This document shows, piece after piece, positions 1 through 64,000 of a stretch of DNA of 64,000 nucleotides. Numbering within the stretch: the first letter of the stretch is position 1; every line of letters starts with the position of its first letter. This stretch comes from Betaproteobacteria bacterium (lineage in GTDB: Bacteria; Pseudomonadota; Gammaproteobacteria; Burkholderiales; Thiobacillaceae). The stretch covers positions 1 to 64,000 of the forward strand of contig JAIFKV010000012.1 in NCBI GenBank assembly GCA_020049415.1, read 5' to 3'. The notes under the pieces are model-generated. The model did not search any database, was not told the DNA's origin, and saw only the letters and a program-made list of their open reading frames with translations. Position numbers and translations under genes: made by a program.

Positions 1-1066
1 GGCGTCTGTTCCAACCTGCTCTCCGACGACCTTGCCGCCGACTTCGTCGCCAAGCTGAAGACCGATTACGCCGAGGTGCGCGAACGCCATCTGGCGCAGC
101 GCGGCGAAAGCAAGCGGGTGACACTGGCCGAAGCGCGCGCCAACAAGTTCAAGACCGACTGGACGACGCTGGTTCCGCCGGTTCCCAAACAACTCGGCGT
201 GCAGACCTTCAAAGCCTACGACCTCGCCGATCTCGCCGAAGTCATCGACTGGACACCGTTCTTCCAGTCCTGGGAACTGCATGGCCGCTACCCGAAGATT
301 CTGCAGGACGAAGTGGTCGGTGAAGAGGCGCGCAAATTGTTCGCCGACGCGCAGGCCATGCTGAAACTGATGATCGCGGAGAACTGGATCGAGGCCCGCG
401 CGGTGGTCGGGCTGTTCCCAGCCAACACGGTGAATGACGACGACATCGAGATTTATGACGCAGACGGCAAGGTGCAAATGACCGCACACCAGTTACGCCA
501 GCAGATGGCGAAACCCGCCGGCCAGCCGAACTGGTGTCTGGCCGACTTTATTGCTCCCAAACCCGTCGCGCCAAAAGAAACCGGCGTGCAGGATTACATT
601 GGCGCCTTCGTGGTCACCACCGGCATCAACGAAGCTGCACGTAGCAAAGCCTTTGAAGCCGCGCACGACGATTACAGCGCCATCCTGTTCAAGTCGCTCT
701 GCGACCGACTGGCGGAGGCTTTCGCCGAACGCATGCATCAGCGGGTGCGCAAGGAGTTCTGGGGCTACGCGCCCGATGAATCCTTGAGCACAACCGATCT
801 GATCGACGAAAAATATCGTGGCATCCGCCCCGCGCCGGGCTATCCGGCCTGCCCGGAACACAGCGAGAAAGGCGCGCTGTTCGACCTGCTCGATGCCGGT
901 TTCCGGCTTCTATTTCAGCCATCCGGATGCACGCTATTTCGCGGTCGCCAAGATCGACCGCGATCAGGTCGCCGACTACGCCCGCCGCAAGGGCTGGGGA
1001 GAAGACGCCAACAGTATCGCGAAGGCCGAAAAATGGCTGGCGCCTAACCTGGGATATAACGCTTGA
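1..1066 (+). pseudogene. metH: Methionine synthase MetH, C-terminal activation domain (partial, frameshifted)
   Basis: This is the C-terminal part of cobalamin-dependent methionine synthase, which methylates homocysteine from methyltetrahydrofolate. The visible part is the end of the cobalamin module and the AdoMet-binding reactivation domain. The gene starts left of the window and is open from base 1. The AdoMet-binding signature [10 protein letters not shown] lies near base 830. Reading continues to LFDLLDA at about 897, and homology then resumes one frame over with [14 protein letters not shown] from about 899. It ends with the typical [10 protein letters not shown] and a TGA at 1064-1066. 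Compared with the E. coli protein as I remember it, about 19 residues including the TESFAM segment are missing, which is a net loss of roughly 56 nt. Either reactivation is lost in this gene or the read/assembly has a local error. Identity is firm; the pseudogene status is not. Confidence 0.85.
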
Positions 1067-1099
1067 CTGAAAATTCTTGAACCATCGGGGAAATCGAGC

Positions 1100-2686
1100 A
1101 TGAACGCATCTGCTCCACTCGGCGCTCTGCCGGTTGCGACGATACCGTTGGGTGGGAGCATGGGAACGCTCGGCGTGACTTTTTGCCCGGGCAAAAGCGA
1201 CCCGATGTCTTCCGATGGACTCTGGTCACGCGATCTGCCGGCCGACCTTGGCAGTCTGCGCGCCTGGGGCGCGCAAGCTTTGGTTACGCTGCTGGAAGAT
1301 GACGAATTTTCGCTGCTGCATGTACCCAAACTGGGTGAAATGGCGGAATCCGCCGGGCTCGATTGGTACCACCTGCCGATCCCGGACATGGCCGCGCCGG
1401 GTTGGCAGTTCGAGCGTCGCTGGGTGTACGCCGGCGTTCGTTTACGGCGACTGTTGCGGCGAGGCGGCAAGGTCGTCATTCATTGCCGAGTCGGGCTTGG
1501 GCGTTCAGGCACCATCGCGGCGCGTTTGATGGTGGAACTCGGCTTGTTGCCTGCCGAGGCAATCAGACAGGTGCGAAGAGCACGTCCGGGCGCCATACAG
1601 ACCAGCGAACAAGAGCGCCACGTCGAGTTGGTCCGGCGCATCCCCTCGGCGCAAGACGATGCCGTCGCCATGCGATTGGCCTGCATGTTTGGCGGTGCGT
1701 TGGGAGATGGTTTCGGTTATGCGGTCGAGTTCGACAGCCTGGCCCACATCCACAAAATGCATGGCCCCACTGGATTGCGTGAACCCAGTTTTCATCAGGG
1801 TGAACTTGTTGTTTCTGACGACACCCAGATGAGCCTGTTTACGCTGGAAGGATTGACTCGAGCTCTTCTGGCTGGCGAAGGAGACGATCAGGCACTGGTC
1901 GAGCAGGTGCGGTTGTCATATCTTGATTGGCTGGCAACACAAGATCCGCGCGCGTCCGGCAGCAATGTCTCCTCCCGACTTCTCAAACATGCCTCGATGC
2001 ATGTTCAGCGCGCCCCGGGCAAGACGTGTATGAGCGCTTGCCAGCAGGGGGCTGGTGGCACACCGGAAAAACCGATCAACAACAGCAAAGGCTGCGGCGG
2101 CGCTATGCGCACCAGCGCGGTCGGGCTGATCCCCAATATCACCCCGGCGCGCGCATTTCGTCTTGGCGCACGCATTGCCGCCTTGACACACGGCCATCCG
2201 AGCGGGTACTTGTCGGCAGGATTGATGGCTGCCGCTGTGCGCGGCTTGCTTGAAGACCTGCCACTGTATGCCGCCTTGAACCAGGCCGCCGAGCTGGCGC
2301 GTGCCTGGAGCGGACACGAAGAAGTGCTCAATCTGTTGCAGACTTCGCTGCAATTGGCGGTGCGTCCCTTCAATGGCACCTTGCCGGAACAGCTTGGGCA
2401 AGGCTGGGTTGGCGAGCAGGCCTTGGCTATCGCTGTTTACGCCGCTAGTCGCAGTCAGTCGTTACGAGAAGTATTGGTGATTGCAGCCAATCACAGCGGT
2501 GATTCCGACTCCACCGCCAGTCTGGCGGGGCAGTTGTTTGGCGCGCAACATGGGCTGGAATCGTTACCGCATGCATGGATACGTCGGCTGGATATATTTG
2601 ACGCCAGCCTCGATCTGGCGGACTGGAGTCTGCCGATCTGGATACGTCCGCCGCGCGTTATTGTTGAGCATGGAAAACCCGCATGA
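1100..2686 (+). CDS. Fusion of a dual-specificity-type phosphatase and an ADP-ribosylglycohydrolase
   Basis: This 528-residue protein has two catalytic domains. Residues about 1-175 resemble CDKN3/dual-specificity phosphatases, with the CX5R loop HCRVGLGRSG (His128, Cys129, Arg135). Residues about 190-520 are an ADP-ribosylglycohydrolase (DraG/ARH) domain. It starts at GGALGDGFG (198-206), has the metal-binding DDTQ (Asp240, Asp241), a conserved NNSKGCGGAMR stretch and a second metal motif HSGDSDSTAS (465-474, Asp468 and Asp470). All expected catalytic residues are present. ATG 1100 is the most upstream start; ATG 1160 is an alternative. The stop overlaps the next start by 4 bp (ATGA), so the HIT-like partner is probably co-translated. 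The likely job is removal of ADP-ribose from a macromolecule plus dephosphorylation of a related product. The substrate is unknown. Confidence 0.85.
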   Translation: MNASAPLGALPVATIPLGGSMGTLGVTFCPGKSDPMSSDGLWSRDLPADLGSLRAWGAQALVTLLEDDEFSLLHVPKLGEMAESAGLDWYHLPIPDMAAPGWQFERRWVYAGVRLRRLLRRGGKVVIHCRVGLGRSGTIAARLMVELGLLPAEAIRQVRRARPGAIQTSEQERHVELVRRIPSAQDDAVAMRLACMFGGALGDGFGYAVEFDSLAHIHKMHGPTGLREPSFHQGELVVSDDTQMSLFTLEGLTRALLAGEGDDQALVEQVRLSYLDWLATQDPRASGSNVSSRLLKHASMHVQRAPGKTCMSACQQGAGGTPEKPINNSKGCGGAMRTSAVGLIPNITPARAFRLGARIAALTHGHPSGYLSAGLMAAAVRGLLEDLPLYAALNQAAELARAWSGHEEVLNLLQTSLQLAVRPFNGTLPEQLGQGWVGEQALAIAVYAASRSQSLREVLVIAANHSGDSDSTASLAGQLFGAQHGLESLPHAWIRRLDIFDASLDLADWSLPIWIRPPRVIVEHGKPA

Positions 2687-3723
2687 GCAAACTCAGTTCC
2701 CCCTTTGCCAGCCTGGAACATTTGCGGAATCGGTTCGTTGACGGACTCGACGCCATGCTGGTCCAACATGATGGGCTTGGCGTTTTCATCCTGGTACTGG
2801 CGAATGCCGCGCAAGACCCGGTGTTATGGAGGCCTCTGCGAGATAATTTGTTGGCGCGGTATCGCCGTCACGCAACGCAGATCAAAACCGCATTGCGTCA
2901 TGGCGCCAAGCTGGATGCGCCGGAAGACGACTTGATGGTTTTCCTGAAATTGATGGCGCTGGAACTGGCGCCGGACGAATTTGAACAACTGCAAGTCAGT
3001 CCGAGTCGTCAACTCGGCCCGTGGGAGGTGCAATTCAATCCATTGCGCGCATTGCGACCCGCACGCATGAGCCAGGCCCGGGCAGAGGGCAGCATGCGAC
3101 CGTTCGACGCGACTGGCTTCCACTTCAATAAACCGTTTCTAGCCAAGGAAGTACTCTGGCAAGGGGAACTGGCTGGAAAAACGGCACGGCTTCTGTACAA
3201 CAAATTTCCCTTCGCGCCTTTGCATGGTTTGTTGGCGCCCGAGCCCGAGCAACAATTACCCCAATTCTTGACGCCGGAAATGCATGCCTGGGCTTGGAAT
3301 ATCGCGCGTCAGTCGGGTGCGCTCATTCCAGGTTTTGGGCTCGCATACAACAGCTTTGGCGCCTATGCGTCAGTCAATCATTTGCACTTTCAGACTTTCG
3401 TGCGCGCCCGGCCGTTACCTGTACAAAGCCTCAAGGCATCGCAATACCCGTTGCCGGTACAACATTATGACGACCCGCGGCTTGCCTGGTTTCGGATTGA
3501 TGAATTGCATCAACTCGGCACGCCTTACAACCTGATTTATGCCACGAGCGGACTGAACCTGATCGCGCGCGCGCGTCAGGGTGAAGTGCCCTTGCAAGAA
3601 TGGAGTCCAGGCTTCGCCTGGAGCGAGTTGGCGGGTGCGTTCAGCGTCGGCAGTCACGCCGACTACAACCTTCTGACTCAATCGGCGATAGAACAGGCGT
3701 TGGCGGAATTACGCGTGAATTGA
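2683..3723 (+). CDS. HIT-superfamily nucleotidyltransferase/phosphorylase-like protein
   Basis: This 346-residue soluble protein carries the HIT-type catalytic motif NHLHFQTF at residues 232-239 (His233, His235, Gln237). It follows a central block with NKFPFAPLHGLL and FGAYASVNH. The length and the HxHxQ motif fit the GalT/Ap4A phosphorylase/GDP-hexose phosphorylase branch of the superfamily rather than small HIT hydrolases. Such enzymes transfer a nucleotidyl group through a histidine intermediate. The 4-bp overlap with the phosphatase/ADP-ribosylglycohydrolase fusion argues for a shared pathway, plausibly on an ADP-ribose-like or dinucleotide substrate. That role is inference; I do not recognise a named family member. 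Confidence 0.6.
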   Translation: MSKLSSPFASLEHLRNRFVDGLDAMLVQHDGLGVFILVLANAAQDPVLWRPLRDNLLARYRRHATQIKTALRHGAKLDAPEDDLMVFLKLMALELAPDEFEQLQVSPSRQLGPWEVQFNPLRALRPARMSQARAEGSMRPFDATGFHFNKPFLAKEVLWQGELAGKTARLLYNKFPFAPLHGLLAPEPEQQLPQFLTPEMHAWAWNIARQSGALIPGFGLAYNSFGAYASVNHLHFQTFVRARPLPVQSLKASQYPLPVQHYDDPRLAWFRIDELHQLGTPYNLIYATSGLNLIARARQGEVPLQEWSPGFAWSELAGAFSVGSHADYNLLTQSAIEQALAELRVN

Positions 3724-3742
3724 CAAAATCACCGGCTTTCGT

Positions 3743-3773
3743 CCCGAGCCGACAACCTTCCCTCTGGCTCGGG
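3743..3773. other. Hairpin between convergent genes
   Basis: An 8-bp perfect stem (cccgagcc / ggctcggg) with a 15-nt loop lies between the end of the HIT-like gene and the end of hemB. Neither side has a T-tract, so intrinsic termination is doubtful. Confidence 0.3.
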
Positions 3774-3796
3774 CTGCCACGTTGAGTTGAATCAGA

Positions 3797-4810
<1,014 letters not shown>

Positions 4811-4851
4811 TCACTCCTGAGACAAAAATACCCATCTTGCTGGGATTGCCC

Positions 4852-4942
4852 AGGAGCTTGTCGGACTTTGGTCTTCGATAGCGAAAATTGACCCCGGCGC
4901 GGTCGATTTGCAGCCGACGATTCCAAAGTCCGACAGGCTCCT
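4852..4942. repeat. MITE-like element with 20-bp terminal inverted repeats
   Basis: The left arm 4852-4871 (aggagcttgtcggactttgg) and the right arm 4923-4942 are inverted copies with 19 of 20 matches, enclosing 51 bp without an ORF. The total of 91 bp, sharp inverted ends and intergenic position upstream of hemB fit a non-autonomous transposon derivative or a REP-type palindrome. The arm sequence resembles terminal repeats of some transposons in related bacteria, but I cannot name the family. No clear target-site duplication is visible. Confidence 0.65.
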
Positions 4943-5020
4943 AGGGAACAAATGAACTTGATGCAGTCTCAATGTTGGCAGATGAATCGCTTCATCTCCC
5001 GCTTCCCCTCCCTGAGCGGG

Positions 5021-5043
5021 TGTCTTGGCGCAATACCAAGACA
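5021..5043 (+). other. Hairpin followed by a short T run, next to the engB stop
   Basis: An 8-bp perfect stem (tgtcttgg / ccaagaca) with a 7-nt loop is followed by gtttt on the plus strand. It sits 3 bp past the engB stop, but the T run is on the strand opposite to engB transcription. It may be a 3'-end stabiliser or block read-through from the plus side. Confidence 0.35.
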
Positions 5044-5046
5044 GTT

Positions 5047-5682
5047 TTACCCGGCTTGAGGTTGACTAACACTCTCCTCTTGGGCCGGGTTCTTTTTGCT
5101 GATTCCGAGCCAGTCTCGCACCACGCCTTCGGCTTGATCAACGCCAACTTTTTTCGGGCTGGAGAACAATTGCGCGCTGGCTTTCATGCCCATTTTCTTC
5201 AGTTCGGCGTTGACCGCAAGCAAAGTTTGCGCTGCGGCACCGCGTGAAAGCTTGTCGCTCTTGGATAGCAAAACATGCACCGGGCGACCCGATGGACGAA
5301 ACCACTCCAACAATGAACGATCGAGTTCGGTGAACGGATGGCGAATGTCCATGATGATGACCAAGCCGGCCAACTGGGCGCGATCCGCGAGATATCCGCC
5401 GATCAGCGCCTGCCAGACGTGCTTCTGCGCTTTCGGCGCGCGCGCATATCCGTAACCGGGCAAGTCGACCAGGAAGCGACCTTCATCGACGCGAAAAAAA
5501 TTAAGGTGTTGCGTGCGTCCTGGCATCTTGCTGACGAACGCAAGCCGCTTGTGATTGCAAAGCGTATTGATAGCACTCGACTTGCCGGCATTGGAGCGGC
5601 CGGCGAAGGCCACTTCGGCCAGGCTGTCAGCGGGAAGTTCGCGGATTTGCGCGACGGTAATATGGAAGGCGGCGTTGAGCAC
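5047..5682 (-). CDS. engB: Ribosome biogenesis GTP-binding protein EngB (YsxC/YihA)
   Basis: This is an essential GTPase that assists large ribosomal subunit assembly. At 211 residues it has the usual size. The P-loop GRSNAGKSS is at 28-36, the G3 motif DLPGYGYA starts at residue 73, and the G4 motif SKSDK is at 140-144. The N-terminus (FHITVAQIRELP) is typical for the family. The start is GTG at 5682, with no strong ribosome site. It is divergent from the cytochrome c4 gene, an arrangement common in betaproteobacteria. The 104-bp gap between them must hold both promoters. Confidence 0.96.
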   Translation of the reverse strand: MLNAAFHITVAQIRELPADSLAEVAFAGRSNAGKSSAINTLCNHKRLAFVSKMPGRTQHLNFFRVDEGRFLVDLPGYGYARAPKAQKHVWQALIGGYLADRAQLAGLVIIMDIRHPFTELDRSLLEWFRPSGRPVHVLLSKSDKLSRGAAAQTLLAVNAELKKMGMKASAQLFSSPKKVGVDQAEGVVRDWLGISKKNPAQEESVSQPQAG

Positions 5683-5786
5683 GGGAGGGCCACCAATTTA
5701 AAGGCTGGCACTATAACAAATGGGCCGCTAAAATGCCGCGATTCCATTGCTGTTATTGCTGTTTTTGCGGATTAAGGAGTGTTTAG

Positions 5787-6410
5787 ATGAAATCTTTCGC
5801 GCTATTGACGGGCCTGCTGTTTGCGGCCACAACTTGGGCCAACCCCGCCCCGACCCCCGCCGCCAAGGGAGATGCCGCCAAGGCGCAAAGCATTGTTAAT
5901 GGGGTGTGTGGCGCTTGTCACAGCACTGATGGCAACAGTACATCGCCGGCATACCCCTCTCTGGCCGGGCAACATCCGGAATACATTGCCAAACAATTAC
6001 GTGAATTCAAGTTGGGTGTGCGCAAAAACGCCATCATGGCGCCTAACGTCACCACCCTATCCGATAGCGACATGTTGAATCTGGCTGCTTATTTCAGTGC
6101 TCAACAGCCGAAGCCGCGTTTGGCCAAGGATGCCGCACTGGTTGCTGAAGGTCAGAAGATTTTCAAGGGTGGCAATGCCGGTAGCGGCGTTCCCGCTTGT
6201 GCGTCTTGCCATGGCCCGGCTGGCGCCGGTATACCGGTGCAATTCCCGCGCCTGGCTGGTCAACACGCCAAATATGTAGAGTCTCAACTAAAGAACTTCC
6301 GAAGCGGAGACCGCGCCAATGACGGCGGCAAGATGATGCAGGTCATTGCCCGCAAGATGACCGATCAGGAAATGAAAGCAGTGGCCGAATACATCAACGG
6401 TTTGCGCTAA
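5787..6410 (+). CDS. Diheme cytochrome c4
   Basis: This is a periplasmic electron carrier with two class-I cytochrome domains, thought to feed terminal oxidases. Residues 1-18 form a Sec signal peptide ending near TTWA. Haem sites are CGACH (41-45) and CASCH (138-142), and each domain has a distal methionine region (NAIMAPN and KMMQVIA). The length of 207 residues matches the family. The ribosome site AAGGAG lies just upstream of the ATG. It is a single-gene transcript closed by a strong terminator at 6422-6460. Confidence 0.95.
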   Translation: MKSFALLTGLLFAATTWANPAPTPAAKGDAAKAQSIVNGVCGACHSTDGNSTSPAYPSLAGQHPEYIAKQLREFKLGVRKNAIMAPNVTTLSDSDMLNLAAYFSAQQPKPRLAKDAALVAEGQKIFKGGNAGSGVPACASCHGPAGAGIPVQFPRLAGQHAKYVESQLKNFRSGDRANDGGKMMQVIARKMTDQEMKAVAEYINGLR

Positions 6411-6421
6411 TACTTACGTTC

Positions 6422-6460
6422 AAATGCAAACGGCCCGCCTGTAGCGGGCCGTTTGCATTT
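6422..6460 (+). terminator. Strong intrinsic terminator after cytochrome c4
   Basis: A perfect 17-bp stem (6422-6438 with 6444-6460) has a GC-rich core cggcccgc, a 5-nt loop and an A/T-rich base, so it could work in both directions. It begins 11 bp after the cytochrome c4 stop and ends 20 bp before the rep start. Confidence 0.9.
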
Positions 6461-6480
6461 CTAGCTGGTAAAAACTGCTT

Positions 6481-8466
6481 ATGCTTTCCGGCCTCAACCC
6501 GCAGCAGCGAGACGCTGTGAAATACCTGGATGGTCCGTTACTCGTCCTGGCGGGCGCCGGTTCAGGAAAGACTCGGGTCATCACCCGGAAAATTGCGTAT
6601 CTCGCTACCGAGTGCGGCATTGATGCACGCCATATCGCCGCCATCACCTTCACCAACAAAGCTGCGCGCGAAATGCGTGAACGCGTTGCCGAATTACTCC
6701 CCGGGAAGCAGGGCAAGGGATTGACGGTTTCCACCTTTCACTCGTTGGGCCTGCAAATTCTGCGTCACGAGGCGAAACGCCTGGGCTACAAACCCCGCTT
6801 CTCTGTACTGGATGCGGCCGATGCGCAGCAAATTCTGGCCGATATTCTAAAAACATCGGACAAAGCCACTTTGCGTCAGGCCGCCAGTGTCGTGTCCAAT
6901 TGGAAAAATGCATTGCTGACGCCGCAGGCCGCGCTATTGGCTGTGGCGGATGAAGCCGAGCATCAGTTTGCACAGGCTTACCAAGCCTATCAAGATACTT
7001 TGCGCGCCTATCAGGCGATGGATTTTGACGACCTGATTCGGCTTCCCGTCGAATTGTTTCGCGGCCATCCGGAGGCGCTGCAAACGTGGCAAGGTCGTTT
7101 GCGCTACTTGCTGGTCGACGAGTATCAGGACACCAACGGCGCGCAGTACGAACTGATGAAATTACTCGCGGGAGCGTCGGGCCGCTTTACCGCCGTGGGC
7201 GACGATGACCAGGCGATTTACGCCTGGCGTGGCGCGGATGTGGAAAATTTGCGTCGGTTAACACTGGATTACCCCAGTTTGAAGATCATCCCACTCACGC
7301 AGAATTACCGTTCCAGTCAGCGCATTCTGCGCGCAGCCAACAGCGTCATTCAAAACAACCCGCGTCTGCATGAAAAGAATTTGTGGAGCGACCATGGTTT
7401 GGGCGATCTCATTGAACTGCTGCAATGCCGGGATGATCGGCATGAGGCGGAAACAGTCGCGCTGCGTATCTCGGCGCACAAATTCGAGTGCCGCACCGAG
7501 TTTGCCGACTACGCCATACTTTATCGTGGCAACCATCAAGCACGCTTGTTCGAGGAGGCCTTGCGCGAGGCGAAAATTCCTTACCAACTCTCCGGCGGCC
7601 AGTCTTTTTTCGACAAAGCGGAGATCAAGGACCTCATCTCCTATCTACGTCTGATTTCAAATCAGGATGACGACCCCGCTTTCATCCGCGCGGTGACTAC
7701 CCCGCGTCGCGGCATTGGCGCCGGCACGCTGGAGAAACTCGGCGATCACGCCGGGCAGCGCCATATCAGCTTGTTCGAAGCGGCTTTTGAAGCCGGCTTC
7801 CAGGAGCATCTGCCTGATCGCCAACTGGAACCCCTGATGGCGTTTTGCAGCTTTATCAATCGCATTGCCGATCGCGCCGAAAAGGAAGCCGCCGGCAGTT
7901 TGCTGGAAGAGCTTCTGACCGCCATTCAATATGAGGAATGGCTATATGAAGTGGAAGACGACCGTGCCGCCAAGGCAAAATGGTTGAATGTGCGCGATTT
8001 CGTCGGTTGGCTGACCAAGAAAGGCGCGGAAGATGGCAAAACGCTGATCGAACTGACGCAGACTGTAACGCTCATGAACCTGCTGGAAGGACGAGATAAC
8101 GAAGCGGTTGATGCGGTTCGACTGTCCACCCTGCATGCTGCCAAGGGACTTGAATTCCCGCACGTCTATTTAGTCGGCGTGGAAGAGGAAATATTACCCC
8201 ACCGGGAATGCCTGGAAGGTTCGCGACTGGAAGAGGAACGTCGGTTAATGTATGTTGGTATCACACGGGCCAGGCGCGGTCTGACCATAAGTTGGTGTGC
8301 AAAGCGCAAACGCGGCGGGGAAATTTCGCCTTGCGCGCCCTCCAGATTCCTCGATGAAATTGATCAAAACGAGGTCAAGCGTTCAGGCGCTGCCGCAGAA
8401 AGCAGCGAAGCAAAAGAAGACGGCAGGCGCCGGCTTTCCGCTTTGAAGGCCATGCTGACCAAATAA
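6481..8466 (+). CDS. rep: ATP-dependent DNA helicase Rep
   Basis: This superfamily 1A 3'-5' helicase supports replication fork progress and restart. At 661 residues it is close to E. coli Rep (673). It begins LNPQQRDAV (Q-motif). Walker A is GAGSGKT (25-31), Walker B is DEYQDTN (213-219), followed by GDDDQAIYAWRGA (motif III) and QNYRSS (motif IV). Near the C-terminus come STLHAAKGLEF (motif V) and YVGITRAR (motif VI). The phrase TTPRRGIGAGTLEKLG favours Rep over UvrD or PcrA. No ribosome site is evident upstream of ATG 6481. The gene ends at a bidirectional terminator shared with the convergent cytochrome c5 gene. Confidence 0.93.
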   Translation: MLSGLNPQQRDAVKYLDGPLLVLAGAGSGKTRVITRKIAYLATECGIDARHIAAITFTNKAAREMRERVAELLPGKQGKGLTVSTFHSLGLQILRHEAKRLGYKPRFSVLDAADAQQILADILKTSDKATLRQAASVVSNWKNALLTPQAALLAVADEAEHQFAQAYQAYQDTLRAYQAMDFDDLIRLPVELFRGHPEALQTWQGRLRYLLVDEYQDTNGAQYELMKLLAGASGRFTAVGDDDQAIYAWRGADVENLRRLTLDYPSLKIIPLTQNYRSSQRILRAANSVIQNNPRLHEKNLWSDHGLGDLIELLQCRDDRHEAETVALRISAHKFECRTEFADYAILYRGNHQARLFEEALREAKIPYQLSGGQSFFDKAEIKDLISYLRLISNQDDDPAFIRAVTTPRRGIGAGTLEKLGDHAGQRHISLFEAAFEAGFQEHLPDRQLEPLMAFCSFINRIADRAEKEAAGSLLEELLTAIQYEEWLYEVEDDRAAKAKWLNVRDFVGWLTKKGAEDGKTLIELTQTVTLMNLLEGRDNEAVDAVRLSTLHAAKGLEFPHVYLVGVEEEILPHRECLEGSRLEEERRLMYVGITRARRGLTISWCAKRKRGGEISPCAPSRFLDEIDQNEVKRSGAAAESSEAKEDGRRRLSALKAMLTK

Positions 8467-8497
8467 AAAACGCGGCTCAAGGCCGCGTTTTTTATTT
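8461..8497. terminator. Bidirectional intrinsic terminator, rep / cytochrome c5
   Basis: A perfect 16-bp stem (8461-8476 with 8482-8497) has a gcggc core, a 5-nt loop and A/T tracts on both sides. It overlaps the rep stop codon and lies 15 bp past the convergent cytochrome stop, so it serves both genes. Confidence 0.92.
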
Positions 8498-8512
8498 GTG
8501 ACTTGCAGCAGA

Positions 8513-9313
8513 TTATTTGGCTTTAGCCTTGCTCGTGGCGTCGATTGCCGATTTCGCCTGAGCCACCATGTAATCGACAGCCAGTTTGGTATCGGCATCG
8601 GAAAGCTTCAAGTTGCCACCCTTGGCCGGGCCGCCAAAGCTGCCGTTAATCGCAGCATTGTACAAATAATCCTTGCCTTCCTTGATCAGCGGAATCCATG
8701 CCTGAGCATCAGTCAGTTTTTGTGCACCTGTCATGCCGGTGTTATGACAAGAAGCGCAGTTCTCGGCATATACCGATTGACCGTTTGCCAGCTCTGCTGC
8801 GGTAGGTTCAACTTCCTTCTTCAGCATCGCCTGGAAATTCGCGCCAGCAGCATTGGTCATATAAACCACGCCGCGTGCAACTTCCATATCGGTCAGATCA
8901 GGGTCTCCGCCGCGTGCAGGCATCTTGTTGAAGCCTTTGATTGCGTGGCTCAGCAAGGTTTCATAGCCTTGCCCAATACGCTTGCCCCAATCGGCATTTT
9001 CTTTGAATTTGGGCGAACCCAAAGCGCCCGAAGCATGACAGCCCGCGCAGACTTCGTTGTAAACCTGCTCACCAGTGAACTCCACTTTGACAACATTAGG
9101 GTCTACAGCAAGCGACACACCAAAAGGCTGAACTCGCTCACGTACCGCCTTGTCGGCAAGTGGGGCAGGGTCGGTCTCACCCATTTTGTACTGGATACCA
9201 AGGAACAGCATCACGATCATGAAAATCGTAAGGCCGGGGGCAAACAAACCGCCAAGTGTTGCTGCAATAAAATCCTTGGGTGTCGTTTTTGTCATTTGCT
9301 GGTGATCGGACAT
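8513..9313 (-). CDS. Membrane-anchored diheme cytochrome c (cytochrome c5 family)
   Basis: This 266-residue protein has one N-terminal membrane segment (about 18-41), which anchors two periplasmic cytochrome domains. Haem sites are CAGCH (89-93) and CASCH (186-190). Each is followed by a methionine-containing loop (KMPARGG) or its counterpart GGPAKGG, where the second axial methionine is not obvious. The C-terminus is lysine/alanine rich. It is likely an electron carrier between a quinol oxidising complex and oxidases or reductases. Met1 or Met7 could be the start; neither has a clear ribosome site. It is transcribed as a single gene, divergent from the tRNA. Confidence 0.9.
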   Translation of the reverse strand: MSDHQQMTKTTPKDFIAATLGGLFAPGLTIFMIVMLFLGIQYKMGETDPAPLADKAVRERVQPFGVSLAVDPNVVKVEFTGEQVYNEVCAGCHASGALGSPKFKENADWGKRIGQGYETLLSHAIKGFNKMPARGGDPDLTDMEVARGVVYMTNAAGANFQAMLKKEVEPTAAELANGQSVYAENCASCHNTGMTGAQKLTDAQAWIPLIKEGKDYLYNAAINGSFGGPAKGGNLKLSDADTKLAVDYMVAQAKSAIDATSKAKAK

Positions 9314-9484
9314 GGCTCAGACTCTAGTCAGGGTTGGGGAACCCGATGATTATAAGGGTTTTACGCAGCCGACCAAACGGCTCTGTGTTAAGCTTCTCGT
9401 CGCCTTGTTCCTGTTGGGTCATTTAGCGACATTTCTTTCAGGCATGGTAAAAGGACTTCCGGTCTAACGTAGTTCAAAACAAAT

Positions 9485-9561
9485 GCGGTCGTAGCTCAGA
9501 TGGATAGAGTATCGGCCTCCGAAGCCGAGGGTCGTGGGTTCGAGTCCCGCCGACCGCACCA
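9485..9561 (+). tRNA. tRNA-Arg (anticodon CCG)
   Basis: All four arms can be folded. The acceptor pairs gcggtcg with cgaccgc and CCA is encoded. The D arm has gctc..gagt, the anticodon stem pairs tcggc with gccga around the loop ctCCGaa, and the T arm contains gtggg ttcgagt cccgc. The 77-nt length includes CCA. tRNA-Arg(CCG) is a common integration site, and the DNA downstream looks like an old island. Confidence 0.96.
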
Positions 9562-9914
9562 AATCAAGCACTTACAGAAGTTTTCCGGCGATATGCCGGT
9601 CATTCTTTTGTTGTTTAACCCGGGGCATCTCGGGTGCAAAGTGCTCTGACAATCACCCTGCCTCAGAAAGCCCCGTCGTCACCCAATACATGGCCGTTTT
9701 CTCCGTGATCATGGCGTGACCAAACCGTGACTATTCTGTGACTATTGGAAATCTGGCCGTTGAGGCTGACACCCGGAAATGATTTCTACGCTCCGTGACC
9801 AAGACCAGCGCCAGTCTTGCGCAAGACTTTCTTGCTCCACGATATCGCGCCTGCACGCAATCGCGGTATCTTCAGATCTCGCAAGATTTCTTTGACCCCT
9901 CCTTGGAGAACCGC
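9562..9914 (+). other. Gene-free stretch after tRNA-Arg, with a terminator and direct repeats
   Basis: This 353-bp stretch has no convincing gene. It holds the tRNA terminator near its left end, a second small GC hairpin (about 9620-9635), and two direct copies of gtgactatt at 9727-9735 and 9738-9746 spaced by one helical turn. Such closely spaced repeats beside a tRNA gene can be arm-type integrase sites, but no integrase gene is seen. The last 100 bp should carry the promoter for the HU gene. Confidence 0.4.
9585..9610 (+). terminator. Intrinsic terminator of tRNA-Arg
   Basis: A 5-bp GC stem (ccggc / gccgg, loop gatat) is followed by a T-rich stretch (tcattctttt), 24 bp after the tRNA 3' end. 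Confidence 0.65.
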
Positions 9915-10232
9915 ATGAACAAAGCCGAACTCATCGACGCCATCGCCGAAAAAGCCAATGCCAGCAAAGCCGCCACCGCCGTCCTGCTGAGCGCCACACT
10001 GGAAGCTATCGCCGAAGCTTTGGTCAAAGGCGAGAACGTCCAGCTCATCGGCTTCGGCACCTTCAGCGTCAGCGAACGTGCTGCCCGCACCGGACGCAAT
10101 CCGCAAACCGGCAAGGAACTCAAGATCGCCGCCAAGAGTGTTGCCCGCTTCAAGGCCGGCGCCGCCCTCTCAACCGCGATGAATCCGGCCAAGGCCAAAA
10201 CAGCGGCCAAAGCCACGGCCAAAAAGAAATAA
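9915..10232 (+). CDS. HU-family DNA-binding protein with a basic C-terminal tail
   Basis: This is a nucleoid-associated dimeric DNA-bending protein. The start is ATG 9915, preceded by TTGGAGA, although the frame is open further upstream. The 105-residue product has the HU fold: an N-terminal helical part starting NKAELIDAIAEKA, the signature GFGTFSVSERAARTGRNPQTG and the DNA-binding arm. After about residue 90 comes an Ala/Lys-rich tail ending KATAKKK, like those of histone-H1-like extensions. It is followed 14 bp later by the SRAP gene, which suggests one transcript. It is one of the genes placed between tRNA-Arg and the BREX-like remnants. Confidence 0.93.
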   Translation: MNKAELIDAIAEKANASKAATAVLLSATLEAIAEALVKGENVQLIGFGTFSVSERAARTGRNPQTGKELKIAAKSVARFKAGAALSTAMNPAKAKTAAKATAKKK

Positions 10233-10246
10233 GCGTTTGCCTGGCC

Positions 10247-10924
10247 ATGTGTGGTCGCTTTGCCCTCAAGGCCCCGGCGGCAGAACTGATCCAACACTTC
10301 GGCCTGGATGAATGTGTCGACCTGACGCCGCGCTACAACATCCCGCCCGGCACCGAGATTGCTGCCATTCGCCAATCACCAGTCGGCCAGCGCGTTCTGC
10401 ACCGACTCAAATGGGGCCTGGTGCCGAACTGGGCGAAAGACCCGAGCATCGGTAACAAACTCAACAACGCGCGCGGCGAAACGGTAGCCGACAAACCCTC
10501 GTTCCGGGAAGCCTTCAAACGCCGCCGTTGCCTGATTCCGGCCGATGGCTTCTATGAATGGTCAGCCCAGGGCAAGCTCAAACAACCCTGGTACATCAGC
10601 CTGAAATCCGGCCAGCCGATGGCCATGGCCGGTTTGTGGGAAGCCTGGACCTCGCCGACAGGTGACATCCTGCGCACCTGTTGCGTCATCACCACCGGGC
10701 CGAATGACGTGATGCAAGTCATTCACGACCGCATGCCGGTCCTCATAGCCGCAGAAGACTGGGCGCGTTGGTTGGCAGGCCCAGCAGAGGCGGTTGCTGA
10801 ATTGGTCCGACCTTATGTGCCGAGTACGGCAGCCGATGCAATGCAGGCGTGGCCGGTCGATCGACGCGTCAGCAAAACCAGCGAAGACGATGCGGAATTG
10901 ATCACCCCGATCTCCGACGAATAG
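10247..10924 (+). CDS. yedK: SRAP/HMCES-type abasic-site-binding protein (YedK)
   Basis: This protein crosslinks covalently to abasic sites in single-stranded DNA through its N-terminal cysteine and so protects them. At 225 residues it has the family length. Cys2 follows Met1 (MCGRF), the catalytic set Asn74 (NNARGE), Glu104 (GFYEW) and His160 (IHDRMP) is present, and WGLVPNWA is conserved. It lies between HU and a cupin gene, with 14-bp and 2-bp gaps, probably in one operon. SRAP genes are frequent in mobile DNA, which fits the island reading. Confidence 0.95.
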   Translation: MCGRFALKAPAAELIQHFGLDECVDLTPRYNIPPGTEIAAIRQSPVGQRVLHRLKWGLVPNWAKDPSIGNKLNNARGETVADKPSFREAFKRRRCLIPADGFYEWSAQGKLKQPWYISLKSGQPMAMAGLWEAWTSPTGDILRTCCVITTGPNDVMQVIHDRMPVLIAAEDWARWLAGPAEAVAELVRPYVPSTAADAMQAWPVDRRVSKTSEDDAELITPISDE

Positions 10925-10926
10925 GC

Positions 10927-11661
10927 ATGAATTATCCGAGCCCCCAGATGAATCTCAACATGAACTTCTCCCAACGCTGCGTCGTGGATAGCCTCAGCCT
11001 GCCTTGGCAAACGGCAGATTCACCGCTGATAAAACAGCGCCGGATCGAGCGCGTGGGCGAAGCTAATGGCCAAGGGAATGAAACAGGCGTGGGTGCCATA
11101 CGCTCCACCCGCATCCTCCAATTCGCGCCAGGGGCAACACTGGACGCACCGCTTCACAACGCGGAAGAGGAAATACTGGTGCTGGAAGGCCAGTTTTCAG
11201 ATGAACAGGGCAACTACGGTCCAGGTCTGTTCCTCAAGAATCCGCCAGGTTTGTCCTCTGCCATAGTGTCCGATGCCGGCTGCACGCTGTTCGTTAAGCA
11301 ACGTCAGCCTGACAAAACAAGCAATCCGAATGCACGTGACTGCGCACGAGTTGCGGTCGATACCGTGAATGCCGCCTGGCGCCCTGGTTTGATTGCCGGA
11401 TTGTCCGTGTTGCCACTGCACGAGTATGGGACCGAACACACGGCGATGGTGCGCTGGGCGCCGGAAACCTGGTTCTCGCCGCATCGACACTATGGCGGAG
11501 AAGAAATCTTTGTCGTCGAAGGCGTCTTCGAGGATGAACATGGACGTTACCCCGCTGGCACCTGGATCCGAAGTCCACACCTTAGCCAGCATCAGCCGTT
11601 CAGTCGCGAGGGCTGCCTGATCTTGGTCAAGGTCGGACATCTGCCGGAAACGGATGGCTGA
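10927..11661 (+). CDS. ChrR-like double-cupin protein
   Basis: From ATG 10927 the product has 244 residues with two cupin repeats. The first spans about 35-120 (PLHNAEEEILVLEG) and the second about 140-240 (SPHRHYGGEEIFVVEG, then PAGTWIRSPHLSQHQP). The second keeps the His, His, Glu metal set; the first has kept only part of it. The layout resembles cupin domains of ChrR-type anti-sigma factors, but no zinc-binding anti-sigma N-terminus is present. The protein may therefore be a stand-alone metal-binding sensor or enzyme. The gap to the SRAP gene is 2 bp. Its 3' end overlaps the convergent WYL remnant. Confidence 0.75.
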   Translation: MNYPSPQMNLNMNFSQRCVVDSLSLPWQTADSPLIKQRRIERVGEANGQGNETGVGAIRSTRILQFAPGATLDAPLHNAEEEILVLEGQFSDEQGNYGPGLFLKNPPGLSSAIVSDAGCTLFVKQRQPDKTSNPNARDCARVAVDTVNAAWRPGLIAGLSVLPLHEYGTEHTAMVRWAPETWFSPHRHYGGEEIFVVEGVFEDEHGRYPAGTWIRSPHLSQHQPFSREGCLILVKVGHLPETDG

Positions 11662-11945
11662 AGCGATCCAGCCAGTGCCTGATTGAAGAAGAATCGTTGC
11701 TTGTCACTTGCCAGGTAAGACTTTGCCGCCCGCTCATGTTCCTCCCGCACCAACTGCCGCAACGATTCCGGTGCCAGCACTTCAACATCCGCACCGTATT
11801 TCAGGATGTCCATGAGCAACTCGCGGTGATCGGCATACGGCAGTTCCAGGATGTAGCGCCCGGCGTCATCAAAGTGGCCCTTCTGTTTCGGGTGCTACTG
11901 CTCGGAAGCCACCCAGCGCGCGCGAAACACCGCCGACTGCTGATC
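11592..11945 (-). pseudogene. Remnant of a WYL-domain transcriptional regulator (C-terminal part)
   Basis: Translation of the minus strand gives FRARWVASEQ, then a TAG stop (11897-11895), then HPKQKGHFDDAGRYILELPYADHRELLMDILKYGADVEVLAPESLR. This is the recognisable C-terminal end of HTH-WYL regulators, where the stop replaces a conserved tryptophan (TGG to TAG). The HTH and the core WYL part are missing. The fragment is joined directly to the tail of a Lon-like protease fragment in another frame. The open frame runs on past the expected end to 11592, inside the convergent cupin gene. WYL regulators often control phage-defence loci. Confidence 0.75.
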
Positions 11946-12252
11946 GGCATCAGGATGCTGGCGGTGCCTTTCTCGATGGCGGATTCAACCACGGCGACCG
12001 GGTTGAAGATGGTTTCAAGCATACAGACCAGGTTCAGGTCATCGGTAACAGCCAGACCACCCTTGATGCTCTTCTGCGGCCGTGACGAGCCTAGCGCGAG
12101 CAACAGCCGACGCCGACCGACGAACCACTCTTGGCGCTATCAAAGGCGCGCAGTTGCACCGAGAACTCATGCTGGCGCGGCTCGCGGTCGCCGACCAACT
12201 CCTTTGCCCGCGCATACAGGTTCTACTCTGCGCAGCGGACGCTCTCCGTAAA
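11940..12252 (-). pseudogene. Remnant of a Lon-like protease gene (BrxL-like, C-terminal part)
   Basis: The minus strand reads ESVRCAE, a TAG stop (12225-12223), then NLYARAKELVGDREP and HEFSVQLRAFDSAKSG. A one-base frameshift near 12110 follows, then KSIKGGLAVTDDLNLV and NPVAVVESAIEKG..ILMPISSRR. These blocks match, from memory, the C-terminal protease domain of Lon-like BREX proteins (BrxL), including the region of the catalytic lysine. The expected end of the domain is missing: sequence passes straight into the WYL remnant. The gene is certainly broken. The BrxL assignment is moderately sure; a generic Lon-family protease is the alternative. Confidence 0.6.
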
Positions 12253-12279
12253 CGGAGGCGGTGTCCCCCTTTTGCAGCC

Positions 12280-13416
12280 TCATGCAACCGCCGGCAAGGC
12301 GAAGACATCCGCCAGGACGCTATTGTCGGCTTGCTTGCGGATGTCGGCGGCGGAGTCGTAAACCACCAGCGCGGCTTGGGTGATGCCGCCATCAAAGCTG
12401 AACAGGGTCATGCCCTCGGCGTGGTCTACGCCGTCGCCATGGGGAATGTCGTGTATTCGTTCCAGCGTTGTGTCCGCCACCATTGCACCGGCTTGATGTC
12501 GCTTGGCGCCGCCTGGCCAGCGCAGTAGTCGCACCGGGCCATCCAGCGCCATGCTGGGGCCGGCAAGGATGAGCAGATCTTCTCCGTACTGGCAGAGATC
12601 GCGGATACCCAGGCCGCCAAGCTGCAGGAAATGTTTGCGGTAACAGCGCTGCTCCGAAGGCAAGGTTTTCAGATGCAAAAAGCCGGCTGCATCGGCGTCG
12701 CTGGCGGGTTCAATTTCCAGGATCACCGCCCAGCCGCGCAGCACCGGGCTGCGTAAACCCAGAAACAGGCGGTCATCAATCACGGCCAGACCTTCGATAT
12801 CAAAACCGTTATCTTTGCCGGGGATCGCCAGGAACGCCGCCAGATGCGCATCGTGGCGCAAGGCTTCGGTCAATTCATTGCCGCGATGATCACCGGCCAG
12901 GCGTGCCGCATGGCGCTCGCCGTCATGTCTGGCCAAGCTGCAGGTCGTTTCGGTGCGCAGCACGGGGATTCGCGCCAGCAAGAAACGGTTGCCATCACGG
13001 CCAACCTTCGCCAACTGCTTGCTGGCCTGAGCGACGCCCTCATTCAGCTTTGGTTTTTTTCGCTTCAGGCTGTGAGAACCCGTCAGCCAGAGATAGCCAT
13101 TGGCATAAGCCAGGCCCTCCAGATCTGCCTCTTCGATTTTCTCCGGATCGGCATTGGCTGGCGCCGGCAGGTCGAGATATTCGCCAAGGGCAAAAGACGC
13201 ATGCGCGCCGCAACGAGCAGATATGCCGTTGTCATCGGCCGCAGCCAGTGTCAGGCGCTCCAGGTGGACAGTCTCATCATTGGCGAGCCAGAGGGTTTTG
13301 CCGATTTGCACCACGGCGGACAAACCATCGCGCAAAGTCATGCCTTTGCCTTGCTGCGGATGGGTTTGCTGGAACGTCAAGGCAACCACTTTTCGTCCTG
13401 CATCGCATTCACTCAT
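12280..13416 (-). CDS. DUF3616 domain protein
   Basis: This 378-residue protein has no clear signal peptide or membrane segment. The pattern of repeated short beta blocks (LWLANDETVHLERL, DLEGLAYANGYLWLTGSHS, DIEGLAVIDDRLFLGLRSP, DHAEGMTLF) is typical of DUF3616 and suggests a beta-propeller-like fold. Function is unknown. It is intact although it ends only 28 bp from the broken Lon-like fragment. The start may be the ATG at 13416 or one 25 codons in (MTLRDGL). Upstream, a 100-bp AT-rich stretch probably holds its promoter. Confidence 0.7.
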   Translation of the reverse strand: MSECDAGRKVVALTFQQTHPQQGKGMTLRDGLSAVVQIGKTLWLANDETVHLERLTLAAADDNGISARCGAHASFALGEYLDLPAPANADPEKIEEADLEGLAYANGYLWLTGSHSLKRKKPKLNEGVAQASKQLAKVGRDGNRFLLARIPVLRTETTCSLARHDGERHAARLAGDHRGNELTEALRHDAHLAAFLAIPGKDNGFDIEGLAVIDDRLFLGLRSPVLRGWAVILEIEPASDADAAGFLHLKTLPSEQRCYRKHFLQLGGLGIRDLCQYGEDLLILAGPSMALDGPVRLLRWPGGAKRHQAGAMVADTTLERIHDIPHGDGVDHAEGMTLFSFDGGITQAALVVYDSAADIRKQADNSVLADVFALPAVA

Positions 13417-13520
13417 ATCTCGTTACCAGATTCCATTTATTGAAAAAACGTACACATTAATCATTAACACAAGCGGTTGGAATTGCGAAAATTGCGCAAC
13501 TTTTTTTAACTTGGATGGCC

Positions 13521-13661
13521 ATGACAAAGAACCCTCCACCCAATCGGCAAGTACTGATCTGGTCTTTATTGACTGCCTGGCTGGCCTATAGCGCCACGGC
13601 TCTGGGCTGGCATCTGGCGCACGATCCTTTTCTTTCACAATACGTTTGCATGGCGAGATGA
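13521..13661 (+). CDS. Small single-span membrane protein candidate
   Basis: A 46-codon ORF ends 1 bp before the chemoreceptor start, so it would be co-transcribed with it. The product [10 protein letters not shown].. has one hydrophobic segment (about 11-31, rich in Leu, Ala and Trp) and no recognised domain. The tight spacing is the main support. No good ribosome site is seen, so it may be only a leader. Confidence 0.4.
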
Positions 13662-13662
13662 C

Positions 13663-15177
13663 ATGACTTATTCAAACTCCATGGATAGCGAAACCATACT
13701 GCAACCTGGCCGCATCGTCGCCGACCGACTGATGGCGGGCACACTGGTGTTTCTGTTGTTGTTGTCGCTTGCCGTCGCGGCATTCAATGGCACTTGGGCA
13801 GTCGCTCTGCTGGTTGGGGTGCCGGCGTTGTTGGCGCCTTATGCCATTTATCGGCTGGGGCCGGGCAGCCTGGCTTCGCGCATCGCCATGGCCAGCGCCT
13901 TCATGATTTTCAGTGCACTGTTGATTCAACAAACCCGGGGCATGATCGAAGCTCACTTCGGCATTTTCGTATTGCTCGCATTTCTGCTGTTTTACCGCGA
14001 TTGGCGTCCTCTCGTTGTCGCCGCCGCCGTCATCGCGGTGCATCACCTCGCCTTCAACTACATGCAGGCGGCGAACATGGGCGTTTATGTCCTGATCAGC
14101 GGCCCCAACCTCGGCGTCATCTTGATTCACGCCGCTTATGTGGTTGCGGAAACCGCGATGCTGGCTTACATGGCCAGCAGTTTGCGGCGGGAAGCGATTG
14201 AAGGTGCGCAAGTTGCAGCCCTCGCCGAGCGTATTGGTCAGGGCGACCTTGCCGCCACGCTGGATAGCCGCTCGCTGAGCGGGCTGCCATTGCTGAGCAA
14301 GGTGAACGATATGCAGACCCACCTGGCCGGAACGCTGGGCATTGTTACCCGTCAGTCTGGCGAAATGACGCGCACGGCCGGTGAAATACTTGCCAGTTCC
14401 CGCCAGGTTGATGACGCCATGGCACATCAGAGCGAGGCGACCCAAACCATCGCCGCCACCATCGAGCAGTTGACCCAATCTATCCAACAGCTTTCGGATA
14501 ACGCCAATGAAGCGCAGCGCCTGGGCGAGCAAAGCGGCACTTCGTCTGCCGCCAGCGCCGGCGTCGTCAGGGCCGCTACCACTGAAATCAACAGCATCGC
14601 GCAATCGATTGGCGCGCTGTCGGAAAGCATGCAGCACCTCGGCGACCAGTTCGACAGCGTGGCAAAAGTGGTCGGGCTGATCAAGGACATTGCCGACCAG
14701 ACCAATTTGCTGGCGCTGAATGCAGCCATCGAGGCGGCACGCGCCGGCGAGCAAGGTCGCGGTTTCGCCGTAGTGGCGGACGAAGTACGCAAACTGGCGG
14801 AACGGACCCGTCAGGCCACGGAAGAAATCAGTACTACCATGCAGGAAATGCAGACCAGCAAAGAATCCGCCATTTCCGGCATCTCCGACACCGTCAGCAA
14901 GGCGGGCAGCGGCGTGCAGTTGGCGGACAAAGCCAGTACGTCGATCAATTCCATGAGCCAGGACGTATTGCGCCTGAATGAAGTGGTAGTCGGGATTTCC
15001 CACAGCCTGCGCGAACAGGCTGCGGCAACCAACGAAATAACCCGTCATATCGAGCAAATTTCGGCTATGTCGCAGAGCAGCAGCCAGGCAGCGAAAGTGG
15101 TGATGCGCGAAGCCGATGGACTGAATCGAATCGCCGAGGGCCTGGCGGAGTCGGTTGTGCGCTTCCGACTGCCATAA
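13663..15177 (+). CDS. Methyl-accepting chemotaxis protein with a multi-span membrane sensor
   Basis: This 504-residue chemoreceptor has about six membrane helices in residues 25-185 in place of a periplasmic ligand domain, then a short linker ([11 protein letters not shown]) and a cytoplasmic signalling domain. The signalling tip [39 protein letters not shown] (quoted in parts) lies around 343-382 and is canonical for CheA/CheW coupling. The membrane part contains a conserved-looking HHLAFNY motif. Such receptors may sense membrane or intracellular energy state; the ligand is unknown. No C-terminal CheR-docking pentapeptide is visible. It may work with the flagellar genes at 27.6-34.4 kb. 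Confidence 0.93.
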
Positions 15178-15576
15178 ACACCGCGAGGCCGAACACAGCG
15201 CTATTTTTTGGCGCGTGTTTGGCGCGTGTTTGGCGCGCGTTCGCGCCTGATACGACGCCACTTTTTTAATCACAAATCATGCCTGGTGAGCGTGCAGAAC
15301 CAGCGATTCGAGCCAGGCATGATCAACATTTGCGTCTCGGCGGGGTTTGCCTGGGCGATTTCCCGCATTTGCGTTTTTTCATGAACGCAGCGTCGAACAG
15401 CAATAAAGATGCATGCACAGAAGCAAGCATCCCGGATTTCGGGGCAGAAAAGGCATCTTCACCCTACCCACTAACCAGCCCGCAAGCATCGGCAGCAAAT
15501 CAACCGAGCCAGCGATTCCGCAGCGCAACAGACTGCTATCCTTTCACATCCCTGAGCCCCCCGGAGACAGCCACGC
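15178..15576. other. Gene-free stretch with a short tandem repeat and an inverted repeat
   Basis: In 399 bp I see no supported gene. There are three near-tandem copies of ttggcgcg(tg) at about 15208-15240. A perfect 11-bp inverted repeat (atcatgcctgg, 15276-15286, with 15313-15323) has a 26-nt spacer and could be an operator or transcript hairpin for the downstream c-di-GMP operon. The ribosome site region of that operon (cccggagacagcc) is at the right end. Confidence 0.4.
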
Positions 15577-18201
15577 ATGAATAAGCGGACGCAAGCGCAG
15601 AAAGATCAAGCGCCTGATGCTTCATCCCGTTTGCAGTTGCCGCTCACGGATGAAGCAGAGACCGTGTTTGATTCCACCCGCGCCGTGATGATGATTCTGG
15701 ATGCGGAGGGTCATATCGTTTCTGTCAGCCAGCGGTTTTCGGACCTGATGGGGTATTCCACCGCCACCCTGGTCGGGCGAGCCCCGCCGTTCTACCAGAT
15801 CGAACCGGAAAGTCTGTCCTGGCATCAGGACATGCGACGGGCGCTTGACAGCGTCGGCGTATGGCATGGCCAGATTCAGGCACAAAGAAAGAATGGCGAG
15901 TCGTTACGCGCACGTTTACATGTCTGCGCATTGCTCGATGCGCACGGCAAATCGGAACACGCTGTTGCCATGCTGGACGAGGTGTCGTCGCTGACCGAAA
16001 TGCCTTCGGCGTCGATCCCGGACTCCGCCCCTTCCCCTGAACTGTTGCAAGGCCTGCGCCGGGCGCTGGCGCAAAACGAGCTGGTGCTGTTCTACCAGCC
16101 CAAAGTCAACATGCGCAGCGGCAAAGTTGTCGGGGCTGAAGCCTTGCTGCGCTGGCAACATCCGGATGCCGGCCTGTTGCCGCCGGGCGCATTTTTACGC
16201 CAGGTCGAACACCATGACCTGATTGTCGAGATCGGCGATTGGGTGATCCGCACCGCGCTGGCGCAGATTGCCGCATGGCGGCGGCTGGATCTCAACCTCC
16301 ATGTCAGCGTCAACGTTGCGGCGCGGCACCTGCAACGCGCTGATTTCGTCCCCAGTCTGAAGCGCAGCCTGGCGGCGCAACCGGATTCCCCGCCCGAGCA
16401 ACTGGAGATCGAAATCCTCGAATCGGCGGCCCTGGAGAACACCCGTCATGTTCAGCGGGTGATGGATGTCTGCCGCGAATTGGGGGTCACTTTTTCACTC
16501 GACGACTTCGGCACCGGTTATGCCTCGCTGGCTTATCTGCGCGAAATTCCGGCGGAGGTACTGAAGATCGACCGCAGTTTCATCAAAGACCTGCTGGAAG
16601 ACAGCGACGACCTGATTCTGGTTGAAGGCGTCATCGGCCTGGCTCGAGCCTTCCGCCGGGTGGTTGTGGCCGAGGGCGTCGAAACCGCCGAGCAGGGCCT
16701 GATGTTGATGCGCCTGGGCTGCGACATCGCCCAGGGTTATGGCATTGCGCGACCGATGCCCGCCGCACAATTGCCGGACTGGGTAGCGAATTATCGACCT
16801 GACCCGGAATGGTCGATGTGGGCGGATATTCCCTGGGAAATGGAAGACTTTCCCTTGCTGGTGGCCAAGTATGACCACATCAGCTGGGTCAAACGCGTGC
16901 TCGACAGCTTGGCCAACACGATGCCGCTGGTACCCCCGGAGGAACTCAACGACCATCGTAAATGCCGCTTCGCGCAATGGTATTACCACCAGGGCAAAGC
17001 ACGTTTCGGCAATTTGCCCACCTTTATTGAACTGGAGCAAGCGCATATCGAGGTGCACAAGTTGGGCGCGAAGGTCATGCAATCCCTTTCCGAGCACCGA
17101 CTCGACGAGGCCAAGGCGCTGGCCAGGGAGTTGCCGGTGATGCGCGATACCGTGTTGCGCAATCTGGATGAATTGCAGCGTTGCGTGGTACTCGACCCGA
17201 CCGGACAGCACAACCTGCGAGAAAAACCGCTGCGTCCCGGCGATGCCCCCGCAGTGCAACCTTTGCATGCCCCGCATACCTTGTCGTCGCGTAAAAGTCG
17301 CCAACCGTTGGTATTCATCATCGACGACACGCCAACCAATATCGAACTGCTGGCGGCCGCGTTGTCGGCAGACTACGCCATCAAGTTCGCTACCAGCGGC
17401 GCCAAGGCGCTGACCTTGCTGGAAAAACCCGAGAAACCCGACCTGATCCTGCTCGATGTGATGATGCCGGGCATGGATGGCTACCAGGTTTGCCGCCACC
17501 TGAAAGAAAACCCGGCGACGCGCGGCATTCCCGTTATTTTCATCAGCGCTAAAAGCGAAGTTGCCGACCAGGCGCACGGTTTCAGCCTGGGCGCGGTGGA
17601 TTACATCACCAAGCCGTTTGAATTGCCGGTAGTGCTGGCGCGGGTGCGCACCCACATCAACCTCAAATTACGCACCGATCTGCTCGAAGCGCAAGCCTTG
17701 ATCGACGCCCTCACCGGCATTGGCAACCGGCGCCGGTTTGACGAGGTGTTGCGGCTGGAGTGGAAGCGCGCCTTGCGCAACATCATGCCGCTATCGATGT
17801 TGATGCTCGATGTCGATCATTTCAAAGCCTACAACGATCATTACGGACATGGCGCCGGCGACAACTGCCTGCTGCAGATCGGACTCGCGCTGCGGCAAGC
17901 CGAACTGCGCCCGGGCGATTTCGTCGCGCGTTATGGCGGCGAAGAGTTCGCGGTGATTCTGCCCAACTGCCACGCCGCCGGCGCGCGCGCGATCGGCGAA
18001 CGCATCCGCGAGGAGATCGAATCCCTGCAATTGCCGCACGCGCAATCGACTTCCGCGTCGGTGGTCACCGTCAGCATTGGCTGCGCAACGCAAAGACCGG
18101 CGCGGGGTGGTGATATTGCCAGCCTGTTGCTGGCCGCCGATCAGGCGCTCTACAGCGCCAAACAGGCGGGCCGAAATCGCTTGGCCGAAGCGTCTTCATG
18201 A
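15577..18201 (+). CDS. PAS-EAL-CZB-REC-GGDEF cyclic di-GMP protein
   Basis: This 874-residue soluble protein combines c-di-GMP synthesis, breakdown and several inputs. In order: PAS (about 28-130); EAL phosphodiesterase (about 150-400) with EALLRW (Glu188) and DDFGTGYASL (309-318); a chemoreceptor zinc-binding (CZB) domain (about 430-545) with HRKCRFAQWYY (His460, Cys463); a receiver with acidic pair Asp583/Asp584 and phospho-acceptor Asp627; and GGDEF with the active motif GGEEF (787-791) and an RPGD inhibitory site (778-781). All catalytic motifs look intact. It heads an operon with a lipoprotein and a hybrid kinase (4-bp overlaps). The kinase probably phosphorylates this receiver. CZB domains bind zinc, so zinc or oxidant level may be a second input. 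EAL placed before REC-GGDEF is an unusual order. Confidence 0.92.
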   Translation: MNKRTQAQKDQAPDASSRLQLPLTDEAETVFDSTRAVMMILDAEGHIVSVSQRFSDLMGYSTATLVGRAPPFYQIEPESLSWHQDMRRALDSVGVWHGQIQAQRKNGESLRARLHVCALLDAHGKSEHAVAMLDEVSSLTEMPSASIPDSAPSPELLQGLRRALAQNELVLFYQPKVNMRSGKVVGAEALLRWQHPDAGLLPPGAFLRQVEHHDLIVEIGDWVIRTALAQIAAWRRLDLNLHVSVNVAARHLQRADFVPSLKRSLAAQPDSPPEQLEIEILESAALENTRHVQRVMDVCRELGVTFSLDDFGTGYASLAYLREIPAEVLKIDRSFIKDLLEDSDDLILVEGVIGLARAFRRVVVAEGVETAEQGLMLMRLGCDIAQGYGIARPMPAAQLPDWVANYRPDPEWSMWADIPWEMEDFPLLVAKYDHISWVKRVLDSLANTMPLVPPEELNDHRKCRFAQWYYHQGKARFGNLPTFIELEQAHIEVHKLGAKVMQSLSEHRLDEAKALARELPVMRDTVLRNLDELQRCVVLDPTGQHNLREKPLRPGDAPAVQPLHAPHTLSSRKSRQPLVFIIDDTPTNIELLAAALSADYAIKFATSGAKALTLLEKPEKPDLILLDVMMPGMDGYQVCRHLKENPATRGIPVIFISAKSEVADQAHGFSLGAVDYITKPFELPVVLARVRTHINLKLRTDLLEAQALIDALTGIGNRRRFDEVLRLEWKRALRNIMPLSMLMLDVDHFKAYNDHYGHGAGDNCLLQIGLALRQAELRPGDFVARYGGEEFAVILPNCHAAGARAIGERIREEIESLQLPHAQSTSASVVTVSIGCATQRPARGGDIASLLLAADQALYSAKQAGRNRLAEASS

Positions 18202-19508
18202 AGGCTCCCCTGGCAAGCGAGGCGGAGCAACACCCACGCCTGTTTCTTGGCTGGGTTATGCCCACACGCCGCTTCGGCCGTCTATTGCAGCGCCGGCTGC
18301 CTCTTTTCAGCCTGCTCGTGCTGGCGCTTGTTGTCAGCGCATGCGCGCGGCATAACGAAGCCCCGTTGCGCATCGGCGTGGTGCATGCACTGACCGGCAC
18401 CATGGCGGCCAGCGAAAAGCCGCTGGTGGAAGCCGTTGCCATGGCGGTCGATGAACTCAACGCCGCCGGCGGTCTGCTGGGGCGGCGGATCGAAATGATC
18501 GTCGCCGACAGTCATTCCGATCCAGCGATAGCGGCGAACGAGGCGGAGCGTCTGATTGTTCAGGAAAAAATCGATGCGCTGTTTGCCTGCTGGACCTCCT
18601 CCTGTCGCAAGGCGGTCAAAACAGTGGTCGAACGGCGGCGGCATCTGCTGTTCTATCCAGTCCAGTACGAAGGTCTTGAACGCTCGCCGAACATCGTTTA
18701 CACCGGCTCGACCGCCAATCAGCAAATTATTCCCGGCACCCATTGGGCGCTGCGACATTTTGGCAAACGGGTGTTTCTGGCGGGCTCCGACTACCTGTTT
18801 CCGCGCATCGCCAACCGCATCATTCATGACGTAGTGCGCGTGCATCATGCCGAAGTGGTTGGCGAAGCCTATCGGCCGCTTGGCGATACCGATTTCAGCG
18901 CATTGGTCGAAGCGATTCGCGTGGCGCATCCGGATGTCATTCTCAACACCCTCAATGGCGACAGCAATGTCGCCTTTTTTGCCGCGCTGAAAGCGGCCGG
19001 GCTGAGCCGCATGCCGGTGCTGTCTTTCAGCGTCGATGCCAGCGGCCTGCGCTTGTTGACCGCCTTCAAGCATGATCCGCATTACGCTGTATGGGGCTAC
19101 TTTCAGGATTTGCCGAGCGCCGCCAATCAGCAATTTGTGCGCGCCTGGCAAGCGCGACAGAGCGCATCCATTCCCACCAGCGACCCGATCGAAGCCGCCT
19201 ATGTCGGCGTCAAACTGTGGGCGGAGGCGGTCACTTCGGTCGGCAGCGCCGATCTGGACGTCGTCAATCTGGCGGTGGCGCGACAAAGTGTGGCCGCACC
19301 CTCCGGCGTCCTGGCGGTGGATGCCGCCACGCGACATGTATGGAAGCCGGTACGCATCGGCAAAGCGCGTCAGCAAGGCGGATTCGACATCGTCTTCGAT
19401 CTCGGCGTGGCGCTGCGACCGGAACCGTATCCACCGTTCCGCACACAAGCGGAATGGGATGAGATGGTTGCAACAATAATGCAGCCCCCGCGCGACGACC
19501 CATCATGA
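18198..19508 (+). CDS. UrtA/AmiC-like periplasmic binding lipoprotein (sensor component)
   Basis: This 436-residue protein has a type I periplasmic binding fold. A lipobox VVSAC places the lipidated cysteine at 49. Met21 may be the true start, giving a normal signal peptide. The mature part begins [20 protein letters not shown] and contains [12 protein letters not shown] and [11 protein letters not shown], features of the urea/short-amide branch (UrtA, FmdD, AmiC). No transporter genes accompany it. It is instead bracketed by a c-di-GMP enzyme and a hybrid kinase with 4-bp overlaps on both sides, so it probably presents a ligand to the kinase. The ligand could be urea, an amide or an amino acid derivative, which is inference. 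Confidence 0.85.
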
Positions 19509-22500
19509 GTTCGAATCCACCGCGGCAAAACGCGCCTGCCATCAAGGCCGATGGGCTGCCGCTGCGGCGGTGGATGTGGCTTGGCTTTATCTGCCTGGTG
19601 GCGCTGCCGCTGGTGGCTATAAGCAATTATTTCCTCGATGCCTATGAAGCATCGATGCACAACGCCATCAGCGAGCGCATGGAAGATCTGGCGGACAAAA
19701 AAGCCGAACAGGTCGACACCTATCTGAATGAACGCATCGGCGAAATCAGGCGCGCGGCGGCTTACCCTGGCCTGATCAAAGTAATGCGGCAACTGACCCT
19801 GGCCAGGCAATCCAACGCTTTTGCAAGTCAGGCTTACCAGCACGCCTCCGATTCCATGCGTGGCGTCATCGAGGCGCATGCGAGCGGCGACTATTACTAC
19901 GACATGCTGCTGATCGACGCCGAAGGCAACGTGCTCAAATCCTTGCTCGGCGAGGCGGACGAGGGCAGCAATCTGGTCCATGGGCCTTGGCGCAATACCA
20001 ACTTGGGCCAGGGCTTTCGCCTGACTCGGGATTATCTGACGACTTATTTGACAGCGTTCCAGAATTACGCGCCGTCGCAAGGCCGGCCCGCCACTTTCCT
20101 GCTGGCGCCGGTGATCGATGCGGGCCAATTCATCGGCGCAATCGCGGTGCAGATCAACCTGAAAAATTTGCAGCGGGTGGTGGCCGACCGCAATGGCCTG
20201 GGCGTCAGCGGTGAAGCGGTGCTGGCGATGCGGCGGGGTGACAGAGTGCTTTACGCCGCGCCGCTGCGACACATCAAGGATGCCGAGTTCAAACATACTG
20301 TCGACGACGCGCATCTGGCACCGCCGATGCGACAGGCCTTGAGCGGACAGCCCGGCAAAGGCATCACGCGCGATTATGTAAATATTGAAGTGGTCGCCGC
20401 CTGGCGCTTTTTGCCGGCGCTGAACTGGGGCATGGTGGTGAAAATGGACAGCGCCGAAGCGCTTGCGCCTGTAGCGCAACTGCGGCAGCTGACCTATACC
20501 GGCCTGAGCGCAACATTGTTGTTGATCACGTTGCTTGCCTGGCGCTTCAACCAAGGTCTGATGCGCGCATTGCACCTCCTGCTGGCTGGCACGCAACGTC
20601 TCGGGCAAGGCGACATCGGCGCACGCATCGAGGTAATGGCGGGGCCGCGCGAGTTTCAGCAACTCGGCCACAGCTTCAATCATATGAGCGCGCAACTGGC
20701 CGAACTGACCAGCGGGCTGGAAGCGCAGGTCGAGGCCCGCACGCATGAGTTGGCGCTGGCGATGCACACGGCGGAAAACGCGAATCGGGCCAAGAGCGAT
20801 TTTCTCGCCAATATGAGCCACGAGATTCGCACCCCAATGAATGCGGTCATCGGCCTGACGCAATTACTGCTGGATACCCGCCTGGATAGAAAGCAACAGG
20901 ATTACCTGAACCGGGTGCTGAGCTCTTCGCGCGCTTTGATGGGTATCCTCAATGGCATCCTCGACTACTCCAAAATCGAGGCAGGTCGGATCGAACTTGA
21001 ATCGGTCGAATTCAGCCTCGACGAATTGCTCGACAACGTATCCAGTCTGTTCTCGGTGGCGGCCGAGACGAAAGGCGTGGAGTTGATTTTCGATGTGCCC
21101 GCAGCGACGCCCCGCCAGTTGCTGGGCGATCCGTTGCGCTTGTCGCAGGTGCTCAACAATCTGCTCGGCAACGCGCTCAAATTCACCGAATCCGGGGAAA
21201 TCAGCATTGTGGTGCGTCATTTCAGCGGCGACAACAATGCGCTCGAACTGCGCGTTGAAGTGCGCGACAGCGGCATTGGCATGAGTCCGGAACAACTCGA
21301 CCGGCTGTTTCAGCCCTTCAGCCAGGCGGATACCTCGACAACGCGAAAATACGGCGGCACCGGACTCGGCCTGACGATCAGCAAGCGCCTGGTCGAACTG
21401 ATGGGCGGGGAGATCAGGGTGGTCAGCGAAGTCGGGGTCGGCTCCACTTTTGCATTCAACGCCCATTTGCACTGGCGGAATAGCGAAACAGCACCCAGCT
21501 TCGGCGGCGAACAACTTCGCGGCATGCGCGTTTTGGTGGTCGATGACAACGCCACTTCGCGCGAGATCATGCGCGGCATCCTCGCGTCATGGTCGTTCCA
21601 GGCCACCCTGGCCGAAAGCGGCGAAGCGGCGCTGCGCTGCCTGCGGCAGGCCGAGGCGGAGGAGCAACCTTTCGAGTTGTATCTGATCGACTGGATGATG
21701 CCCGGCATGGACGGCCTGGAACTGGTGCGGCAGATGCAATCCAGCGAAGCAACGCGCGCCGCCGCGCCGATGCCGATCGTCTTCATGGTCACCGGACATG
21801 GCCGCGAAAAACTGTTTCAGGACGCCGCCCATGCGAGGTTGGACGCGGTTCTTGAAAAACCGATCACCGCTTCTCATCTCTACGACACCCTGCTGAGTAT
21901 TCAGGGCAATTCGGCTGGCTTGCCGGTTCGGCCGCCAGTCAAACCCTCGGCGCAACGCCAGGATCTTTACGAACTTACCCGACCGATCCACGGCGCGTAC
22001 ATCCTGCTGGTGGAAGATAATCCGACCAACCAGTTGGTTTCGACCGGTTTCCTGCGTCGCATGGGGATCGAGTTCGATATCGCCAACGACGGCCAAGAGG
22101 CGGTCGAAATGGTTGCGGCGAATGACTATGACCTGGTGCTGATGGATTTGCAGATGCCGGTGATGGACGGTTTTGCCGCTACCCGAATCATTCGCGGCAC
22201 CCGCAAGGGCGCCACGTTGCCGATTCTGGCGATGACCGCAGCGGTGATGCAGCATGACCGCGAGGCCAGTAAACAGGCCGGCATGAACGCGCATGTAGCA
22301 AAACCGATCGATCCGCGCAATCTGGCCGAGGCGCTGCTGAAATGGACGCCAGCCAAGACGCTGAGCATGAACGCCAGCCCGCCCGTTGACGCCGCCATGC
22401 CGGTGAACAGTGTGCCATTCAGCGCGCCAGGGCTGGACATCGACGCCGCGCTGCGAGCGCTGGATAACAATCAGGAGATGCTGCGCAACATCCTGCGAAG

Positions 22501-23014
22501 TTTCCATAACGATTTCGCTGATGCCGAAGCGCGTCTGGAGGCGCATCTCGCCGCCAATAGTTGGCCGGATGCGGAACGCCTGGTGCACACCATCAAAGGC
22601 TTGGCCAATAGCATTGGCGCTGCTGCGCTGGCATCCATCGGCAAACGCTTCGAAGCGGAATTGCACGACCAGAAAAGTAGTCTGCAAGACATCTTCAAGC
22701 AGGCGTTGCGACAGACCCTCGCCGCCCTGGCCGCCTTCATCGCCAGCGACGTGACTGCCCCCGACGCGACAGAATTGCAGCCGAACTCGCCAGATGCGCT
22801 GCTCGATTTATTGCCAGACCTGGCCGCCCACCTCACCGCTTTCACACTACTCTCGCATGAGTTCAAGAGCCATCTCGCGCTGGCCCTGAGCGGTCGCGTA
22901 GACGCCAAACTGGCCGACGAATTGATGCGCCAGATCGACCAGCTTGATTACGATTCGGCCTTGCTGACACTGAATCGAATCACGCGGTTACTGGGCATGA
23001 ATATCGAGTTTTGA
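19505..23014 (+). CDS. Hybrid sensor histidine kinase (dCache-HAMP-HisKA-HATPase-REC-REC-HPt)
   Basis: This 1169-residue membrane kinase has a first membrane helix at about 22-42, a periplasmic double-Cache-like region to about 320, a second helix at about 330-350 and then HAMP. HisKA carries His439 in [11 protein letters not shown], followed by the ATPase (N box [10 protein letters not shown] boxes GIGMS and GGTGLGL). Two receivers have Asp729 ([10 protein letters not shown]) and Asp881 ([10 protein letters not shown]). A C-terminal HPt has His1028 in [10 protein letters not shown]. The phosphorelay is complete inside one chain and needs an outside receiver as end point; the REC of the first gene in this operon is the obvious candidate. 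The 4-bp overlap with the lipoprotein gene suggests that the lipoprotein contacts its periplasmic domain. Confidence 0.95.
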
Positions 23015-23043
23015 CGCCGGCCGAGAGCCGAGGCGAGGAAGTT

Positions 23044-23343
23044 TCAGGCGATCAAATTCGCGGAAAGCACTTTTTCGCCGAGCAGATAGACCCGCCCCGG
23101 CTGGCGATCGTCGCCAATGCTTGAATAATCAAAAGAGTACTCCCGATACAGACGAGCCCGCTGGTTGCCATCCCGGCGCAGCCGCATTCGGCTGAGGGCG
23201 ACGCTGTCATCGAGGAATTGCACGCTGGCACGCTCGCATTCCGCCCGTGCGGCGCGCACCGCCAACTCACGTTTCTGCAGGCTGTCCCACCAGAACCAGG
23301 CCAGCGCAGCCAAGCCCGCCAGCAACAGCCATTCGGAACTCAT
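23044..23343 (-). CDS. DUF3301 small membrane protein
   Basis: This 99-residue protein has one N-terminal membrane helix (about 5-19, [15 protein letters not shown]) followed by a charged region with [20 protein letters not shown] and a C-terminal [21 protein letters not shown]. The pattern is that of DUF3301, common in beta- and gammaproteobacteria and of unknown function. Its start overlaps the end of the DEAD-box helicase gene by 4 bp, so it is the last gene of that minus-strand run. Confidence 0.8.
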
Positions 23344-24716
23344 GCTGGCGTTGCTACGGTTGGCGTGGGTTCAACCTGATTGGCGGGCGGCAACAGCAAA
23401 GCACAGACCGGTTCGGCCCGAGTCCGACCAAACCGCTGACTGAACGGGCCCTTGGTTTCGCTCGACACGGTGGCCGGCATGATGCTGGTAGCGATGGCGC
23501 GCACCGGCGGCGGCGCTGTTTCGGGTAGCGGCGTTGCTTTCAGATCACGCTTGATAAAACGTTCGATACCGGCAAGCAGACGCTCTTCGTCCGGCGCGCA
23601 CAGCGAAACTGCCAGGCCGGATGCGCCGGCGCGACCAGTGCGACCAATGCGATGAACATAGTCTTCCGGCGCATAGGGCAATTCGTAATTCACCACGCAA
23701 GGCAGTTCGACAATATCAAGACCGCGGGCGGCAATGTCGGTAGCGACCAGATATTGCACCTTGCCCTGTTTGAAACCTTCCAGTGCGGCAAGACGTTCAA
23801 CCTGGGCCTTGTCGCCATGAATGATGGCGGCCTTGATGCCGCGCTTTTGCAAACGATGCCCCACCTTGTCGGCACAGACTTTGGTGCGCGTAAATACCAG
23901 CACCTGGGCGATATCGCGGCTATTGACGACTTGCACCAAGGCATCCAGCTTGTTTTCTTCCTTGACCTTGTGCACCAGTTGCTCGACGTTATCGGCCGAA
24001 GTGTTACGTTTCGCAACTTCGACCTTCAACGGGTTCTGCAGGAAACTGCGCGCCAGACCTACGATGTTGTCGTCGAAGGTGGCCGAGAACAGCAGGGTCT
24101 GCCGTTTCGTCGGCAGAAAATCCAGAATGCGCTTCAGGTCGGGCAGGAAGCCCATGTCGAGCATGCGATCCGCCTCGTCCAGCACCAGAAACTGCACCTG
24201 CGACAACAACACCCCCCGACTGTTGGCGTGATCGAGCAGGCGACCGGGAGTGGCGACCAGGATTTCGACGCCGCCACGCAGATCGGCCAACTGCGCTTTC
24301 ATATCCACGCCACCAAATACGACCGTGCTGCGTAATGCAAGATGCTTGTTGTATCCAACCACGCTCTCATGCACCTGAATCGCCAGTTCCCGCGTTGGCG
24401 TCAGCACCAGCGCGCGCACTGGATGCCGTGCCGGCGAAGCGCTGGCGTTGGCGTGTGGCACCATCTTTTGCAGCAAGGGCAGCACGAACGCCGCCGTCTT
24501 GCCGGTGCCGGTCTGCGCCTGCGCCATCAGGTCTCGGCCGGCCAGCACCAGCGGAATAGCCTGTTGCTGAATCGGCGTCGGTATCACGTAGCCCATCTCT
24601 TTGACCGCCGCGAGGATGGGCGCGGCCAAGCCGAGTTCGTCGAAGCTGGAGGCAACTTCAAGCGCCGGGGTGGTTTCCGGGACAATCGCCCGGACGATCT
24701 CTTTACTTGCTTCCAT
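23340..24716 (-). CDS. DEAD-box RNA helicase (RhlE-like)
   Basis: This ATP-dependent RNA helicase probably acts in ribosome assembly or RNA turnover. The start is chosen at ATG 24716, whose A is shared with the stop of the upstream gene (TGATG). The frame is open 21 codons further up, but that extension is not family-like. In the 458-residue product the Q motif is at 43-52 ([10 protein letters not shown]). AQTGTGKT (67-74), PTRELA (107-112), TPGR (156-159), DEAD (180-183), SATFDD and ARGLDI follow, then HRIGRTGR. The C-terminal 70 residues are short and Pro/Ala rich. RhlE, RhlB and DbpA are alternatives; RhlE is the best fit by tail and motifs. Confidence 0.93.
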
Positions 24717-25480
24717 CAGATTTCCCGCCAATCGAGTCCAGTTTCCTGATCGGCGACGCCGATCCAGTCGTGCGCGCAACCAAGCGCCCCCGCCAACGCA
24801 GCACGAGCGAGTTCGGGTGCGTTGTTCTCCGCCGACATATGCGCCGCAACCACATGCTTGAGGCCGCTGCCCGCGATCGCTTGCAGCAGTGTCGCCGCGG
24901 CGGCGTTGTCGAGATGGCCGTGACGCCCGAGGATGCGCTGCTTCAACGCGACAGGGTAATGCCCCGCCTCAAGTCGAGCCACATCGTGGTTGCATTCCAG
25001 CGCCAACGCTTCACACCCGTTCAGCACCTTTTTCATATACGGGGTGACATGGCCCGCATCGGTCAGCAAGCCGAATCGCCGAGCCCCGTCGGAGAATACA
25101 AATTGCACCGGCTCACGCGCATCGTGCGGCACCGGGTAAGGCGTAATTTCCATATCTCCAACAACAAATGCAGCCTGGCCTTCGATCAGGGTCACCGAAA
25201 GCGGGGCTTTATCCGTCGCTTCGAGCATGGCATGCGTACCGTGTGAGAGCCACACCGAACAGCGCGCCAGACTCGCCACCTTGGCAACGCCGCGACCATG
25301 ATCGCTATGTTCATGCGTCACCAGAATGGCGTTCAGGTCACTCACCTCCAAACCAAGACGCGCCAACCGCTTGCCGGTTTCACGCGGGCCAAAGCCGCAA
25401 TCGACCATGATGCGGGTGCCTCCGACTTCGACCAGCCAGGCATTGCCCTTGCTGCCACTGCCGAGGCATCCGAAGCGCAT
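24716..25480 (-). CDS. Metallo-beta-lactamase fold hydrolase (YycJ/WalJ-like)
   Basis: This 254-residue cytoplasmic metallo-hydrolase begins [18 protein letters not shown] and has the metal motif HEHSDH (56-61). Further ligand regions are VPHDA, LTDAGHV, CNHD and AAHMSAENN. The N-terminus and motif set match the YycJ/WalJ group, which is related to nucleases of the MBL fold. The exact substrate is not known. It overlaps bamC upstream by 1 bp (TAATG-type junction) and the helicase downstream through TGATG, so the run dapA-bamC-MBL-helicase-DUF3301 is probably one transcript. Confidence 0.88.
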
Positions 25481-26622
25481 TATTTGAGTTGCTCGAACAA
25501 CAGACTGGCGATGCGTTTGCCGGTCTCGTTAGTGGCTGGCGCGCCATCGTCCATATAGACGGCAAGCGCAGTATCCGCGTCACTACCTTTCAGACGCACC
25601 TGGTAGCGCAACGCCTGGGTCTTCGCCTCAGCCGAACTCCAGAAAGCCAGCTTTGACAGGAAGCTCTTTTCCTTCCTGGCACCCGCTTCGGGATCGGAAT
25701 AACGGACGAAATAAATGCCCCCGGCGCGATCCCGATCTTCCACCACGAATCCGATGCGATCGAGCGCAAGGCCAACTCGGCGCCAGGCGCGGTCGAACGA
25801 TTCTGGCAAGTTGAGACCAGGCGCGGCATCTGGATTCTTGATCTGTACAGCCTGCGGCGGCGCTGATTTGTCGGCAATCAAACGCTGCGCGCGCGTTTCT
25901 TCAGCCCCGAAGCGCACCATCAAGCGACGCAGCATTTCCGCTTCCAGTTCCGGATTGGCCGGACTCGGTTGCCAGATCGTGCGCCCCTGCCCCTGATCAC
26001 CACCGCCTTGGGTGCCCTCGAAAACCTCGACCATACCGCGATGGCTGATATAGATTTCGGTCCGGCCATCGGCGGCAGTTTCCAGGCGGGTGCGAAATTT
26101 ATCGCGCTCGGCGGTGGAATAAAGGCTATCCAACGCTTTGCCCAGGAAGCCGCGCACCCCATCTTGCGGCAATTTGGCGCGATTTTCCGCCCAGTCGGTT
26201 TCCAGTACGCCCGCTTCCGGCAATTCAACGCCGATGATGAAACCCAACTCTTGCCAAAAATCTTTCACCACCGGCCAGACTTCGTCAGCCGGCGCTTGCA
26301 CCACCAGCCAGCGCTGGCCGCCAGCCCGCTCGATGCCGACCTTGTCGATAACCGGCAACAGCGCTTGCGCGCCCGGCATTTTCGGCTTGCCAGCGCGCTC
26401 CTGGTCGTAGGTAGAGTAAGTCGCCGCACCCTTGGGAACGATATCCGGCACCGCAAAACGCGTATCCCCCTCTGGCATCACCAGATCGGGCGGCGCTTCC
26501 AGGCTCGGTAGTTTGCCCGCTGATTTGTAGTCGATCTTCTTGCCCTCGAACATTGAACAGCCACTGGCGGATACAGCCAGCGCGATCAGTGCGACCAGGT
26601 TACGCGAGGTGGAAATTTTCAT
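25480..26622 (-). CDS. bamC: Outer-membrane assembly lipoprotein BamC
   Basis: BamC is a lipoprotein subunit of the BAM complex, which inserts beta-barrel proteins into the outer membrane. A signal peptide ends with the lipobox ASGC (Cys22). The unstructured N-terminal segment [20 protein letters not shown], which wraps around BamD in E. coli, is recognisable. Two helix-grip domains follow, joined by a linker near [15 protein letters not shown]. The length of 380 residues is normal. It overlaps dapA by 4 bp, the same order as in E. coli (dapA-bamC). Confidence 0.95.
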
Positions 26623-27494
26623 AACGAACCGGCTTCCTTCAGGGCAACACGCAAGGTGTCATGGTAAGCGTCAGACAACGGAACCAGCGGCAGACGGATG
26701 CCGAGTTCGATATGCCCCATCTCGGCAAGCGCCCATTTGACGGGGATCGGATTGGCTTCGACAAACAATTTTTGATGCAACCCAAGCAATTGAAAGTTGA
26801 TTTCGCGGGCGCGGGGCAGATCGCCGCCAAGCGCGGCGACGCACATTTCATGCATCAGCCTGGGCGCCACATTGCTGGTAACCGAAATGACCCCCTTGGC
26901 GCCCAGCAGCATCAAAACCATGCCGCTGGCATCGTCACCGCTGTAGACCGCGAAAGAGGCAGGCGCGGCTTTCAGCAAGGCGGAACCGCGCTCGATATTG
27001 CCGGTTGCATCTTTGATACCGACGACACCAGGCAGCTTGGCCAGGCGCAGCGCGGTTTCGTTGGAGATATCGGCAACGGTGCGGCCCGGCACGTTGTAGA
27101 GAATCAAGGGCAGATCAACCGCTTCGGCAATCGCTTTGAAGTGCCGATAGAGCCCTTCCTGCGTCGGCTTGTTGTAATAAGGCGCAACCGAAAGACCGGC
27201 TGCCGCGCCGGCTGCCTTGGCGCATCGCGTCAGCTCGATCGCTTCCGCGGTGGAATTGGCGCCGGTGCCGGCGATCACGGGAACACGTCCGGCGGACTGC
27301 TCAACGGCTACACGGATCAGCACGCAGTGCTCATCCATGTCTACCGTGGGCGATTCGCCGGTGGTGCCAACGATGACCAGACCATCGGTGCCTTGATCGA
27401 TGTGCCAATCGATCAGCGCTTGAAAGCGCGGCATATCAAGAGACCCATCAGCGAGCATGGGGGTAACAAGGGCGACAAGGCTGCCAGTGAACAT
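26619..27494 (-). CDS. dapA: 4-hydroxy-tetrahydrodipicolinate synthase
   Basis: DapA condenses pyruvate with aspartate semialdehyde in lysine and diaminopimelate synthesis. At 291 residues it is full length. The active site is complete: GTTGES with Thr44 and Thr45, YNVPGRT with Tyr133 and Arg138, and the Schiff-base lysine Lys161 in GIKDATGN. The start ATG at 27494 begins [13 protein letters not shown], as expected. It leads the bamC-MBL-helicase run. The 76-bp gap from fliR contains a short gccg-gttt-cggc hairpin with a later T run on the minus strand, which may be a weak fli terminator. Confidence 0.97.
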
Positions 27495-27570
27495 GGCGAT
27501 AGGGATTCGTTAAAAAAACAGGATTTTAGCCGAAACCGGCCTTGGCAACCCTGCCGCTTGACGTCCGCCC

Positions 27571-28356
27571 CTAAAACCCCGCCACACCGCGCATTGCATT
27601 GGCCCCCATTTCCACCGCTTGCATCCAGAATCGATCCAGTCGGGCCGGCAGATAGGCCAGCATCAGATAAAGAACCAGAAAACCCGCACCCAACGTCAAC
27701 GGGAATCCAATCGCAAAGATGTTCAATTGCGGCGAAGCGCGCGACATCATGCCTATCGTCAAATTGGTTGCCAGCAGCGCAGCGGTAACCGGCAAAGAAA
27801 TATGCAGACCGACCGCGAACAAGGTTTCGCCCCAATGCACCAGCATGGCAAAGCCGCCCGCCGACAAGGTGGCGCCAATGGGGATTTCCTGAAAACTCTG
27901 CGCCAAGGCAACGATAACCATGTGATGGCCATTGAATGCAAACAGGATCAAGGTGGCGGTGAGTACCAGAAATTGAGCAACCACCTGGGTTTGCGCGCCA
28001 TTGATCGGGTCGAACAGGGTCGCAAATGAAAGCCCCATTTGCAGTCCGATCAGCTGGCCGGCAAATTCAACCGCCGAAAAAACAATCCGCACGCTGAAAC
28101 CCAATGCGGTGCCGATGGCGATCTGTTGCAGCAAAATCAAGATGCCATCGCCAGAGGCAAGCCGTACGGACGTATCGGTCGGCAAGATCGGAATGACCGC
28201 CACGGCAAGCGCCATCGCCAGGATGACCCGCGCCCGCGCCGGCACCGCCCGGTTGCCGAGCAAGGGGTCCAGCGACAACCAGGCCAGAATGCGAACAAAA
28301 GGAAAAAAAAACAGCGCCAGCATTGCATCCAGATCGGTCGACGAGATGGTGTACAT
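27571..28356 (-). CDS. fliR: Flagellar export gate protein FliR
   Basis: FliR is a membrane component of the flagellar type III export gate, together with FliP and FliQ. The 261-residue product has about six hydrophobic segments and family features such as RILAWLSLDPLLGNRAVPARAR near the start and GLQMGLSFATLFDP in the middle. It is the last gene of the minus-strand flagellar run; flhB, which often follows, is absent here. The gap to fliQ is 14 bp. Confidence 0.95.
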   Translation of the reverse strand: MYTISSTDLDAMLALFFFPFVRILAWLSLDPLLGNRAVPARARVILAMALAVAVIPILPTDTSVRLASGDGILILLQQIAIGTALGFSVRIVFSAVEFAGQLIGLQMGLSFATLFDPINGAQTQVVAQFLVLTATLILFAFNGHHMVIVALAQSFQEIPIGATLSAGGFAMLVHWGETLFAVGLHISLPVTAALLATNLTIGMMSRASPQLNIFAIGFPLTLGAGFLVLYLMLAYLPARLDRFWMQAVEMGANAMRGVAGF

Positions 28357-28370
28357 GGGCGTCGAGGCCC

Positions 28371-28640
28371 TTATCCAACCAGAGTCGGGATGCTGCCGAT
28401 CAGGCGGACGATGAAATCAACCAGCAATTGCAAAGTCCAGGGACCGGTCACCACCAGCACGACAAACATCACCAGAATTTTTGGGATGAAAGTCAACGTC
28501 ATTTCATTGATCTGGGTCGCTGCCTGAAAAATGGAAATCAGCAAACCCGTCAACAAAGACGCCAGCAACATCGGACCGGCAGCCAGCATGGCGACTTCCA
28601 ATGCCTGACGCACAATGGCGATGACGGTGTCGGGGGTCAT
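28371..28640 (-). CDS. fliQ: Flagellar export gate protein FliQ
   Basis: This 89-residue export gate subunit has two membrane helices (about 14-40 and 52-75). The start MTPDTVIAIVRQALEVAM and the segment FQAATQINEMTLTFIPKI are characteristic. It overlaps the end of fliP by 4 bp, which suggests translational coupling within the PQR gate unit. Confidence 0.96.
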   Translation of the reverse strand: MTPDTVIAIVRQALEVAMLAAGPMLLASLLTGLLISIFQAATQINEMTLTFIPKILVMFVVLVVTGPWTLQLLVDFIVRLIGSIPTLVG

Positions 28641-29389
28641 ATCGCGAAAGTCTGTACCAACGAGGCGATGAGCAGATTCCAGCCATCCGCCAGTACAAAC
28701 AGCATGATCTTGAACGGCAATGAAATCAGCACCGGCGACAGCATCATCATACCCATCGACATCAACACACTGGCGACCACCATATCGATGATCAAAAAAG
28801 GAATAAATACGATGAAGCCAATCTGAAACGCGGTCTTCAACTCACTGATGATGTAGGCGGGAACCAGCACCTTGAGCGGCGTTTCCTCAGGCGTGTTGAG
28901 CGGCGGCACCTTCGCCAGTCCGATGAAGAGGGCAAGATCTTCTTGCCGCGTCTGCTTCAGCATGAATGACTTCAACGGCTGCACGCCGAGATCGGCGGCT
29001 TCAACCAGGCTGATCTTGTTGTCCGAGTATGGCTTCCATGCAGTGTCGTAAATTTTATCGAACACCGGCGCCATGATAAAAAAAGTCAGAAACAGGGAAA
29101 GCCCGACGATGACCTGGTTCGGCGGCGCATTCATCGTTCCCATGGCTTGCCGCAGCAAGGAAAGCACAATCACGATGCGGGTGAAGGCGGTCATCATCAA
29201 CAACGCCGCTGGCAAGAAAGTCAGCGCCGTCAACAGCAACAGCGCTTCGATGCTGAAGGTGTAATTGGTCGAACCCGCAGCGCCGGGCGTGCTTGAAAAT
29301 GCGGGAATACCGGGCGCCGCAAGCGCTATCCCAGGCAACAAAGCGAACAATAAAAACAGACAAATCAAGCGCGACGCAAAAGGCCTCAT
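28637..29389 (-). CDS. fliP: Flagellar export gate protein FliP
   Basis: FliP is the core of the export gate. The frame is open from 29536, but ATG 29389 (MRPFASRLICLFLLF) gives the expected signal peptide, a 250-residue protein and 16 bp spacing from fliO. The upstream frame would overlap fliO. Conserved segments are TAFTRIVIVLSLLRQAMGT, FFIMAPVFDKIY and the C-terminal membrane helices ending WNLLIASLVQTF. Four membrane helices are evident after the signal peptide. Confidence 0.95.
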   Translation of the reverse strand: MRPFASRLICLFLLFALLPGIALAAPGIPAFSSTPGAAGSTNYTFSIEALLLLTALTFLPAALLMMTAFTRIVIVLSLLRQAMGTMNAPPNQVIVGLSLFLTFFIMAPVFDKIYDTAWKPYSDNKISLVEAADLGVQPLKSFMLKQTRQEDLALFIGLAKVPPLNTPEETPLKVLVPAYIISELKTAFQIGFIVFIPFLIIDMVVASVLMSMGMMMLSPVLISLPFKIMLFVLADGWNLLIASLVQTFAI

Positions 29390-29405
29390 GGCGGCATCAA
29401 CCCGT

Positions 29406-29843
29406 TCAATGCTGGCGTTTCGAGACAAGCTCCTTGAGCTTTTCGGCGAAACCGGGAGTAGCGGCGAGCGTGTCATTCGGCGTAAAACCTTCAGGTCGAG
29501 GCAAACTATGCAACGTGCTGACCTGGCCGCCGCCAACCCCTAGCAGCAACCAGGTTTCCCCCACTTCAACCACCACCAGTCGCTCGCGCGGCCCCAACAT
29601 AATGCCGCCAACGATTTTAACGGCGCCCTGAGCGACAGACTGTCCGGGAGAAAATCGGCGCAAGAACCAGAAGAAGGCAGCCAATGCGGCGAGCACCATC
29701 GCCAGCCCCAACAAGCCTTGCAACAATGCGCCGGAAGTCGATGCGGCGGGTAACTCGGTCGCCGCCATCGCCATTGGAGAGGCGAGCGTAATGAACGCAA
29801 AAATGGCCGATGGCCCTTTGCGGAGTAACAAACAGGCATTCAT
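29406..29843 (-). CDS. fliO: Flagellar biosynthesis protein FliO
   Basis: FliO assists assembly of the FliP gate. The 145-residue protein has an N-terminal hydrophobic signal-like region, one membrane helix (about 40-62, GLLGLAMVLAALAAFFWFLRRF) and a cytoplasmic FliO domain with GPRERLVVVEVGETWLLLGV. It lies between fliN (23 bp) and fliP, the standard position. Confidence 0.93.
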   Translation of the reverse strand: MNACLLLRKGPSAIFAFITLASPMAMAATELPAASTSGALLQGLLGLAMVLAALAAFFWFLRRFSPGQSVAQGAVKIVGGIMLGPRERLVVVEVGETWLLLGVGGGQVSTLHSLPRPEGFTPNDTLAATPGFAEKLKELVSKRQH

Positions 29844-29866
29844 CGTTTATTTTTCAAGCGGCAATT

Positions 29867-30364
29867 TCAACGATTCAACCGGCGCAGACGCTCAGCCGGA
29901 CTGATGATGTCGGTCAAACGAATGCCGAATTTATCGTTGACCACGACAACTTCGCCCTGCGCGATCAAACAACCGTTCACCAGTACGTCCATCGGCTGCC
30001 CAGCCAAACCATCAAGTTCAACCACTGAACCCTGCGCCAACTGCAACAAATTACGTATGGCGATCTTGGTACGGCCCAATTCGACATTCAGCTGAACCGG
30101 GATATCGAGAATCAAGTCGAGATTATTGGCCGCCGGTTGCACGTTGTCGGCGCTCAGATTCTGAAATATCTGCGCCGGCTGAGGTTGCGGAGCGGCGGTA
30201 TGACTTGCGCCCGCCATCGCCTGATCGGCAGCTTCTTGTTCGGCTAGCGCCGCCCCCCAATCGGCATCGGCGTCACCCGTTGCGGCGGTTTCCTGCTCGG
30301 CCAAAGCGGATGCCCAATCATCGGCAGAAATATCTTCTTCCTGTTTTTGCGCATCTTCGCTCAT
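29867..30364 (-). CDS. fliN: Flagellar motor switch protein FliN
   Basis: FliN forms the bottom of the C-ring and takes part in rotor switching and export-cargo delivery. The 165-residue protein has a C-terminal SpoA domain (about 82-160) with LDIPVQLNVELGRTKI, VNGCLIAQGEVVVV and FGIRLTDIISPAERL. The N-terminal 75 residues are acidic and contain two copies of a DW(A/G)(S/A)ALAEQE motif, near residues 16 and 40. This duplication lengthens the tail. The start overlaps the fliM stop by 1 bp (TAATG). Confidence 0.95.
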   Translation of the reverse strand: MSEDAQKQEEDISADDWASALAEQETAATGDADADWGAALAEQEAADQAMAGASHTAAPQPQPAQIFQNLSADNVQPAANNLDLILDIPVQLNVELGRTKIAIRNLLQLAQGSVVELDGLAGQPMDVLVNGCLIAQGEVVVVNDKFGIRLTDIISPAERLRRLNR

Positions 30365-31359
30365 TACTTGCTCCCCGCGCAGGAGACACGCTCCTGGCCC
30401 TGCAATATGCGATCAACCTTGAGCGCCAACTGGCCGTTCTTCTGGCCATACTTGCAGCGGAATAGCGGCACGCCATCGACTTGGGCGATTACGGCTTCAG
30501 GCACATCCAGGGAAATCACATCACCCACCTTGAGATCGATTATCTGACGCAGTGTTACCGGGGCATGACCAAGATTAGCCACCAGCTCGACTTCCGCATC
30601 TTGCACTTGCAATGACATTTGCGACACCCATCGCTCGTCCGCTTCAGCGCGATCGGCCTGCATGCTGCTGGTGAGTTGATCACGAATAGGCTCAATCATA
30701 CTGTAGGGCATGCAGACGTGAAAATCGCCGCCCCCCGCGCCTAACTCGATATTGAATGTACTGACCACCACCACCTCGGTCGGCGTGGCGATATTGGCGA
30801 ACTGGGTGTTCATCTCGGAGCGAATAAATTCGAACTGAACCGGGTAAATACTCTCCCAGGCCTTGCGCATTTCCTCGAACACGACTTCCAGAATTTTTTT
30901 GATGATGCGCTGTTCTGTCGGCGTGAAATCGCGCCCCTCGACGCGCATGTGCTGCCGCCCATCGCCGCCAAACAGATTATCCACCACCAGAAAAACCAGA
31001 TTCGGGTCCAGCACAAACAATGCGGTGCCACGCATCGGGGAGATATGCACCATGTTCAAATTGGTGGGCACCACCAGGTTGCGAACAAATTCGCTGTACT
31101 TGATGACGGTCACCGGCGCTACCGATATTTCGGCGGTGCGGCGAATCAGATTGAACAGACCGATACGGAAATTACGCGCAAATCGCTCATTGATAATTTC
31201 CAGTGTGGGCATGCGCCCACGCACGATGCGTTCCTGACGCCCGATATCGTAGGCGCGAACGTTACCAACGCTCTCTTCTGCCGCAGCTTCCTCGGACTCG
31301 CCGGTGACTCCGCGCAGGAGTGCGTCAACTTCTTCCTGGGAAAGAATGTCGTCCGCCAC
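30364..31359 (-). CDS. fliM: Flagellar motor switch protein FliM
   Basis: FliM binds phosphorylated CheY and connects FliG to FliN in the C-ring. The start is GTG at 31359, with AGGAG 4 nt upstream. The 331-residue product begins MADDILSQEEVDALLRG, which contains the CheY-binding LSQxExxxLL motif. The middle domain (about 45-230, SPMRGTALFVLDPNLVFLVVDNLFGG) and C-terminal SpoA domain are normal. It follows fliL by 14 bp. Confidence 0.97.
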   Translation of the reverse strand: MADDILSQEEVDALLRGVTGESEEAAAEESVGNVRAYDIGRQERIVRGRMPTLEIINERFARNFRIGLFNLIRRTAEISVAPVTVIKYSEFVRNLVVPTNLNMVHISPMRGTALFVLDPNLVFLVVDNLFGGDGRQHMRVEGRDFTPTEQRIIKKILEVVFEEMRKAWESIYPVQFEFIRSEMNTQFANIATPTEVVVVSTFNIELGAGGGDFHVCMPYSMIEPIRDQLTSSMQADRAEADERWVSQMSLQVQDAEVELVANLGHAPVTLRQIIDLKVGDVISLDVPEAVIAQVDGVPLFRCKYGQKNGQLALKVDRILQGQERVSCAGSK

Positions 31360-31373
31360 GTGACTCCTGTCAG

Positions 31374-31901
31374 CTACTGGATGATGAAAGCTCCGAACAA
31401 GACTTTTTTGACACCCTTCGATGCCTTCTTGACGCCCAATACGGTATTGATCTGCTTCTGTATTTCAATTGCCAACTTATCCTTACCCTCCGGCATCGAG
31501 AGTTCTTCAGCAGTCTTGCTGGTCAACAAACGAAGCAGGGCATCGCGGACCTCAGGCAGGTGCGCATTCATTTTCTCACCCACCTTGGCATCCGCAACCA
31601 TGAGTTGTATCTCGGTCTGCAAATAGCTTTCCTGATCAGCGAGATTGACGGTGAATGCTTCAAGCTTGACGTAGATAGGGGCATGGCCTTCACCCTCGTG
31701 CCCATCGTCCTCCCCATCACTCTCCTCGCCGCCCTCTTCATCCGCATGCTCAGCGGTCTTTTCCGCCGCCGGCTTGCTCAGGAAGAGAAATGCGCCAACG
31801 CCACCGCCGATCACCAGAATGCCGACCAGCGCCAAAATGATGAGTAACTTGCCTTTTTTCTTTGGCGGAGCAACATCCGCCACTGCTTCCTCTTTCGCCA
31901 T
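31374..31901 (-). CDS. fliL: Flagellar stator-associated protein FliL
   Basis: FliL is a single-span membrane protein that surrounds stator units at the basal body. It has 175 residues: a lysine-rich cytoplasmic start, a membrane helix (about 18-40) and an unusually acidic periplasmic linker (about 52-72, rich in Glu, Asp and Gly). The SPFH-like FliL domain then follows with YLQTEIQLMVAD and LPEVRDALLRLLTSKTAEEL. It is the first gene after the fliK terminator, so a promoter is expected in the AT-rich 31902-31995 stretch. I could not assign a sigma type. Confidence 0.93.
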   Translation of the reverse strand: MAKEEAVADVAPPKKKGKLLIILALVGILVIGGGVGAFLFLSKPAAEKTAEHADEEGGEESDGEDDGHEGEGHAPIYVKLEAFTVNLADQESYLQTEIQLMVADAKVGEKMNAHLPEVRDALLRLLTSKTAEELSMPEGKDKLAIEIQKQINTVLGVKKASKGVKKVLFGAFIIQ

Positions 31902-31997
31902 TGCGACCTCGATAAAGATTACTTAGAGAAATATTAAACAAAAACAGAATGTTCGCTAAAGAAGCTTATGTTCTTTATTACCATCTGACAAGCAAAC

Positions 31998-32029
31998 AAA
32001 AAACCCGCCTAACGCTAGGCGGGTTTTTT
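31998..32029 (-). terminator. Intrinsic terminator between fliK and fliL
   Basis: A perfect 13-bp stem (31998-32010 with 32017-32029; cccgcct core, 6-nt loop) has T runs on both strands. For minus-strand transcription it ends the fliJ-fliK unit and separates it from fliL-R. Confidence 0.9.
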
Positions 32030-32063
32030 GTCGGAAGGAAAAGAACTCCGATGCCGCGCCAGA

Positions 32064-33899
32064 TCAAACGTAAAGGTCGACCAAGCCGGAACCACTGGCG
32101 CGCGCGCCGCCTATTCCCGCCAATACCGACGGGGCAGTTACAATATCGTTATCTTGCCGACTTGCCCAGCGCTGTGTCTCGGCATGCTCTTGTCGGCTAA
32201 ACGCATGGTCTCGAACTTCTGCCTCGCCCAGACTCAACCCAGCTTGCGCCATTAGTTCGCGCAGTTTTGGCAAAGCGGCATCGATCGCTTCGCGAACGAC
32301 TGGATTGGGCGAGAAAAAATGCGCAGTGGCATCACCACCTGACACTGTCAAACGCACCTCCAACGCCCCCATTTGTGGGGGATTAAGGGACAACTCGGCA
32401 AACTGCCCCTGGCGCCCCGCCAGCCAAACCACCTTGTTAGCCAATTCAGTAGGGAACGCAGCACTCCGTACCGGCGTTTCGATTGCCGCGTTGATCTTCG
32501 ACTCGGACTGACGCAATACCTGCTCGAAGGAACTCGCCGATAGATTGACCGAACTTGCGCCCGCCTCCGTGCGCAAACCGGTCGGGGTAAGCAGAGGCGG
32601 GGAAATCGTCGAATCGAGTTTAGCCGCAGATAGAACGTCATCAACCGCCGTGGACACATCCGCCTTTGTAGCAGCATTCAGCATCGGCAACACTTGCCCG
32701 GAATCGGCAGCATTTGCCGCCAGTTTGGCCTCTTTGGAAGCCTTGAGCAGCCCCTCAGAACGAACCTGATCGATCGATTTCAACGTCGACTTGGCGACCT
32801 GCGGCACCAACACCGACTCGGCATCCGCGTTGTGGCTTAAAACCGAGACAGACTTCACCTGCTCATCGCGCAAAAGCGAGGAGACTTGAATTTTCGCGGC
32901 CTGTAGCGTATCTGAAGCGGTTGCGCTTGAGGATACCGCCGGAGAAGAAACCGATGGAGTGACAGCTTCCAATTCAACCTCACCCGAGGCAGCACTCACC
33001 GGTTTAACAGAATCAATCAAGCCCGCAACCTGCCCTGAGCCAGCGGAGGAATCGGTTTCTTGATCTGCTGTGGAGGCAAGCGATGCGCTAGCAGCCGCCA
33101 ATTCAACACCAACTTCAACTTCGCCTGAGGCAACACTCGTAGGCGTCAAGGAATCAACCAAGCCAACAACCTGCGACCCAACGGAGGTATCTGGCTCTTG
33201 ATCTGCTGTAGAGGCAAGCGATGCGCTAGCAGTCGCCAATTCAACCTCGGTTCCAGCTTCGCCAGAGGAAGAAGTGGTAGGTTTAAAAAGATCAACCAAG
33301 CCCGCAGTCGACCCTGATCCAGCGGAGACATCCGTCTCCATATTTGCTGCGGAGGCAAGCGATGCGCCAGCAGCAGCCATCTTCACTCCGCTTTCAGCCT
33401 CGCCAGAAGAGGCGGTAGCAGGTTTAAAAGAATCCACCAAGCCCGCAGCCAGCGCCGATCCAGAGGAGGCATTCGTCTCTTTATTTGCCGAAGAGGCCAG
33501 TGATGCACCCGCAGCCGCCAGCTTCATTTTGGTTTCAACTTCGCCGGCGGAATCAATCTCGCTCGTGGCTTTTGCTGATGCCGCATCGGGCGCGGCTGAT
33601 GAAACCAGCGCTAGTGTTGGCGCAACCAAGCCTGACGCCGCTTTCAAGCCGGCATCGGAATTGGCATCCAGCACTTGTTCCGGCCTGGACGCAGCCAACA
33701 AGGATTTTTTAAGACTCCCGGATTTCAACTCCAATCCCGGCAAAGCCTTGTCGGCATCCGGCTCAGCCTGCCGAGCTTTCAATACCGCCGAAAAAACATC
33801 GGGCTCCTGGCCATCGGTGGATGGGCCTTTATGGCTGGCTTTGTGCGCGCCTATCGTCTGTGAAAATTTCGCAGACATCGCCGATAGAATTTCCGCCAT
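32064..33899 (-). CDS. fliK: Flagellar hook-length control protein FliK
   Basis: FliK measures hook length and then switches export specificity from hook to filament proteins. ATG 33899 is chosen because a GGAG ribosome site lies about 8 nt upstream; the frame is open 18 codons further. The 611-residue protein begins MAEILSAMSAKFSQ. A long low-complexity region with four 46-47-residue repeats (DNA 32982-33542) is followed by a C-terminal hook-length domain (about 490-580) with LSLNPPQMGALEVRL and FFSPNPVVREAIDAALPKLRELM. That domain would contact the export gate protein FlhB. FliK length sets ruler length, so the repeats should matter. It lies 78 bp after fliJ. Confidence 0.92.
   Translation of the reverse strand: MAEILSAMSAKFSQTIGAHKASHKGPSTDGQEPDVFSAVLKARQAEPDADKALPGLELKSGSLKKSLLAASRPEQVLDANSDAGLKAASGLVAPTLALVSSAAPDAASAKATSEIDSAGEVETKMKLAAAGASLASSANKETNASSGSALAAGLVDSFKPATASSGEAESGVKMAAAGASLASAANMETDVSAGSGSTAGLVDLFKPTTSSSGEAGTEVELATASASLASTADQEPDTSVGSQVVGLVDSLTPTSVASGEVEVGVELAAASASLASTADQETDSSAGSGQVAGLIDSVKPVSAASGEVELEAVTPSVSSPAVSSSATASDTLQAAKIQVSSLLRDEQVKSVSVLSHNADAESVLVPQVAKSTLKSIDQVRSEGLLKASKEAKLAANAADSGQVLPMLNAATKADVSTAVDDVLSAAKLDSTISPPLLTPTGLRTEAGASSVNLSASSFEQVLRQSESKINAAIETPVRSAAFPTELANKVVWLAGRQGQFAELSLNPPQMGALEVRLTVSGGDATAHFFSPNPVVREAIDAALPKLRELMAQAGLSLGEAEVRDHAFSRQEHAETQRWASRQDNDIVTAPSVLAGIGGARASGSGLVDLYV
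32982..33542 (-). repeat. Four tandem 46-47-codon repeats inside fliK
   Basis: Reading the minus strand, the repeats are 47, 47, 46 and 47 codons (about 141 bp each). Each starts with a GE(V/A)E-type segment and runs through LA(A/T)A(G/S)ASLAS, an acidic stretch, AGLVDS.KP or a variant, and ends SG. A fifth copy begins (EVELEAV) but then diverges. The repeats are degenerate at DNA level, so the expansion is not very recent. Confidence 0.88.
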
Positions 33900-33977
33900 G
33901 TAATTTCTCCATTCTGACTGGCTGGAGAACAAGCAATCGTCATGCCGGAACAATTAAAGAGCAGCAAACATCTTCAT

Positions 33978-34418
33978 TCATTCGGTTCTATGGGTGTGCT
34001 TGCGCAATGCAGCCTCATCTGTCTGCCGTTGATCACGTTTTTCCTGTCGCGAAATTTCCTGGTTGGCGTGCCGTGCCGCCAGGGTTTCGTAGGCTTTCAC
34101 CTTTTGCCGCAATTCCAACCAATTATTGTGTGCAACTTGCAAATTCGCGCTTGCCCGAGCGAGATCGGTTTCCTGGTGGACAATGGCCTTGTCCAGTTTC
34201 CCCATGAACACATAAAAATCTCGCAGCATGATGATATCCATCCCGGTCGCACCTACTCCGGACAAGCGCGCCTGATATTCGGTCTTATAGCCTTGCAACT
34301 CGCGCAAGCGCTGATGCGACGCGTCTTCCTTCCGCTTCAGTATGCGCAAAAGGCGCTCCGAGGCCTCCATCCGATGTCGGGTATGGTCCAGCAGAGCTTG
34401 CAGCGGGAAAACCGGCAA
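33978..34418 (-). CDS. fliJ: Flagellar export chaperone FliJ
   Basis: FliJ is the coiled-coil stalk that connects the FliI ATPase ring with the export gate. The 146-residue protein is almost entirely helical and highly charged, with MPVFPLQALLDHTRHRMEASERLL at the start and long Arg/Gln/Glu-rich heptads. Its usual partner fliI is not upstream; instead trm112 and lpxK precede it by 42 bp. It may therefore depend on read-through from the lpxK operon or on a promoter inside trm112. Confidence 0.9.
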   Translation of the reverse strand: MPVFPLQALLDHTRHRMEASERLLRILKRKEDASHQRLRELQGYKTEYQARLSGVGATGMDIIMLRDFYVFMGKLDKAIVHQETDLARASANLQVAHNNWLELRQKVKAYETLAARHANQEISRQEKRDQRQTDEAALRKHTHRTE

Positions 34419-34460
34419 TTCATTTCCCCCGCTTAGCGTGACTTTGACCGACCGAAAACC

Positions 34461-34646
34461 TCATGCTACTTCTTCGGTTTCCTCCAGACGGCGCGCCTCA
34501 TCCACCAACATGACCGGAATGCCATCCCGAATCGGGAAGGCGAGGCGATCGGCCTTGCATATCAATTCGCGTGCTTCCTTGTGATGCACCAGCGGACCTT
34601 TGCATAACGGGCAGACCAGAATTTCAAGCAGCTTGGGATCCATCAA
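34461..34646 (-). CDS. Trm112-family small zinc-binding protein (YcaR-like)
   Basis: This 61-residue protein has the family start [18 protein letters not shown] with a CPLC metal pair, a later LIC and the phrase [12 protein letters not shown]. Eukaryotic Trm112 activates methyltransferases; the bacterial role is unclear. It overlaps lpxK by 23 bp, the usual lpxK-trm112 neighbourhood. kdsB, which normally follows in related genomes, is missing, and the flagellar genes begin instead. Either of two adjacent ATG codons could start it. Confidence 0.92.
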
Positions 34647-35715
34647 TCACTCTCTTTCGTCGTTTAAGCAAATTTACTATCAGGCTTTGTAGTCCGTCAT
34701 CCAGCACGGCGTCAACTTTCAGAAACCAAAGGTCGTCACGGCCAAGACGCGCGGCGAGGCTTGCACATTTGACAGCGTCTTTTTCGGTCATCAATACCAC
34801 TCCGGCGGGAAGATCGGAGTCGGCATACGCATGGTGATCTGGAAAATGCTGCGACATCGAGGTGATGCCGAGACCGGCAAGATGATCGAAAAACCGCTGT
34901 GGGTGACCCATCCCAGCGATGGCATGGACCGTTTGATCGAAAAAATGATCCGCGCCAACATGACGCTTCTGATCTGCCAGATTAACGAAATCGCTACCGA
35001 TTATGCGCATCGAGAAAGTCGGACAGGGAAAAGTCAACGTCCGTGGCAAAGCTTGCGCACCATTGATTACCACCACATCGACTTGCGTCAAGCGCGACAG
35101 CGGCTCGCGCAAGGGACCGGCAGGCAACAGTCGACGATTGCCAAAACCACGTGCCGCGTCGACCACCACCACCTCCACGTCACGACCCAGAGCGAGGTGC
35201 TGCAAACCGTCATCCGCGATCAGCACATCGACTTCCGGGTGGACAGCAAGCAAATCAAGCGCCGCCTCAACCCGTTTGCGACCGATCCAAAGCGGACAAT
35301 CAGCACGCCGCGCCATCAAGACGGGCTCATCCCCAACCACCGACGGATCACTGTCCGACGTCACCGACATGCTCATTCGCGCAGTACCGCCATAACCGCG
35401 ACTGACAATGGCAGGGGTAAAGCCGGCTTGTCGCAGGCGTTCAACCAAAGCAATCGTAAGCGGCGTCTTGCCAGCCCCCCCCACATTGAGATTGCCAACC
35501 ACCACCACTGGCACCGGCATGATCGCCACTTTGAACACGCCGTATCGATAGAAAGCTCGACGTAGCCGGACCAGCAAAGCAAAAATCAGGCTGAGTGGAA
35601 ACAGCAAGAGCGCTTGAATCGGCAGAAACAGCGGCGAACAGCGCGCATACCAGCAACGCAAAAGCGCGTTGGTCAAAGTTCGCTCATTGATCGCTGGCAG
35701 AACTCTGAGTGACAA
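34624..35715 (-). CDS. lpxK: Tetraacyldisaccharide 4'-kinase LpxK
   Basis: LpxK phosphorylates the lipid A disaccharide at the inner membrane. An N-terminal amphipathic/hydrophobic segment (about 31-55) anchors it. The P-loop VGGAGKTP (78-85) follows GNLNV, and IVSRGYGG and [10 protein letters not shown] are further signatures. The longest frame starts at 35715 and overlaps exbD by 32 bp. A TTG at 35676, shortly after the exbD stop, would remove 13 residues and looks more natural. The essential function and intact motifs suggest that it is active. Confidence 0.95.
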
Positions 35716-36106
35716 ATGTCACCCGCGTAAAACCGGCGCGCCGGGCCGCATCCATGACACGAATGACCGACTGATGCGTCGCCTGCGCGTCAGCCGAAAT
35801 AACCACCACCGGGTCTTTCTCATTCCCTGCAGCCGCGCGCAACGCCGTGACCAGATCTTCCAGAGAAGCGGTTCCGGCGGCAATTTCATTGATGGCATAG
35901 GCGCCGCGCTCATCGACGCCGACATTGATTTGAACCGGCATTTCGGCGGCGCTGTCACCCTTCGCCTCGGGCAGGTTGATCTGCAATTCGGAAAAACGGG
36001 CGTAGGTGGTGGTCACCATCAAAAAAATCAGCACCACCAGCAACACATCGATCAGAGGAATCAGATTGATTTCCGGTTCATCGCGCCTACTGCGTCTGAA
36101 TTGCAT
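35684..36106 (-). CDS. exbD: ExbD/TolR-family biopolymer transport protein
   Basis: This 140-residue protein has one membrane helix (about 16-36) with the conserved LIPLIDVLLVVLIFLMVT, where the aspartate is the proton-carrying residue. A periplasmic domain follows. With the ExbB protein 6 bp upstream it forms a proton-driven motor. The position beside lpxK suggests a role in envelope biogenesis rather than TonB-dependent uptake; no tonB gene is nearby. Confidence 0.93.
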   Translation of the reverse strand: MQFRRSRRDEPEINLIPLIDVLLVVLIFLMVTTTYARFSELQINLPEAKGDSAAEMPVQINVGVDERGAYAINEIAAGTASLEDLVTALRAAAGNEKDPVVVISADAQATHQSVIRVMDAARRAGFTRVTFVTQSSASDQ

Positions 36107-36112
36107 GGCGTG

Positions 36113-36718
36113 TTACTTCCGCTCGTTGTGGACGATTTCAACCAGGCGCACCGCTTGCTGCTCCATCTCTACCAGATAAGCATCGACGCGGCCACGGAAA
36201 AAGCGATAAAAAATCATGCTCGGAATCGCCACGATCAAACCGAACGCGGTGTTGTACAGCGCAACCGAAATACCATGCGCAAGCGCCGCTGGATTGCCAC
36301 CGGTCGGCGCCTGCGAGCCAAAAATCTCGACCATTCCGACTACCGTACCCAACAACCCCATCAACGGCGCGACCGAGGCGATAGTACCCAGCGTCATCAG
36401 ATAGCGTTCCAGGTCATGCGCCACCGCCCTGCCGGCTTCTTCCAGTGATTCTTTCATCAAATCGCGGCTGATGCCGAGGTTACGGATACCGGCAACCAGT
36501 ACACGCCCAAGCGGAGAACCCTCCCCCAGCGCCCGCAGCAATTCCTGGCTGGCGCCATGCTGCCGTAAATTGGCCAGCGTCTGTTCGAGCAGATTGGCGG
36601 GAATGACCAGCGAACGGCGCAAGGTATAAAACCGCTCGAAGATGATCGCAAGCGCCAGCACGGAAGCGATGATGAGCGGCCAGATCGGCCAGCCAGCGGC
36701 TTGAATGAGAGCTAACAC
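36113..36718 (-). CDS. exbB: ExbB/TolQ/MotA-family proton channel protein
   Basis: From GTG 36718 (AAGGA ribosome site upstream) the product has 201 residues and three membrane helices, at about 9-27, 107-130 and 150-175. Conserved features are GTVVGMVEIF and the pore-lining region GISVALYNTAFGLIVAIPSMI. The frame is open to 36853, but that extension is not typical of the family and would enter the pcnB promoter region. It pairs with ExbD and leads the exbB-exbD-lpxK-trm112 run, divergent from pcnB. Confidence 0.92.
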   Translation of the reverse strand: MLALIQAAGWPIWPLIIASVLALAIIFERFYTLRRSLVIPANLLEQTLANLRQHGASQELLRALGEGSPLGRVLVAGIRNLGISRDLMKESLEEAGRAVAHDLERYLMTLGTIASVAPLMGLLGTVVGMVEIFGSQAPTGGNPAALAHGISVALYNTAFGLIVAIPSMIFYRFFRGRVDAYLVEMEQQAVRLVEIVHNERK

Positions 36719-36807
36719 AGATTGATGTCCTTGCGACAGTATTTGAACGCGAATTTGCCCGCTAATGTAGCGTGCGAGACTGTCCCCGGCAAGCCGGCCG
36801 GCTGGCA

Positions 36808-36834
36808 TGGACAGCCGTTTACGATGTGTATAAT
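36808..36834 (+). promoter_or_regulatory. Putative sigma-70 promoter of pcnB
   Basis: A perfect TATAAT (36829-36834) is preceded by TGGACA (36808-36813) with a short 15-bp spacer. It lies about 50 bp upstream of pcnB in the exbB/pcnB divergent gap. The -10 element is the strong part of this call. Confidence 0.45.
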
Positions 36835-36860
36835 TCCCCGCCTCAGGAGGCACCCGCCCA

Positions 36861-36890
36861 ATGTATGAACTCCCCTTCCGGCAATCATGA
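36861..36890 (+). CDS. Possible 9-codon leader ORF coupled to pcnB
   Basis: A strong ribosome site AGGAGG (36845-36850) stands 10 nt before ATG 36861, which opens a 9-codon frame (MYELPFRQS). Its TGA overlaps the pcnB start as ATGA. pcnB itself has no ribosome site directly upstream. Translational coupling through this leader would explain the arrangement; alternatively the AGGAGG is unused. Confidence 0.4.
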   Translation: MYELPFRQS

Positions 36891-38275
36891 TTCGTCGGCT
36901 AATCAAAAAAGTTTTCGGTAAAGCATCCGCCTCAGCCAGGGCTGGGGATCCGCGCATCCTTCAACTCGATGCGCACGGCATTCAGCGCGAGCAGATTCAT
37001 CCGTGTGCGCTGAAGACGACGCGCGCCTTGAATGCCGCCGGATACAGTGCTTTTGTCGTCGGTGGCGCGGTGCGAGACCTGTTGCTGGGACGCGAACCGA
37101 AAGATTTCGACGTTGCCACCAACGCCACCCCGGAAGAGGTTCGCCAGGTTTTTCGGCGTTCCCGACTGATTGGTCGCCGGTTTCAGATCGTTCACGTCTA
37201 TTGCGGTGCCGATACCATCGAAGTCACCACCTTTCGCGCCGCTGCGGCCGACAAGGACGCGGAAAGAGAAGCCGAGGAAGGTGATGATTCGCGGGTGACC
37301 GCCGCCGATGGCATGTTATTGCGCGATAACGTATTCGGCAGCCAGGCGGAAGACGCCGAGCGACGCGATTTCACTGTCAACGCGCTCTATTACGACCCGG
37401 AAAAACAGGAAATCTGGGAATGGCATGGCGGCGTCGAAGACGCAAAAAGCAAAGTCCTGCGCATCATCGGCGACCCGATACAACGCTTCCGTGAAGATCC
37501 CGTGCGCATGCTGCGCGCAGCCCGTTTTGCCGCCAAACTCGATTTTCACATCGACCCGGCGACGCGCGCGCCGATCGCCGACTTGGCGCCGATGCTGGGA
37601 CGCATCCCTTCATCGCGCCTGTTTGACGAGATGATGAAGTTGCTGCTCTCCGGCCATGCCGAGCGCGGCGTTCGCCAGTTGCGTGCCGAAGGCCTGCACC
37701 ACGGCATCTTGCCGATGTTGGACGCCATTCTCGATAACACCGAACGGCAAAAATTCCTCCATGCCGCGCTGCACGATACCGACGAACGTGTCCGTCAAGG
37801 TCATTCTGCCTCACCTGCTTTCATGCTGGCCTGCCTGCTGTGGTTCGACATGCGCGCGGAATGGCGGCGCAATCAGGCCAACGGACAGAGCGACCAAACC
37901 GCGCTGTACGACGCGATGGATGCGGTACTCGAACGTCAACGCGACGCGCTCGCTTTCCCGCGCCGTTTCGATGGCACGATCAAGGAAATCTGGTCACTGC
38001 AATCTCGCTTTGAACAACGTAACGGCGCGCGTCCTTTCCGCCTGCTGTCGCATCCGCGTTTTCGCGCCGGTTACGATTTCCTTCTCATCCGCGTCAAGGG
38101 CGGCGATGCCGAGGCCGAACTTACCGACTGGTGGAGACGTTTTCCCGACGCCAGCGACAGCGAACGCGAAGCCATGCTGATCAAACCACAGCCTGGCGAA
38201 GCCAAATCCAAACGCCGCAAACGCGGCCCTCGCAAACCATCGGGCGAAGCCGTCATCGAGACCAAGATTGGCTGA
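36887..38275 (+). CDS. pcnB: Poly(A) polymerase I
   Basis: PcnB adds poly(A) tails to RNA 3' ends and promotes their decay. The 462-residue class II nucleotidyltransferase has the head motif FVVGGAVRDLLLG and catalytic aspartates Asp73 and Asp75 in KDFDVAT. Next come RRDFTVNALYYD and the tRNA-nucleotidyltransferase-like block GDPIQRFREDPVRMLRAARFAAKL. The C-terminus is basic (KSKRRKRGPRK), as in proteobacterial PAP I and unlike CCA-adding enzymes. It overlaps folK by 8 bp, a conserved pcnB-folK order. Confidence 0.96.
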   Translation: MIRRLIKKVFGKASASARAGDPRILQLDAHGIQREQIHPCALKTTRALNAAGYSAFVVGGAVRDLLLGREPKDFDVATNATPEEVRQVFRRSRLIGRRFQIVHVYCGADTIEVTTFRAAAADKDAEREAEEGDDSRVTAADGMLLRDNVFGSQAEDAERRDFTVNALYYDPEKQEIWEWHGGVEDAKSKVLRIIGDPIQRFREDPVRMLRAARFAAKLDFHIDPATRAPIADLAPMLGRIPSSRLFDEMMKLLLSGHAERGVRQLRAEGLHHGILPMLDAILDNTERQKFLHAALHDTDERVRQGHSASPAFMLACLLWFDMRAEWRRNQANGQSDQTALYDAMDAVLERQRDALAFPRRFDGTIKEIWSLQSRFEQRNGARPFRLLSHPRFRAGYDFLLIRVKGGDAEAELTDWWRRFPDASDSEREAMLIKPQPGEAKSKRRKRGPRKPSGEAVIETKIG

Positions 38276-38792
38276 AATTGCCGCCTATATCGCGCTGGGC
38301 TCAAATCTCAGCGACCCGGTCGCTCAGATCGAACAAGCCTGGATCGAACTTGATAATCTGCCTGAAACGCGCCTGACCGCCCGTTCCTCGCTCTACCTGT
38401 CAAAGCCCGTCGGCTACGCTGAGCAACCTGACTTCATCAATGCGGCCGCCGGTGTCGTCACTCGCTTGTCACCACGCGCATTGCTGGCCGGCTTGCTCGG
38501 CATCGAAACCCGGCATGGACGTACGCGCGCGTTCAAGAATGCGCCGCGCAGTCTTGATCTCGACCTGCTGCTCTACGATGGCCTGGTCATGCATGAACAC
38601 GGCTTGACCCTGCCGCACCCGCGCATGACCGAGCGCGCCTTTGTCCTGCTTCCGCTTGCCGATATCGCCGCCGAGGCAACGATTCCGGGACATGGCCGAG
38701 TCATCGACTGCATTCAACGAACAGATACAAGCTGCATCAGTCGGTTGCCGGACTCGTTGCCGCGCGCGGCCGAACGTCAGTCGTCCCGTTAA
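38268..38792 (+). CDS. folK: HPPK, 6-hydroxymethyl-dihydropterin pyrophosphokinase
   Basis: FolK transfers pyrophosphate from ATP to 6-hydroxymethyl-dihydropterin in folate synthesis. The start is a TTG at 38268, giving MAEIAAYIALGSNLSDP. Signature blocks are SKPVGYAEQPDFINAA and RTRAFKNAPRSLDLDLLLYDG, followed by LPHPRMTERAFVLLPL. The length of 174 residues is normal. It overlaps pcnB by 8 bp and is followed 25 bp later by the deoxynucleoside kinase gene. Confidence 0.95.
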   Translation: MAEIAAYIALGSNLSDPVAQIEQAWIELDNLPETRLTARSSLYLSKPVGYAEQPDFINAAAGVVTRLSPRALLAGLLGIETRHGRTRAFKNAPRSLDLDLLLYDGLVMHEHGLTLPHPRMTERAFVLLPLADIAAEATIPGHGRVIDCIQRTDTSCISRLPDSLPRAAERQSSR

Positions 38793-38817
38793 CGTCTTAC
38801 CCGCTCTGCTTCAGAAG

Positions 38818-39456
38818 ATGTTCAGCCGCTTCCGTCATATCGTTGTCGAAGGCCCGATCGGAGCCGGGAAAACCAGTCTGGCGCGCAAGCTGGCGGCATT
38901 TCTGGATGCTGAACTGATTCTTGAAAACGCCGATGAAAACCCGTTTCTGCCGCGTTTTTACGAGGATCGACGTCGTTATGCGCTACCCGCGCAACTGTTC
39001 TTCCTTGTCGCTCGGGTTGAACAAAGCAGAAAGCTTAATCAAGGCGAACTTTTCAGCCCGGCCCGGGTGGCCGACTTCATGCTGGAAAAAGACCTGCTGT
39101 TCGCAAAAACGATCCTCGATGACGCCGAGTTTCGGCTCTACCGACAACTTTACGAAGGCATGAAGCCGCCGGCCGCCGCGCCCGATCTGGTTATTTACCT
39201 GCAAGCCAAATCTTCGGCCTTGATGGAACGCATCAAACGTCGCGGACGTGCTTACGAACGGCAACTCAACGAGTCCTATGTTGCTGAAATTTCCACGGCG
39301 TACAGCGAATTTTTTTATCATTACGATGCCTCACCACTGCTGATCGTCAACAGCGAAAACCTGAACTTCGCTGACAAAGAAGCAGACTTCGAATTGCTGC
39401 TGCGACGAATCAAGGACATGCGTGGCACGCGTGAATTTTTCAATATGGGCGCGTGA
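38818..39456 (+). CDS. Deoxynucleoside kinase (dGK/dAK-like)
   Basis: This kinase phosphorylates purine deoxynucleosides for salvage. ATG 38818 (MFSRFRHIVVEG) is chosen; the open frame extends 59 codons upstream into folK and lacks family features. The 212-residue product has the P-loop GPIGAGKT (12-19), ENADENPFLPRFYEDRRRYALPAQ (here quoted as the region near 36-58), FMLEKDLLFA and the lid region KRRGRAYE. The position between folK and panB is common in betaproteobacteria. Confidence 0.88.
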   Translation: MFSRFRHIVVEGPIGAGKTSLARKLAAFLDAELILENADENPFLPRFYEDRRRYALPAQLFFLVARVEQSRKLNQGELFSPARVADFMLEKDLLFAKTILDDAEFRLYRQLYEGMKPPAAAPDLVIYLQAKSSALMERIKRRGRAYERQLNESYVAEISTAYSEFFYHYDASPLLIVNSENLNFADKEADFELLLRRIKDMRGTREFFNMGA

Positions 39457-39486
39457 CCCCGGAAACCCCAGGCTGGAGAACACATC

Positions 39487-40269
39487 ATGTATCTACCGCA
39501 ACTCCTCGCGCGTGCCGAAAAAGGCGAAAAACTCAGCGTTCTGACCTGCTACGACGCCAGCTTCGCCCGTTTATTGGTTGATAACGGCATTGATGTCCTG
39601 CTGGTTGGCGACTCTCTCGGGATGACGGTGCAAGGCCATGACACGACGCTGCCGGTGACACTGGAAAACATGATCTACCACACCGAGGCAGTTGCCCGAG
39701 GCGCGACAAACAAGGCTTTTGTGGTTGCCGACCTGCCCTTTGGCAGTTACCAGAAAAGTCCGGAACAAGCCTTTGACGCAGCCGCCCGACTGATGGCCGC
39801 CGGCGCCAACATGGTCAAGCTGGAAGGCGGTTCGATCATGATTGACAGCGTCGGCTTCCTCAGCCAGCGCGGCATCCCGGTTTGCTCGCACCTCGGCCTG
39901 TTGCCGCAATCGGTCAATCTCACCGGCTTCCGCGCCCAGGCGCGCGACGCCCGCGCCGCTACACAACTGTTGCAAGACGCCAGCAATCTGGAACAAGCCG
40001 GCGCGCAGATGTTGGTTCTGGAGTCAATTCCCTCGGTGCTGGCGGAAGAAGTCACCCAACATCTGGGCATTCCCACGATCGGCATCGGCGCCGGGCCGCA
40101 CTGCAATGGTCAGGTGCTGGTGCTGCAAGACCTGCTCGGTTTAACGCCGAAGCCGCCGCGCTTCGCCAAAAACTTCATGCAAGACACGGGCAATCTCGCC
40201 GCTGCGATCCAGGCGTATGTCAATGCGGTCAAAGCCGGCGAATTTCCCGCACCGGAGCACAGTTTCTGA
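39487..40269 (+). CDS. panB: Ketopantoate hydroxymethyltransferase
   Basis: PanB makes ketopantoate from 2-oxoisovalerate and methylenetetrahydrofolate, the first committed step to pantothenate. The 260-residue protein has the metal-binding GDSLGMTVQGHDTTLPVTL block, VVADLPFGSY, LEGG, CSHLGLLPQS and a C-terminal TIGIGAGPHCNGQVLVLQDLLG. A GGAG ribosome site precedes the ATG. Its stop shares bases with the panC start (TGATG), so the two are coupled. Confidence 0.97.
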   Translation: MYLPQLLARAEKGEKLSVLTCYDASFARLLVDNGIDVLLVGDSLGMTVQGHDTTLPVTLENMIYHTEAVARGATNKAFVVADLPFGSYQKSPEQAFDAAARLMAAGANMVKLEGGSIMIDSVGFLSQRGIPVCSHLGLLPQSVNLTGFRAQARDARAATQLLQDASNLEQAGAQMLVLESIPSVLAEEVTQHLGIPTIGIGAGPHCNGQVLVLQDLLGLTPKPPRFAKNFMQDTGNLAAAIQAYVNAVKAGEFPAPEHSF

Positions 40270-41126
40270 TGCAGCTTGTCCATACCGTCACCGAACTGCG
40301 TGCCGCGCTGGGAGAGCATCGCGACACCGCCTTCGTGCCCACCATGGGCAATCTGCATAGCGGCCATATTTCGCTGATCGATCTGGCCCGAAAACATGGC
40401 AGCCCGGTCGTCGCCAGCATCTTCGTCAATCCGCTGCAATTTGGTATTGGTGAAGATTTCGAGCGTTATCCGCGCACTTTGGCAGCGGATTGCAGCCAAT
40501 TGGATGCCGCCGGTTGCGACCTCGTATTCGCGCCAGACGCGCAAGAAATGTACTCGCAGCCGCAAACCTTCCACGTCCAGCCGCCATTGGCCGATGAACT
40601 TTGCGGCGCGTTTCGACCGGGACATTTCCAGGGTGTCGCCACTGTCGTACTGAAGCTGTTCAACATGGTGCAGCCGCGCTACGCCGTTTTCGGCAAAAAG
40701 GATTACCAGCAACTGTTCATCCTGAAAGGCATGGTGCGTCAGTTCAATCTGCCCATCGTCATTCTGGAAGGCGAAACCAGCCGTGCTGACGACGGGCTTG
40801 CGCTATCGTCTCGCAACGCTTACCTGACAAAAGAAGAACGCGCCGAAGCACCGCGTTTATTTCGCTTGTTGCGCGAGGCGGCACATCGAATCGAGGTCGG
40901 CGAACGCGACTTCACTGCCGTTGAACAGGCAGTAAGCGATGACCTGCGTGCCCATGGCTGGCGTGTGGACTATGTTTCCGTCCGCAGCCAAGTCAACTTG
41001 CTGGCACCCAAAAGCCAAGAATCGGATTCGGTCATCATCGCCGCCGCCCATCTAGGTCGCACTCGCCTGATCGACAACATCGAGTGTTGCAGCGGGTCAA
41101 TCGATCTCAAGCGGCAAGAAATTTAG
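40269..41126 (+). CDS. panC: Pantothenate synthetase
   Basis: PanC ligates pantoate and beta-alanine with ATP. ATG 40269 overlaps the panB stop (TGATG); the frame is open much further upstream but only within panB. The 285-residue product has the HIGH-type motif PTMGNLHSGHISLI and the blocks SIFVNPLQF, FGKKDYQQLFIL and ALSSRNAYL (KMSKS equivalent). The 3' end overlaps the convergent GGDEF-EAL gene by 20 bp, so no separate terminator fits there. Confidence 0.97.
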   Translation: MQLVHTVTELRAALGEHRDTAFVPTMGNLHSGHISLIDLARKHGSPVVASIFVNPLQFGIGEDFERYPRTLAADCSQLDAAGCDLVFAPDAQEMYSQPQTFHVQPPLADELCGAFRPGHFQGVATVVLKLFNMVQPRYAVFGKKDYQQLFILKGMVRQFNLPIVILEGETSRADDGLALSSRNAYLTKEERAEAPRLFRLLREAAHRIEVGERDFTAVEQAVSDDLRAHGWRVDYVSVRSQVNLLAPKSQESDSVIIAAAHLGRTRLIDNIECCSGSIDLKRQEI

Positions 41127-43620
41127 CCTCGAATTCCACCGCCGACAACGGCTTGGAGAACAGGTAACCCTGCGCGATAAAGCCTTCCTCACCCGCCAAG
41201 CGGGTCAAACAATCCAGCTGTAGTTCGGTCTCCACACCTTCCGCCACCACCTCCAGTCGCAAGCCGCGCGCCAGGCTGATAATCGCCTGCGCAACAGCGG
41301 TGTCTTCCGCCTCAACGCCCAGACCATCGACAAAGGATTTGTCGATTTTCAACACATCGACCTGAAAGCGCCTGAGATAGGCAAGCGACGAATAACCGGT
41401 GCCGAAATCGTCAATGGCGATGCGGCAGCCCAAAGCCTTGATGCCTCGCAACACATCTTGCCCACGCGCAACATCTTCCATCACCACACCCTCGGTGATT
41501 TCCAGTTCCAGCGCCGAACCCGGCAGGCTGAATTTATGCAGCACGGCAGCAACCATTTCAACGAGGCCTTCCTGCCGAAACTGGGCCGCCGACAGATTGA
41601 CCGCGATGCGGAAATCCGGCCCCAGTCGGTCACGCCACTGAGCGCATTGCCAACAGGCTTCATGCAATGCGAACTCACCCAGCTCGGCGATGATTCCACT
41701 CTTTTCCGCCACCGGAATAAAACGCCCAGGCGGGACCGGGCCAATCTCGGCGGAATGCCAGCGCATCAGCGCCTCTATCCCGAGCACTCGACCATCCGGC
41801 GTAAATTGTGGCTGATAGTGCATCGACAATTCGCCCGCCGCGAGGGCCTGACGCAAACCGTTCTCGATGCGCATGTTCTCGACCAGGTCGGCAGCCATAT
41901 CGCCTGTAAAAAACTGGAAATTGTTGCGGCCACGTTCCTTGGCGCGATACATCGCCACATCAGCGTTCTTCAACAATTCTTCCGGCGTCGTTGCATCATC
42001 GGGGAACAAGGTAATCCCCAGGCTGGCGCCGCCGGCAACATCATGGCCGCTCAACCGATACGGCACCGACAGCGCTTCGACCAGTTGCGTGGCGATGCGA
42101 ACCATCTCCTCCGCGCCTTTGGCATCCATCAAAACAATGGCAAACTCATCGCCGCCCAGACGCGCTACTGTATCCGATTCACGGACCCGATCCTTCAATC
42201 GCGCGGCCACTTCAATCAGCAGTTCATCACCCATGGCATGTCCCAGGGTGTCATTCACCGCCTTGAAGTTGTCCAGATCAACGAACACCAACGCCATCAC
42301 CACGTGTTCACGGCGAGTCTGAATCATCGCCTGGCGCAAGCGATCCTGAAACAACACCCGATTCGGCAATCCGGTAAGGGTATCGAAGTAGGCCAGGCTG
42401 GAAACGCGCTCGCGCGAATCAACCAATTCAGAAATATCGGAAACAATTCCGACCAACAAGCTCTCGCCCTGATTGCCTTTGACTGCGTCGATGTTGACCC
42501 ACTGAACGTAATATTCGCCATTCTTGCGGCGATTCTTGATTTCGCCCTGCCAACGCCCAGTGGTTTCCAGACTCCGCCACATATCTCGATAAAACGCGGC
42601 ATCCTGCAAACCAGACTTGAGAATGCGCGGATTTTTCCCAAGCAACTCCGCCTCGCTGTAACCGGCAATACGGCAGTAGGCGGGATTCACCCGCACGATA
42701 CCTCCACGCGCATCGGTAACAATGATGCCCTGCTGGCTGTTCTCGAAAACCGTACCGGCCAAAGCCAGATCGTTGGTCCGCTGGCGCAGGCTATCGAAAT
42801 AACGTTTCACCGCCAGCGCCAGCGCCAGCAACAACACGATCACGCCCACCAGAAGTCCTGCCCGATAACGTCCGGCCTGGGTTTGCTCGGCGATCAACAA
42901 GGCATGATTAGCCTCAGCCAACTGCATCAGCGCATCACGACTGGTACCGTGAACCAAGCTCTGCAGATCGGTTTTCAGATGCGGGCTGAATTCCGCGATG
43001 ATCTGCGCATGGCGAGACAGACGACCGAATTCCAGACGCAGGGACTTCGGCAAGGTAACCGCCAGCGGCAGCAGTTTTTCCAGCGTACTTGCCACAACCT
43101 CGCCGACCTCTTGACCCTCACCGAGCGCCAGTAAAAACAACGCGTTGTTGAGGACAATCAATTCATGATGCAACGTATCGCCAACAACATCCTTGGGCAG
43201 GTTGCGCATGAAATTCTCGGCATCGCTTTGAAAATAGCGCAGCGAGTTGCGTATCAGTGCATTGCGCAGTTTGAAATCTTCCCAGCGCTGTTCACGGCCA
43301 TCCACCGCGCGCAAATAAGCATCAAGTAGCGGCCGTAAATTTTCGCGTGTCCCAACTTCACGCACCAACCCGGCCTGGTCGTCGAGAATGCTGCGCAGCC
43401 AGTAATTTGCCTCGTCGTAATTCGAGGTAACGCCATGGCGCAAGTGGATGGCCAATTCACGGAAGCGACTTTCCTCCGTCTGCAAACGCTCCAGACGCGC
43501 GCGCAGTGACGCATGGCTGGCGACGTCGCCCAAAATTGCCGGCAGGAAATAAAAGGGCAGGATTGCGACGAGCAGAACCACCATCAGCACGCCAAACTTG
43601 AAACGCCAAGTTGCCCTCAT
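41107..43620 (-). CDS. Membrane PAS-GGDEF-EAL cyclic di-GMP protein
   Basis: This 837-residue protein has a membrane helix at about 8-32, a helical periplasmic sensor region to about 250 and a second helix at about 256-276. PAS follows (about 285-400, EILGK-like NPRILKSGLQD). GGDEF is intact with LGGDEF and an RESD inhibitory site five residues before it. EAL has IEALMRW, DDFGTGYSSL and a C-terminal GYLFSKPL, so both enzyme activities are possible. It overlaps the diheme peroxidase gene upstream by 4 bp, so it may be tied to redox stress signalling. The periplasmic domain family is not recognised. Confidence 0.94.
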   Translation of the reverse strand: MRATWRFKFGVLMVVLLVAILPFYFLPAILGDVASHASLRARLERLQTEESRFRELAIHLRHGVTSNYDEANYWLRSILDDQAGLVREVGTRENLRPLLDAYLRAVDGREQRWEDFKLRNALIRNSLRYFQSDAENFMRNLPKDVVGDTLHHELIVLNNALFLLALGEGQEVGEVVASTLEKLLPLAVTLPKSLRLEFGRLSRHAQIIAEFSPHLKTDLQSLVHGTSRDALMQLAEANHALLIAEQTQAGRYRAGLLVGVIVLLLALALAVKRYFDSLRQRTNDLALAGTVFENSQQGIIVTDARGGIVRVNPAYCRIAGYSEAELLGKNPRILKSGLQDAAFYRDMWRSLETTGRWQGEIKNRRKNGEYYVQWVNIDAVKGNQGESLLVGIVSDISELVDSRERVSSLAYFDTLTGLPNRVLFQDRLRQAMIQTRREHVVMALVFVDLDNFKAVNDTLGHAMGDELLIEVAARLKDRVRESDTVARLGGDEFAIVLMDAKGAEEMVRIATQLVEALSVPYRLSGHDVAGGASLGITLFPDDATTPEELLKNADVAMYRAKERGRNNFQFFTGDMAADLVENMRIENGLRQALAAGELSMHYQPQFTPDGRVLGIEALMRWHSAEIGPVPPGRFIPVAEKSGIIAELGEFALHEACWQCAQWRDRLGPDFRIAVNLSAAQFRQEGLVEMVAAVLHKFSLPGSALELEITEGVVMEDVARGQDVLRGIKALGCRIAIDDFGTGYSSLAYLRRFQVDVLKIDKSFVDGLGVEAEDTAVAQAIISLARGLRLEVVAEGVETELQLDCLTRLAGEEGFIAQGYLFSKPLSAVEFEAKFLAA

Positions 43621-44633
43621 GGCTGGAAAGCGGAAGTCCGGCCGTTCAATGCATGCAGAAAAGCGACCAACTTTGTCCGATCCGAACTGGACAGCACGAC
43701 ACCTAATTGGTATCGCGACATGGCATCAACCGCCGCCTCGAGGGTGTCGATGGAACCATCATGAAAATACGGCGCAGTTTGCGCGATGTTGCGCAGGGTC
43801 GGCACCTTGAACACATAGCGATCCGCTTCTCGTCCGGTCACGTTGAAACGCCCCAGATCACTCTTCGTTATCGGCTTGCCACGATCAGCAAAATAATCGC
43901 CCATAACCCCAAGATTGGCGTACATATTGCCACCCATGTTGACGCCTTGATGACATGCAATGCAGCCAAGTTTGCGAAAGGTATCCCAGCCCGCACGTGC
44001 ATCAGCGGCAAGCGCGTTGACATCGCCCTTGAGATAGCGATCGAAGGGAGAATCCGGCGTGATCAGGCTGCGCTCGAACTCGGCGATGGCATGCTGAATA
44101 TTTCGCGGGGTCAGACCATCCGGCCAGATCACTTTGAAATCCCGCTCGTATTTGGCGTCACGGGAAAGTTTCTCGGTCACTGCAAGCCAGGTGGAATCCA
44201 TTTCGATTGGGTTATGTACCGGCCCTTCCACTTGATCTTCCAGAGAGGCCGCGCGCCCATCAAAAAACTGCCGAAAGCCGAAGGCGCTATTCAAAACTGT
44301 GGGGCTATTCAATGTCCCGACTTGCTTGTCGACCCCCAACGCAACGGCAAGCGCATCAATCCCGAACATCTTCAGATCATGGCAGGACGCGCAGGAAACC
44401 GAGTCATCCCTGGACAAGCGGGGATCATGAAACAAGCGACGACCCAGTTCAACTTTGCGCCGATCGAGATCAAGCCTATCTGGAATAGGCGTAATAGGCT
44501 GCTCGGTAGCGGGCGGTACGTAGGTTGGAACAGCATCAACCCGCGCTGGCCGAATAGAAAGCCCGATAGCGCCGCCAATCGCCAAAAGCGTGATCCCACC
44601 CGCTAGCAGAGCCCATCGAGTTCCGAACATCAC
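43617..44633 (-). CDS. Diheme cytochrome c peroxidase / MauG-family protein
   Basis: This 338-residue periplasmic protein has an N-terminal signal anchor (about 7-27). Haem sites are CASCH (81-85) and CIACH (224-228). Typical blocks are LGRRLFHDPRLSRDDSVSCASCH, PTVLNSAF.FRQFFDGRAASLEDQ and VPTLRNIAQTAPYFHDGS. It likely reduces hydrogen peroxide with electrons from small cytochromes, although MauG-like oxidation of another protein cannot be excluded. It overlaps the c-di-GMP gene by 4 bp and is downstream of the GlcG/HbpS-like gene. Confidence 0.93.
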   Translation of the reverse strand: MMFGTRWALLAGGITLLAIGGAIGLSIRPARVDAVPTYVPPATEQPITPIPDRLDLDRRKVELGRRLFHDPRLSRDDSVSCASCHDLKMFGIDALAVALGVDKQVGTLNSPTVLNSAFGFRQFFDGRAASLEDQVEGPVHNPIEMDSTWLAVTEKLSRDAKYERDFKVIWPDGLTPRNIQHAIAEFERSLITPDSPFDRYLKGDVNALAADARAGWDTFRKLGCIACHQGVNMGGNMYANLGVMGDYFADRGKPITKSDLGRFNVTGREADRYVFKVPTLRNIAQTAPYFHDGSIDTLEAAVDAMSRYQLGVVLSSSDRTKLVAFLHALNGRTSAFQP

Positions 44634-44732
44634 CGCGCCCTTATGAGGTTAATCGGCCAGCACCCGATGAATTTTAGAAACATCCGGTGATAAGCGCCAA
44701 GGCGGATCAGCGGGGAGACAAAGGGCAAAAGA

Positions 44733-45398
44733 TCAAGGCCCGGCCATCTCCAGATCGAACGCAATCGCTTGCAAGCCTTCGCGCGCGCAGGCTTCATCCT
44801 GCTCGCCAGTCGCCGCGCCAGAAACGCCGACCGCGCCGACTATATTACCCGCCGCCGAGATAGGAATGCCACCGGCGGAGAACACCAATCCATCCACCTT
44901 GCCAACGGCGAAAGGCTTGGTAAAGCGGTTTTCCATGGTTGACAACGGGGCGTTGAAATTGACGGCGGTATACGCCTTCTGCCGACTGATTTCGATGGTG
45001 ACGCGCGGCGCAAGGGTGTCGCGCATAAAAACCATCGCATCGCCGCTGCGATCAACCACGGTAACACCAATCTGGATACCCTCCTTGCGACAGGCGGCAA
45101 TGGTGGCCTGCGCCAGTCGCTCAGAGGCTTCCAGCGTCAGACGCGGAATCTTGATCAGCATGGGAGCCTCGGCTTGCGCCAGCAGCGGGGCAAACAACAA
45201 GGACAGCAAGAGCATGCAGGACTTTCGAATCGTCGGCTGCAAATAGCCGGCATCGGCCCATTTTTTGTCGCTTTCTTGGGCAATAGTTCGACGAGTCCCT
45301 GACGAAATCGTCAAAAGCGGGCCTCGGCGAGCGCTATTCTCGCTATCGACGACCAAAGCCAGACAGACGCCTGGCGTTGATTTATGGTCCATTTTCAT
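44733..45398 (-). CDS. GlcG/HbpS-family protein, start uncertain
   Basis: The C-terminal 140 residues are a GlcG/HbpS domain. Recognisable blocks are TVVDRSGDAMVFMRDTLAPRVTIEISRQKAYTA (region), FSAGGIPI and GAVGVSGAATGEQDEACA. Some family members bind haem or are found beside glycolate genes. A Sec signal peptide would begin at ATG 45215 (MLLLSLLFAPLLAQAEA). However, a much better ribosome site (AGGAGG, 5 nt) precedes ATG 45398, which would add 61 residues before the hydrophobic stretch. The true start is open. It precedes the diheme peroxidase on the same strand by 99 bp. Confidence 0.75.
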   Translation of the reverse strand: MKMDHKSTPGVCLALVVDSENSARRGPLLTISSGTRRTIAQESDKKWADAGYLQPTIRKSCMLLLSLLFAPLLAQAEAPMLIKIPRLTLEASERLAQATIAACRKEGIQIGVTVVDRSGDAMVFMRDTLAPRVTIEISRQKAYTAVNFNAPLSTMENRFTKPFAVGKVDGLVFSAGGIPISAAGNIVGAVGVSGAATGEQDEACAREGLQAIAFDLEMAGP

Positions 45399-45684
45399 CT
45401 CGCCCTCCTCTTGCTTTTGCGGGGTGGAACATCCCCGCCATGTTTCCCATATATCTGGCACGGATATTTGATAAATGCTCGCGCGCCCTCGCTGGCACCT
45501 TGTCCACACTGGAAAGTTTCGCTCCACACGCAAGAGGCAGGCCGGATTCGTAAGCCGCTAAAGCGGCAACGACTCCGCTCAGGCGGGTGGATGAATAACT
45601 ACGCTACTCCTTCGCGTAATTCCCATTGCGAACAATGGCCGGCGCGAACATCACGCGAATTTATTAAATATTCTGCCGAGAAAA
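45399..45684. other. Intergenic stretch between the V-ATPase end and the GlcG-like gene
   Basis: This 286-bp stretch has no supported gene. On the minus strand it holds the upstream region of the GlcG-like gene, including a gcgggg/ccccgc hairpin at about 45418-45437 and AT-rich elements near 45445-45480. I see no clear terminator for the V-ATPase operon. Confidence 0.4.
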
Positions 45685-46311
45685 TCAAGCGGCTTTGGCT
45701 GCCCGCGCGCGTAACACTTTGATCTGGAACAAGGTATTACGCTCATCTTCTTCGAGAGCGGCACGGATGTGATGTACCGTCGCTTGGTAACGGGGAATGA
45801 TGTTGTACTTCAGCGCGTTGACCCGTTTCTGAGTCTTGCGACTAGCCGCCAGTAAACGCCAAAGGGCGTTTTCCGCCTCGCCGAGTCGCGCCAACGTTAT
45901 CGTAAGTTCGCGCAGACGCAAGCGCGCCTCGTCAAAGCTGACATCGGTCCACATCAAGCCCACCGGCTGCAATGGCAGCGGCTCGGCGCTGACACTGGGG
46001 TATTCGACACCAACACTGGAACGCGACACCACTTTGATCGCCACTGCCTGCTTCAGTCCAACCGATGCTTGACGCAGCATCTGACCACCCATGCGCATCT
46101 GCACAATGCCCAGCCAGTGGTAGGCCAGGCCCAATTCGGCGATAGTCAGCGCACGTAACTCGCGATACTGCGCCAACCGCTCATAAACCAGACGGGTCAG
46201 CAGATCGCGTTTTTTCTCCAGCATCTGTCGGCCCTGTTCAAGGAACTTGACCTGACGGCCGACCTGTAACAGCGCGCTCTTGGTAGGAGGTACGGAAAGA
46301 CGTTTTTTCAT
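45685..46311 (-). CDS. atpD: V/A-type ATPase subunit D (central shaft)
   Basis: Subunit D is the coiled-coil rotor shaft of the catalytic head. The 208-residue protein begins PPTKSALLQVGRQVKFLEQGRQMLEKKRDLL, the conserved D-subunit start. It ends with a long helix NALKYNIIPRYQATVHHIRAALEEDERNTLFQIKVLR. It is the last gene of the nine-gene ATPase set, 84 bp after subunit B. That gap contains short gcgggtagc-type repeats and a small tggcgcg/cgcgcca hairpin. Confidence 0.95.
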   Translation of the reverse strand: MKKRLSVPPTKSALLQVGRQVKFLEQGRQMLEKKRDLLTRLVYERLAQYRELRALTIAELGLAYHWLGIVQMRMGGQMLRQASVGLKQAVAIKVVSRSSVGVEYPSVSAEPLPLQPVGLMWTDVSFDEARLRLRELTITLARLGEAENALWRLLAASRKTQKRVNALKYNIIPRYQATVHHIRAALEEDERNTLFQIKVLRARAAKAA

Positions 46312-46395
46312 GGATCAGCGGGTAGCCGTTAGCGGGTAGCAGGTAGCTCAGACTGGCGCGCTTTTGACGCGCCAATCGAGGCCACACGCTACGCG

Positions 46396-47784
46396 CTAGA
46401 TGCTAGCGACTCCTTTGTGATATTTCGCCAATTCCTCTTCCGAGACACGGATCAAGGCATCCCCTGGCAGCATGGACAGCAAGTCCCAGGCCAAATTGAG
46501 GGTTTCGTAGACGCTACGGTCTTCATCTTCACCTTGACCGATGAATTTACGCTCAAAGGCATTGGCGAATTCAAGATAGCGACGATCGGCATCGGACAAT
46601 TCCTCAGCGCCGATGATCGCCGCCAGACCGCGTACTTCCAGTGCCTTGGCGTAGCTGGCAAACAATTGACTGGCGACATGAGGGTGATCCTCACGCGTGA
46701 AGTTCTTGCCGACGCCGTCTTTCATCAAACGAGACAGCGAAGGCAGCACGGTAACCGGCGGGTAAACGTTCTGATTCGCCAATTCGCGGCCGAGCACAAT
46801 CTGGCCTTCGGTAATGTAGCCAGTCAAGTCGGGAATCGGGTGGGTAATGTCATCGGATGGCATCGACAGCACCGGAATCATGGTGATTGAGCCACGCCGA
46901 TTCTTGATCCGGCCGGCACGTTCGTAGATTTCAGCCAGGTCGGAATACAGGTAACCTGGATAGCCCTTGCGCGCCGGCACGTCACCGCGCAGAACCGCGA
47001 CTTCTCGCAATGCTTCGGCATAAGCGGTCATGTCGGTCATCACCACCAACACGTGATAGTCCAGATCGAACGCCAGATACTCAGCAGCGGTCAGCGCCGC
47101 CCGCGGCGTCAACAACCGCTCGATCACCGGCTCATCGGCCAGATTGAGGAACATCACGACCTTATTCAACACCCCGCTTTCTTCGAAACTTTCCTCGAAA
47201 AAGCGAGCATCGGCGTGGGAGGCGCCAAAAGCGGCGAACACCACGACAAATTCGGAGGCTTCCTCGCCCAGCAACTTGGCCTGCCGCACGATCTGCGCCG
47301 CGACCCGGTTATGCGGCAAGCCGCCGCCGGAGAAGATCGGCAGCTTCTGGCCACGCGTCAACGAATTCATACCATCGATGGCTGAAATACCGGTCTGGAT
47401 GAATTCGCGCGGATAGGCGCGCGCCGCTGGATTGAGCGGCTCGCCGTTGACGTCGCGACGGTCGGCCGAAATGATGGGCGGACGGCCATCGCGAGGCAAT
47501 CCCGCGCCGTTGAAGATACGACCAAGAATGTCGCGCGAGACCGGCAGCTTGAATGGCTCGTCAAGGAAGCGCACCCAGGTACGCTCAAGGTCAAGTTCGT
47601 CGGTACCTTCGAACACTTCCACCAATACGGCGTCGTCGGCGGCGCGGATCACCAGGCCGGAACGCAGACGCCCGGCATGGTCGCGCAATTGCACGCGGGA
47701 GCCAGCCGCCACGCCAGGCACACCGCCCATGACAATAAGCCCGCCCTGGGCTGAGGTTGCGGTTCTGAATTCGATATTTTTCAT
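46396..47784 (-). CDS. atpB: V/A-type ATPase subunit B
   Basis: This is the non-catalytic nucleotide-binding-fold subunit of the V1/A1 head. The 462-residue protein has LGRIFNGAGLPRDGRPP, FIQTGISAIDGMNSLTRGQKLPIFSGGGLPHN, where the P-loop of catalytic subunits is degenerate (SGGGLPHN), and SLSRLMKDGVGKNFTREDHP. These are standard B-subunit signatures. It lies 36 bp after subunit A. Confidence 0.97.
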   Translation of the reverse strand: MKNIEFRTATSAQGGLIVMGGVPGVAAGSRVQLRDHAGRLRSGLVIRAADDAVLVEVFEGTDELDLERTWVRFLDEPFKLPVSRDILGRIFNGAGLPRDGRPPIISADRRDVNGEPLNPAARAYPREFIQTGISAIDGMNSLTRGQKLPIFSGGGLPHNRVAAQIVRQAKLLGEEASEFVVVFAAFGASHADARFFEESFEESGVLNKVVMFLNLADEPVIERLLTPRAALTAAEYLAFDLDYHVLVVMTDMTAYAEALREVAVLRGDVPARKGYPGYLYSDLAEIYERAGRIKNRRGSITMIPVLSMPSDDITHPIPDLTGYITEGQIVLGRELANQNVYPPVTVLPSLSRLMKDGVGKNFTREDHPHVASQLFASYAKALEVRGLAAIIGAEELSDADRRYLEFANAFERKFIGQGEDEDRSVYETLNLAWDLLSMLPGDALIRVSEEELAKYHKGVASI

Positions 47785-47820
47785 GGCGTTACCCGTGGTG
47801 AAGCATTTAATTTGACGATC

Positions 47821-49602
47821 TCAGGCGGTCTGCTCGTATTCCAGCATCATCTTCTCGAAGTCACTTGGAATGGCCGCGATCTTGACTTTCAGCGCAGCGA
47901 TGTCTTCAGAAGTATGCTGACTCTTCCAGCGCCGCGCCTGGGTCATCAACGGCATTTGAATCAGTCTGCGCGCAGGCGCGCCAAGCTTCACCAGTTTCAT
48001 GCCCTGATGGAAGATTTCCAGCATGGCGGCAAGCAGCGCGTACTGTTTTTCCGGTGAAGCAAAACTGTCGATTTCATCAATCGCCGACTGCTGCAACAAG
48101 CCTTCCTTGATCAAACCGGCGGCTTCCAGCGTCCAGCGCTGTTCGCTGGACAACGCCTCGACGCCGACCAGATTGACGATGCGCTGAAGTTCTTCCGATG
48201 CGGCCAACAGGTCGAGCGCTTCGGCGCGCGCGGCTTCCCAGTTCGGGTCGACATTCTCCGCCCACCACTTGGCGGCGGAGCCGATATAACCGGAGAAGCT
48301 TTCCAGCCAGTCCACCGAGGGATAGTGACGCGCGTCGGCGAGCTCTTTCGACAACGCCCAGAATGTCTGGATGATCTCTTTGGTGTGACTGGTGACCGGT
48401 TCGGAAAAATCGCCGCCGGGCGGAGAAACCGCACCAATCAAGGTAACCGAACCATGCCCGCCGGAAAGCGTTTCCACCCGTCCGGCGCGCTCATAGAACG
48501 CCGCCAAACGTGAGCCCAGGTAGGCGGGATAGCCTTCTTCCACCGGCATCTGGCCAAGACGCCCGGCCACTTCGCGCAGCGCTTCCGCCCAGCGACTGGT
48601 GGAGTCGGCCACCATCACCACATCAAGCCCCTGGTCGCGGAAATACTCGGCCAAAGTGATGCCGACATAGACCGAGGCTTCACGCGCCACCACCGGCATA
48701 TTCGAGGTATTCGCCACCAACAGCGTCCGCTCCATCAGCGGTCGGCCGGTATGCGGGTCTTTCAACTCGGGCATGAATTCGAGCACGTCGGTAAGTTCGT
48801 TACCACGTTCGCCACATCCCACGTAAATGACGATTTCGGCGTTGCACCAACGCGCAATCTGCTGCTGCAACATGGTCTTGCCTGCGCCGAACGGGCCGGG
48901 AATCGCCGCTTTGCCACCTTTCAACAACGGGTAGAAAGTATCCAGAATGCGTTGACCGGTAATCAACGGCGCCACGGCGTGATCGCGTTGCCGGAAAGGT
49001 CGCGGCGTGCGCACCGGCCAGCGGTGAAACAACTGCAGCTTCTCGATTTGGCCGCTGTTTTTCCCCTCGACCAAGCGCATGCGGCCAATCGCTTCTTCAA
49101 TCGTGTAATCGCCTTCCGGGGCCAATTCCAACAATTCCCCATGCAGCAATGGCGGCACCATGATGCGGTGCAAAATGGATTCGGTTTCCTGCACCGTACC
49201 CAATATATCGCCACCAGAAAGCATGGCGCCCGCGCGCCGACTTGGCTCCGGCACAAAACGCCAGCGTTTGTCACGCGGCAAAGAGGGCACCGCCACACCG
49301 CGCGCCATCCGATCGCCACTCTGCTCCCAGACAGCCTGCAACGGTCGCTGTACACCATCGAAGATGGCGCCGAGAAGTCCCGGGCCGAGTTCAACAGACA
49401 GCGGCCAGCCCAGTCCATGGGCTTCTTCGCCCGGACGCAGGCCGGCAGTATCTTCATAAAGCTGCGCCAGCGCGGTGTTGCCGTCACGGCCGATCACCTC
49501 GCCGACCAAACCCAGTCGCCCTACCCGCACCTGCTCGCCGAGTACCGTTTCCGGCAGTTCAAGCTTGACCAGGGGGCCGTTGATTTCGAGAATTTTGCCC
49601 AT
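47821..49602 (-). CDS. atpA: V/A-type ATPase catalytic subunit A
   Basis: Subunit A hydrolyses or synthesises ATP. The 593-residue protein has the Walker A GPFGAGKT (236-243), the bulge (non-homologous) region at about 110-200, YVGCGERGNELTDVL, VADSTSRWAEALREVAGRLGQMP and PPGGDFSEPVT. An AGGAA ribosome site precedes ATG 49602. All catalytic motifs are intact. The length is near that of archaeal and bacterial A subunits. Confidence 0.98.
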   Translation of the reverse strand: MGKILEINGPLVKLELPETVLGEQVRVGRLGLVGEVIGRDGNTALAQLYEDTAGLRPGEEAHGLGWPLSVELGPGLLGAIFDGVQRPLQAVWEQSGDRMARGVAVPSLPRDKRWRFVPEPSRRAGAMLSGGDILGTVQETESILHRIMVPPLLHGELLELAPEGDYTIEEAIGRMRLVEGKNSGQIEKLQLFHRWPVRTPRPFRQRDHAVAPLITGQRILDTFYPLLKGGKAAIPGPFGAGKTMLQQQIARWCNAEIVIYVGCGERGNELTDVLEFMPELKDPHTGRPLMERTLLVANTSNMPVVAREASVYVGITLAEYFRDQGLDVVMVADSTSRWAEALREVAGRLGQMPVEEGYPAYLGSRLAAFYERAGRVETLSGGHGSVTLIGAVSPPGGDFSEPVTSHTKEIIQTFWALSKELADARHYPSVDWLESFSGYIGSAAKWWAENVDPNWEAARAEALDLLAASEELQRIVNLVGVEALSSEQRWTLEAAGLIKEGLLQQSAIDEIDSFASPEKQYALLAAMLEIFHQGMKLVKLGAPARRLIQMPLMTQARRWKSQHTSEDIAALKVKIAAIPSDFEKMMLEYEQTA

Positions 49603-49692
49603 TTGTGTTTCCTAATTGTGCGGGGTCAAGGGACCGCGCTTCGGCTTTCATCCATGAATGCCGATAACAGCGCCCAATCCCCCTACACTTGA

Positions 49693-50343
49693 TCAACCAT
49701 GAACCAACGTACCCAAATCCGGGGCGCTGGCGAAAAGCCTTTCCATCGCTACTCTGGCCAACTCATCGGCGAGGCGTGATTGACGCGCTTCGAATGTCTG
49801 ATCCAGCTGTGCGCGGTTATCGGCCATCAGAACGCGCAAACCTCCTTCGCTCGGGTGGCTATGGCTTTTCAACATTACGCTGCGACCAGGCGCCGCCCGA
49901 GCAGTCAGTTCGCTCCAGACAGTTGCCAGAATCTTGCCATCATCGCGCCGCACTTCGACTACCAGATCACCCGCTGGCAGCGCTTGCGCGGCGGCGGCAA
50001 GCCATTGTTCGAGCACACCCAGGTAGGCGGCCTGGTCATTAACCAGCGCCTTGAACGCCTGCTTGACGCTGGCCAGAGTGGCCTCCGTCAGCGCCCAACG
50101 CAATCGATCCAGATCAGACGCCAGACGCGTTTCCGCCGCCTGCGTTTGCCTCCGTACCATGCGTTCGGCCTCGGCCTTGGCGGCCAACACCTCGCGGTCC
50201 TCGGCCAACTTCAACTTCTCGGCCGATTCTGCCAGGATGCGCGTTCGCACCGCTTCTGCGTTCTGACGCTGTTCACGTGCAAGTGTCTCGGCCTGACGCA
50301 ACAGCGCCGACTCGAGTTGAGTGACTTGGGTATCGGTATCCAT
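49693..50343 (-). CDS. atpE: V/A-type ATPase subunit E (peripheral stalk)
   Basis: Subunit E forms the peripheral stalk with subunit H/G. The 216-residue protein has a long charged N-terminal helix (AETLAREQRQNAEAVRTRILAESAEKL) and a globular C-terminal half. The sequence is diverged, so position between subunits F and A is a main argument. The 90-bp gap to subunit A has no clear hairpin. Confidence 0.85.
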   Translation of the reverse strand: MDTDTQVTQLESALLRQAETLAREQRQNAEAVRTRILAESAEKLKLAEDREVLAAKAEAERMVRRQTQAAETRLASDLDRLRWALTEATLASVKQAFKALVNDQAAYLGVLEQWLAAAAQALPAGDLVVEVRRDDGKILATVWSELTARAAPGRSVMLKSHSHPSEGGLRVLMADNRAQLDQTFEARQSRLADELARVAMERLFASAPDLGTLVHG

Positions 50344-50362
50344 TTTTGTTACCTGTAAGCGC

Positions 50363-50719
50363 TTATTTCAAAGCTTCCGGACCCAATACGGCACGCACCA
50401 CGTCATCGACGGCAGGTGCGTAATCGTAGGGAGCGGCCAACGGCGGCAATTCGGTGACGACGATGCGTCCGCCTTCATTACGCAAGCGGTCCAGCCAATG
50501 ACCGCCGGTTCGCGCAAGGTGCGATTCGAGCAGTACCAGCGCTTCGTCGCCGCTTTTCACCAGCAACCCGAGCACTTCTTCTACCTTGGCCGGATCTGCA
50601 TCCGCATACACTTCAGCGCCGATCAGACTGAAGCCATCGGCCAAGCCAGCACTGCCCAATACCACCAGGCGCGCGCTGCCGACAAGGGTTTCCATCTCTC
50701 GACGATCCGAGCTTGACAT
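50363..50719 (-). CDS. atpF: V/A-type ATPase subunit F
   Basis: This 118-residue protein has the Rossmann-like F-subunit pattern: VVLGSAGLADGFSLIGAEVYADADPAKVEEVLGLLVKSGDEALVLLESHLAR (region), then GRIVVTELPPL. Subunit F binds the shaft subunit D and may regulate hydrolysis. It lies between the c-ring gene (24 bp) and subunit E (19 bp). Confidence 0.88.
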   Translation of the reverse strand: MSSSDRREMETLVGSARLVVLGSAGLADGFSLIGAEVYADADPAKVEEVLGLLVKSGDEALVLLESHLARTGGHWLDRLRNEGGRIVVTELPPLAAPYDYAPAVDDVVRAVLGPEALK

Positions 50720-50743
50720 CTGGTTTGGCCTTAAACCCGGCGC

Positions 50744-51184
50744 TTACAGCTTGCCGAGCAGCAAAATGGACATCACCAAGCCGTAAATTGCGATACCTTC
50801 GGCAAGTCCCATGTAAATAAGCGTGCGGCCAAACATTTCCGGTTTTTCCGCGATGACCGCCAGTGAAGCCGAGCCGATCGGACCAAGCGCGATAGCGGCG
50901 CCAATTGCCGCCAAACCGGTTGGCAAACCAACGCCCAACAGTGCCAGGCCCTGTCCTAGAGAAATTTCGGCCGCAGCGCCGGCAACCTGTTCCGCCGCCA
51001 TCACATCACCGATACCGAGCAGCATTGCACCAGCCATCCCCATCCCGAACAGCATCACATTAGCCAGCATACCTCCCTTGAGCCAGGCCGGAGTCGGCAT
51101 TCGACGCGGTTTAATTTCCAGCCAAAAACCTGCGCCTATGGTCGCCACTACCGACAACCCCATCAATGCGATCAGCCAACTCAT
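50744..51184 (-). CDS. atpK: V/A-type ATPase proteolipid subunit K (c-ring)
   Basis: Subunit K makes the rotating membrane ring. The 146-residue protein has about four hydrophobic stretches (5-22, 37-60, 77-102 and 119-142). The ion-binding glutamate is Glu129 in GLAEGIAIYGLV. The first hairpin has no matching carboxylate, so one site per subunit is expected. The Gln/Thr/PETQ signature of sodium-type V-ATPases is not visible, so protons are the likelier coupling ion (inference). A strong AAGGAG ribosome site precedes the ATG, as expected for the most abundant subunit. Confidence 0.93.
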   Translation of the reverse strand: MSWLIALMGLSVVATIGAGFWLEIKPRRMPTPAWLKGGMLANVMLFGMGMAGAMLLGIGDVMAAEQVAGAAAEISLGQGLALLGVGLPTGLAAIGAAIALGPIGSASLAVIAEKPEMFGRTLIYMGLAEGIAIYGLVMSILLLGKL

Positions 51185-51238
51185 CTTTTTCTCCTTGACG
51201 TAAAAAACGTAAACCCAAAATTAAATTGCAATCCGCGA

Positions 51239-53134
51239 TCAAACCTTGCTCCGCTCAGTTTCCAGACGCAGTGGCACAAATTCGATGCCATCGCCGCTGA
51301 AAAAGCGCGAGAAACCCTCGTAATACATCAGACGCAATGCCTGGATGGCGACAATGCCACCTTCCAGCACAATGATGACGACATTACCCAGTGCGATAGT
51401 GAACCAGTGTCCAGCGACTGACAGCCCAGCCGCCAAAGTGAAAATCGCCAACGCCAGCGCAACGTGGTTGAGGCTGAATGCGGCAACGCGCATGAATGAG
51501 AGGGTGTTGGAAAACAGGTTGATACCCGTTTCCAAGGTTTCGATAGCGGTCACCAGAATACGCTCGCCAAGCCCCGCTTTAGCTTCATACCACTTGAAGC
51601 CAGCCACAATGACAATGCCGAAAATGGCCAGCATCCAAGCCGGTTGCGCCACATCAGCAGCGCCAGCAACGCTGGCCAGACCGCCGACCGCACCCAGATA
51701 AAATATCAGTCCGGCCAGACCGGTAGAATCGAACACCGCTTCGGCACGATGTCCTGCCACCCATTTATTGCGTGCGTTGACCAACAAGGTAAAGACGATG
51801 AAAGCGACACCAAAAGCGACCGCCACGCTCAACACATAAACAGGGTTGTGCAGCGGTGAAAGCCAGACTGGCTGAATGATGTCTTCATAACCAAAGATGC
51901 TGCCGTAGAGCATGCCAAACAGCATTGAAACAACACCTGCCGAGGCGCCCACCCAGGAAAAGCGACCAAGCTTGCGCGCAAAAAGTATCGAGAGTAACAA
52001 GATGATGCCGCCATGGCCGACATCGCCGAACATTGCGCCAAACAGCAGCAGATAAGTAAAAGCGAAGGGCAGGGCCGGATCAAATTCGCCATAACGTGGG
52101 ACGCCATAGCTCTTGACCAATGGCACAAACGGTTTGAGCCAACCCGGATAGCGTACCAGTGAGGGCACATCGGCCGCCTCATGCGGATCCGGTTGGCGCG
52201 CTTCCATCCAGTAGCGGCCGTGAAATCTGGTTTCCAGAGTCGCGCGTAAGGCGTTAAGTTGGCGACGTGGTATCCAGCCAGCCAATGCGGCCAGACCGCC
52301 TTTACCTCGCACACCAGCAAGCGCAGCCTCGGCCAGCGGGCGGGCCAAGGCGACACGCAAACGAGCTTCATTCAGGCGCGGCGCAAAATTCTCCCGCAGC
52401 GCCCCCATGACATCGCATTCCGCACCGGAAAGCTGGGAGATACGAATACGCTCCGCTTCCAGCCAACTCCGGGCCGCCTGCGGATGCGTGCGCAATTCTT
52501 CCGGCACCGGCAACTCACGCCAACCGGCTTGCGCCAACAGACCACGCACTTCTTCCTGGCGGCCGCGCGGACCAGCGATGACCGCAAATACCTGATCGCC
52601 AACATGATCGAATTGGGTCACCAATGTGCCGGTCATCGACAGCGCTTCGGAAACACGTTTGAGGCCGTTCGCCGGTAGACTGCCGATATTGACAGACAAC
52701 AAACTGTCCTGGCGCAGCAAATGCGCCAGATCGACGTTCAAACGCTCCAGTTTGCTTAGTGTTTCTTCCAATGAATCAAGATGTTTGCTTTCATCCGCGA
52801 TCCGTTCTTCACCTTCATGGCAAGCCAAGCAAGCGCTCCACACTTCTTTCAGCCAGACATTCAGTTCCTGCAGGTCGGCCAGAGACGGCGCTGCCGCATC
52901 GGCGGGCACTACCAACGTGCTGGAATTGCCGCATTGCTCAAGCAATTTGGAGAGCCGGCTTTCCGCATCCAGCCAGGCTTCTCGATACGCCTCGGCGGGT
53001 GACTCGCCAAGCCCATCCGGCGACCCGGAAGTAGGATTGAAAACGCCAAAGCGCGCCAACTCGAGCGCGGCATCGGGCGCTTCGGAAGCGAGTATCAGCA
53101 GTTGAATCTTGAGCAGCGGTTCGGCCCGTAACAT
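51239..53134 (-). CDS. atpI: V/A-type ATPase subunit I (a subunit, stator)
   Basis: Subunit I forms the ion half-channels. The start is ATG 53134, whose first base is shared with the stop of subunit C (TGATG); a GTG 3 bp upstream is in frame. In the 631-residue protein the first about 330 residues are cytoplasmic, with coiled-coil parts. About seven membrane helices follow, including LLFGAMFGDVGHGGIILLLS and FSNTLSFMRVAAFSLNHVALALA, which carries the conserved arginine (SFMRV) of the channel. Confidence 0.95.
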   Translation of the reverse strand: MLRAEPLLKIQLLILASEAPDAALELARFGVFNPTSGSPDGLGESPAEAYREAWLDAESRLSKLLEQCGNSSTLVVPADAAAPSLADLQELNVWLKEVWSACLACHEGEERIADESKHLDSLEETLSKLERLNVDLAHLLRQDSLLSVNIGSLPANGLKRVSEALSMTGTLVTQFDHVGDQVFAVIAGPRGRQEEVRGLLAQAGWRELPVPEELRTHPQAARSWLEAERIRISQLSGAECDVMGALRENFAPRLNEARLRVALARPLAEAALAGVRGKGGLAALAGWIPRRQLNALRATLETRFHGRYWMEARQPDPHEAADVPSLVRYPGWLKPFVPLVKSYGVPRYGEFDPALPFAFTYLLLFGAMFGDVGHGGIILLLSILFARKLGRFSWVGASAGVVSMLFGMLYGSIFGYEDIIQPVWLSPLHNPVYVLSVAVAFGVAFIVFTLLVNARNKWVAGHRAEAVFDSTGLAGLIFYLGAVGGLASVAGAADVAQPAWMLAIFGIVIVAGFKWYEAKAGLGERILVTAIETLETGINLFSNTLSFMRVAAFSLNHVALALAIFTLAAGLSVAGHWFTIALGNVVIIVLEGGIVAIQALRLMYYEGFSRFFSGDGIEFVPLRLETERSKV

Positions 53135-54162
53135 CACATCACCTCAAGTGGCATGCGTTGCAAGGCGAAACGAATATCGGCGCCAGGCAATCCAAGATGG
53201 CGGCCGCGCAGCAAAGCACGCACAGCGCGTAAATCACGTTCACGTAACAGCATGTAAGCAAAAGCGCGACTGATCGCCGGGGCATTGGAACGCATGACTT
53301 TTAACGCATGTTCCGCAGCAGTCCGTTCCATGATCGAAAATACACTAGGGATATCCGGCGCCGAGGCAAGTCGATCGTGCCAGTCTTGTGGCAACGCTGC
53401 CAACACGGCTTCCAGACTGCCCATGGCGGCAAGTTCGCGCAGACGGACGCCGGTCAAACTGTAATTCGAACCGACCAGCAAGAAATAAACCTGGGCAGGC
53501 GGGAGGTTGTAGTTGAAACGATAACGCAACAGCCAAAGCAGATTGATACGGTCTATCAAATGTGCCATCAGTGTACGAAAACCGGGACCAGCACATTTTT
53601 CAAGCGGCTGAGCGCGCTTGACGACGCCCTCGTAATAGCCGCGATCAAGCGATGCATCCAAGCTGAAAGGATCGTGACTAAGTTCAAAAGCGCGCCGGAC
53701 ATGACGCACGATACTGGCATAGGGTCCCGCTTCGAGTCGGCGCAACAATTCACCCACATCCTCTGCATGCGCCAGGTCTTGATTATCCAGTCGCCCGAAC
53801 GAACCCATCGGTGTCAGATGCGAGAGCAGCGCGGCAGGCCGTTCGCCCGTCATCTTGCCACGCAGCAAAGTCTTGACATTGCTGACCTCGAATCGCGCTG
53901 TCCAATAGATCAAAAAATTGCGCGCTTCGCCGGTAAGCGGACGAATGAGAACTCGGGTTTCATCCAGTGTCTGCGCGATGATGCGCTGTTCCAGCGAGAG
54001 CAGGTCCTGGCTATGAAAGCCCGCCGCTAATTGGGGCAATCCCCGTTCATCGAGCAGGGAGGCAATTTCGGCATCGGGCGCGCGCAGCAAAGCGTCAAAG
54101 TTTTCAGCCTGCCAAAGCCTTTCAGCGTAAAGGCTGACACGCGTATTGAGATAGGCGGACAA
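53134..54162 (-). CDS. atpC: V/A-type ATPase subunit C (d-type, rotor cap)
   Basis: Subunit C caps the c-ring and links it to the shaft. The 342-residue helical protein begins MSAYLNTRVSLYAERLW, and contains ALLRGKMTGERPAAL, LSHDPFSLDASLDRGYYEG and INLLWLLRYRFNYNLPP, typical of V/A C (d-like) subunits. It lies 23 bp after subunit H and overlaps subunit I. Confidence 0.93.
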   Translation of the reverse strand: MSAYLNTRVSLYAERLWQAENFDALLRAPDAEIASLLDERGLPQLAAGFHSQDLLSLEQRIIAQTLDETRVLIRPLTGEARNFLIYWTARFEVSNVKTLLRGKMTGERPAALLSHLTPMGSFGRLDNQDLAHAEDVGELLRRLEAGPYASIVRHVRRAFELSHDPFSLDASLDRGYYEGVVKRAQPLEKCAGPGFRTLMAHLIDRINLLWLLRYRFNYNLPPAQVYFLLVGSNYSLTGVRLRELAAMGSLEAVLAALPQDWHDRLASAPDIPSVFSIMERTAAEHALKVMRSNAPAISRAFAYMLLRERDLRAVRALLRGRHLGLPGADIRFALQRMPLEVM

Positions 54163-54185
54163 AATAGGTGACCAGTTGGCCGAAT

Positions 54186-54503
54186 TCAGATGGTGGGATC
54201 GAGCAACAGGCTCAGCGCGGCGTCGACTGCTTCTTGCTCATGCCGACTTGCCATACTGCGCAGGTTTCGTTGCCGTTCTTCATATTTTCGCGTGAGTTCC
54301 GCAGCGGCCTGTTCGGCGCGACCATGCGCTTCTTTCAAGAAGGGTGCGCGCAAGCTGGCTCGATTCGCCTCGAAGCGGGCTTCTGCTTGATGCACCCCGG
54401 CCAAAGCCTGATCGAGCATGCTTTGCCGTTCATGGCTGGCCGCTTCGATGATTGATTGGGCGCGCGCTTCTGCTTCCAGCAGCCGTTTGAGTTGGTCTTC
54501 CAT
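54186..54503 (-). CDS. V/A-type ATPase subunit H/G (peripheral stalk)
   Basis: This 105-residue protein is a single long charged helix (EAEARAQSIIEAASHERQ, then AEARFEANRASLRAPFLKEAHGRAEQAAAELTRKYEERQ in part) as in peripheral-stalk G/H subunits, which pair with E. It is the first gene of the ATPase set. Only 66 bp separate it from the hydrogenase large subunit gene upstream. Confidence 0.82.
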   Translation of the reverse strand: MEDQLKRLLEAEARAQSIIEAASHERQSMLDQALAGVHQAEARFEANRASLRAPFLKEAHGRAEQAAAELTRKYEERQRNLRSMASRHEQEAVDAALSLLLDPTI

Positions 54504-54533
54504 TTTCCGATTACTCGCTTGAAATCCTGTCCG

Positions 54534-54554
54534 CAGCGCCCCGACGGGGCGCTG
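54534..54554 (-). other. GC-rich hairpin between hynL and the V-ATPase genes
   Basis: A perfect 9-bp stem (cagcgcccc / ggggcgctg, 3-nt loop) sits in the 66-bp gap. On the transcribed (minus) strand no T-tract follows, so it is more likely a processing or stability element than a full intrinsic terminator. Confidence 0.55.
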
Positions 54555-54569
54555 AGTTGTTGCACCTGC

Positions 54570-56345
54570 TTACTTCACTTTTACCTGGATCAGTTCCTCT
54601 CCATCCGGATCGGTGACATGCACTGCGCAAGCAAGACACGGATCGAATGAGTGGATAGTACGAAGTATCTCGAGAGGCTGCTTGGGATCATGCATGACAT
54701 GGTTGTGCTCAAGCGCGGCCTCGTAGGCACCAGGTTGCCCCAGCGTATCCCGCGGACCCGCGTTCCAGGTGCTAGGCACGACGGCTTGGTAATTACTGAT
54801 TTTGCCATCATCAATGTTGATCCAATGACTCAGGCCACCACGTGGCGCCTCCAGCAAACCGACACCATGCATGTGCTTCGGCCAGGTGGCGGGATCCCAA
54901 TACTGATCATTGAACGTACGAACTTCCCCGGCCTTGATGTTGGCCATCAAGCTATCGAACCAGCCCTGCATGCCATCCGCCAGAATCTTCGATTCCAGCG
55001 TCCGCGCCGCAGTCCGCCCCAATGTCGAGAACAACGCAGTGACCGGCACATCAAGCGTTCTCAGGGTGTAGTCAACCAGTTCCTTGGTTTGCTTGTGGCC
55101 AGTGGCGTACATCATCAGAACACGCGCCAAAGGCCCCACTTCCATCGGCTTGCCTTGCCAGCGCGGCGATTTCAGCCAAGAGTATTTCTTCTCGATATCA
55201 AGGTGCTCGTATGGCGGTTTCGGACCGGTATAGTTGAGTTCGGTCTCGCCCTTGAACGGGTGCAGCCCTTGCGCATCACCCTGGCTGTACTTGTACCAAG
55301 AGTGATTGATGAATTCCTGAATCTCGTTATCCGCGTCCAGATCGATCGGATGAATTTTACTCAGGTCTTTATTAAGGATGACACCGCGCGGAATCATGTA
55401 GGAATCGGTATCCCAGAAACTCTTCGACGGCAGATCACCAAACGAGAGGAAATTGCCGCCCGTGTCACCAATGCCACCCCAGTCTTTGTAGAACCCGGCA
55501 ATAGCCAGCGTGTCTGGTACATAGACTTGGTCGACAAAGTCGCGCATTTGCTTGATGACGTTCTGCACCGTTTGCAGGCCGACCATATTAACCGCGGTGC
55601 CGGATTGCCCGCCGACCTTGTTCTCGACTGCGGTATGCACTGAAATAGCCGAAGGCACGCCGCCGACGACAAAGTTGGGATGCGGGTTCTTGCCGCCGAA
55701 GATGGCATGCAGCTTGACCACATCACGCTGCCAGGCAAGTGCTTCAAGATAATGTGCAACCGCCATCAGGTTGGCTTCCGGTGGCAGTTTGTAAGCGGGG
55801 TGCCCCCAGTAGGCATTGGAGAATATCCCCAACTGACCTTGATCGACGAAGGCCTGGACTTTTTTCTGCACGTCCGCGAAGTAACCTGGCGAAGACTTGG
55901 AATAGCTAGAAATACTTTGCGCCAGCGCCGAAGTCGCCTTTGGATCAGCCTTCAAAGCGGAAACGACATCCACCCAATCCAGAGCATGCAGGTGGTAAAA
56001 ATGCATGACGTGGTCATGCACATACTGTGCGGCGACCATTAAATTACGGATCAATTCTGCATTCTGCGGAATGGTGTAGGTCGGAATGGCGCGATGCAAA
56101 GCATCTTCTACCGAACGCACCGAGGCCAGTCCATGCACCAAGGTGCAAACACCGCAGATACGCTGAGCAAATGCCCAAGCATCACGCGGATCGCGGCCCT
56201 TCAGAATGATCTCTATACCGCGCACCATGGTGCCGGCAGAGTAAGCGCTGGTGATTTTACCGTTGGCATCGGTTTCCGCCTCGATACGCAGGTGACCCTC
56301 GATGCGGGTAATCGGATCAACGACGATGCGTTGTGCTGTGCTCAT
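54570..56345 (-). CDS. hynL: NiFe hydrogenase large subunit (group 1e, Isp type)
   Basis: This subunit holds the NiFe active site for H2 oxidation. The 591-residue protein has the L1 motif RICGVCTLVHG (Cys64, Cys67) and L2 motif DPCLACAVH near the C-terminus (Cys570, Cys573, His576). The last 15 residues after His576 form the extension that the maturation endopeptidase removes. Early residues VVDPITRIEGHLRIE are typical of group 1. The gene is separated from hynS by isp1, isp2 and a 148-aa ORF, the hallmark order of Isp hydrogenases. An AAGGA ribosome site precedes ATG 56345. Confidence 0.96.
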   Translation of the reverse strand: MSTAQRIVVDPITRIEGHLRIEAETDANGKITSAYSAGTMVRGIEIILKGRDPRDAWAFAQRICGVCTLVHGLASVRSVEDALHRAIPTYTIPQNAELIRNLMVAAQYVHDHVMHFYHLHALDWVDVVSALKADPKATSALAQSISSYSKSSPGYFADVQKKVQAFVDQGQLGIFSNAYWGHPAYKLPPEANLMAVAHYLEALAWQRDVVKLHAIFGGKNPHPNFVVGGVPSAISVHTAVENKVGGQSGTAVNMVGLQTVQNVIKQMRDFVDQVYVPDTLAIAGFYKDWGGIGDTGGNFLSFGDLPSKSFWDTDSYMIPRGVILNKDLSKIHPIDLDADNEIQEFINHSWYKYSQGDAQGLHPFKGETELNYTGPKPPYEHLDIEKKYSWLKSPRWQGKPMEVGPLARVLMMYATGHKQTKELVDYTLRTLDVPVTALFSTLGRTAARTLESKILADGMQGWFDSLMANIKAGEVRTFNDQYWDPATWPKHMHGVGLLEAPRGGLSHWINIDDGKISNYQAVVPSTWNAGPRDTLGQPGAYEAALEHNHVMHDPKQPLEILRTIHSFDPCLACAVHVTDPDGEELIQVKVK

Positions 56346-56361
56346 GGTCTGTGTCCTTGGC

Positions 56362-56808
56362 TTACTTATTCAAAAACGCTTCGAGGATACGATATTGCGT
56401 CTCGGCTTCGCGGTTTTCAGTACCTTCTCCGGTAGCGATGGTCTCGCTCATGCGCGCCATGCGCGCTTGCATGGCAGCTTCCCAGGCAAGGTTGGCACCC
56501 GCCTCGGCGGGTTGCACGCAGGCGGTCGCGGCCTTGGAAACGAAATGTCCAGCCTGAACGGCCCAGTCGCACTCCCTGCCACATTGAGTGTAACTCTCTA
56601 CGCCGGCGGTCTTGGCCGCCTGGTACATGGCGGCGAGTTCAGGATCGCTGATATCAGGCCGCTTGGCGGAAATCACCGCACCCGCCACCCGCGGATCGGA
56701 ACTCAGGGGCAGCACGCTTTCGGTGAAAAGCGCCGCAACCTGGCGCTGCTGAATGGTAGAGAGACCCTGCAGCACGGTCTTCAATTCACTGTCATTGCTG
56801 ATTGCCAT
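56362..56808 (-). CDS. Unrecognised 148-aa protein inside the hydrogenase operon
   Basis: I do not recognise this family. The 148-residue product MAISNDSELKTVLQ.. has no signal peptide or membrane segment and is mostly helical. Three cysteines, Cys76 and Cys80 (CGREC) and Cys97, with His88 nearby, could bind metal or form a disulfide. It has its own ribosome site (GGAG), starts 3 bp after the isp2 stop and ends 16 bp before hynL. This placement argues for a role as an assembly chaperone for HynL or as an extra subunit linking HynL and Isp2. Both are inference. Confidence 0.75.
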   Translation of the reverse strand: MAISNDSELKTVLQGLSTIQQRQVAALFTESVLPLSSDPRVAGAVISAKRPDISDPELAAMYQAAKTAGVESYTQCGRECDWAVQAGHFVSKAATACVQPAEAGANLAWEAAMQARMARMSETIATGEGTENREAETQYRILEAFLNK

Positions 56809-56811
56809 GGC

Positions 56812-58077
56812 TCAAGCTCCTTTTTTCGGAATGTGCTCGGCGATCATTTCAGTCAAGCCGACCACCGGGATATCCATCTGGTAGTGCTCCAGACCTTCTT
56901 CGAGAACGATGCGGCAATTGGCGCAGGCGGTGACCAGACGATCCGGCTTGACCGCATCCAGTTGAGCTTTCTTCTTCTTGAACGCTTCCATTCGCAGTTC
57001 TTCGCCTTCCTCGATCGCAGAGGCACCGCCGCCACCGCCGCAACACCAGTTCATATAACCGGCATCAGGCATTTCAACGAAGTTCTTCGCCACCATATTC
57101 ATCAAATTGCGTTGCTGTTTGATGACACCGCCGCGCCGCGCGAGTTGGCAGGGATCGTGGAAAGTGAGCTTGTCGGTCTCGAAACCTTCGGTCTTTAGCA
57201 AGCCCAGTTCCTGGAACTCGCCCAGCACTTCAATGATGTGCTGCACCTTGAAGGTGAACGGCCGTCCGACCACGTTCGGCCCATTCCAGCGCAACGCAGA
57301 GTAGGCATGGCCGCATTCCGGACTGATTACGGTCTTGACCTTGAGTTTTTCAGCGCCATCGACGATACGCATCACCAACACTTTGGCCAGATCGGAGTTA
57401 CCAATCTGATAGCCAGCATTGGTTGCTTCGAAAGCAGTGGAGCACAGCGTCCAGGTCTTGCCTGCTTGATCCATAATCTTGGCGATAGCGGCCAGATATT
57501 CAGGGAAGTTGATGATCTCCATAGAAGACAGCATGACCATGTATTCCGCCCCCTCGACATCGAGCGGGATCGGCAATCCGTAATCTTCTTCGACGTGCTT
57601 CATCTGAGCCTTCACCGCAGGCAGTTTGACGCCCATCGGACTGCCAATAGTGATAGTGCGATTGACCGCGCCGATGATGCCCTCCGGCGCATGTCCAGAA
57701 GCAGACATGCCTTCGCGGAATTTCGTAACCATGTAAACGATGTCGTTGCCGACCGGACAAACCGCTGAACAGCGACCACACAAAGTGCAGGAGTTGTAGA
57801 CCAGTTCTTTCCACTCTTCCAGTTCATCGTCCGTCACCGGCTTGGACAGGCCGACCATTTTACCGAGTCGTCCAAGCAGGGTGTATTCCTGCTCGTAAAT
57901 GCGCCGCAGCGGCTCCAGCTTATGGATCGGAGTGTATTTTGGATCGCCGGTTTCCGTGTAGAACAGACATGCTTCGGCGCACAGGCCGCAGTGCACGCAG
58001 CTACTGAAATAGCTGGCCATGGGAGCATCAATGACTTCCTTGAGTACACGGATGCCTTTTTCGAGTGACGCGCTCAT
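56812..58077 (-). CDS. isp2: Isp2, HdrD-like iron-sulfur protein
   Basis: Isp2 passes electrons between the hydrogenase and the membrane cytochrome b. The 421-residue protein has two 4Fe-4S motifs, CVHCGLCAEAC (Cys27, 30, 33, 37) and CTLCGRCSAVC (97, 100, 103, 107). Two CCG-type domains follow, as in heterodisulfide reductase HdrD: one with ISPECGHAY and one with TFHDPCQLARRG, NWCCGGGG and TACANC. It overlaps isp1 by 4 bp. The pair resembles DsrMK and HdrED modules. Confidence 0.95.
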   Translation of the reverse strand: MSASLEKGIRVLKEVIDAPMASYFSSCVHCGLCAEACLFYTETGDPKYTPIHKLEPLRRIYEQEYTLLGRLGKMVGLSKPVTDDELEEWKELVYNSCTLCGRCSAVCPVGNDIVYMVTKFREGMSASGHAPEGIIGAVNRTITIGSPMGVKLPAVKAQMKHVEEDYGLPIPLDVEGAEYMVMLSSMEIINFPEYLAAIAKIMDQAGKTWTLCSTAFEATNAGYQIGNSDLAKVLVMRIVDGAEKLKVKTVISPECGHAYSALRWNGPNVVGRPFTFKVQHIIEVLGEFQELGLLKTEGFETDKLTFHDPCQLARRGGVIKQQRNLMNMVAKNFVEMPDAGYMNWCCGGGGGASAIEEGEELRMEAFKKKKAQLDAVKPDRLVTACANCRIVLEEGLEHYQMDIPVVGLTEMIAEHIPKKGA

Positions 58078-58739
58078 ACCGCTACTCCTTTATGACCGTT
58101 GATCTTGCCGATATACCAGCGCGAACCAAATACCGTGAAGGCATGGAACAGCTTGGTGAACGGCAGGAATACCAGCAATAACTCGACCGACAGAATGTGC
58201 AGGGCCAGCATGGTGGTATAGGGCAACAGCAAATGTTGCACAGACAACCAACCGGTCAGCAAGGGAAGAAAGGTCAAGGTCCAGGTGAACCAATCACCAA
58301 AGGTGCTGAGAAAACGCTTGACCGGTTTGTTGATGCGGTCGAACAGCACCAACACCATCGCGGCCATCGTCACCACTGTAATCAGATCAATGAACTGGGA
58401 CGGCAAGCCAGGCCAGGAAAGCCCCGTGAGATTGCTGATCAGCAGGATATGCGGAGCAAACAGAAATACGACGATAGCCAGTCCGATGTGAAAAACATAT
58501 CCGCCGATGTAGCTGACTGGAGAACGCTTCATCATGCCTTCCGGCGGCACTGAGCGACGGAAAATGGTGTGCAATCCGGATGCGCCCGGAGTGCTTCGCG
58601 GCGCCGCGAGATCCTGTTTACGACCGATCGAATAAATCTCGAACAGACGCCAAATCACCCCAAGCAGAAAGATACTCACCGCGATGTCCAAGCCGGTTCC
58701 GCGAACCCAGGTCAGAAATTGCATGTCATTCATGATCAT
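58074..58739 (-). CDS. isp1: Isp1, membrane cytochrome b subunit
   Basis: Isp1 is a NarI/DsrM-like haem b protein that anchors the enzyme and exchanges electrons with quinones. The 221-residue protein has about five membrane helices (9-33, 75-100, 112-136, 152-170 and 172-200). Candidate haem-ligand histidines are in YVFHIGLAIVVFLFAPHIL and ALHILSVELLLVFLPFTKLFHAF. It overlaps hynS by 4 bp and isp2 by 4 bp. Confidence 0.93.
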   Translation of the reverse strand: MIMNDMQFLTWVRGTGLDIAVSIFLLGVIWRLFEIYSIGRKQDLAAPRSTPGASGLHTIFRRSVPPEGMMKRSPVSYIGGYVFHIGLAIVVFLFAPHILLISNLTGLSWPGLPSQFIDLITVVTMAAMVLVLFDRINKPVKRFLSTFGDWFTWTLTFLPLLTGWLSVQHLLLPYTTMLALHILSVELLLVFLPFTKLFHAFTVFGSRWYIGKINGHKGVAV

Positions 58740-59827
58740 TTCTCCAGATCAGCCAAGGTTGTTGTCTCATGGGCCGACTTGGCGGCACTCTTCTTGCCCC
58801 GATTGGCGAAGCTGATTGCCACGCCTGCGGCAGCGCCGACAACAGCGGCATTTGCCACCATTTTCAGCGGATCGGCCGGCATTGAAAGCGCCTTGTAGAA
58901 GCCACCGGCATCCCAGAAATCGGGTTCCGAACAGCCCAGACAGCCATGTCCGGACTCGACTGGCCATGAGGTGCCGCCATTCCATTTAACGGTGGCGCAA
59001 GCGTTGTAGGTCACCGGTCCTTTGCAGCCTAATTCAAACAGGCACCAACCGTTGCGCGCGCCTTCATCATCGAAAGTTTTGGCAAACTTGCCTTGATCAT
59101 AGAACGGCCGACGATAACAACGGTCGTGGATGGTTTCACCGTAAAAGGCTTTCGGGCGACCTTTGCCATCAAGCTCCGGCAGGCTGCCGAAAGTCAGGAA
59201 GTGGGCCAGAACGCCAGTCATCACTACCGGGATAGGCGGACAACCGGGAATATTGATGATCGGCTTGTCCTTGATAATGTCGGAAACCGACACCGCGCCA
59301 GTGGGATTCGGATTGGCCTTCGGTATACCGCCATAAGCCGCGCAGGAGCCCATCGCAACAATCGCGGCGGCACCCTTGGCGGCTTCCTTGAGTGCTTCCA
59401 GATTTGATTTGCCGGCAATACAGGAATAAGCGCCATCGAGTCCGAGCGGTATTGAGCCATCAACAATGAGCAGATATTTGCCTTCATTTGCCTTCATTGC
59501 CGCATGCAGCGCTTCTTCCGCCTGGTGACCTGCCGCTGCCATCAGTGTTTCCTGATAATCGAGCGAGATCGCGTCAAAGATCAGTCCTTCCAGGCTGGGG
59601 GAATGCGAACGGGTGATCGATTCAGTACAGCCGGTACATTCTTGAAACGGCAACCAGATTACCGAAGGTCGTTTGGCTGCCGCCGGAGCCGCCGCCATCG
59701 CTTCCGCCATCGCCCGCCCCGCTGCTGGCGGAAGCGCCATCATGGACGCCAAGGTGGCGCAATATTTCATAAATGCTCGGCGCGTGACGCCCTGCCTTGC
59801 GAGTGTGTCGATCAATGGACCTTGCAT
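58736..59827 (-). CDS. hynS: NiFe hydrogenase small subunit with Tat signal
   Basis: This subunit carries the iron-sulfur relay. ATG 59827 is chosen because AGGAGG lies 9 nt upstream; the frame is open 9 codons further. In the 363-residue product the Tat motif RRAFMKY begins at residue 16, which sends the folded heterodimer across the membrane. CTGC (Cys64, Cys67) is the proximal cluster motif, and later cysteines (HGCLGCSEPDFW and others) serve the medial and distal clusters. A C-terminal hydrophobic helix (about 318-335) may anchor it. The gene leads the structural part of the operon. Confidence 0.95.
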   Translation of the reverse strand: MQGPLIDTLARQGVTRRAFMKYCATLASMMALPPAAGRAMAEAMAAAPAAAKRPSVIWLPFQECTGCTESITRSHSPSLEGLIFDAISLDYQETLMAAAGHQAEEALHAAMKANEGKYLLIVDGSIPLGLDGAYSCIAGKSNLEALKEAAKGAAAIVAMGSCAAYGGIPKANPNPTGAVSVSDIIKDKPIINIPGCPPIPVVMTGVLAHFLTFGSLPELDGKGRPKAFYGETIHDRCYRRPFYDQGKFAKTFDDEGARNGWCLFELGCKGPVTYNACATVKWNGGTSWPVESGHGCLGCSEPDFWDAGGFYKALSMPADPLKMVANAAVVGAAAGVAISFANRGKKSAAKSAHETTTLADLEK

Positions 59828-59856
59828 GATGCTTTGCCTCCTGGCTCGGAACACAA

Positions 59857-60306
59857 CTACGTTGAAACAGAATCGTTCGACAGATCAGAAATCAGCAAAT
59901 CTAGATGCTCTAAACCGATTCGCACATCATCCGGATGCGCCTTCAGCAATTCGGGCACAAACGTTACCTCAATGAATTCAGATGCGACAGCGCCATTTTC
60001 ATTGTGGTGCGTGACCCACCACACCCCCGGACAAATTGTCTCGCTCAAGGTGGATTCTCCTTCAGCCTCAAGCGTCGCGGCAACCTGGCCTTGACCCAGC
60101 GCTTCGCGTAACCAGTCGAGATCGGCGGGCGTCAATGGCAGCGCGCGCAAATCAATCGCCGATGACTCACCAGAGTCGAGTAATTTGCGGGTGAGTTCAG
60201 CGATTTCGTGCAACAGGACAGGGGCATTGCCGGACAGGACGGCATTATCCCCAATTTGATTCGTGGCGGAATGCACGACTACGACAGGGATGGCATCAAG
60301 CGGCAT
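59857..60306 (-). CDS. hupH: Hydrogenase maturation protein, HupH C-terminal-domain family
   Basis: This 149-residue protein corresponds to the C-terminal domain of HupH/HyaF, involved in small-subunit maturation or protection. Recognisable blocks are VLLHEIAELTRKLLDSGE, IDLRALPLTPADLDWLREALGQGQV and CPGVWWVTHHNENG. It is shorter than HyaF (about 285), so it is a single-domain version. It overlaps the protease gene by 11 bp and precedes hynS by 29 bp. Confidence 0.87.
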   Translation of the reverse strand: MPLDAIPVVVVHSATNQIGDNAVLSGNAPVLLHEIAELTRKLLDSGESSAIDLRALPLTPADLDWLREALGQGQVAATLEAEGESTLSETICPGVWWVTHHNENGAVASEFIEVTFVPELLKAHPDDVRIGLEHLDLLISDLSNDSVST

Positions 60307-60769
60307 CGTTCCAGGCCTTGATCAATGCATGAATGGCGGCGCAAACGGGGGGAATCGCAGCAGCAACCGCCGGAGTCGCCTGTTCGCCCCAATCAACGAT
60401 ATCGGGTTGTATTGCGAGCATGGCGCGCCTTTCCGGCCAGTGCCCTGCCAGGATGGCAATGGCGCGCAGATCGGTCAAACCGACTTCATGCACGGTGGAC
60501 TTGCGATTGCCCATCAGGAAGGCATCCATTTCCTCGCCTTGAAACAACTTCCAATCACCGGGAGAACCTTTGATGTTGGCGGCATCGACCACAATCAGCG
60601 TCTCGGCTTCCTCGATTGGTCCCGCCAATGTAAAGGACAAGGTACCGCCATCAAGCAGAGTGACATCCGGCGATTCCGCAAGGCTTGGCGCAAGCGCTTG
60701 CAAAACGTGGATACCGACGCCTTCATCCGTCAGCAGCGTATTACCTATACCCAAGATCAAGGTTTTCAT
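60296..60769 (-). CDS. Hydrogenase maturation endopeptidase (HyaD/HupD type)
   Basis: This nickel-dependent protease removes the C-terminal extension of the large subunit after the metal centre is complete. The 157-residue protein begins MKTLILGIGNTLLTDEGVGIHVLQAL, where the Glu is a nickel ligand. VDAANIKGSPGDW (Asp) and a later histidine in HEVGLTDL complete the site. The target extension (15 residues) is visible in HynL. It is the first gene of the hydrogenase run. Confidence 0.94.
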   Translation of the reverse strand: MKTLILGIGNTLLTDEGVGIHVLQALAPSLAESPDVTLLDGGTLSFTLAGPIEEAETLIVVDAANIKGSPGDWKLFQGEEMDAFLMGNRKSTVHEVGLTDLRAIAILAGHWPERRAMLAIQPDIVDWGEQATPAVAAAIPPVCAAIHALIKAWNDAA

Positions 60770-60924
60770 GGTTTGGCGATGTTAATTTGCAGTTGCAGCA
60801 AAAACAACCCAGCAAAAAACTCAAGTTATTGATTCAGCTTGTTTTTTAACTCGCATTCAAGACTATCCTGTCTTCTTTCAATCACTTATACTCATTTTTT
60901 TATTTTTTTGGCGGTTTCTTCGAC

Positions 60925-61155
60925 ATGTGCCTCGCCATCCCCATGTGCATCACCACCATCGACGGATTGCAAGCGCGATGCGAGGCGCGCGGCGTGTTTC
61001 GAGACATCTCCCTGTTCATGCTGCAGGACGATCCACCGGAGATTGGTGAGTTTGTGATGGTCAGCGTGGGACAAGCGGTGCGAAAAATAACCCCCGAGGA
61101 TGCCCGTCTGTCTTGGGAGTTATATGACCTGATTCTGGCGGAAACACCTAACTGA
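60925..61155 (+). CDS. hypC: Hydrogenase assembly chaperone HypC/HupF
   Basis: HypC carries the iron-cyanide precursor to the large subunit together with HypD. The 76-residue protein starts MCLAIP with the essential Cys2, and contains VMVSVGQAVRKITPEDA. It is on the plus strand, divergent from the maturation protease across a 155-bp AT-rich gap. That gap has a TATACT (60887-60892) possibly acting as its -10 box. No other hyp genes are in the window. Confidence 0.94.
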   Translation: MCLAIPMCITTIDGLQARCEARGVFRDISLFMLQDDPPEIGEFVMVSVGQAVRKITPEDARLSWELYDLILAETPN

Positions 61156-61190
61156 AGCGCCGAGGGTCGAATAAAAATTGAAGCGCCGCT

Positions 61191-61478
61191 TCAATTCGGA
61201 CGTACAGATTCCTGCTGTGCCGTTGAGTCGAATTCAGCTCGAACAGAGTCCAGCGCGTCTTTAAGCGTTTCTTCGCTGAGGGCATTCAGACTTTCCGCCA
61301 AAAGCTCTGCGGCATCGATAGTGTCCTGATCTTCTGGCAAGGTTTCGGAATCAAGATTCGCCACCAGCACGGCGGCGGCGCCTGTTACCTGAAGCAATTT
61401 CTGCCGCTCGTTCATCAGCAATTCGATTTCTTCGCGCAAAAGGCGAACTTCCTGGTTGTTCAAGGCGTGTACGGTCAT
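61191..61478 (-). CDS. Small coiled-coil hypothetical protein
   Basis: I do not recognise this family. ATG 61478 (MTVHALNNQEVRLLREEIELL) gives 95 residues; the frame is open to 61562 but that would overlap the divergent gene. The N-terminal half is a charged coiled coil (EEIELLMNERQKLLQV) followed by a small hydrophobic patch (GAAAVLVANL) and an acidic helical tail. It is convergent with hypC (35-bp gap) and divergent from the HD-GYP-like gene. Confidence 0.6.
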   Translation of the reverse strand: MTVHALNNQEVRLLREEIELLMNERQKLLQVTGAAAVLVANLDSETLPEDQDTIDAAELLAESLNALSEETLKDALDSVRAEFDSTAQQESVRPN

Positions 61479-61551
61479 TTCGGGGCTCCCAAGGTTGCGT
61501 GCATTGCATGATACTCCGGCCTGTTCCAGTTTCTGCTTCGAACTTGCCTTG

Positions 61552-62631
61552 TTGCGCCCCATTCATCTTGACCCAAGCTTGATCGGACAGCACTTGCCAT
61601 GCGACCTGTTCAGTGAAACAGGCGTGTTGTTAGCGGGTGCGGGCATGCTGCTGTCTGACGAAGAGCATTTCCTGAAGCTCTCATCAAGACCACTCTACCA
61701 ACAAGCTCAAGCCGGCGCCGAATCGGTTCAACCGCTGCAACGATTGAACGATCTCGGCGCCTATACGGCAACCTTGCTGACCGGCCCGGAAGAGGGCTTG
61801 AGCGAAGAAGAACTACGACTTCTGGCGCGCGCCTTCCTGGCATTATTTCGTCTCGATGCGGATGCCTGTCTCGGCTACCCTCGCCTTTCGCCTGTCGCGC
61901 CCGCTTATCTCAACCATTGCCTGCAGACGCTGTTCATCGCCGTCTTGCTGGCTGATCGTCTCGAATTTTCAGAGACCGAGACGGAGAGCCTGGCCGCCGC
62001 CGCGTTGACCATGAATATCGCGGCTATTCCATTGCATGAACGTCTGCTCAACCAGAAAGGAAATATCTCGAACGAAGATTGGTTCGCCTTGCGCGGCCAT
62101 CCCGAAGCATCCGCAACTTTGCTTGAACGGCGTGGAGTGACGGACAAAGATTGGCTGGACAGCGTCCGGCAACATCATGAAAACATGGATGGCAGCGGTT
62201 ATCCATGTAACCTTGTGGGCGGACAGATATCGCTGTCGGCGCGAATTCTTCACGTTGCGGATTTCTATTGCGGCCGAATTAACGCGCGCTACTTTCGTCC
62301 GCCCAAGTCGACGCGGACCGCCTTCAAGGAATTGTTCGAAGATGCGCGCTCTCACCTCGACACCCAGATCGCCACCCTGCTGTTACGCCGTATCGGCTTG
62401 TTCCCGTCGGGTACGCTGGTGCGCTTAATGAACCGCGAATATGCCTGCATTTGCCGACTCGGGCGCAGCGGCCGGCATCGTTTCGCGGTCAGTTTCATGG
62501 ACGCCCGAGGAAATCCACTTGAATCGCCCAAAGACCGTAATCTGGAAACTCATGCCTTTGCCATCCGCAATCTGATCGATTTCGATCCGGCATGGCCCAA
62601 AATCAACTGGTCCCGACTCTGGGGCTATTAG
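61552..62631 (+). CDS. HD-GYP-like protein with a degenerate HD dyad
   Basis: The likely start is a TTG near 61552 (LRPIHLDPSLIGQHLPCDLF); the open frame begins at ATG 61456 but that part overlaps the divergent gene. About 360 residues. The C-terminal part of the HD-GYP fold is clear: GHPEASATLLERR, HHENMDGSGYP, ISLSARILHVADFY and a closing block with PSGTLVRLMN. The metal-binding HD dyad, normally LLHDIGK, reads ALTMNIA, so c-di-GMP hydrolysis is probably lost. A c-di-GMP effector or protein-interaction role is more likely. It is upstream of the CnoX-like gene by 24 bp. Confidence 0.72.
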   Translation: MRPIHLDPSLIGQHLPCDLFSETGVLLAGAGMLLSDEEHFLKLSSRPLYQQAQAGAESVQPLQRLNDLGAYTATLLTGPEEGLSEEELRLLARAFLALFRLDADACLGYPRLSPVAPAYLNHCLQTLFIAVLLADRLEFSETETESLAAAALTMNIAAIPLHERLLNQKGNISNEDWFALRGHPEASATLLERRGVTDKDWLDSVRQHHENMDGSGYPCNLVGGQISLSARILHVADFYCGRINARYFRPPKSTRTAFKELFEDARSHLDTQIATLLLRRIGLFPSGTLVRLMNREYACICRLGRSGRHRFAVSFMDARGNPLESPKDRNLETHAFAIRNLIDFDPAWPKINWSRLWGY

Positions 62632-62655
62632 CTTATCCGTCTGACAGGATGCCGC

Positions 62656-63492
62656 ATGCCGCTTACCCCTTTCGTCTTCGATGCCACCCTCGATAACTTC
62701 GATGCACTGATTCTCGGCAACTCCGCTCGTGGACTAGTTCTGGCGAACTTCTGGTCGCCCAAGGCAGGACCGTGCGGGGTGCTGATGCCTAGACTGGTCA
62801 AGCTGGCAGCCGAATATGGCGGCCGCTTTCTGCTGGTCATGGTGAATACCGACGAACTCGGTCAGCGCGCACGCGGCTTGGGTGTAACCAGCGTGCCAAC
62901 GGTAAAATTTTTTCTGCACGGAGAAGTGGTCCACACCATCCATGGCGCGGAAAACGACGAAACCCTGCGCGCCGCGCTCGGCCAGTTCCTCGCCAACGAT
63001 CAGGACAGACTTCGCATGCACGCGTTGCAGATGCACCAGGACGGCGATACCGAAGGTGCCATCGAGCTGCTGGCGCGGATTGCGGTTGAAGATCCGGCTG
63101 ACTTGGCGGTTGCCGTCGACCTGGCGAAATTGCTGACGCTGGCCGGACGTCCGCATCAAGCGCTTGCGCTGCTCGCCGCGCTGCCTGAAGCGGCAAGGAA
63201 ACAAACCGCCATTGCCTCGCTGATGGTGCATCTTGAAATGATTGAAGCCGCCAACCAGGAACATGCCGACGCCGCCGACACACCGGCTTCCCGTCTGACT
63301 CAAGCCGCGCAAGCCTTGTTTGAAGACCAGGCTGAACAGGCGCTCAACCTGCTGTTGCAACTCGCCAGGCAAGACCCGACCTATCGCAACGATATCGGTC
63401 GCCGCGCCATGCTGGCGTTGTTTGGCATGTTGGGCGGCGAACATGATTTGACACGGCGATACCGCGCCCTACTGGCCGAACTTTCAATTTGA
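62656..63492 (+). CDS. CnoX/YbbN-like thioredoxin-TPR co-chaperone
   Basis: This 278-residue protein has an N-terminal thioredoxin domain (about 5-110) and a C-terminal TPR-like helical domain (about 118-275). The active site reads NFWSPKAGPC, so the first cysteine of CGPC is alanine (Ala37) and only Cys40 remains. It cannot run a normal dithiol reaction but could form mixed disulfides with clients, as E. coli CnoX (SxxC) does when it hands proteins to GroEL. The cis-proline motif SVPT is present. The stop overlaps the next start (TGATG). Confidence 0.88.
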   Translation: MPLTPFVFDATLDNFDALILGNSARGLVLANFWSPKAGPCGVLMPRLVKLAAEYGGRFLLVMVNTDELGQRARGLGVTSVPTVKFFLHGEVVHTIHGAENDETLRAALGQFLANDQDRLRMHALQMHQDGDTEGAIELLARIAVEDPADLAVAVDLAKLLTLAGRPHQALALLAALPEAARKQTAIASLMVHLEMIEAANQEHADAADTPASRLTQAAQALFEDQAEQALNLLLQLARQDPTYRNDIGRRAMLALFGMLGGEHDLTRRYRALLAELSI

Positions 63493-64000
63493 TGGACACT
63501 TGGCGCATCGACTTGGCGGGCATGCCCGCTTTTGCCCATTTGACGCCGTGGCTCACCCAGGTCAGCGAACCAGACTGGCCCGATCTGGCTGCGCTGAACA
63601 TGCTTGCCGAACAACGGGGCCTGCGTAATTCAAGGCAATTGGCGCTGCGATTCGTCGCGCAAACCCGCCGTTGCGGCCAGCACGACTATGAAACAGGCAT
63701 CTACAACACGGGCCAGGTTCCCAGCCGCGAAAACAACTGGCACGACTTTCTGAACGCCATGATCTGGCTGGCGTTTCCCGCAACCAAGGCGGCATTGAAT
63801 GCGGTTCATCATGCCAACTTGCCGCGCGGCAGCAATCGCACGACGGCATCGGACGCCGCCACGCTGTTCGACGAAAGCGGCCTGGTGCTGGTGGGCGAGG
63901 ACGAGTCCCTGGTTAACTTGCTCGCCGCGCGCCGCTGGCAAGAAGCGTTTGTGCAACGTCGCGCCGAATGGCGGCATCTGAAAGTCTATGTCATCGGCCA
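63492..64000 (+). CDS. DUF3025 family protein (partial, runs off the window)
   Basis: The first 169 residues are present, beginning MDTWRIDLAGMPAFAHLTPWL. The conserved block YETGIYNTGQVPSRENNWHDFLNAMIWLAFP (quoted as a region) identifies DUF3025, a proteobacterial family of unknown function. A second conserved part is TLFDESGLVLV. It is coupled to the CnoX-like gene by TGATG. The right end is outside the window. Confidence 0.85.
   Translation, partial: MDTWRIDLAGMPAFAHLTPWLTQVSEPDWPDLAALNMLAEQRGLRNSRQLALRFVAQTRRCGQHDYETGIYNTGQVPSRENNWHDFLNAMIWLAFPATKAALNAVHHANLPRGSNRTTASDAATLFDESGLVLVGEDESLVNLLAARRWQEAFVQRRAEWRHLKVYVIG

Follow-up and report, generated by a model that had tools for sequence, protein, structure and literature searches.

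A defence-type rhodanese-phosphatase/ADP-ribosylglycohydrolase fusion held in a stable arrangement with a candidate APAT gene

At the beginning of a contig from a Betaproteobacteria bacterium of the Thiobacillaceae, two overlapping genes encode a fusion of a rhodanese-phosphatase (R-P) with an ADP-ribosylglycohydrolase (ARG) and a HIT-type protein, raising the question of whether they form one ADP-ribose pathway, as a sequence-only reading had proposed, or are two different enzymes placed side by side. The window analysed here is the whole stretch of 64,000 nucleotides (positions 1 to 64,000 of contig JAIFKV010000012.1, assembly GCA_020049415.1), and its start is the first base of the contig. 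The window's genome was compared with 60 relatives, a set of 61 in which 13 genomes (12 relatives and the window's) carry the full fusion. We favour, with a probability of about 0.6, a reading in which one operon of a Thiobacillaceae-type sulfur oxidiser holds two different enzymes, the HIT gene encoding APAT and the fusion being an ARG/R-P enzyme captured between metH and the APAT-type gene and kept mainly for its phosphatase domain. The genes follow each other in the order metH 3' part, fusion, HIT gene and convergent hemB, with these features:

1..1066, + strand: metH 3' part (B12-dependent methionine synthase, activation domain); Met_synt_B12, E 2.7e-97
1100..2686, + strand: fusion protein, 528 aa, R-P/DSP-PTPase then ARG; PF22785 (Tc-R-P phosphatase), E 3.9e-10, residues 50-146, and PF03747 (ADP_ribosyl_GH), E 5.1e-61, residues 194-491
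1481..1504, + strand: phosphatase signature HCRVGLGR (Cys129, Arg135; Asp96 upstream); Cys, Arg and Asp96 kept in 13/13 fusions
1814..1825, + strand: ARG metal motif 1, SDDT, residues 239-242; SDD kept in 12/13 fusions, SDE in G015
2498..2515, + strand: ARG metal motif 2, GDSDST, residues 467-472; both Asp kept in 9/13 fusions
2683..3723, + strand: HIT/GalT-superfamily nucleotidyl phosphorylase, 346 aa, candidate APAT (ADP sulfurylase); AlphaFold model, match to Apa2 (4i5t) and aprA co-occurrence
3196..3213, + strand: YNKFPF motif, common with Apa2 (LLNKFP) in alignments
3379..3393, + strand: HLHFQ (HxHxQ), invariant in 30/30 aligned family members
3797..4804, - strand: hemB (delta-aminolevulinic acid dehydratase), convergent with the operon; PF00490, E 2.9e-136

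The metH part carries a shift of reading frame with around 11 residues missing, at about 899 to 909, in such a way that a relative's MetH aligned by tblastn with its residues 879-1182 at 1-909 (frame 1) and its residues 1194-1243 at 899-1063 (frame 2). The scan of positions 1-9313 found six neighbours of the pair, namely metH, hemB, a ribosome-binding GTPase, two cytochrome c proteins and a UvrD/Rep-type helicase of the ordinary kind, four genes further on. The window's own assembly is 84% complete and some of the others are also incomplete, so gene absences in the counts that follow may be misses.

The first part of the proposal was that a single polypeptide joins a CX5R phosphatase with an ARG carrying complete metal motifs, and this was borne out by both Pfam matches and by the three motifs in the window's fusion. 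We take Cys129 and Arg135 to be the catalytic residues of the phosphatase and Asp96 its general acid, and SDDT and GDSDST are presumably the ARG metal motifs. Across the 13 fusions the two active sites have fared differently: one or both Asp of the ARG DxD were lost in four (G014, G020, G010 and G030), and the fusion of G015 has SDE and DxDA at its metal motifs. An intact phosphatase site in all 13, against the loss of ARG metal Asp in four, indicates that constraint is stronger on the phosphatase than on the glycohydrolase. The window's own fusion has an intact ARG site and may therefore still act on ADP-ribose; the same genome has a further ARG homologue at another place. The simplest role for the fusion would be to take phosphate off a protein or metabolite of the cell or, in fusions with an intact ARG, to take off an ADP-ribosyl group.

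The next gene was also correctly described as a HIT-type enzyme with HxHxQ, overlapping the fusion by 4 bp (ATGA, 2683-2686). The product is a full-length Apa2-like protein and not a small HIT protein. The window's protein has no Pfam match up to E 1 and no NCBIfam match. In an alignment of 30 HIT family sequences, H233-L-H-F-Q237, which we take to be the nucleotidyl-histidine motif, and Y172-N-K174 are invariant, and a profile made from these sequences matched yeast Apa2 with E 0.0011. The AlphaFold model (pLDDT 93.8) matched yeast Apa2 (PDB 4i5t) with Z 18.5 over 241 residues and rmsd 3.0, the next entry having Z 8.4, and Foldseek gave E 1.4e-8 for the same comparison. Because both the profile and the predicted model point to Apa2, we take the HIT protein to be an Apa2-like nucleotidyl phosphorylase. 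No other fold match (spliceosomal proteins, GalT and Hint) exceeds Z 8.4, which points to the superfamily at most; the HIT motifs may also resemble those of plant VTC2. In the 61 genomes ATP_transf (PF09830) has five matches, three of them to the HIT family itself, with 24.9 bits in G003 against a cut-off of 23.5 and scores below 23.5 in G014 and G018; PF19327 reached 14.8 bits on the relative from L030, below its cut-off of 23.1.

The distribution of the HIT gene is narrow. Thirty of the 61 genomes have it, but a sample of 398 genomes from the whole phylum gave just two carriers, including the window's own genome. A scan over 84,980 species gave 246 confirmed matches, of which 80 loci were listed, and among the carriers at the loci listed are Thiobacillus and Parasulfuritortus, together with gammaproteobacteria, for example Thiodiazotropha; these three genera are sulfur oxidisers. 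On plasmids there was no HIT match, and on viral contigs none of the 74 candidate stretches was confirmed. aprA, full or as a fragment, was found in 28/30 HIT genomes vs 11/31 genomes without HIT (Fisher p 2.4e-6, kinship ignored), with fragments scored as present in G000, G005, G018 and G025; full-length matches only gave 25/30 vs 10/31 (p 7.8e-5, kinship again ignored), the relatives in these counts not being independent samples. The two HIT genomes in which aprA was missing, G002 and G009, are incomplete assemblies. Among 15 further HIT genomes, chosen by hand from the 80 loci, 14 have aprA over the family cut-off. The window's genome itself has sat and an aprA fragment, both on contig C109. 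Throughout the 61 genomes aprA was never near the HIT gene, lying on another contig or, in G024, 1.6 Mb off, and therefore there is no apr-HIT operon. In 5 of the 80 loci listed the HIT gene comes directly after the sulfide-dehydrogenase gene fccB (identified by Pfam in L125 and by clustering in the remaining ones). ATP sulfurylase (PF01747) was found in 29/30 HIT genomes vs 12/31 others. Of the 15 chosen HIT genomes, 12 gave no canonical ATP_transf protein, and in five of these 12 the sole ATP_transf match, a weak one (E 0.016-0.07), is the HIT gene as located from contig coordinates; the other three of the 15 have a separate canonical ATP_transf protein, which also occurs in two aprA-positive genomes without HIT (G001 and G046).

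We read the HIT gene as APAT because of the Apa2-like fold, the link with aprA, the fccB neighbours and the canonical ATP_transf protein being mostly missing. This is probably the best reading, and from sequence and model the putative activity would be APS + Pi -> ADP + sulfate. Among the features expected of an APAT, the predicted model has the fold and the His motif, and the carriers have aprA in 28/30 and 14/15 of the cases counted above. In such a reaction the active-site His would take AMP from APS with release of sulfate, and phosphate would then accept the AMP to give ADP, in such a way that the step would be the energy-conserving end of sulfite oxidation, after AprAB and beside ATP sulfurylase. 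As 29 of the 30 HIT genomes have ATP sulfurylase, APAT would offer them a dispensable second exit, and since separate canonical ATP_transf proteins exist, the HIT family is not the sole APAT candidate everywhere. In 2000 Bruser, Selmer and Dahl reportedly placed the APAT of Thiobacillus denitrificans in 'a new family of nucleotidyltransferases'. Two papers on sulfite oxidation via APS give its final step as either ATP sulfurylase or a phosphate-using APAT (PMC8232776, PMC8551704), and SMDB lists a gene 'apt' of that name (PMC10199032).

The proposed check for co-occurrence of the two genes gave a positive result, the HIT gene following the fusion in 13/13 fusion genomes of the set of 61; because this holds in every carrier, the adjacency is not due to chance. 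The genes overlap by 4 bp in 8 of the 13, and the other five have gaps of 3, 21, 27, 29 and 66 bp, with start codons chosen by a script. On the HIT protein tree two changes explain the fusion label: 12 carriers form a well-supported clade, and the other is G030, with a fusion of 46% identity in the same slot. The 12 genomes of the clade have kept the adjacency at 53-80% identity to the window protein, with changed genes 3' of HIT. Among the 80 loci listed, the fusion is upstream of HIT in 11; the table of upstream genes, built on greedy ORF calls, gives 10/80 with L107 scored as 'metH', and as L107 is the same record as G015, where the fusion precedes HIT, 11 is the figure to be used rather than 10. 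The same slot before HIT is occupied in L132, L142, L160 and L167 by a Fic/DOC gene with the motif HPFxDGNGR, in L082 by a Fic/DOC gene as well, and in L161 by other genes. The Fic/DOC gene overlaps HIT by 4 bp in L160 and L167 and lies 790 bp from it in L132.

The fusion half of the arrangement is already known as a predicted defence component: ARG coupled to rhodanese-phosphatase has been described in systems predicted to counter viral ADP-ribosylation, in many cases accompanied by WYL or Nudix regulators, by chaperones and by nucleases; regulators occur in >42% of cases and are hence not obligatory (Iyer et al. 2022, PMC9503650, section 3.8). Full-length relatives of the fusion with 37-40% identity were found on three alphaproteobacterial plasmids, all with intact ARG metal motifs (3/3). 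Those of Leisingera and Fuscovulum adjoin genes for an AAA ATPase, a WYL regulator, PD-(D/E)XK and UvrD proteins; such neighbours were not found beside the one of Cereibacter. The R-P and ARG domains are adjacent genes in Roseomonas. R-P-only or ARG-only relatives were taken from 399 Burkholderiales genomes; the 20 regions examined held no HIT gene, and in one of them, G495, both domains are present in split frames. At one locus (L093) a 354-aa protein with no Pfam or PADLOC match, possibly the published ARPP, lies beside a stand-alone R-P phosphatase. PADLOC gave no match for either window protein, and as it misses the Leisingera plasmid fusion too, its result says nothing about defence.

Could the two genes nevertheless form one pathway? 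The ARG would free ADP-ribose, the R-P domain would trim phosphate and the HIT protein would phosphorolyse ADP-ribose to ADP and ribose-5-phosphate, a reaction known as EC 2.7.7.35. Apa2-like enzymes act on adenosine nucleotides, and this, the tight arrangement in all 13 fusions and the intact ARG of the window protein speak for such a scheme, as does the prediction for the published class that an ARG-coupled phosphatase processes the released ADP-ribose (PMC9503650). The distribution of HIT, however, tracks aprA, the full fusion is absent from 17/30 HIT genomes, and ARG metal Asp are lost in four fusions, and we consider this scheme the least probable of those weighed here, unlikely as it stands; the fusion and HIT are probably not an ADP-ribose recycling pair. 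What survives of the proposed removal and processing of ADP-ribose and phosphate is the fusion, which has the parts for a chemistry that Iyer et al. 2022 predict; HIT as a member of the pathway is not supported. Nor did the suggested partners associate with the fusion. KptA/Tpt1 (PF01885) was found in 0/37 family genomes searched and in 1/61 in all, so ADP-ribose-1''-phosphate from RNA repair is left without a visible source, and with Macro in only 1/13 fusion genomes a dedicated ADP-ribose-1''-phosphate route is unlikely. It had been stated correctly that no cognate ADP-ribosyltransferase is adjacent, but DraT is present elsewhere in the genome, on contig C108; it was found in 7/12 fusion genomes searched, the window's included, vs 7/13 fusion-negative family genomes searched, and being equally common in both it shows no tie to the fusion.

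The nearest solved structure being that of the Ap4A phosphorylase Apa2, the HIT protein might instead control dinucleotide alarmones, with an unrelated fusion next to it, and the ATP sulfurylase of 29/30 HIT genomes, which leaves APAT not needed, agrees with this. A general alarmone enzyme would not explain a gene present in 2/398 phylum genomes and found mainly in genomes with aprA, and so we regard this as improbable, only a little less so than the ADP-ribose scheme. More weight falls on the fusion being a cargo defence gene in a permissive metH-HIT slot with no tie to its neighbour, which overlaps the main reading as HIT may be APAT in both. That Fic/DOC or other genes fill the same slot, and that plasmids have this fusion class in defence-like surroundings, argue for it; its maintenance in a 12-genome clade despite changed 3' genes, and again in G030, argues against it, and we hold it to be a real possibility that falls somewhat short of even odds.

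Two known enzyme kinds are thus found in a new, stable arrangement. The new part is a defence-type enzyme standing in a stable operon with what looks like an energy-metabolism gene; the two genes are presumably co-transcribed, and a functional tie between their products may exist. The remark that no pathway with exactly these parts had been described needs dividing, since the chemistry of ARG with rhodanese-phosphatase was already predicted (Iyer et al. 2022, PMC9503650), whereas none of the open-licence papers listed describes the pairing in its title or abstract opening. The pairing may be a novel case of regulatory domestication, or only a permissive slot. As a bolder and rather unlikely idea, a domesticated phage-defence-type fusion would now regulate energy conservation from sulfur, its intact phosphatase setting the modification state of APAT or sulfite-oxidation enzymes, with the ARG decaying in some lineages and a Fic-type enzyme filling the slot in sister lineages. 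Should the HIT family prove to be APAT, a sulfite-oxidation enzyme without a Pfam or NCBIfam match for its window member would become traceable by sequence, and the fusion beside it would be a testable case of domestication: a defence-type enzyme long held beside an energy-metabolism gene, with decay at one of the two active sites in some members of the clade.

Compared with known systems, the HIT protein resembles the APAT (ADP sulfurylase) of T. denitrificans, said to be a nucleotidyltransferase with a catalytic His in the work of Bruser, Selmer and Dahl (2000), in bacterial group, physiology and a predicted His-type nucleotidyl transfer, a comparison made by description. With yeast Ap4A phosphorylase Apa2 it shares the predicted fold, the NKFP and HxHxQ-type motifs and a C-terminal ATP_transf-like part, but it differs in having 17% identity, in the window protein being without a Pfam match and in a bacterial distribution tied to sulfur oxidation. 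The fusion is like DraG in its ARG family and metal motifs, although its 54.9 bits are below the TIGR02662 equivalog cut-off of 337.05. Like the ARG/R-P systems of Iyer et al. 2022, it has both domains in one polypeptide and no adjacent ADP-ribosyltransferase; among the six neighbours scanned there is no WYL or Nudix regulator, chaperone or nuclease, and the window's fusion lies instead between metH and an APAT-type gene, with an ARG that decays in part of the clade.

A gene for a DUF302 protein was detected immediately 5' of the HIT gene in 26 of the 80 HIT-gene loci listed (L095-L174) out of 246 confirmed matches, assigned by Pfam in L140 (8173-8910) and by clustering in the other loci. These proteins have a signal-like start, and the spacing to the HIT gene is frequently around 90 bp. 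In five loci, a Fic/DOC gene fills the slot that separates metH from the HIT gene, and the motif HPFxDGNGR was confirmed in four of them:

L132:6861-8210, HPFxDGNGR
L142:7631-8980, HPFxDGNGR
L160:7625-8995, HPFxDGNGR, 4-bp overlap with HIT
L167:7613-8977, HPFxDGNGR, 4-bp overlap with HIT
L082:6164-7522, Fic/DOC gene in the slot

In the window, the reading frame of metH changes at 890-910, with about 11 residues absent in comparison with a close homologue, which is either a true lesion or an assembly error.

The window's genome also encodes, outside the window, the dinitrogenase-reductase ADP-ribosyltransferase DraT (contig C108, 3341-4099; 331 bits). In genome G013 HIT occurs twice; the more distant copy (57%; C41:5145-6167) adjoins acetyl-CoA-synthetase-like and GlnE-like genes, named by eye, and could be contamination of the assembly.

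In two loci, a gene for a stand-alone R-P (rhodanese-phosphatase) protein is overlapped by a gene for a protein of about 350 aa:

L093:5460-6524, without Pfam match
L221:6881-7903

This protein is a candidate for the ARPP described in Iyer 2022 (PMC9503650).
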